Positions 1 to 24,339 of a stretch of DNA of 24,339 nt are shown here, in pieces. The DNA is from a virus. The notes under the pieces are model-generated. The model searched no databases. It was not told where the DNA came from and was given only the letters and a program-made list of their open reading frames with translations. Numbering within the stretch: position 1 is the first letter of the stretch; each line of letters starts with the position of its first letter. The stretch lies in IMG/VR virus record IMGVR_UViG_3300048113_000042, positions 1 to 24,339 of that record; one strand, written 5' to 3'. A program made the position numbers and the translations under genes.

Positions 1-17
1 GATATACCATTAATGAT

Positions 18-170
18 ATGAAATTAATCAATATGTATCATTATATATCATCAACGATAGCCGGTATAATCCGCCCCTCTACAAACTACTGGGGTTTCAT
101 CGTGACTATCGCAATCATCGTTGTAATATGCGGCCTAGCTGCAATTGCATACCAAGACATAGCCTCCTGA
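18..170 (+). CDS. small single-pass membrane protein, possibly the 3' end of a longer gene
   Basis: I do not recognise this product. From the ATG at 18 it would be 50 residues, ending in one strong hydrophobic helix (about residues 25-45, from WGFIVTIAI onwards) and a short polar tail (YQDIAS). No Shine-Dalgarno sequence precedes the ATG, and the frame is open to the window edge, so this may be the tail of a longer ORF starting outside the window. Other in-frame starts are ATG at 33 and GTG at 102; the GTG form would be little more than the membrane helix. The stop codon lies inside a rho-independent terminator, which fits a true gene end. A small phage membrane protein is plausible, but no function can be assigned. 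Confidence 0.4.
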   Translation: MKLINMYHYISSTIAGIIRPSTNYWGFIVTIAIIVVICGLAAIAYQDIAS

Positions 171-183
171 CGGGGGCTTTTTT
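161..183 (+). terminator. rho-independent terminator behind the first small ORF
   Basis: AGCCTCC pairs with GGGGGCT (7 bp with one G-T wobble) around a TGAC loop and is followed at once by six T residues. The loop contains the TGA stop of the preceding ORF. The metallophosphoesterase gene begins only 14 bases after the T run, so its transcription must come from readthrough or from a start site inside this element. Confidence 0.75.
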
Positions 184-196
184 AATGGAGTAGATT

Positions 197-964
197 ATGA
201 AGCACATGATTATCCCTGACACACAAGTCAAACCAGGCAGTAGCCTGAAGCATTTGGAGTGGGCAGGTCGATATGCTGTGGAGAAGAAGCCAGATGTGAT
301 TGTTCACATTGGAGATCACTGGGATATGCCCTCGCTATCCAGTTGGGATGTAGGCAAGAAGTCCTTTGAAGGCCGTCGATATAAAGATGATATTGACTCA
401 GGTATTAAGGGGCTGGAGACATTTATGGCTCCCATCAGGGAAGAGCAGGCCAGGCTTAGGGAGAACAAGAAGAAGCGATGGAACCCACGCCTAGTATTCA
501 CACTGGGAAACCATGAGCAGCGCATTGAGAGAGCCATTGAGTCTGATGCAAAGCTAGAGGGATTGATAGGCTATGCTGACCTGAAGCTAGATGAGATGGG
601 TTGGGAGGTCTATGACTTTCTTGAGGTCTGTGTAATTGATGGTATCGCTTACTCGCACTACTTTACCAGTGGCATTATGGGCCGCCCTGTATCGAGTGCC
701 AAGCTGATGCTATCCAAGAAGCACATGAGCTGCGTGATGGGTCACGTTCAGGATAGAGACATTGCCTTTGCTAACAGAGCAGACATGAAGCCCATGATCG
801 GATTGTTTGCCGGTATCTTCTACGTCCATGATGAGGACTACCTGACAGCCCAGACCAACAGTAGCTGGCGTGGCATCTGGATGCTACACGAAGTCAACGA
901 TGGGCAGTGTGATGAGATGCCTGTTTCACTTAACTATCTGAGGAAGAAGTATGAAAATAAATAA
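197..964 (+). CDS. calcineurin-like metallophosphoesterase
   Basis: This 255-residue protein carries the ordered metal-binding signature of the calcineurin-like phosphoesterase superfamily. The motifs are PDTQ near the start (D8, Q10), GDH with a following D (G39-D40-H41, D43), GNHE (104-107), a histidine in YSHY (H154) and GH at 182-183. The first motif is normally D-x-H, and here the second ligand position is glutamine. Such phage enzymes hydrolyse phosphomonoesters or phosphodiesters with two metal ions, but the substrate cannot be told from sequence; nucleic acid or nucleotide turnover in the host cytoplasm is a reasonable guess. A GGAG ribosome binding site precedes the ATG. It heads a short rightward operon with the DUF3310 gene. 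Confidence 0.8.
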   Translation: MKHMIIPDTQVKPGSSLKHLEWAGRYAVEKKPDVIVHIGDHWDMPSLSSWDVGKKSFEGRRYKDDIDSGIKGLETFMAPIREEQARLRENKKKRWNPRLVFTLGNHEQRIERAIESDAKLEGLIGYADLKLDEMGWEVYDFLEVCVIDGIAYSHYFTSGIMGRPVSSAKLMLSKKHMSCVMGHVQDRDIAFANRADMKPMIGLFAGIFYVHDEDYLTAQTNSSWRGIWMLHEVNDGQCDEMPVSLNYLRKKYENK

Positions 965-984
965 GAAGAAAAGGATATAAAATA

Positions 985-1329
985 ATGAGTGCTGAATACT
1001 CTGTACATTTTGAAGTAGCAGCCCAAGTCCAAGAGAAAAAAATAGAGGAGCAGCTAATAGCGTTAGGTTGGACTCCCCCAAAACACACACAAGCAACCTC
1101 AAATAATGAAGGAAAAAATATGAGCGCTAAAGACATACAGGTAGGTGGTAGTCACTACGCAGACAAGGCCATACAGCCTATCGACTACATCATGCAGAAC
1201 AACCTTAACTTCTGTGAAGGATCTATTGTGAAGTACATTACTAGATGGCGCGAGAAGGGCGGTGTTGAAGACTTGCGTAAGGTTAAGCACTACTGTGACT
1301 TTCTAATAGAGGCTGAATTAGAGAAGTAA
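985..1329 (+). CDS. DUF3310 family protein
   Basis: The C-terminal ~60 residues (about 50-110) match the DUF3310 pattern of many phages: a VGGSHY motif, then QPIDYI, a segment with FCEGSIVKYITRW, and a lysine-rich DLRKVKHY helix. The family is common in phage early or metabolic regions and its biochemical role is not established; some members are annotated as nucleotide kinase-like without proof. The first 45 residues form a separate helical piece ending in LGWTPPK. An in-frame ATG at 1120 has a better ribosome binding site (GAAGGA, about 6 bases upstream) than expected inside a gene and would give a 69-residue DUF3310-only protein. The upstream start at 985 also has AAAGGA before it. Both starts may be used. 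Confidence 0.75.
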   Translation: MSAEYSVHFEVAAQVQEKKIEEQLIALGWTPPKHTQATSNNEGKNMSAKDIQVGGSHYADKAIQPIDYIMQNNLNFCEGSIVKYITRWREKGGVEDLRKVKHYCDFLIEAELEK

Positions 1330-1332
1330 ATA

Positions 1333-1341
1333 TGCTATAAT
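1333..1341 (+). promoter_or_regulatory. extended -10 promoter element, possible leaderless start
   Basis: TGCTATAAT is a perfect extended -10 (TG-n-TATAAT). A weak -35 candidate (CTGAAT, 1313-1318) lies 17 bp upstream. The expected transcription start, about 7 bases past the -10, falls on the A of the ATG of the next gene at 1348. That gene lacks a spaced Shine-Dalgarno sequence, which fits a leaderless message, although read-through from the DUF3310 gene is equally possible. Confidence 0.45.
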
Positions 1342-1347
1342 CGGGGC

Positions 1348-1626
1348 ATGAAAAAGAACAGTTTACTATCCCGGATCGGAGTCTCTGGCTACAACAAGCC
1401 CAAGAGAACCCCCAAGCACCCCACCAAATCTCACGTTGTGGTTGCCAAGGAAGGCAGTAAGGTTAAGACAATACGCTATGGCCAGCAGGGTGTATCAGGT
1501 GCAGGTTCCAACCCCAAGACAGCCAAGCAAAAGGCTCGTCGTAAATCCTTCAAAGCTCGTCACCGCAAGAACATCGCCAAGGGTAAGATGTCTGCCGCGT
1601 ACTGGGCCAACAAGAGCAAGTGGTAA
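1348..1626 (+). CDS. highly basic small phage protein (conserved type)
   Basis: A 92-residue protein extremely rich in lysine and arginine. Its pattern is PKRTPKHPTKSH, then VVVAKEG, IRYGQQGVSG, and an arginine/lysine-rich helix ending AAYWANKSKW. I recall this pattern from many marine phages and some large algal viruses, where it is an uncharacterised conserved protein. No enzyme motif is visible. The charge suggests binding to nucleic acid, packaged DNA or ribosomes, which is inference only. Its TAA overlaps the ATG of the next basic gene (TAATG), so the two are probably translated together. The promoter-like TGCTATAAT sits just before its start. Confidence 0.7.
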   Translation: MKKNSLLSRIGVSGYNKPKRTPKHPTKSHVVVAKEGSKVKTIRYGQQGVSGAGSNPKTAKQKARRKSFKARHRKNIAKGKMSAAYWANKSKW

Positions 1627-1775
1627 TGAAAGGTCTATACGCAAACATCCATGCCAAACGTAAGCGCATCAAAGCAGGTAGCTCTGAGAAGATGAGAAAG
1701 CCTGGAGCTAAGGGTGCGCCCACAGCTAAGGCATTTAAAGAATCTAAGAAGACCAGTAAGAGTTTACTAAGTTAA
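1626..1775 (+). CDS. second small basic phage protein, 49 residues
   Basis: The ORF starts in the TAATG overlap with the preceding gene and encodes 49 residues beginning MKGLYANIHAKRKRIKAGS, followed by EKMRKPGAKGAPTAKAF and a lysine/serine tail. This N-terminal pattern recurs as a short uncharacterised basic protein in many marine phages, often beside the previous gene type; that is from memory, not a search. It has no membrane segment and no catalytic motif. Nucleic-acid or polyanion binding is the obvious but unproven idea. It is the last rightward gene; the leftward block begins 42 bases downstream with no convincing terminator in between. Confidence 0.7.
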   Translation: MKGLYANIHAKRKRIKAGSSEKMRKPGAKGAPTAKAFKESKKTSKSLLS

Positions 1776-1817
1776 AGATTTGGGCATTCTAGCGCCTCAT
1801 ATCCGGCCAAATGTAAA

Positions 1818-2165
1818 CTAATATGTCCAGATAACCTGTACGGTATCGCGTACGTCTACATGGATGAAGTTCTTTGCAATTCCTATGCCAGAAAATCCTA
1901 GCTTCATAGCCTGTTGCACAATCACATAGCCCTCTGATCCGCTGTTGATGTGAATGTCAGCAGCAATACCTCTAGCATGGGTGCCTGGTCTAGTCTTTCT
2001 TTTCTCAATGCTATGGCTGGGATCACGGTACCCGCTAGTTATCTTAAAGGGGAATCCGCAAATGTGGCGCAGTTGGTCTAGCTTCTCCAGAAAGAAAGGG
2101 TTCATCTCGTTAGTGCCAGTCTCTTGGCAATCAAACTCTTTGATGTCGAAGTATTGCATCTGCAT
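1818..2165 (-). CDS. M15-family peptidase, probable endolysin
   Basis: This 115-residue protein has the zinc peptidase M15 (M15_3/VanY-like) signature: SGYRD at 44-48, then GTHARG with H63, AADIH with D70, and the final FIHVD with H102. H63, D70 and H102 are the expected zinc ligands. The family cleaves peptide cross-links of peptidoglycan (D-Ala carboxy/endopeptidase or L-Ala-D-Glu type). It has no signal peptide, so export through a holin is expected. The length fits a single-domain phage endolysin without a cell-wall-binding domain. Its ATG overlaps the TGA of the upstream 64-residue gene (TGATG), placing it at the end of the lysis region. It is the last gene of the leftward block. Confidence 0.85.
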   Translation of the reverse strand: MQMQYFDIKEFDCQETGTNEMNPFFLEKLDQLRHICGFPFKITSGYRDPSHSIEKRKTRPGTHARGIAADIHINSGSEGYVIVQQAMKLGFSGIGIAKNFIHVDVRDTVQVIWTY

Positions 2166-2359
2166 CAGTGAACCTCATAGTCTGTGAAGTACGCATTGAT
2201 TAGCTCTGCCTTTGCAACTTCCATGCTATACAGAATGTCAGGGTCTTCCATATTGCTAATGATTTGTATTTGATTTTCGCTCACGCCTATGACAACCAAT
2301 GTGTCGTATTCTTCGCATAAGTCTGAAAGGTCTGGACGTATCTTTGTTATTTTGGACAC
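2165..2359 (-). CDS. small acidic hypothetical protein in the lysis region
   Basis: I do not recognise a named family. The 64-residue product starts at GTG two bases after the holin stop, with only a poor ribosome binding site, and its TGA overlaps the ATG of the endolysin gene. The sequence is acidic and looks like a small alpha/beta fold: a strand LVVIGVSEN, a strand IQIISN, then a helix SMEVAKAELINAYF. There is no membrane segment or signal peptide. Position between holin and endolysin suggests a role in lysis timing or simply a co-expressed accessory protein; nothing in the sequence decides. Confidence 0.65.
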   Translation of the reverse strand: MSKITKIRPDLSDLCEEYDTLVVIGVSENQIQIISNMEDPDILYSMEVAKAELINAYFTDYEVH

Positions 2360-2361
2360 AC

Positions 2362-2739
2362 TTATTTTCTCATGTTCATTAACTTACCCGCACCCTTGAT
2401 GCCAAAGCTGGCAGATATGGCAATGAATAGCAGGTATTGATACCACTCAGGCAACCCGTTCAAAGCCACAAAAGCCTCATGCACTCTGTCAACAATGGTC
2501 ATATCATCCACGATTATAGCATACCCCACCATAAAGATTGGTATCGAAAGCACAATAGTCCAGAACTCATCCTTCCAGCTGCTCGCGGAAGCGTCTGCCA
2601 TCTTGGACTCCCAGTCAGCATCGTTTTGTATGACGTTCATCTTGGCCTGGTGTTTGGCCTTAGATTGCTCTGCTTTGTTAGACAGGTATCCTTTGGCTAG
2701 GTCTGCTATTGGCCCGAGTAGAGCGGTAAATATACTCAC
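2362..2739 (-). CDS. probable holin of the 3TM / GTA-type phage holin family
   Basis: A 125-residue protein of the type often annotated as Holin_3TM in marine phages and gene transfer agents. It has an N-terminal amphipathic part with a possible short hydrophobic segment (FTALLGPIADL), then a charged coiled-coil-like linker rich in K, Q and E (20-48). A clear membrane helix covers 60-77 (WTIVLSIPIFMVGYAII) and a second 99-117 (YQYLLFIAISASFGI); the tail is basic (KLMNMRK). Such proteins make the membrane lesion that releases the endolysin. The start is GTG, overlapping the TGA of the upstream gene (GTGA). The adjacent M15 peptidase supports the call. Confidence 0.75.
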   Translation of the reverse strand: MSIFTALLGPIADLAKGYLSNKAEQSKAKHQAKMNVIQNDADWESKMADASASSWKDEFWTIVLSIPIFMVGYAIIVDDMTIVDRVHEAFVALNGLPEWYQYLLFIAISASFGIKGAGKLMNMRK

Positions 2740-2921
2740 TGGAACATCTTCCCAACAACAAACAATCCTATGATTAAAGGATAAATACCCCAGATCATCA
2801 TTTCTGCTTTCTTAAATCTGTCAGAACCATCTGATAACCTGCGCTCGATGTTTGCGTATCTGATCGAGCATTCACGTTCATGCCCCTCCAGTTTGAGTAG
2901 AGCCTCTTTTACAGTAGCCAT
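2736..2921 (-). CDS. small C-terminally anchored membrane protein, lysis-associated
   Basis: A 61-residue protein with a charged helical N-terminal part (residues 1-40, likely coiled coil, VKEALLKLEGHE and IERRLSDGSDRF) and one hydrophobic helix at 42-58 (MIWGIYPLIIGLFVVGK). The layout resembles XhlA-type phage proteins, which have a soluble amphipathic N-terminus and a C-terminal membrane anchor and work with a holin; this is architecture only, not proven homology. It starts in a TAATG overlap with the preceding gene and its stop overlaps the holin GTG. It may be a holin partner, an antiholin or a second pore component. Confidence 0.6.
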   Translation of the reverse strand: MATVKEALLKLEGHERECSIRYANIERRLSDGSDRFKKAEMMIWGIYPLIIGLFVVGKMFQ

Positions 2922-3349
2922 TATCTTTTTACCATTAGTATTATTCCATAAATCATAACTGGAATTACAGCTATGCCAACTGCAATGATAGAGAAGAATG
3001 TTTTTAACAAGTGCATCCTGGTTCGCTTGACTGCCATTAATCTCTTGGCCTCAGATTCCCTCTTGCGCTTGCACTCAGACTGAAAGTTCAACCAGTCCGA
3101 GTACATATCCGATCTTCCAGCATAAACCATATGTTCTTTGAGCCACACTTCCTGCTCTTTAATCTTCTCTAAAGCCATAAAGGCATCTAGGTCAGACTTC
3201 CCCTTAGATGCCACACGCTTGGCAATAACGCTCTTGCAGTCAAAATATTTCTTAGCAGCCTCACCGCAATCATAAAATTCCCTACCGTTACTGATGGCAG
3301 TCTTGATTATCTTGAATGCCGCATTGGCTGCCGCTATCTCTGAAAGCAT
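2921..3349 (-). CDS. membrane-anchored helical protein of unknown function
   Basis: This 142-residue protein has an N-terminal helical region (IAAANAAFKIIKTAISNG), a middle portion with FMALEKIKEQEVWLKEHMVY and a basic stretch ECKRKRESEAKRL. A strong membrane helix at about 115-138 (FFSIIAVGIAVIPVMIYGI) is followed by a short basic end. I recall similar proteins next to holins in other marine phages, without a known role. The orientation implied by the basic tail is C-terminus inside. It could be a spanin-like or holin-modulating protein, but it lacks the usual N-terminal anchor of an inner-membrane spanin. No clear Shine-Dalgarno precedes its ATG. Confidence 0.6.
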   Translation of the reverse strand: MLSEIAAANAAFKIIKTAISNGREFYDCGEAAKKYFDCKSVIAKRVASKGKSDLDAFMALEKIKEQEVWLKEHMVYAGRSDMYSDWLNFQSECKRKRESEAKRLMAVKRTRMHLLKTFFSIIAVGIAVIPVMIYGIILMVKR

Positions 3350-3372
3350 TATTTACTAAGCCACTGATCCAT

Positions 3373-3576
3373 TCATTCAGATGCAGTGCGAATGTCTTTA
3401 GCAATACCTTCTACCAAAGTAGCTGAACCAGCGCCAACACCTTTAGCAGTGTTCACTACCATGTCTTGTGCCGAGTCTACAGTTGAGTTGACAACTTGCT
3501 GTGAACCGTCAACAGCACCATTAAAAGTGTTGCATCCAGCAAGTACAAAAAGTGTCGCGATTAGTAATGTTTTCAT
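3373..3576 (-). CDS. small lipoprotein (lipobox LAGC)
   Basis: A 67-residue protein with a classic lipoprotein signal: MKTLLIATLFVLAGC, with cysteine 15 as the lipidation site. The mature part is about 52 residues, rich in V, A, S and T and helix-prone (GSQQVVNSTVDSAQD, GAGSATLVEGIAKDI), similar in style to entericidin-like small lipoproteins. There is a good GAGG ribosome binding site. In this position it could be an outer-membrane spanin subunit or a superinfection-exclusion lipoprotein. Outer-membrane spanins are usually proline-rich, which this is not, so the spanin reading is weak. The host envelope implied is Gram-negative. Confidence 0.7.
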   Translation of the reverse strand: MKTLLIATLFVLAGCNTFNGAVDGSQQVVNSTVDSAQDMVVNTAKGVGAGSATLVEGIAKDIRTASE

Positions 3577-3596
3577 GTTATATCCTCGGTGTTAAA

Positions 3597-4046
3597 TTAA
3601 GGCGCTGTAGGCCATGTAATGTTAGTTGGAAATCCTGCTTGTGTTGAGATGTCACGTAGCTCTGTGCGGTAAGTAGCCCAAGAAGCCTTTGTGCTTTCGT
3701 CTAAAGGGCTGTCGGGCATCTGCGTCCAGTCACATTGAGTCAGTAGCTCATCACGTTCATAACGCACGTTAGAGGATTCTGAGGCTATTTCGTCTGCCGT
3801 CCAGTCTCTAACTACCCAGCCCAGCGTCCATACAGCATCTACAAGCGTAGGGGTATCTGCAGGGACAGCGGTTTGACTAGGTGGCGTTGTAGGCTTAGTA
3901 GCCATCTCAACACTATAGACTCCCCACTCAGCTAAGGCTTCAGGGGTCATTTCGTTTAGGAAAGAAGTGTTTGGGTTCTCTTCCTTTAATTTTCTTACGC
4001 TGTATGGAAAAGTAGAGACAGCATCATTTACTATTTTTACTAACAT
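3597..4046 (-). CDS. tail-fibre assembly / phage tail assembly chaperone-like protein
   Basis: A 149-residue protein whose last ~60 residues match the phage tail assembly chaperone-like (Phage_tail_APC / tail fibre assembly) pattern: RYERDELLTQCDWTQMPDS, WATYRTELRDI, then QAGFPTNITWPTAP at the end. The N-terminal part reads like the usual variable segment with LNEMTPEALAEWGVY. Proteins of this kind sit directly downstream of tail fibre or receptor-binding genes and help their folding or trimerisation. Here it follows the fibre and the beta-propeller, with a good AGAAGGGA ribosome binding site. Its last 12 bases around the stop are identical to those ending the propeller gene. Confidence 0.75.
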   Translation of the reverse strand: MLVKIVNDAVSTFPYSVRKLKEENPNTSFLNEMTPEALAEWGVYSVEMATKPTTPPSQTAVPADTPTLVDAVWTLGWVVRDWTADEIASESSNVRYERDELLTQCDWTQMPDSPLDESTKASWATYRTELRDISTQAGFPTNITWPTAP

Positions 4047-4062
4047 TTTTTATCCCTTCTAA

Positions 4063-5121
4063 TTAAGGCGCTATCCCGCCCAATACAAAATGACCACCAT
4101 TAAACACACTGGATGAGCCTACAATTGTATCAGCAAGTGTTACATTATTGGGGTCAGAATAATCATATACATATATAGAGGAGTCTTCACTTCTAGCTTT
4201 AGCAAAAACTAACTCCCGCACTGGGTCAACTGCCAAGCTGCGAGAGCTTCCGCCACCAAGATTAACTTCAAAAATAGTGTCTGTAATACTCATAGATGAA
4301 GTATTGCTATAATCTACAACCGAAAAGCTATCTAGACATAAACAAAAAAGTAACTCTTTACTTGGGTCAGTTGCCAATACAGTTGGTTGATTTAAATTTG
4401 TAGAGTCACTAAGGTTACTGATAACCGACAAACTTGCAACATTTGATGTATCTATAACAGCAACCCTATCATTAGCATAGTGACCAGTAAAAACAAGGTC
4501 GTTTGTAGTATCTATTGCTAATCCCGCAGCGGATGCCATATTAGTGCTAGACGTTAAAGTTGTTCTTTCGGACATACTAGCAGGATTAGATATGTTAATA
4601 GATGTTAGCCGCCCCCCCGCTTTCATAAATGCAGTATCTCTAGCAGAGTCTAAAACAATCATATCGCCATTATAAGTAGTAGCTAGACTGCCTGTTATAG
4701 ATAGATTTGTAGGGTCACTATAATCAACAGCATTAAAGTAATTGGGAGTATTGCCAGAAATATAAACAATTTCTGTAGTGGGGTCTGCTTCAACCCCTTT
4801 TGTGAAATCGAATTTATCACTGTCTATGATTGAGTCTGCAATGCTGATATTTGATATGTCGTTAAAATCCACGCAGGTTAGTTCATCAGAAAGTAGATTG
4901 CCAAAAAACCCTAAGTCTCTTGTAGAGTCTACGGAACTTGCATAGCCAATATTCAAGCTGCCGCTAGAAACACTATCCGCAATTGTCATGTTTTCTACAT
5001 CAGCAACATTTACACCCGTTCCATCACCAGCTCCCATTAGTACGCCTTTAGTAAACTGGCCCGAAATCGCGTCATATCCGGCAGCACTCGCTGATAATAG
5101 TTTTTTAGCTACTGTACTCAT
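4063..5121 (-). CDS. seven-bladed beta-propeller, probable receptor-binding virion protein
   Basis: The 352 residues contain repeated ~42-50-residue units of LVIVD/YVTN-like propeller type. Each has a D-P/S/T-x-x-(E/D)-(L/I)-V/A-F/Y core followed by a strand such as VVDYS or VAVID and a loop with NxSxxxS. I count six full blades (about residues 55-335). An N-terminal strand (VENMTIADSV, ~43-52) and a C-terminal strand (GGHFVLGG) would close a seventh in the usual velcro manner. No signal peptide is present. Its ATG overlaps the TAA of the tail fibre gene by one base, so the two are translationally coupled, and a fibre-assembly chaperone follows. A tip or receptor-binding role on the fibre is the natural inference. 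Enzymatic activity cannot be excluded. Confidence 0.7.
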   Translation of the reverse strand: MSTVAKKLLSASAAGYDAISGQFTKGVLMGAGDGTGVNVADVENMTIADSVSSGSLNIGYASSVDSTRDLGFFGNLLSDELTCVDFNDISNISIADSIIDSDKFDFTKGVEADPTTEIVYISGNTPNYFNAVDYSDPTNLSITGSLATTYNGDMIVLDSARDTAFMKAGGRLTSINISNPASMSERTTLTSSTNMASAAGLAIDTTNDLVFTGHYANDRVAVIDTSNVASLSVISNLSDSTNLNQPTVLATDPSKELLFCLCLDSFSVVDYSNTSSMSITDTIFEVNLGGGSSRSLAVDPVRELVFAKARSEDSSIYVYDYSDPNNVTLADTIVGSSSVFNGGHFVLGGIAP

Positions 5122-8027
5122 TATGCCATCGCCTGTCCAGCCGTGAAGCCGTAGTAAGTAGTCCCACCATCAATCGTATAGAATACAAACACATCTACAC
5201 CACCACTGGTTGCTGTCAAGGTAGGCGCTGTGCCTCCCGCCCAGTCAACACTAGCAGGCCAAGTAATTGTGCGAGCTGTGGTGTCCTGAATAATTTTGAG
5301 CGTGAAGGCCGAAGCATTGCCTGTGGCTGCCGGGTTGCTAAAGGTGTAAGTAGTATTGCCTGTGAGGTCATGTACAAAGTTTGTAGCAGTAGCAAGGTTA
5401 ATAGTAGTAGATGTGCCTGCAAGCGTTACAGCGTCTTCAGTGATGCCGCCAGCTATAGTAATGCTTCCGTTTACATCTACGCCTGCGCTAGTAGTTGTTA
5501 GCCTATCAACACCATTATGATTTAACTGACAGCTACCAGCAGTATTAAACCTAGCATAAGTTTGGCCACCCACTCCTGAAACACCATTACCAATATCAAC
5601 ATAGCTAGTGCCGCCAATAAACAGGTTGCCAGTTCCGTAGTCGCCCACATAACTGTTGGAGCCATCATGGAATATTTCTAGGTCTGCTGAAGTGCCAAAG
5701 TTGGCCTTAACATTGTCGTTAAGATTCAAGTCACCAGTAAGAGTTCCACCAGCTTTAGGTAGAGCAGCGTCAGCAGTAGTGCCTTGTGCGGCTGTGGCGT
5801 AGTCAGCGGAGTCAAACGCTTTAACCTGTGCAAGGTTAGTAACCTCTGAGTCCATCAAAGCACCAGCAGCAGTGACGTTAGCTGTGTCCGTTACGTCTGC
5901 ACTGGCTTCAATACCATCTAACTTAGCGCCATCAACAGAAACATCACGACCATCAACAGTTCCAGTCAAAGCAACATTGCCACTCACATCAATACCAGTA
6001 GCGGTTGTTGACATCTTTTGAACGTTGTTATGCTTCAGGTCGCAACTACCAGAAGTATTAAACCTGGCGTATGTCTGACCACCAGCCCCAGAAACACCGT
6101 TACCAATATCGACGTAAGCAGCGCCACCTATAAATAAGTTTCCAGTGCCCGTATCTCTTACATAGCTATTGCTACCGTCATGTAATAGTTCAAGGTCGTT
6201 TCCTGTTCCAAGCTGTATTAGGTCGTTATCCGATACCTTAATATCGCCATTTACTTCAACACCTGAAGACGTCGTTGCTAGTCTATCAACACCATTGTAA
6301 TTTAGCTGACAGCTACCAGCAGTATTGAATCTGGCATAGGTCTGACCACCAGCCCCAGACACGCCATTGCCAATATCAACGTAACTTGCCCCGCCTATGA
6401 AAAGGTTTCCTGTCCCGTCATCGACTACATAACTATTGCTACCGTCATGGTATATCTCTAAATCAGTGCCAACACCGAACGTAGCTTTATCATTGTCGCC
6501 TAATGTAAGGCCGTTTGCTGTGACTTCTCCGCTAACGTCTATGCCCGTGGATGTTGTTGACATCTTCTGAACGTTGTTGTGTTTTAGATCGCAACTACCC
6601 GAAGTGTTAAATCTTGCATAGGTCTGACCACCTGCGCCTGATACACCATTGCCAATATCTACGTAAGCAGCGCCACCTATAAATAAGTTGCCAGTTCCAG
6701 AATCAACTACATAACTATTAAGGGCGTCATGGTAAATTTGGAAATCTAAACTTTGACCAAACAATGCCTTGTCATTGTCACCAAAAGCTACGTTGTTGCC
6801 GCTAGTTTGGTTTCCAAGTGCCAGTGTTTCTGCCAGAGTTTCGCCACCACCGCTACCACCAGTGCTTGCAATTGTTCCGTCAGCAGCAATAGTAATGTTA
6901 GCGCCTGCGGTTAAGGAGGCCACGACGTTGTCAGTATCAGTAACGTCAGCTAGAGCCTCAATGCCATCCAGCTTAACCCCATCAGAGGAAACGTTGCGAC
7001 CATTGACAGTACCGTTTACCAATACACCAGAGTTTGTAGTCTCCAGCCTATCAACATTGTTGTAGTTTAACTGACAGCTTCCAGATGTATTAAATCTTGC
7101 ATAGGTCTGCCCACCAGCGCCAATAACTCCGTTACCGATGTCAACATAACTTGCGCCACCTATGAATAGGTTACCTGTGCCGTCATCAACTACGTAGCTG
7201 TTCGCTCCATCGTGATATATTTCGAGATCAGTGTTAGCACCAAAAGTAGCTTTATCGTTATCAGCAAATGCAATGTCGGTTCCACCAGTGGCGTTGCCAA
7301 GAACAAGTGTCTGAGCAAGGGTCTCACCACCACCACCAGTGCTGGAGATTGTTCCGTCTCCCGCGATAGTAATGTTAGTACCAGCAGTCAAAGATGCTAC
7401 AACGTTAGTGGTGTCTGTAACATCTGCACCTGATTCAATACCGTCCAGCTTAGTACCGTCTACCGAAACATCACGACCATCAAAAGTGCTAGTGGTAGTT
7501 ACAGGGCCAGTCAGAGCGCCACCAGTTAATGGCAGGAAATCACCACCACCGCCACTTGGTGTGTCTGCAATAACATTACCATCCCCATCAAACCCTAAGA
7601 ATTTGTTAGCTCTGTTGGCCGCTAAAGGCAGATCAAGGGTTGCGCTATCCTCTTCATCTTGCAGACCAATAGACCGACTTATATCAGTTTGCAGTTGGTT
7701 CATTGCGATGTAAGTTTTATCGAAGTCAGCATTTACATCGGATGCAAGGAAGTCACCAGAGTTTTGATAGTTCGTTGTCCTGGTAATAGGCATCGCCAAT
7801 AAGAGAGCAATCTTGTCGCCGCCAGACGCAGGAGAAATAAGAAGCACGTTTCCGCCACCGTCAGATCCTACTCCGGTAACAAGGTAGTCGCTACCAATAG
7901 AAAGCTCTACCCCATTCTGGAGAACCTTTATGTCGCTGTTAGACAGTATCTCGAACGTGTAGGCAAAAGTAGTCTGCCCAACCGATGCAATGTAGTCGTT
8001 TCTAGTTACTCCACCAGTTACAGGCAT
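5121..8027 (-). CDS. tail fibre protein with T7-type N-terminal domain and five internal repeats
   Basis: A 968-residue tail fibre. Residues 1-150 resemble the T7 gp17 N-terminal tail-attachment domain (FAYTFEILSNSDIKVLQNGV, GDKIALLLAMPITRTT, DFDKTYIAMNQLQTDI). The body holds five ~85-residue repeats at about 255-339, 416-500, 510-594, 599-683 and 770-854. Each contains NSYV..(G)TGNLFIGG, YVDIGNGV.G.GGQTYARFNT and an SC(Q/D)L segment. Three copies of VDG-x-KLDGIE (about 188-211, 346-370, 696-720) lie between them. The C-terminal 100 residues (TNFVHDLTGNTTYTFSNP, TITWPASVDWAGGTAPTL) form a common fibre-end module. The glycine/asparagine-rich repeats predict a trimeric beta-structured shaft. 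It has a strong GAGGA ribosome binding site and a 71-base promoter-like gap upstream. Confidence 0.88.
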   Translation of the reverse strand: MPVTGGVTRNDYIASVGQTTFAYTFEILSNSDIKVLQNGVELSIGSDYLVTGVGSDGGGNVLLISPASGGDKIALLLAMPITRTTNYQNSGDFLASDVNADFDKTYIAMNQLQTDISRSIGLQDEEDSATLDLPLAANRANKFLGFDGDGNVIADTPSGGGGDFLPLTGGALTGPVTTTSTFDGRDVSVDGTKLDGIESGADVTDTTNVVASLTAGTNITIAGDGTISSTGGGGETLAQTLVLGNATGGTDIAFADNDKATFGANTDLEIYHDGANSYVVDDGTGNLFIGGASYVDIGNGVIGAGGQTYARFNTSGSCQLNYNNVDRLETTNSGVLVNGTVNGRNVSSDGVKLDGIEALADVTDTDNVVASLTAGANITIAADGTIASTGGSGGGETLAETLALGNQTSGNNVAFGDNDKALFGQSLDFQIYHDALNSYVVDSGTGNLFIGGAAYVDIGNGVSGAGGQTYARFNTSGSCDLKHNNVQKMSTTSTGIDVSGEVTANGLTLGDNDKATFGVGTDLEIYHDGSNSYVVDDGTGNLFIGGASYVDIGNGVSGAGGQTYARFNTAGSCQLNYNGVDRLATTSSGVEVNGDIKVSDNDLIQLGTGNDLELLHDGSNSYVRDTGTGNLFIGGAAYVDIGNGVSGAGGQTYARFNTSGSCDLKHNNVQKMSTTATGIDVSGNVALTGTVDGRDVSVDGAKLDGIEASADVTDTANVTAAGALMDSEVTNLAQVKAFDSADYATAAQGTTADAALPKAGGTLTGDLNLNDNVKANFGTSADLEIFHDGSNSYVGDYGTGNLFIGGTSYVDIGNGVSGVGGQTYARFNTAGSCQLNHNGVDRLTTTSAGVDVNGSITIAGGITEDAVTLAGTSTTINLATATNFVHDLTGNTTYTFSNPAATGNASAFTLKIIQDTTARTITWPASVDWAGGTAPTLTATSGGVDVFVFYTIDGGTTYYGFTAGQAMA
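5466..5720 (-). repeat. fibre repeat 5 (class A)
   Basis: Residues ~770-854 of the tail fibre, with TSYVD, SCQLNHNGVDRL and an ending in VNG. It is separated from repeat 4 by a long linker containing a VDG-x-KLDGIE unit and an alanine-rich segment (QGTTADAALPKAGGTLTGDL). Confidence 0.85.
5979..6233 (-). repeat. fibre repeat 4 (class B)
   Basis: Residues ~599-683 of the tail fibre, with AAYVD, SCDLKHNNVQKMSTT and IDVSG. It is almost identical to repeat 2 in its second half at protein level. Confidence 0.85.
6246..6500 (-). repeat. fibre repeat 3 (class A)
   Basis: Residues ~510-594 of the tail fibre, with ASYVD, SCQLNYNGVDRL and an ending in VNG. It is closely similar to repeat 1 in protein but differs at many third codon positions. 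Confidence 0.85.
6528..6782 (-). repeat. fibre repeat 2 (class B)
   Basis: Residues ~416-500 of the tail fibre. The class B signature is AAYVD with SCDLKHNNVQKMSTT and an ending in IDVSG. Confidence 0.85.
7011..7265 (-). repeat. fibre repeat 1 (class A)
   Basis: Residues ~255-339 of the tail fibre. The class A signature is ASYVD with SCQLNYNNVDRL and an ending in VNG. It is the only copy with GVIGAGG instead of GVSG. Confidence 0.85.
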
Positions 8028-8066
8028 AGCAGTTCCTCAAAAATAATGTTCATAAATATGTGCTCA

Positions 8067-8072
8067 ATTATA
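8067..8072 (-). promoter_or_regulatory. -10-like element before the tail fibre gene
   Basis: A perfect TATAAT lies on the minus strand about 40 bases before the tail fibre ATG, within a 71-base AT-rich gap in otherwise gapless packing. No good -35 hexamer is present 16-18 bp upstream, so the call rests on the -10 and the position. Confidence 0.35.
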
Positions 8073-8098
8073 CTAAAAATTGGTTAAAAAATATACAG

Positions 8099-11000
8099 CT
8101 ACTCGGCTAATCTTTCGATCCCACGCAGCACTGACAGGTTCTGCAAAGGGACAAGTCTACGCAACGCCCTAACGTCTGCCTCAGTCATCGGCTCCTTGCT
8201 TGTAAGTGCATTACTGGCTGCCACAGTGGTACTCAGTAGGCTGCCAAAAGTCGGCCCCAGAAGCGATTCTGACACGGTACGAGATACAAACCTAGATGCA
8301 GGTGCGCTAATGCCAAGCAGGGGTCTAACTCCAACAGAGTTGCTAGAAATCTTCTCAATAGTATTGTTGATCTCACCAATAACGCCTACAGCACCTGATC
8401 GGTCAATTCCCTCAATTACCCAAGCTGCCGGATCATCACTTGTCTCTCTGCCTGCAAGGTTTGACTTGAGGTAGTACGAAAACATACCCATGCCCACCAA
8501 GGAGATAGCGCCTCCAATAGCGTTATGATCTTGGCCCTGTACGCCAGCAACAAGTACGCGCTGTGTGGCAGACAGTATGAATGATCTAAACTGACCAATG
8601 CTCTTACCTAGTTCGCTAGACATGAAGAGGGGCTTCTCCTGACCAGGCATAATGATTACTCGGTCAGACTCCTTACGCATAGCTGCACCCCACATACGTT
8701 CCAAGTCTGGTCGATCCCAGTTCTTAGCGTTAGTGATCCACACACCATCTTCATTCTTACCATACTTGTTGACCTGCTCCATCATATCCATTGCTGACTG
8801 CTTATCAATACCAAGTCTAGTCAATCGCTTGTCAAACTTGCCCTTAGATAGTCCGTCAAAGATAGAGGTCTGCATGGTAACAGCGTGTAACTGTTTCATG
8901 CCTGAAGTCCAATAGTCCAAGAAGTTGATGCGACCAAACTTGTTAGCAGCCGATCTAAGCCCCCTTTCGACCGCTGTGCCGCCTTGCGTGTAATCCCCTA
9001 CGTCAGCTATTACTTCTGCCTTACCTGACATTAAAACGTCCGTGCCGATGCCGTAACGCTTGGCTTCTGCTGCCGCCAACTTGAACTGCTTAGTGTTGGT
9101 TGCAAGTGCGCCCAATCCCCTAGAGAATGTTTTGGTAAAGCCCTCAGCCATAACGATACGCGCAGCATCTGGTAAGCTCGATACAGTCACGCCACCCAGA
9201 AGTCGGAGATAGTTAAGGTCACGAGATGATCTGCCAATACGAGTCCATACATTGTCCTCTTGGAATCCGTACACGCCCCTAATGCGATCACGCATACCAG
9301 CAATGTCACGAATGTCAGCATCCATCTTGTTGCCCAGCTTGATGCGTAGCTTATCTTTCTGGATGTCCGTTAAGTCAGTTCGCTTTTCAACCGCCTTGGC
9401 TTGGTCTGAGTAGTAATCTCGTATCTGCTTTATTTCGTTATCAAGTGTTACATTGCCAAACTTACGAGTAAGCTCAATGTCAGCACCAGTTTGCTGTAGG
9501 TATCTCGCACCCAGAGCCTCAATGTCATTCTCAAGGAACTCTTCGATAAGGTCGTCTTCGATGGTGAACCTTCTTGCTCTTAGGGGGCCGCGCAATGCAG
9601 TAGCACCATTCAAGCTAGAGCCTTTGTTGCCTGAGCTAAATCCTTCGCCCATCTTCCAGTCGTATGGCAAGCGTCCGTCAGGAGTGCCTAGAATGCGCTG
9701 GTGAATCTGTTGAGCAATGTTCTCGTAGTCTTCTGGCTCAAAGTCCTTGCCCTTCTTGAACTCTGCTTTATCTATGATTGCCTGTAGCTTTGCTATCTCG
9801 CCATCAGCAACATCTCCAGCATCTAGCTTATCTTGAGCATCCTTAGCATTCTGATACAGAGTCTCGTCTTTGTCCTTTAGCCACTTAGATACCTTGGATA
9901 TAAACGATGGCATATTGGCCTGAAGTTTCTGCTTGTTGTAGACCCTGTTAAGGTAGTTTACTGATGTGGATACATCTACGTCATCAGGGAGCATATTAAG
10001 CTCAATCATCTCGTCACGCAGGGGATTGTATAGCTCGTTGCGCCAGTATTCAGCAGATGCCTTAATCTCTGGAACGTCACTATCACCAGTGCGAACTGCC
10101 CTAGATACGGCCTCATTGAACTCTCTGCGCTTCATCTTGCCACCACCTTTTCGGTACTGGTCATAAGCTCTATTGTTATTGTCTATAGAAGAGTAAAGAC
10201 GACCACTCTTAATTTTTGATAAAGACTCAACAGACTGTAGTGGAGCGCCATCAACGTCAACAGGGTTCTCTGCAAGCATATTGGCTACTCTACGAGTAAC
10301 AAGGGAATCACTGGTCATAGTGCGAGATAGGGGATCAAAGCCAAAGACCTTAACCAAACCCTTAGCCAACTTACCCTTTACCTCAAACGTGCCTTCTACT
10401 GTCTTTGCCGCGCCAACACTGTCATAACCTGCCGCCACATTGGAAGCATCAAGGGATGGGTTCTCACCTCTAGCAATCTTACCCTCTGGATCCATCACAT
10501 CAGCAAGCTCTTGGACAGCCTTCTCGTCAATACCGTAGTTGCCCAGCTTGTTTGCAGCAACGCCCAGAACACCGCCTAACAGCACTCCTGCGCTCATGTT
10601 AATAGCTGACTCACCGTAAGTCCTTGTAAGCTGTGTAGAGTGTAATGCGGCCTCTTGAATGGCAGTCTCAACTCCCACGATAGAGCCTGTAACAGCAGCA
10701 CTACTCAATATGCTTTTGCCTGCACGATAAGTGTTAGCAACTGCACCCCCGATAGTCAGGAGTGAGATAGGGTCAGCAATAGCAATAGGCAGCCCAAGAA
10801 CAAACGATGTAGCTCCACCTTGAGCGATTGTCTCTCTGTCTTGACGCTCTCTAGCATACTGGCTTCTAACGGCCTCTAGCTCGCTGTCATCGTCTGCATA
10901 TATGGCAGTGGTAACAAACCCCTCATCTGACTTCTCTTCTTCAGTAAACATAGAGTAAGCATCAAAGGTCGGATCATCCTTGGTGTCAGGAAGTCCAACA

Positions 11001-11155
11001 GCTTCAGTAAAGAAAGAACCAACAATGTTTTCTTGGCGAAACAATGCGCCAGCAATATCACCTACTGATGGCTCATCAAGTTCCTCTCCGATCTGTGGGC
11101 TATAAGAAGCTACTCTTTCTACTAGCTGTGTCTCTGGCATTGGCACAAATGGCAT
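8099..11155 (-). CDS. internal virion (ejection) protein, T7 gp16-like
   Basis: The 1018-residue product is the largest in the window and sits where T7 gp16 sits, just before the tail fibre. Residues ~117-202 are strongly hydrophobic with alanine/glycine runs (FVLGLPIAIADPISLLTIGG, VLLGGVLGVAANKL), typical of ejection proteins that insert in the cell envelope. The middle (about 430-640) is charged and helical. The C-terminal part has features recurring in these proteins: ATQRVLVAGVQG, WVIEGIDRSG, LLGPTFG and RRLVPLQNLSVLRG. I see no lytic transglycosylase (ES...GAMQ-type) motif at the N-terminus, unlike T7 gp16. Its role is to form part of the internal core and the DNA-ejection channel. Confidence 0.8.
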   Translation of the reverse strand: MPFVPMPETQLVERVASYSPQIGEELDEPSVGDIAGALFRQENIVGSFFTEAVGLPDTKDDPTFDAYSMFTEEEKSDEGFVTTAIYADDDSELEAVRSQYARERQDRETIAQGGATSFVLGLPIAIADPISLLTIGGAVANTYRAGKSILSSAAVTGSIVGVETAIQEAALHSTQLTRTYGESAINMSAGVLLGGVLGVAANKLGNYGIDEKAVQELADVMDPEGKIARGENPSLDASNVAAGYDSVGAAKTVEGTFEVKGKLAKGLVKVFGFDPLSRTMTSDSLVTRRVANMLAENPVDVDGAPLQSVESLSKIKSGRLYSSIDNNNRAYDQYRKGGGKMKRREFNEAVSRAVRTGDSDVPEIKASAEYWRNELYNPLRDEMIELNMLPDDVDVSTSVNYLNRVYNKQKLQANMPSFISKVSKWLKDKDETLYQNAKDAQDKLDAGDVADGEIAKLQAIIDKAEFKKGKDFEPEDYENIAQQIHQRILGTPDGRLPYDWKMGEGFSSGNKGSSLNGATALRGPLRARRFTIEDDLIEEFLENDIEALGARYLQQTGADIELTRKFGNVTLDNEIKQIRDYYSDQAKAVEKRTDLTDIQKDKLRIKLGNKMDADIRDIAGMRDRIRGVYGFQEDNVWTRIGRSSRDLNYLRLLGGVTVSSLPDAARIVMAEGFTKTFSRGLGALATNTKQFKLAAAEAKRYGIGTDVLMSGKAEVIADVGDYTQGGTAVERGLRSAANKFGRINFLDYWTSGMKQLHAVTMQTSIFDGLSKGKFDKRLTRLGIDKQSAMDMMEQVNKYGKNEDGVWITNAKNWDRPDLERMWGAAMRKESDRVIIMPGQEKPLFMSSELGKSIGQFRSFILSATQRVLVAGVQGQDHNAIGGAISLVGMGMFSYYLKSNLAGRETSDDPAAWVIEGIDRSGAVGVIGEINNTIEKISSNSVGVRPLLGISAPASRFVSRTVSESLLGPTFGSLLSTTVAASNALTSKEPMTEADVRALRRLVPLQNLSVLRGIERLAE

Positions 11156-11160
11156 ATTAC

Positions 11161-13713
11161 TTATTCCCCTACGCTTGGGTCTTTAATAAATTCCTGAACA
11201 TCCATAACTTCATCGGTAACTTCAAAAGGCTTTCTATTCAACGACTTAACGTAGTCATCACTAGCCTTTTCGATTCCGTCCATTATAGCGTAAGCAGCTA
11301 AACCAATGTTCTCAAGCGTTGCTGGCAGACCAGTGGCAAGAACCACCTTCCTTATGTTTTCAGGAGTAATCAACGATGGAATACTTGCTACCGACTCTGC
11401 GCCCTTAGCTATAAGCGCCCCAGCACTTGTACTACTTTGCAGGGTCTTACGCATTCTCTCACGATCTTCTTGCGCTCTAGGAGTATCAAGCCCCAAACTA
11501 ACATCAAGCTCACTACGCTTCTCTCTTACTTCTTCAGGTGTTCCAAGAGGCTGCATTCCTTTCTCAGCATTGGCTAAAATGTTTTTATTCTGTCGTCTAG
11601 TAAACTCTGCAACGTCAGGAATAAAGCGGTCTGTCGGCTTCAGTCCTGGCCCCATAACAAACACGCTTTCCAAAGTGCCAAACTCATTCTTAATCATAAT
11701 TCGATATGATGGCTGTCCAGTTGATGCCTGTCTTGAGGTGGTAGCGTCAGTCTTGAGGAATATGTCTTCTGCGCTTACCTTCATGCCTTGTGCGTCAAAA
11801 AGCTCTTGTAATTCAGTTCTAATGTAAGATGTGTCTTCTGTTACAGGGAGTTTATAGTACTGCTCTGGCGGATACTTCATTAGACCAAACTCACCACGAC
11901 CCCAGTTAGCCTGTACTGATCTAGCGGCATTATCTTTGGCCTGATCAATAGTTGACCCTGCACGATAGAAACCTTCTACTAGCTTGCCGTAGTCGCTAAC
12001 AAGAGCATCAAATCCAGCCGCCTCCTGAAAGTCAGCCTCACTCTCAAACATTCCAGTAAACTGTTTTGTAACTTCTGTAGCGTAAACAGGTGCTCCAAAC
12101 GTATCGTCATCATCCTTGATCTCTGTTGCCCTAGCCTCAGACCGAGCCTTCATTTGCTCAGAGCCAGTACCAACAATGTTCCTAGCCATCTGGAGAGCGT
12201 CTTCAGGGGGAATCCCAGACCGAATAAACGAATCCATGTGGGTTGCTAGTACAATTTCATTCTTTGAGAAAGCAGTCTCACCAACACCAGGTATTTCTTG
12301 AATCTGTGTAATGGTTCTGTAAGCATTGGCAACTTCTTCAGGGTCTTGAGAAATAAGACCGGCCTGTATCTCATCCTTCAACTGTTTTGGAACATGACCA
12401 GATCGCTGAACAAATGTAGCTTGCTGTGCGCGTCTTAGGTCTGGGTTGGTAGGCAGCCCACCCTCGGACTCTGGAGTGCTAGTAACTACCTCATAAAGGT
12501 TATCATAGTCCTTGTCGCTAACAGGAATGATTGGCTGATCACCCACAGGCTCAACACCTTTAATCTTGTTGGCAGCTCTTGAAATACCAGCATTCTTTTT
12601 TCTTTCTGTAGTGTTTACTTTGTTGATTGCCTTAATGCGACTTGATATGCCATCAGCGGTCTTGATAACTCCCCTATCAAAAAGCTCGTACACTTTACTG
12701 ACCAGCTCTTCAGGGGGTAATTCCTGATTAGCAATAAGAACATCTAGGGTAGACAGCTCAACCATCTCTTCCCTGCTCAACTTGGCATCTGCTTTTGCAT
12801 TAGCAGTTTCCATAGCAGTGACTTGAGTATCCAGCGTTGCCAATAGCTCTTGGTTTTTCTCTGCGCTCAAATCTGCATCAGGGTTTTCACGCAATGCCTC
12901 AACGATTGCACGACCATCTTCAATCTGCTGTTCTGGAGTACGACCTTCTGCTCTAATAGCTCGGTCAACTTCACCCAACTTGCCTTGTATAGTGATTCTT
13001 TCGTCTTGTGCAGTTAATAGCTCGGCTTGACGATCTGTAGTCATGTCACCTTGATCTACAAGTCTCTGCAAAGAAACGGCATACTCAGTAGCAAAGTCGG
13101 CTGTAGCAACAGTGTCACCAGCAAAGGCGGCATTAGATAAGCCTTTTTCGGCAACGGATGCAGCTTGGCGAACCTCAGTGTTGGCAATAGCTAAGTTTTT
13201 CTTTCGTTCGTTATCGGCAATCTTAATAGAGGTAGGATTATCTAGGCGAGCGTATAGGTTCTGAGCCTGACCCCTGTACTCTTCTGGCATAGCACCAAGA
13301 AGACCTTGCATCTGGGATTGTACTTTATTCTGATAGCCCACAATGTCATCAGGGAACTCAGTAGCGGCAGAGTCAACAATGTTGTTCATCTCTACAGATA
13401 CGTTGGCCTCATAGGTGTTACGCATAACAGCGTTGGCCTGAGCTGCACCAAACTTACCTGCGGCAACCTCTTCTGCTGGGCCTCTTAGCTCACCAGTTTC
13501 AGGGTCAATAGTACCTGTTTCAGCACTAGCAATTTCTGCTTGCTTTACTCTCTCAGACACAACCCTAGGCTTACCTATAGCCACAGCAGTTTCTTTCATA
13601 GTCTGGCCTAAACCAGCTAATGCGCGCATCTTGTCAGCTTCAGACGTATCTAGGGCAGTGGGGGTGAACTTACCGTAAAAACCAATTCTTTGTTGTCGGG
13701 GTTGTTTAGCCAT
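11161..13713 (-). CDS. internal virion protein, T7 gp15-like
   Basis: An 850-residue protein between the gp14-like and gp16-like genes, which is the gp15 position. It is almost wholly helical and charged, with long heptad-like stretches (EDGRAIVEALRENPDADLS, AKADAKLSREEMVELSTL, NTTERKKNAGISRAANKIKG) and no membrane segment or signal peptide until a mildly hydrophobic patch near the C-terminus (VVLATGLPATLENIGLAAYAI). It starts MAKQPRQQRIGFYGKFTP, a basic N-terminus common in podovirus core proteins. It is likely packed in the capsid core and ejected to form the periplasmic tunnel. Homology is inferred from position, size and composition rather than a diagnostic motif. Confidence 0.72.
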   Translation of the reverse strand: MAKQPRQQRIGFYGKFTPTALDTSEADKMRALAGLGQTMKETAVAIGKPRVVSERVKQAEIASAETGTIDPETGELRGPAEEVAAGKFGAAQANAVMRNTYEANVSVEMNNIVDSAATEFPDDIVGYQNKVQSQMQGLLGAMPEEYRGQAQNLYARLDNPTSIKIADNERKKNLAIANTEVRQAASVAEKGLSNAAFAGDTVATADFATEYAVSLQRLVDQGDMTTDRQAELLTAQDERITIQGKLGEVDRAIRAEGRTPEQQIEDGRAIVEALRENPDADLSAEKNQELLATLDTQVTAMETANAKADAKLSREEMVELSTLDVLIANQELPPEELVSKVYELFDRGVIKTADGISSRIKAINKVNTTERKKNAGISRAANKIKGVEPVGDQPIIPVSDKDYDNLYEVVTSTPESEGGLPTNPDLRRAQQATFVQRSGHVPKQLKDEIQAGLISQDPEEVANAYRTITQIQEIPGVGETAFSKNEIVLATHMDSFIRSGIPPEDALQMARNIVGTGSEQMKARSEARATEIKDDDDTFGAPVYATEVTKQFTGMFESEADFQEAAGFDALVSDYGKLVEGFYRAGSTIDQAKDNAARSVQANWGRGEFGLMKYPPEQYYKLPVTEDTSYIRTELQELFDAQGMKVSAEDIFLKTDATTSRQASTGQPSYRIMIKNEFGTLESVFVMGPGLKPTDRFIPDVAEFTRRQNKNILANAEKGMQPLGTPEEVREKRSELDVSLGLDTPRAQEDRERMRKTLQSSTSAGALIAKGAESVASIPSLITPENIRKVVLATGLPATLENIGLAAYAIMDGIEKASDDYVKSLNRKPFEVTDEVMDVQEFIKDPSVGE

Positions 13714-14123
13714 TATTCAAGTGCTCCGTATGCTTCAGCTCCACCAGAAAGCAATGTACTAGCAGCAGCATATTGACTAGCAGACCGAGCAGCAGCACCC
13801 TGACGTTTAAGTTGTGCTTGTTCTAGCCTCTCGGACAAACCTATCATGCCTTCGCTTAGACCCACTTGTTTGGCGCTTTCTAAGGCGATACTAGCGGGAG
13901 TTCCTTCTGCCTTAATACCAGACACACCCATGCCTACAATATTGGCTGCAAGGGCTGCATTAAGTTTCTGCTGACGTTCTAGCTCACGACTCTCAGCTGC
14001 TAGACGTTCTTGCTCGGCTTGCTGTTTAAATGCCGACTCTTGCGCCTTGCCTGCCTGTATTTGGCCATATGCAGTTACTGCCGTGCTGGCTGCAATTAAG
14101 CTGGCTGTGATATAAAATGCCAT
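13713..14123 (-). CDS. internal virion protein, T7 gp14-like
   Basis: A 136-residue protein with a hydrophobic alanine-rich N-terminal segment (residues 3-20, FYITASLIAASTAVTAYG), then a Q/E/A-rich coiled coil (about 22-58, KAQESAFKQQAEQERLAAES). A glycine-containing hydrophobic piece (NIVGMGVSGI) and a second helix with repeated Q and R (LSERLEQAQLKRQGAAARS) follow. This layout is typical of the smallest ejection protein of podoviruses, which enters the outer membrane. Its gene abuts the cupin gene and overlaps the gp15-like gene by one base. The order gp14-gp15-gp16 is kept. Confidence 0.75.
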   Translation of the reverse strand: MAFYITASLIAASTAVTAYGQIQAGKAQESAFKQQAEQERLAAESRELERQQKLNAALAANIVGMGVSGIKAEGTPASIALESAKQVGLSEGMIGLSERLEQAQLKRQGAAARSASQYAAASTLLSGGAEAYGALE

Positions 14124-14501
14124 TTAAATAACCTCTCGCTCTATTAGAGCTGCCTCTATTTCGTCAATATCTGTTAAGTCTGTTGGATGATATGTCACCC
14201 AAGTACACCCTGTCTCGCTATATATAACACGCTTAGTCCCAGGTATAGTTTCTCCCAAGTATGGTGCTGTAATGTATTCTCTTTCGTGAACGCTAGATAC
14301 CTCGCACTCCCCAGATACCACGCTAAAAAAATGCTTGGTCTTGTGTAAAGCCCCCACAACAATACTACCTGGAGGCATTACCATCTCTCTTGCATATATC
14401 CCGTCAGAAAAGTGATGCCTTGTTACTACATCAGCTTTTGGGAAATCTTTCATTATCTCTTGTAGCTGGTAAATACTGTCCTGCGTTACAACATCATTCA
14501 C
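14124..14501 (-). CDS. cupin-like protein
   Basis: This 125-residue protein shows a single small beta-barrel of cupin type. MPPGSIVVGALHKTKHFFSV contains the first-motif histidines (H53, H57), with E65 in SGE. The second half has a PG turn (IPGTKRVIYSE) and a late histidine (H105). Cupins bind a metal through such residues; phage members of this kind have no known activity. The gene starts with GTG inside the nozzle-protein stop (GTGA) and ends flush with the gp14-like gene, so it is expressed with the tail and core proteins and may be a virion component or assembly factor. No signal peptide is present. Confidence 0.65.
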   Translation of the reverse strand: MNDVVTQDSIYQLQEIMKDFPKADVVTRHHFSDGIYAREMVMPPGSIVVGALHKTKHFFSVVSGECEVSSVHEREYITAPYLGETIPGTKRVIYSETGCTWVTYHPTDLTDIDEIEAALIEREVI

Positions 14502-17080
14502 GAAGATTCGACCTCATACTCGATAGCCTGTAAATGGAAAGGCGTAGGATCTGGTACTGTGATCTCAGGAGCAACATCAACGCCCCACCCATTACCACCA
14601 TTGTTATCTTCTATAATACCAGTTTTTGGGGTAAAGGATGTGTTCAGTGGCGTATTAGGAGCTGCACCAAACTGCCTAATTGCTACAGGATTGCCGTCAA
14701 CGTAAACTCCAGCAGTATCATGAACCCTCAAGTTCATTCGGCATATCTTCTTTTCGCGCATACTATTTTGGCCAAGGCGAGTACCAGGGCTAGTGTTGAT
14801 AGGCATAGTCTTAACTGTAACAGGGAAGTTAAGTCCAATCTCAATCTCTCTCGATGCAAAGCCATTAAGCTCTGCTGCGGTGATTGTAATAGAAGACGAA
14901 GCGCCATTGTTCAAAGAAACAACTCTACTGGGCAAAACATCGCCATCTGCCACAACGCTCACTTCATAACCATTAAGCCTACTGCCAACAGGTATAATAA
15001 CATCAGACCCCATATTAACCACTGTAGTTTTTAAAGCAGACTCTGTTAAATAGTCAAAACTCCATCGCTCAATGTCATAGTAATCAGCGATGCCTATTTG
15101 GCGATACACGATCATGTACATTTCGTCTCCAACAGCAGAGCACGACTTAATAGTATTGACTGGTGAAGGTGTCCAGCGCGTGAAGCCATTTATATCTTGC
15201 GCTCTCATGGTGTTTAGAACTGCACCAGTGCCATCATGATTTATCAAGAAAACCCAGTTAGCATCTTCTGTTGTGCTGCCAGACAACAAAGCCATATCGA
15301 CCGGTTGGTTAATTAGCTGCGAAGACAAAACAGAAATGTCATTAGATGTATAGGCATCTTCATTAAAGCTGAATACATACTGGCGTAAAGTATTACCATT
15401 TTTGTCTACAAACAGTGTGGCACCGTCAACAGCTTTTGACTCAAGATTAATTGAGCCATGCTGAGTCTGAGCAACAACCGAAATATCTGACGGAGTTTGA
15501 CCTTTAACTACAAACTCACTGCCTGAGCAAAACAACTGCAAGCCTCGATCTGGATTAATATCAACAATGTTAGTTAATCCGCGAGAGTCAATTGTTATAA
15601 ATATGCCTTCATCATCTTCACCCTTCTCGCTAAAGAAGTCAAAATAGTTGCCTGACCTAGAAGCAAACAAGCTCTGTGGCTTAGACTTCGTGCCACCCAA
15701 CCACAAGCGACCTTCAAAGAACACGCCTAGCTTTGGGTACCCCCTAGTTGCAGACCACACATCTTCAGACCGAGATTGGCCCTGCTGTGTTAAGGCAAAC
15801 GATATTGTGTCATTTGCACTTCCGCTAGTAGGGAATCCAGCAAACAGTTCATACTCACCCGCCGACTCTCCAGCCATGGTGATCGTGTACGTCTTAGTGT
15901 GGGTTCTTGCTACACTTATGCCCGAAAATCCAAACACAGGCATATCCTGCAAATTCTTCTGCAAATGGTAAGCAGTAGAAGATTGCTCATCAGCAGTTCC
16001 ATCTCCAGAATAAGTAATGTCTTTACTTAAAACTCCATCAACATCAATTTGATATTGTTGCCCATAAGTAAATCCAGAGAATGAACAGACTTGTATTGCA
16101 GGCGTGGAAGGAGGACTGTCAGAATCGTTGTAATCATACTGTGGCACATTTGCAAAGGGAATGTTGTCTAGCACAAAAGCGTCAGATTCATCTAGTCCAC
16201 TAAATACAATACGTATCGGAGGATAATCCTCATGGAACATAAGCATTACATTTTCGGTCTGAGCATCCCTTACGCTATCTACTGTTGCCTCTGAATAAGG
16301 TACAATCACATCAGCTACATAAACTGTATCTGTGCTGCCAGCGTGAGGCGTTCTATAAAACCTAAGATTGCCATTGGTTAGTACACCAAGATAACTTTGA
16401 TCGAACCCATAATGCCAGTCAAATGTTTTAGCTGTGCCAATTCCAAGCGATTCATTTTTAAACCCAAATTCCCCAATCTTTATTTGAGCGCTGGCAGAAG
16501 ATGCCATTACCGTTACTAGCCTCCAGTAACGCTTGCTTAAGTTATCTATTTTAAATCTAATGTTCTTAGGACTCAAATTGTCCACGCGCATAAATACGCC
16601 ACCAGGCCCTGGCTTAACGGAAGTCCAATCAACGCCATTATCTGAATATTGGATATTCATAGAAGCCGCAACTACAGCACCATCGGGAACCGCAGGATTA
16701 GGAATAACACTGACATTCCTAAGATCAATAAAGTAGTTTACTGTTGGAGCGCCAAGGTCATATTCAGCAATGACAACTGTGTTTTGAGATCCGATATTAG
16801 CCGTAATACCGAATGTTTCATCATCTCCGTCATTGATATTAGCAGCAACACCGCCAAAGGGCATAGTTGGCGTTACAGCAGTCTGACGTACTAGCGCCCT
16901 AACAACTCCGTCAATAAACTCAGTTCCAGGTCTACGCTTAACACCACCCTGTGGAACGATAACCACGTTCTCGGCTGCTTGTGCGCCCTTGTAGTATTGC
17001 TCCAGATCGGTGCGGCCTAGTAGTAATGGTGAAAGCTCTCCACTAGCAAAGCTGGACTGCTTGTATTGCGACTTAGGCAT
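14498..17080 (-). CDS. tail tubular protein B / nozzle protein (T7 gp12-like) with an inserted F5/8C-like domain
   Basis: The 860-residue product begins with the hallmark of the podovirus nozzle family: FASGELSPLLLGRTDLEQYY, then AENVVIVPQGGVKRRPGTEF. After about residue 220 the family pattern resumes (FDQSYLGVLTNGNLRFYR), and later DVWSATRGYPKLGVFFEGRLWLGG and SLFASRSGNYFDFF appear, both typical. Between residues ~64 and 218 there is an extra segment resembling an F5/8 type C (discoidin, galactose-binding-like) domain: NINDGDDET, EYDLG, IQYSDNGVDWTSV, RYWRLV and IGEFGF in the right order. The protein forms the distal tail tube; the insert could bind carbohydrate on the host surface. It follows the gp11-like gene with a one-base overlap. 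Confidence 0.88.
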   Translation of the reverse strand: MPKSQYKQSSFASGELSPLLLGRTDLEQYYKGAQAAENVVIVPQGGVKRRPGTEFIDGVVRALVRQTAVTPTMPFGGVAANINDGDDETFGITANIGSQNTVVIAEYDLGAPTVNYFIDLRNVSVIPNPAVPDGAVVAASMNIQYSDNGVDWTSVKPGPGGVFMRVDNLSPKNIRFKIDNLSKRYWRLVTVMASSASAQIKIGEFGFKNESLGIGTAKTFDWHYGFDQSYLGVLTNGNLRFYRTPHAGSTDTVYVADVIVPYSEATVDSVRDAQTENVMLMFHEDYPPIRIVFSGLDESDAFVLDNIPFANVPQYDYNDSDSPPSTPAIQVCSFSGFTYGQQYQIDVDGVLSKDITYSGDGTADEQSSTAYHLQKNLQDMPVFGFSGISVARTHTKTYTITMAGESAGEYELFAGFPTSGSANDTISFALTQQGQSRSEDVWSATRGYPKLGVFFEGRLWLGGTKSKPQSLFASRSGNYFDFFSEKGEDDEGIFITIDSRGLTNIVDINPDRGLQLFCSGSEFVVKGQTPSDISVVAQTQHGSINLESKAVDGATLFVDKNGNTLRQYVFSFNEDAYTSNDISVLSSQLINQPVDMALLSGSTTEDANWVFLINHDGTGAVLNTMRAQDINGFTRWTPSPVNTIKSCSAVGDEMYMIVYRQIGIADYYDIERWSFDYLTESALKTTVVNMGSDVIIPVGSRLNGYEVSVVADGDVLPSRVVSLNNGASSSITITAAELNGFASREIEIGLNFPVTVKTMPINTSPGTRLGQNSMREKKICRMNLRVHDTAGVYVDGNPVAIRQFGAAPNTPLNTSFTPKTGIIEDNNGGNGWGVDVAPEITVPDPTPFHLQAIEYEVESS

Positions 17081-17637
17081 TAGAACCTCACGTTAATAAA
17101 TGGTCGATCCTGGATAGCTGTCTGGGGGTGCTGCTGGGCATCAGTGAACCGAGCCATACGACTTGTCACAATATACTGTTGCGCGAGTAACTGCATAGAT
17201 GTCGCACTGTCCCTTATTGATGGGGCAAAGTCCATGGCTAGAGCATACTCAATCGTTTTGGAAAAATATGCAGGCCATTCTGACTCTGGCACATTAGCAA
17301 TATAATCGCAGTATAATTCACCAGAAGTATTGCAGTAAACTTTGTCACCCATAATCTGATAGTCAACACCTGGATCGAGCTTGATCAGGGTTAGCATATC
17401 TGGGGGTAGTTGGTAGATAGACTGCCACTCACTTCCTACTGGCTTTTGAGTGGTCAAGGAAAGCTGCGCTTGTTTACGGGCAAAGCCCCAGCGAAACTTA
17501 GTTAATTCGTTTTGTACAATGGTGTCGTATAAGTTGTTAGCAACAGTCTCTGCACGAGAGTTGCCCGACAAAGATGTTACAGGCAAGTCACCAATTAAAA
17601 TTAAAGCATTAGAAATTAGCTGTATCTTGCTTGCCAT
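17080..17637 (-). CDS. tail tubular protein A (T7 gp11-like adaptor)
   Basis: A 185-residue protein with the gp11-like pattern: IQLISNALILIGDLPVTSL at the start, AETVANNLYDTIVQNELTKF, RWGFARKQAQLSL, then YQLPPDMLTLIKL, and a YCDYIANVPESEWPAYF segment near the C-terminal half. Members form the dodecameric adaptor ring between the portal and the nozzle. Its length is close to T7 gp11 (196). The gene lies immediately downstream of the capsid terminator, has an AGG ribosome binding site and overlaps the nozzle gene by one base, consistent with coupled production of the two tail-tube proteins. Confidence 0.88.
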   Translation of the reverse strand: MASKIQLISNALILIGDLPVTSLSGNSRAETVANNLYDTIVQNELTKFRWGFARKQAQLSLTTQKPVGSEWQSIYQLPPDMLTLIKLDPGVDYQIMGDKVYCNTSGELYCDYIANVPESEWPAYFSKTIEYALAMDFAPSIRDSATSMQLLAQQYIVTSRMARFTDAQQHPQTAIQDRPFINVRF

Positions 17638-17660
17638 AATAAACCTACATTATATTGTAT

Positions 17661-17685
17661 AGAAAGGGGCCACCGAAGCAGCCCC
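17661..17685 (-). terminator. rho-independent terminator behind the capsid gene
   Basis: Read on the minus strand, GGGGCTGC pairs with GTGGCCCC (8 bp including two G-U wobbles) around a TTCG loop closed by C-G, the very stable C(UUCG)G tetraloop, followed by TTTCT. The hairpin itself is at 17666-17685. It lies 13 bases beyond the capsid stop. The U tract is short, so partial readthrough into the tail genes is likely, as with the T7 terminator behind gene 10. Confidence 0.75.
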
Positions 17686-17698
17686 ATCCAGTCTTACA

Positions 17699-18544
17699 TT
17701 AAGCAGTCTGAGTGTACTGAACTTTAACAATACCATCAGTGTCGCGGGCAACAGCGCCAGCCTTCAGCATACCGTTACACAACCAAGAGGTACGATCAGC
17801 GATCCAGTCAATGCTAGTCTTCATGTCGATGCCGATAGCTAGGCCAACAGAAGGACGAGCAAAGAAGTAGGAATCAACTACGTCAGCAGCAACAGTCAAG
17901 CCACCTTCAACACGATCTTCAAGAATAATGAACTTGAAGCCAGCCAAAGTGTCGATGTCACCGTTCACCAGAGCCTTAACATTCTGGTAATCAGCAGAAG
18001 TAGCCTTCTCATCATTGAGCATACCGCCAAGACCCAGAGCGTTCACAGCAGCAAACAGCTCAGAGTTGGGTACACCTTTCTGACGGAGAGATACCTGAGC
18101 TTCGATTACTTTGGCCAGGTTCAGGTTACTAGCAGTTCCACCTACGTCAGTGCCAACAGTAGCAGCATAAGCGCCAGCGTTGTCCATAGAGTCGATAACG
18201 AGCTGATCACAGCGACGACCAAGAGCATTTGCGATAGTGCTTGCCAGTTCCTGCTTTTCGTCGAAGTTTACGTCTTGAGCATCAAAGATGTCGGTGTACT
18301 CAGGAGCGTTCCAGTTGGCCAGAGTTGCAGTCTTGAACTCATGGTTTACGTTCATTGGCGCTACTTCAGCAGATGTGGCCTTCTGATTAGCAAGACCTTT
18401 GCCCATCTTACGGAACTTGTAAGTGTCACCAACAACATTGTTACGAAGTGTAACAGCAGACTTCAGCAGACCAGTACCCTGATATGCGTGCTTTACCATG
18501 CTGTCAAACTCTGTGACAGCTACGGATGATAATACGTTACTCAT
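17699..18544 (-). CDS. major capsid protein
   Basis: A 281-residue protein placed exactly after the scaffold and before the tail tube genes, the fixed podovirus position of the coat protein. It has the look of an HK97-fold coat protein: N-terminal helix (AVTEFDSMVKHAYQG), then GDTYKFRKMGKG, a segment PEYTDIFDAQDVNFDEKQELASTIANALGRRCDQLVI (a typical spine-helix region), and a C-terminal SIDWIADRTSWLCNGML. It is shorter than T7 gp10A (about 345 residues). It has its own promoter, a structured leader, a strong GAGGAA ribosome binding site and its own terminator. This matches the need for several hundred copies per virion. Confidence 0.88.
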   Translation of the reverse strand: MSNVLSSVAVTEFDSMVKHAYQGTGLLKSAVTLRNNVVGDTYKFRKMGKGLANQKATSAEVAPMNVNHEFKTATLANWNAPEYTDIFDAQDVNFDEKQELASTIANALGRRCDQLVIDSMDNAGAYAATVGTDVGGTASNLNLAKVIEAQVSLRQKGVPNSELFAAVNALGLGGMLNDEKATSADYQNVKALVNGDIDTLAGFKFIILEDRVEGGLTVAADVVDSYFFARPSVGLAIGIDMKTSIDWIADRTSWLCNGMLKAGAVARDTDGIVKVQYTQTA

Positions 18545-18699
18545 AATGATTTCCTCGAAAAAGAGTAATAAATAATATAAAAGTTTTTCAAGGTTTTTGC
18601 TGAGTACCCAGTAAATTGGTCAGCTTCAACCTAAATTTACCGGGCCTTGTGGAGAAAGGGGTATCCAGTGTGTCGATTATACACCTTTTACCCCTGGTA
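18545..18699 (-). other. long structured leader of the capsid mRNA
   Basis: This noncoding stretch of ~155 bases lies between scaffold and capsid genes and contains no ORF of note. It holds a hairpin (next entry), an A/U-rich single-stranded part (18550-18595) and the GAGGAA ribosome binding site. If transcription starts near 18669, the capsid 5' leader is about 125 nucleotides. A 7-bp inverted repeat (AGGGGTA at 18657-18663 and TACCCCT at 18689-18695) flanks the -10 region; it may be chance or an operator. Confidence 0.6.
18607..18644 (-). promoter_or_regulatory. extended hairpin in the capsid mRNA leader
   Basis: On the minus strand CCCGGTAAATT pairs with AATTTACTGGG (11 bp, one G-U wobble). 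Inside, after a two-base TA bulge, GGTT pairs with GACC around a six-base loop. No U tract follows on either strand, so it is not a terminator. A stem of this size could be an RNase III processing or mRNA-stabilising element, or a translational control site. Confidence 0.65.
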
Positions 18700-18705
18700 A
18701 ATCAA
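18676..18705 (-). promoter_or_regulatory. sigma70-like promoter for the capsid gene
   Basis: On the minus strand TTGATT (18700-18705) and TATAAT (18676-18681) are separated by 18 bp. The -35 overlaps the scaffold stop codon. This is the best -35/-10 pair seen in the leftward block and lies ahead of a 155-base leader to the capsid gene. Confidence 0.6.
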
Positions 18706-19439
18706 CCGAAAGTGCGTATGTTAGGCTTGTCTCCGCCAAACTCTTTCATCATTTTCTGAATTTTACGTTCATGGCTTGCGTCAATACTTCGGAGCAACTG
18801 ACCATCAGCAGCGGTTTTAAACATCTCAGCTTCAATGTCAGACCATGTAAGGCCAGTAGGATGCTCTCCACCGTCGATGGGCAACTTGGTTGGGGCAGTA
18901 GCTTGAACCATGTACTCTATCAACTGAATTGATTTTGCGTCAGTTACTAAATCGCGAATCTCATCATAGGTTTCACTGTCCAAATTGTTTCGCAGAAATC
19001 CCTCAACGTTCTTAATTCGCTCAGATGCGTTTGGCCCTAACTGAGCAAGCTCTTGCTCTTGGTTTACAGCCTCGACTGCTTCACCCTGGGCAGACAGCAA
19101 TTCCCACGCTTCACCAAAGGCTTCTTGGCTCATGTTGGTTTTTGTGGCAAACTCAGTTAGCTCTTGCAGTAAAGCATCATCAGTTTCAATTCCGTCTGGG
19201 CCTTGATAGCCGTCCTTGGGGGAGCCAGTAAAACCACCAAACTTCTTTTCTAGTTCAGTATAGGCTTTTGCTTGTTCAGCGACAGACTTGTACTTGTCGC
19301 CTTTGTACCATTCGGGCATATCACCTGTGCCCTTGATACCATCGGATAAAAAGTATTCTCCTTCACTAAGTTCGGGAGTGCTTGCATCCAGCAGGGTGTC
19401 GCTTGTTGTTTCTTCTGTTGCGGCCTGTTCTTCTAACAT
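18702..19439 (-). CDS. capsid assembly scaffolding protein
   Basis: A 245-residue, strongly acidic, helical protein directly before the capsid gene. The N-terminal region shows a pattern usual for podovirus scaffolds: an acidic leader, GTGDMPEWYKGDKYKSVAEQ, AKAYTELEKKFGGFTGSPKD, then helical segments (EIRDLVTDAKSIQLIEYMVQ). The C-terminal end is basic-helical (SHERKIQKMMKEFGGDK), as expected for the scaffold tail that contacts coat protein. It would nucleate procapsid assembly and be released on maturation. It has a clean AAGGA ribosome binding site 7 bases from the ATG. Confidence 0.85.
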   Translation of the reverse strand: MLEEQAATEETTSDTLLDASTPELSEGEYFLSDGIKGTGDMPEWYKGDKYKSVAEQAKAYTELEKKFGGFTGSPKDGYQGPDGIETDDALLQELTEFATKTNMSQEAFGEAWELLSAQGEAVEAVNQEQELAQLGPNASERIKNVEGFLRNNLDSETYDEIRDLVTDAKSIQLIEYMVQATAPTKLPIDGGEHPTGLTWSDIEAEMFKTAADGQLLRSIDASHERKIQKMMKEFGGDKPNIRTFG

Positions 19440-19448
19440 AATTAATCC

Positions 19449-19733
19449 TTACAATATTTTAGCTTGTTGCATTTGGTTGATAATAAATTTAATAACACCC
19501 GACTCACCGTTATGGTAAGCAGCCTCGTAATCAACATTGGAGGCACTAAAAGCAGTGTCATTGTTAAAGATAAAACGCTGCGTCATATCTTCGAGTACAC
19601 GCTTCCCGATGTCACCTGAGAAGCACTGACTGTACGCCCTAGCCAATTCAGCAGCGGCTTTTCTTTTCTCTGCATTAGCCACATTGGCCTGCTTTGCATC
19701 AATGGTAGCCTGATTTATATTGTCCCAACTCAT
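19449..19733 (-). CDS. Bbp19-like small phage protein
   Basis: The 94-residue protein has an alanine/lysine-rich helix at the start (QATIDAKQANVANAEKRKAA), then AELARAYSQCFSGDIGKRVLEDM and a C-terminal YEAAYHNGESGVIKFIINQM. This arrangement (aromatic/small helix, G-x-RVLEDL-like helix, then an A-Y/F-x-x-G-x...I-x-F-I helix) resembles the Bbp19-type small structural domain found between portal and scaffold genes in many podoviruses. Its function is not established; a virion or assembly role is inferred from position. Its ATG overlaps the portal TGA (ATGA). Confidence 0.65.
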   Translation of the reverse strand: MSWDNINQATIDAKQANVANAEKRKAAAELARAYSQCFSGDIGKRVLEDMTQRFIFNNDTAFSASNVDYEAAYHNGESGVIKFIINQMQQAKIL

Positions 19734-21316
19734 AGAGCAGTTTGTCCCTGATTAACAGGCGGCTGTCCCTGAGTATCCATGCCTTGTTGCGCCGCTTGTG
19801 CGCCAGCCATAATGACTTGTTGTTTTTCAATATCGCTACGAACCAGCTCGGCGGGAACACCAGCTTTTCCGGCAACCCATGTGCCAAAGTCCTCTAGCTT
19901 AAATCCAATCTTGGCTTGATCTGGGCCAGCGGTCTGCAACACAAACTGTACGGCTTGCTGTACGTTTATAATGTCTTCACCATCCTGTGCTCTGGCTAGT
20001 GGCGACATAAACTTAATTGCAACTTGGCGACCATCTAGTTCGATTGGCGTAATGATACCACGACGAGTCAAAATAGCAGCAACTCGCTTGATGATTGGAA
20101 TCAATACTTCGGTCTGCAATCTGCCGAAGGCAGAGCCGATGCGTTTTGCCAATTCACGCGACTCGATGGCAACCTCAGTGGCGGATCTAACAGCACCAGT
20201 AGGATCACGAAGATCGTTGAATAGTGCTTTCTTGATCGACATTTGCATTTCATTAATCTGGAATTGAGCCAACTGTAAGTTAGAGCCTGTATCAAGGCGT
20301 TGTATTGATGGGTTGCTGCTGTTGTTAGAGCCAACTGGAATAACAATGCCTGGGCTTATACTCAAGTTGTAGGGGTTGGTCACACCATCATCGGTTGCCG
20401 TGTACATTCCCGCCAGATCGATAGCGGCCTTTTGGAGTACAAACTCTTTGGCCTTGTTGAGTGAGCGTACATCAGGCAGTGCCTGTAGTGCTGGGCCACG
20501 ACCTCTTATCTCACCAGCTACCTTACTATAACGACCTGTCACCCATGGACTAGAAGGGCCAAAGTCCTGCGTCCAGCTAACACGATCTTCCTTCGACACC
20601 CATACGCAACCATAGTATGTTTTAGTTTTGGGCATATATACAACACCCTCACTTACATCTACGTCAGCATCAGGATTCTTCTGTATTAGATTCTTGATGT
20701 TTTCGGATGGCTCAAAGCCCTTCCATGTGCGCTCAAGGTTACGGGCCTTTACCTTAAACCTGCGCCAATGCGTCTCAATGTTTCCATGTGGGCCTTCCTC
20801 AAAGGCAATCCCTTTCTGTGGGATAGCATTGAAGATGATGGGAGTCTCGTCGTTCTCATCCTCGTCGATGCGTAGCGTGCCTGTGCCAATCAAAAGATCC
20901 AGGGCGTGCTCATAAAACTGAGTGGCAAAGTTGGAACGGTTTATGTAATCAAAGATCGTCTCGGCTTGCTGTTCAAGGTTGGCCTGAATATCCTCTAGTG
21001 AGACATCAAAGTCACCCTGCTCCAGAGTCCTTATTACTTTCTCTGAAGGCTCAAAGGTGGCCCACCGAGTCCAGATAGGAGCAATGTTTTCTTGCAGCTT
21101 ACTCGCGCCCTGCTGTATAGCTTCGAGAGCTGTAGAGTCAAAGATGCGATCCATTTTCTGCTGACCAGTAGTGTTGTCGTCAAACAGGTTTCGGTTGGGC
21201 AGAAAGTATTCATAGGCATCATCTAGCGTACTGTGCCACATAGAGGCCCGTTTAAATGCCGCCGCTTCCCTTCTTTTTAAGTCCGTCAGCGAACCAAGCT
21301 CTTTAGGCAATTGCAT
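19730..21316 (-). CDS. portal (head-tail connector) protein, T7 gp8-like
   Basis: The 528-residue protein is close to T7 gp8 in length (536) and has the Head-tail connector family pattern. It starts with KRREAAAFKRASMWHSTLDD, then YEYFLPNRNLFDD, FDSTALEAIQQGASKLQENIAP, and WTRWATFEPSEKV. Later come RPAQAL-like GRGPALQALPDVRSLN, VLQKAAIDLAGMY, and RSATEVAIESRELAKRIGSAFGRLQTE. It forms the dodecameric DNA gate at the capsid vertex and docks the terminase. The C-terminal glutamine-rich tail (QAAQQGMDTQGQPPVNQGQ) is disordered. It overlaps the upstream 98-residue gene by one base (TAATG). Confidence 0.9.
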   Translation of the reverse strand: MQLPKELGSLTDLKRREAAAFKRASMWHSTLDDAYEYFLPNRNLFDDNTTGQQKMDRIFDSTALEAIQQGASKLQENIAPIWTRWATFEPSEKVIRTLEQGDFDVSLEDIQANLEQQAETIFDYINRSNFATQFYEHALDLLIGTGTLRIDEDENDETPIIFNAIPQKGIAFEEGPHGNIETHWRRFKVKARNLERTWKGFEPSENIKNLIQKNPDADVDVSEGVVYMPKTKTYYGCVWVSKEDRVSWTQDFGPSSPWVTGRYSKVAGEIRGRGPALQALPDVRSLNKAKEFVLQKAAIDLAGMYTATDDGVTNPYNLSISPGIVIPVGSNNSSNPSIQRLDTGSNLQLAQFQINEMQMSIKKALFNDLRDPTGAVRSATEVAIESRELAKRIGSAFGRLQTEVLIPIIKRVAAILTRRGIITPIELDGRQVAIKFMSPLARAQDGEDIINVQQAVQFVLQTAGPDQAKIGFKLEDFGTWVAGKAGVPAELVRSDIEKQQVIMAGAQAAQQGMDTQGQPPVNQGQTAL

Positions 21317-21612
21317 TAAATGCGTCCTCCAAGAATACTTTTATTAGCGATTTTACTAAACAGTCCTTTCGTTAGTTTTTTAACTCGTCCACCTGAAGTT
21401 TGCGTATAACCTGCTGTAACTGTTGGGGCTTCAGGAGCGTCAGCTTGTTGTAAAGGCATTCCAAGCAAAGATGCTTTGCCTACTTTCTTTCGTGCTATAG
21501 CTTTTAACCTACGCTCACTTGCCGCTGTTTCTTCTTGTAGCTGCATACGTTGTCGTTTTTCCATAGCAGTCTGCTCTGCTGTTGGCTCTGGCGCTTTTAC
21601 ACTGCCACCCAT
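21316..21612 (-). CDS. small helical hypothetical protein upstream of the portal
   Basis: Not assigned to a family. The 98 residues comprise a short flexible start (MGGSVKAPEP), a charged helix (QTAMEKRQRMQLQEETAASERRLKAIARKK; about 13-43), a proline/alanine linker (ADAPEAPTVTAGYTQ) and a basic end (GGRVKKLTKGLFSKIANKS). There is no membrane segment. Proteins of this layout between terminase and portal occur in other podoviruses and may be minor virion proteins. The ribosome binding site GAGGTGAACC ATG is strong and lies across the stop of the preceding gene. Confidence 0.65.
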   Translation of the reverse strand: MGGSVKAPEPTAEQTAMEKRQRMQLQEETAASERRLKAIARKKVGKASLLGMPLQQADAPEAPTVTAGYTQTSGGRVKKLTKGLFSKIANKSILGGRI

Positions 21613-21615
21613 GGT

Positions 21616-21948
21616 TCACCTCATATATCTGTATAGTTGGTATGGAGTCCATATAAAGGGCTTGTTGATACCCAAAAACTGCTTAGTATGTCCAACACAG
21701 GTGTTGAGCATTAATAGCGGTTTAAAACTTGGTTCCTTAATATAGCTCATAGTTATATCTGTCGGCCCAATTATATCATTTATGGAGTCTACATTATAGA
21801 TGCTAACCTTATCCATCTCCTTTTCATACACAATAAACTTCCCCTTGGATGGCTCAACAACAAAACAGTGTCGTATTTTTGTATGCAGGAACCTAGACCA
21901 CCATCGCCCTGTATCGCCCTTGAACACTACATAGACTTCAGAAGACAC
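21616..21948 (-). CDS. probable circularly permuted papain-fold (NlpC/P60-like) protein
   Basis: This 110-residue protein starts at GTG inside the 3' end of the large terminase gene. Its N-terminal part, WWSRFLHTKIRHCFVVEP (17-33), gives a histidine in a strand (H27). A beta-rich middle follows, and then LNTCVGHTKQFLG (81-93) with C84 and the ending FIWTPYQLYRYM. A histidine strand before an asparagine-cysteine helix is the order seen in permuted NlpC/P60 (LRAT/YaeF-like) enzymes, and the NTCV...LG...TPYQL ending fits phage members I recall. If active it would cut peptidoglycan peptides or act as an amidase/acyltransferase. The catalytic pair H27-C84 is proposed, not proven. Confidence 0.5.
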   Translation of the reverse strand: MSSEVYVVFKGDTGRWWSRFLHTKIRHCFVVEPSKGKFIVYEKEMDKVSIYNVDSINDIIGPTDITMSYIKEPSFKPLLMLNTCVGHTKQFLGINKPFIWTPYQLYRYMR

Positions 21949-23398
21949 TAAAGTTTACCTTCGCTGTGTGTGGTTTTGCGAAACCCTGATCTCGACGGAG
22001 AGCAGAGCGACCTTCACCTTCACCTTGTAAGGCATACTCAAGTGCCTCTACGGGGTGAGAGTATTCATTCTTGTCTGGCTGATCACTATAGCACTCACCT
22101 GACGTTTGAACACGACGATAACAGAAGCCACCCTGTAACCCTTTGCGTATCATGGAGGCTTTAGGCAACACGATAAACCGGGGCTTACCATCCATACACA
22201 TCTCTTTCATGGGCACTTCCAAAGCGGCTCTGCGCTTGAGGGGATCATTGGAGTCTGTGGGTTGACAGGGTATGCCAGCGGCACGCATGATCTGGAAAGG
22301 GGTATCACTGTTGGATTGGTTCTTGTTAGAACCGGAGGGATCGCCCCACCCCTTGAACTTGTGGCCAGGATAAGTGTCTTGAATATAACGTTTTAGGGTA
22401 GGCGCAAAGTCTACGGCACCGGAGTCGGTCAGAACCATCTCATCAAAGCATATCCAGCGGCCTATAGAAGTACGCTGAAGAAAGGCACAAGCTGGTGTAC
22501 GACCAAAGTCAAAGCCCAGAATGATAGGACTATCCTTAGAGGGGGTAAAGTCCATGTGAGCTGAATGCACGCTGTCTGTATACATTGGGTGAACCGGCTT
22601 TCCGTTAGATACAAAGCCGTACTCATTAGCAAGATTAACTTTAATCCAGTCATTTGTTTTACCTTGTAGTCCTCGTTTGTAATAGTTAGCAGGGAGGTTA
22701 GGCAGGTTTTCGGCCTTGTCGTTTATCTTCCAAGTTTCCTCATCCTTATACACACCGCCGGGTTGACGATGGAATGCCCAGCCTTCGGGACGCTCAATTT
22801 CTGCCAGCTTGTAGTACCAGTGGTCTTCATCAGGGGCGTTACTGTCACCCAGCACACCATGATGCGTAGGTTTGATTCCCTCCTTGGGGGAAGGATAGCG
22901 ACCATGACGTAGGTCAAGCATATCGAGAACGGCCTTAGAATGCTCTTTCGTCTCGTTTAGCCACACCCATGTACACTGGATACCCCTGGCCTTTTTAACG
23001 TGCTCAGGGCGGTCAAAAGCAATGAATATGACCTCGCATTTAACTGATGTGCCATCTTCTAGCCGGAAGTTAATAAAATGGGTGGGGGGTTCTTTGTTGC
23101 CCTGACGGAATGGGCCAAGGTCTTCGTGAATCTCTAGCCAGTCTTTAATGGTTGTGGAGAACAGCTCTGAGTAAGTGTTTCGGCAGGCAATGATGCGGGA
23201 CAGTCGGACACCATAGTTCTTGTGCCCAGGAGTCATGACGGGCTTCTGTTCGGTCATTAAGTCGAATAGCTTGAGGATTGTTTGTACGGTCTTACCGGAA
23301 CCCAGTGGCCCCATGATAAAGGAGTTCTGAGAGCGACAGTCAGCGTATTCTTGTAGGACTTTTCCTTGTGGCCCCATACAATATTCTATTGTCGGCAT
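21938..23398 (-). CDS. terminase large subunit (packaging ATPase-nuclease)
   Basis: With the start at 23398 the protein has 486 residues. Walker A is GPLGSGKT (30-37) and the Walker B region is TWVWLNET (143-150). The nuclease half shows ILGFDFGRT with D297, WICFDEM with E320, WGDPSGS with D353, and the closing EYSHPVEALEYAL, matching the RNase H-like terminase nuclease layout. It translocates DNA through the portal and cuts concatemers. A longer reading frame exists to an ATG at 23506, but it would run through a separate small gene. The ATG at 23398 is one base past that gene's stop and gives the usual short N-terminus (MPTIEYCMGPQGK). The stop overlaps the next gene by 11 bases. Confidence 0.9.
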   Translation of the reverse strand: MPTIEYCMGPQGKVLQEYADCRSQNSFIMGPLGSGKTVQTILKLFDLMTEQKPVMTPGHKNYGVRLSRIIACRNTYSELFSTTIKDWLEIHEDLGPFRQGNKEPPTHFINFRLEDGTSVKCEVIFIAFDRPEHVKKARGIQCTWVWLNETKEHSKAVLDMLDLRHGRYPSPKEGIKPTHHGVLGDSNAPDEDHWYYKLAEIERPEGWAFHRQPGGVYKDEETWKINDKAENLPNLPANYYKRGLQGKTNDWIKVNLANEYGFVSNGKPVHPMYTDSVHSAHMDFTPSKDSPIILGFDFGRTPACAFLQRTSIGRWICFDEMVLTDSGAVDFAPTLKRYIQDTYPGHKFKGWGDPSGSNKNQSNSDTPFQIMRAAGIPCQPTDSNDPLKRRAALEVPMKEMCMDGKPRFIVLPKASMIRKGLQGGFCYRRVQTSGECYSDQPDKNEYSHPVEALEYALQGEGEGRSALRRDQGFAKPHTAKVNFSVF

Positions 23399-23399
23399 T

Positions 23400-23576
23400 T
23401 TACTTCTTACTCCAGTCGATAGCATCATAGCCACTTTTGAACTTTTCGCGTGTCTCAGGGGTTGACGTTCTATGTCCATCACCCTTGCCACCAGACTGAT
23501 TGGCATCCCAGTTACGGAAGTGCTCTTTGCGTGTCTCTTTATCCAGCTTGTGAACCATGCTTTTACCTTTGGCCAT
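23400..23576 (-). CDS. 58-residue hydrophilic protein between terminase subunits
   Basis: This short gene starts in a TAATG overlap with the probable small terminase and stops one base before the large terminase ATG. The product (MAKGKSMVHKLDKETRKEHF, then NWDANQSGGKGDGHR, PETREKFKSGYDAIDWSKK) is very hydrophilic and mixed-charge, with no membrane helix or catalytic motif. I recall similar tiny proteins beside terminases in other phages but no known role. Its tight fit between two packaging genes supports it being real and possibly a packaging accessory factor. Confidence 0.7.
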   Translation of the reverse strand: MAKGKSMVHKLDKETRKEHFRNWDANQSGGKGDGHRTSTPETREKFKSGYDAIDWSKK

Positions 23577-23935
23577 TACTCTTCCTCTTCATCTTGATTG
23601 TCTTCTACGATAGCTTCAATGATAGCCTCTTCTGCCTGATCTGCAATTAGGTCAGTTTCACCATCAAAGCGCTTACGCTGTATAGCCACCACGGTAGCAT
23701 CGTCAGCTCTAATCTCTACGGCCTTGAGCTTTGGCTCAGTATACTCTGCAACTTTACTCCATGCGTTTACAGCAGCATTAAGGGCAGTGACATCACCTTC
23801 TTCCTCAGCAATGTAGTCCAGCTTACTAGCAGCTTCTGCCATCTTCAAGATAGGGTGGAATGACTCACCGTACATATCCTGTAATCGGGCCAGTAAGAAC
23901 TTCTTATTCTTGTTGGGTATCCCTAACCTAGACAT
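23576..23935 (-). CDS. probable terminase small subunit
   Basis: A 119-residue protein upstream of the large terminase. The pattern LLARLQDMYGESFHPILKMAEAA, then a helix with DVTALNAAVNAWSKVAEY and the PKLKAVE end, recurs in phage proteins annotated as small terminase subunits. The C-terminus is acidic (DNQDEEEE). Small terminases form rings that recognise the packaging site and stimulate the large subunit. No helix-turn-helix is obvious, so the assignment rests on pattern and position. The start is ATG at 23935, preceded by an AAGGTTAT ribosome binding site. Confidence 0.65.
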   Translation of the reverse strand: MSRLGIPNKNKKFLLARLQDMYGESFHPILKMAEAASKLDYIAEEEGDVTALNAAVNAWSKVAEYTEPKLKAVEIRADDATVVAIQRKRFDGETDLIADQAEEAIIEAIVEDNQDEEEE

Positions 23936-23944
23936 ATATAACCT

Positions 23945-24124
23945 TTACACCAGTGAATGTTGTTGTTTTTCAGCTTCTAAATAATCATCTGACATTCTAT
24001 CTTCTATAATGTAAATCAAATCAGCCATACCAACTTGGTCTCTATCAAATAGATACACTGCAAACAACTCAATCAACTCAATATCCATCTCGTGAACTTC
24101 TTCATCCGTCACTATCTTAATCAT
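23945..24124 (-). CDS. small acidic protein, first gene of the leftward block
   Basis: From the ATG at 24124 the product has 59 residues: MIKIVTDEEVHEMDIELIEL, a helix FAVYLFDRDQVGMADLIYII, then EDRMSDDYLEAEKQQHSLV. It is acidic and helical, with no membrane anchor or known motif. A longer in-frame start at 24175 exists, but the one at 24124 has an AGAGAAG ribosome binding site at the right distance and the extension (rich in S, K and I) is unlike the rest. It could be a small regulator; function unknown. It precedes the small terminase by 9 bases. Confidence 0.6.
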   Translation of the reverse strand: MIKIVTDEEVHEMDIELIELFAVYLFDRDQVGMADLIYIIEDRMSDDYLEAEKQQHSLV

Positions 24125-24339
24125 AACACTTCTCTTTTCGGTAATTTTTTTTTGCGAGAGACATATATATACCACAGACGCGACACTTCGGGAGGGGGGG
24201 GGTACCCCTTGTCTGCACCTACCTTATTATTACGTGCGCATCACCTACCTGGCTATCCATACAGTACTGGTTGCCTATACAGTTGTAAATGGTATGGGTT
24301 CCCGTGAGATTCTCAGCGACTATTTTGCGATAAAACCTA
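24125..24339 (-). other. noncoding or weakly coding edge region, probable control region of the leftward block
   Basis: This stretch precedes the first leftward gene. It contains a T9 run (24145-24153), a TATATATA tract (24161-24170 area) that could serve as a -10, a nine-base G run merging into the palindrome GGGGTACCCC (24199-24208), a repeated CACCTACCT (24216-24224 and 24242-24250), and two near-copies of a 17-base unit (24249-24265 and 24267-24283, 13 of 17 identical). On the minus strand one frame is open from the window edge to a stop at 24219 (39 codons), possibly the end of another gene or chance. Confidence 0.35.

Follow-up and report, generated by a model that had tools for sequence, protein, structure and literature searches.

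Does the tail nozzle gene of this virus encode a domain that related nozzles do without, and, if so, where on the tail would that domain sit and what could it do? The question arises from a stretch of DNA of 24,339 nucleotides (IMG/VR record IMGVR_UViG_3300048113_000042, positions 1 to 24,339; here, the window), in which an original prediction, made by reading the sequence, placed a discoidin-like domain inside the nozzle protein. We followed this up by homology searches, structure prediction, and comparison with related nozzles. The features concerned are listed in Table 1.

Table 1. Location of the tail-related features of the window and the evidence for each
Feature	Positions	Strand	Evidence
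Beta-propeller-like protein, 352 aa	4063-5121	(-)	PF10282, 27.1 bits (cutoff, 21.7)
Separate T7-like tail fiber, 968 aa, with N-terminal anchor and repeats	5121-8027	(-)	phrog_1640, phrog_24456, and phrog_9017 tail (fiber) families
Cupin-like protein, 125 aa	14124-14501	(-)	phrog_12032 "short tail fiber protein"
Predicted tail nozzle protein, T7 gp12/Carin-1 nozzle type, 860 aa	14498-17080	(-)	phrog_376, PDB 8ck1, Foldseek of full model
Probable nozzle-tip region, nozzle aa 321-435	15776-16120	(-)	Inside propeller; helix 363-378 in model
Predicted beta-propeller start after insert, nozzle aa 219-320	16121-16426	(-)	Alignment with 8ck1 restarts (query 222 = residue 77)
Insert, predicted F5/8-type-C/CBM32-like jelly-roll domain, nozzle aa 57-218	16427-16912	(-)	Absence in outgroups, Pfam, PDB profile, AF2, Foldseek
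N-terminal conserved segment, nozzle aa 1-56 (platform strands by T7 gp12 analogy)	16913-17080	(-)	Aligns to 8ck1 8-61
Tail adaptor, T7 gp11-like, 185 aa	17080-17637	(-)	phrog_394 tail protein, E = 4.6e-37
MCP	17699-18544		

The nozzle gene and its neighbors

The 860-aa open reading frame (ORF) matches the tail protein family phrog_376 (E = 1.9e-97), the Carin-1 "Tail Nozzle" (PDB 8ck1; E = 1.8e-24), and orf18 of 9efk (E = 4.3e-15), and is thus homologous both to solved nozzles of the T7 gp12 type and to nozzle families. A Foldseek search with an AlphaFold model of the full-length protein, itself a weak model (pLDDT 60.5, pTM 0.56), returned the nozzles of Carin-1, T7, LME-1, Kp9, and P-SCSP1u. 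The gene order is T7-like: the MCP and adaptor genes are followed by the nozzle gene, which lies after the adaptor as it does for T7 gp12-type nozzles, and then by genes for internal virion proteins. Judged by its sequence, the ORF is the nozzle of a marine short-tailed phage of the T7 gp12/Carin-1 type. Its N-terminal segment, propeller, and C-terminal platform region are homologous to those of the solved nozzles (Carin-1, 8ck1; T7, 6r21/7boy; LME-1, 9efk; P-SCSP1u, 8i4m), and the N-terminal segment shows at least 43% identity to every full-length nozzle compared. Residues 321 to 435 are probably the counterpart of the T7 nozzle tip. In five related loci (L115, L124, L129, L130, and L137), the nozzles have about 63 additional residues in the propeller region (325 versus about 262 aa).

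The window also encodes a fiber-assembly chaperone and, besides the internal virion proteins, a separate T7-like tail fiber, so that the insert described below comes on top of the usual receptor-binding protein. Of ten related contigs tested, which include several fragments, seven carry the fiber. Right after the fiber gene lies the gene for the 352-aa propeller-like protein, which is possibly an extra tail or adhesin protein. The gene for the cupin-like protein overlaps the nozzle stop codon; in certain other phages, the corresponding place is taken by a gene with an acetyltransferase annotation.

A segment absent from most other nozzles

A segment of about 160 residues separates the N-terminal RPGTEF segment from the FDQSYLGVLT region. 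The original prediction put it at positions 16427 to 16891 (-), which is exactly residues 64 to 218 of the ORF (17080-14498), and the five motifs that it quoted are all present and in order: NDGDDET (83 to 89), EYDLG (106 to 110), YSDNGVDWT (145 to 153), RYWRLV (184 to 189), and IGEFGF (202 to 207). The insertion itself stands, whereas its start moves a little upstream, to about residues 57 to 60, when insert-free nozzles are used as the reference. In Carin-1, the best-aligning solved nozzle and the one compared at residue level at this site, residues 61 and 77 align with our residues 55 and 222, leaving 15 residues between them where the window has a domain of roughly 160.

The counterpart of residues 57 to 219 is 163 aa long here, 149 to 173 aa long in 68 distinct members of the clade, and 9 to 21 aa long in seven outgroup phage nozzles. 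These seven (MEP301, YeP5, ZCVPP1, HTVC203P, Piluca, 22O28-1, and Skadi-8) belong to a set of eight annotated phage nozzles, among which only that of Dunaliella viridis virus SI2 has a long segment (165 residues). Most gp12-like nozzles had been expected to lack the insert, and it is indeed missing at this site from the seven outgroups and from Carin-1. The outgroup nozzle of Piluca is annotated as a "carbohydrate-binding protein" and is likewise without the insert at this site.

Predicted fold of the insert

The insert has a sequence pattern in common with F5/8 type C (PF00754) and CBM32 domains (NDGxxxT..YDLG..S.DG.xW..RYWRL..GEF). The window copy scores 21.7 bits with PF00754 (E = 2.3e-4), which is below the gathering cutoff of 28.2 bits. 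When 20 members were searched at E ≤ 0.1, PF00754 was matched in 17 (best E = 1.8e-5) and PF22633 in 9; among 68 members at E ≤ 0.01, the two families were matched in 16 and 17, respectively. The nozzle of one relative, L091, exceeds the PF00754 gathering cutoff, with 42.6 bits over two copies. A profile of the 20 members, compared with the PDB, found F5/8C domains of Bacteroides chitobiase first (2kd7, E = 7.4e-5), followed by CBM32s, sialidase, and galactose oxidase, and a profile of the 68 members again matched the chitobiase domains and CBM32s.

Modeled alone with AlphaFold (AF2), the insert consists mostly of strands (pLDDT 83.4, pTM 0.80). In Foldseek, this model matched CBM32s best among PDB entries (E ~1e-5, probability 1.00), though the superpositions were modest, at TM-scores of 0.5 to 0.6 with a large rmsd; the best viral match was a 741-aa phage protein (TMq 0.72, 27% identity). 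Pfam, the PDB profile searches, and the AF2 model with Foldseek thus all back the jelly roll of galactose-binding type that had been proposed, and they support the view that the insert is an F5/8-type-C/CBM32 beta-sandwich, as a prediction rather than a solved structure. It differs from the familiar members of this fold in that its carrier is a phage nozzle, its window copy falls under the Pfam cutoff, and no conserved ligand pocket is recognizable in it.

In galactose oxidase, a secreted enzyme that was also among the Foldseek matches of the full nozzle model, a galactose-binding domain precedes a propeller of seven blades. As far as can be judged, this enzyme and the nozzle came to the shared architecture by convergence.

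Distribution among relatives

The IMG/VR search for relatives of the nozzle gave 452 encoding stretches, and the best 80 of these were taken. The clade was gathered partly with patterns from insert-bearing sequences, while the A1 search used two patterns outside the insert; among the loci so collected, the long segment is present in 68 of 68 non-redundant nozzles (<97% identity). A search of the collected loci with an insert profile gave 147 matches in nozzle ORFs, overlapping loci being counted repeatedly, and the only nozzles without the insert were the seven outgroups and one fragment of 239 aa. Because the insert is present in every clade relative examined, it is an old insertion rather than a sporadic one, and it is fixed in a large, mostly marine clade. 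Against cultured phages, tblastn with the insert segment alone found nothing at E ≤ 1; SI2 was reached only by the whole-protein search.

The L091 nozzle (L091:1542-4367) has two F5/8C copies that are 35% identical to each other. One occupies the same site as in the window, and the other (aa 649 to 783) sits just after the propeller, between it and the fiber-dock region. When three sequences were searched with the insert profile, a fiber-like, non-nozzle phage protein (L098, ORF at 2832 [+], aa 225 to 320) gave a weak match (E = 4e-6). In addition, a contig from a MAG labeled Piscirickettsiaceae bacterium (L157) encodes an insert-bearing nozzle with 46% identity, and this label is a weak hint of a gammaproteobacterial host.

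Divergence of the insert

The insert is the most divergent region of the nozzle. In a comparison of 2145 pairs, mean insert identity at a core identity of 70 to 80% was 36%, and that of the C-terminal region was 71%. Among six close relatives, dN/dS is 0.40 for the insert, compared with 0.06 for the N terminus, 0.14 for the first blade, 0.24 for the tip region, 0.06 for the propeller, and 0.11 for the C region; in the closest four relatives, the insert value is 0.72. Across these two larger groups, the other nozzle regions lie between 0.06 and 0.28 (tip region, 0.24 to 0.28). In the pair L003/L004, the insert has a value of 0.99, as does the tip region, with few changes. In the pair L010/L011, the first blade (0.64) is above the insert (0.44), so values from small pairs are noisy. 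Overall, the insert ranges from 0.40 to 0.99 versus 0.06 to 0.28 for most of the nozzle, and within it the loops (0.47 and 0.67) exceed the strands (0.35).

The near-invariant residues of the insert (N83, D84, T89, A105, Y107, F117, W152, R175, and R187) coincide with positions conserved across the fold rather than with loop pockets. A conserved sugar pocket was sought in the member alignment and none was recognizable: the loops are hypervariable, with no invariant loop residue on the predicted ligand side. An aromatic residue is found in the loops at insert positions 68 to 77 and 108 to 111 in only 24% of members and in the loop at 133 to 137 in 60%. The pattern fits a fold that has been kept under a surface that may be either diversifying or relaxed, dN/dS being compatible with both. 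As for allele swapping between very close relatives, no pair combines a core identity above 90% with an insert identity below 66%, and rapid divergence, not recent replacement, therefore explains the data. An allele feature common to L003 and L008 hints at some mosaicism.

The tip region is also fast-evolving, with an identity that is poorly correlated with that of the core (Spearman 0.24). It is likely a second host-facing region.

Predicted position in the tail

The T7 gp12 chain begins with ~45 residues that supply three strands to the platform and then enters the propeller, whose blade 3 makes a separate excursion that forms the nozzle tip; on the outside, the fiber dock connects the end of the propeller with the platform again (PMC6702177). 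The T7 fiber docks are jelly rolls in the adaptor and the nozzle, that of the nozzle lying at the propeller-platform link (PMC6702177). The insert had originally been assigned to the distal tube, but this topology puts it elsewhere. Because the platform strands come first and the tip belongs to blade 3, the insert would lie at the platform-propeller junction, level with the fiber dock; that is, it would occupy the first propeller-platform link, beside the dock and not at the distal tip. By the same analogy, the second L091 copy would occupy the other link. Given the poor full-length model, we infer, rather than observe, the exposure and placement of the insert.

Possible roles

We favor, with a probability of roughly 55%, the reading that the insert is an auxiliary host-surface adhesin mounted on the side of the nozzle, where it would probably give the phage an additional hold on its host. 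The nozzle being hexameric, six copies would surround the tail exterior next to the fiber docks. Their variable loops might bind a component of the host surface (polysaccharide, LPS, or a surface protein; a glycan is our candidate) with modest affinity, and together they could help to keep the tail on the envelope or to orient it once the separate fiber has engaged. Three lines of evidence speak for this reading: (i) the insert is found at the same site throughout the clade and is absent in the outgroups, (ii) the fold evidence points to a family that includes CBM32s, and (iii) dN/dS is high, with loops above strands. The recurrence of the domain at a second site in L091, and weakly in the L098 protein, points the same way. 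The lack of conserved pocket residues and the modest CBM32 TM-scores speak against it.

A somewhat unlikely alternative is that the insert is a structural or docking module that holds the fiber, the cupin-like protein, or the 352-aa propeller protein, in which case its ligand would be a protein and not a glycan. The T7 nozzle does have a jelly-roll dock at a propeller-platform link, the second L091 copy would lie at the other such link, and fixation in the whole clade is as expected of an assembly part. However, a docking module should have a conserved surface, yet the insert diverges more than any other part of the nozzle, and homologous nozzles function without it.

Less probable still is a tolerated decoration without a specific ligand, which would stabilize or shield the nozzle and drift under relaxed constraint. 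The high omega values also fit such a decoration, dN/dS shows no clear excess over 1, and the absence of a pocket signature agrees with it; on the other hand, the fold-core residues are near-invariant, the length is held at 149 to 173 aa across large divergence, and the domain has been lost in no member examined and is present twice in L091. That the segment is instead core to all gp12-like proteins, or has some other fold, is very improbable: TM-scores to CBM32s are only about 0.5 and most single members fall under Pfam cutoffs, but alignment with the insert-free outgroup homologues rules out a universal core, the L091 score is above the PF00754 threshold, and profile and Foldseek agree independently.

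The adhesin reading can be extended, speculatively and with considerable doubt: throughout this widespread clade, six quickly changing lectin-like domains would encircle the nozzle beside the fiber docks, act as a second determinant of host range, sense surface contact, and help to trigger channel opening via the platform-propeller hinge.

Precedents and implications

In siphophages, Dit proteins may contain inserted CBMs that attach to host cells, and such modules can also occur in Tal and MTP (PMC7291167). These "evolved Dit" and CBM-decorated proteins resemble the present case in that a binding module sits inside a conserved tail structural protein, beyond the main receptor-binding protein. 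An evolved Dit has its CBM in the Dit galectin domain; here the carrier is the hexameric nozzle of a short-tailed phage, the predicted fold is F5/8C and not that of a BppA-type CBM, and binding is putative, so that the likeness is one of principle only.

There are earlier cases of nozzles acting in adsorption. TTPA and the nozzle TTPB of phage OWB bind the receptor Vp0980 (PMC7241545), and, according to one report, adsorption and host range change with a point substitution in TTPB of vB_Ab4_Hep4, whose receptor is capsule (PMC10904470); the passages covered note no inserted lectin-like domain in either phage. In the mostly non-subscription literature covered, we found no description of an F5/8C or lectin domain inserted in a podovirus nozzle. 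The parts and the principle are already known.

If the adhesin reading is true, the principle of the CBM-decorated tail, described for siphophages of Gram-positive hosts, would extend to the nozzle of widespread, mainly marine short-tailed phages. A fast-evolving site apart from the fiber may then shape host range, and it would be overlooked when fibers alone are examined.
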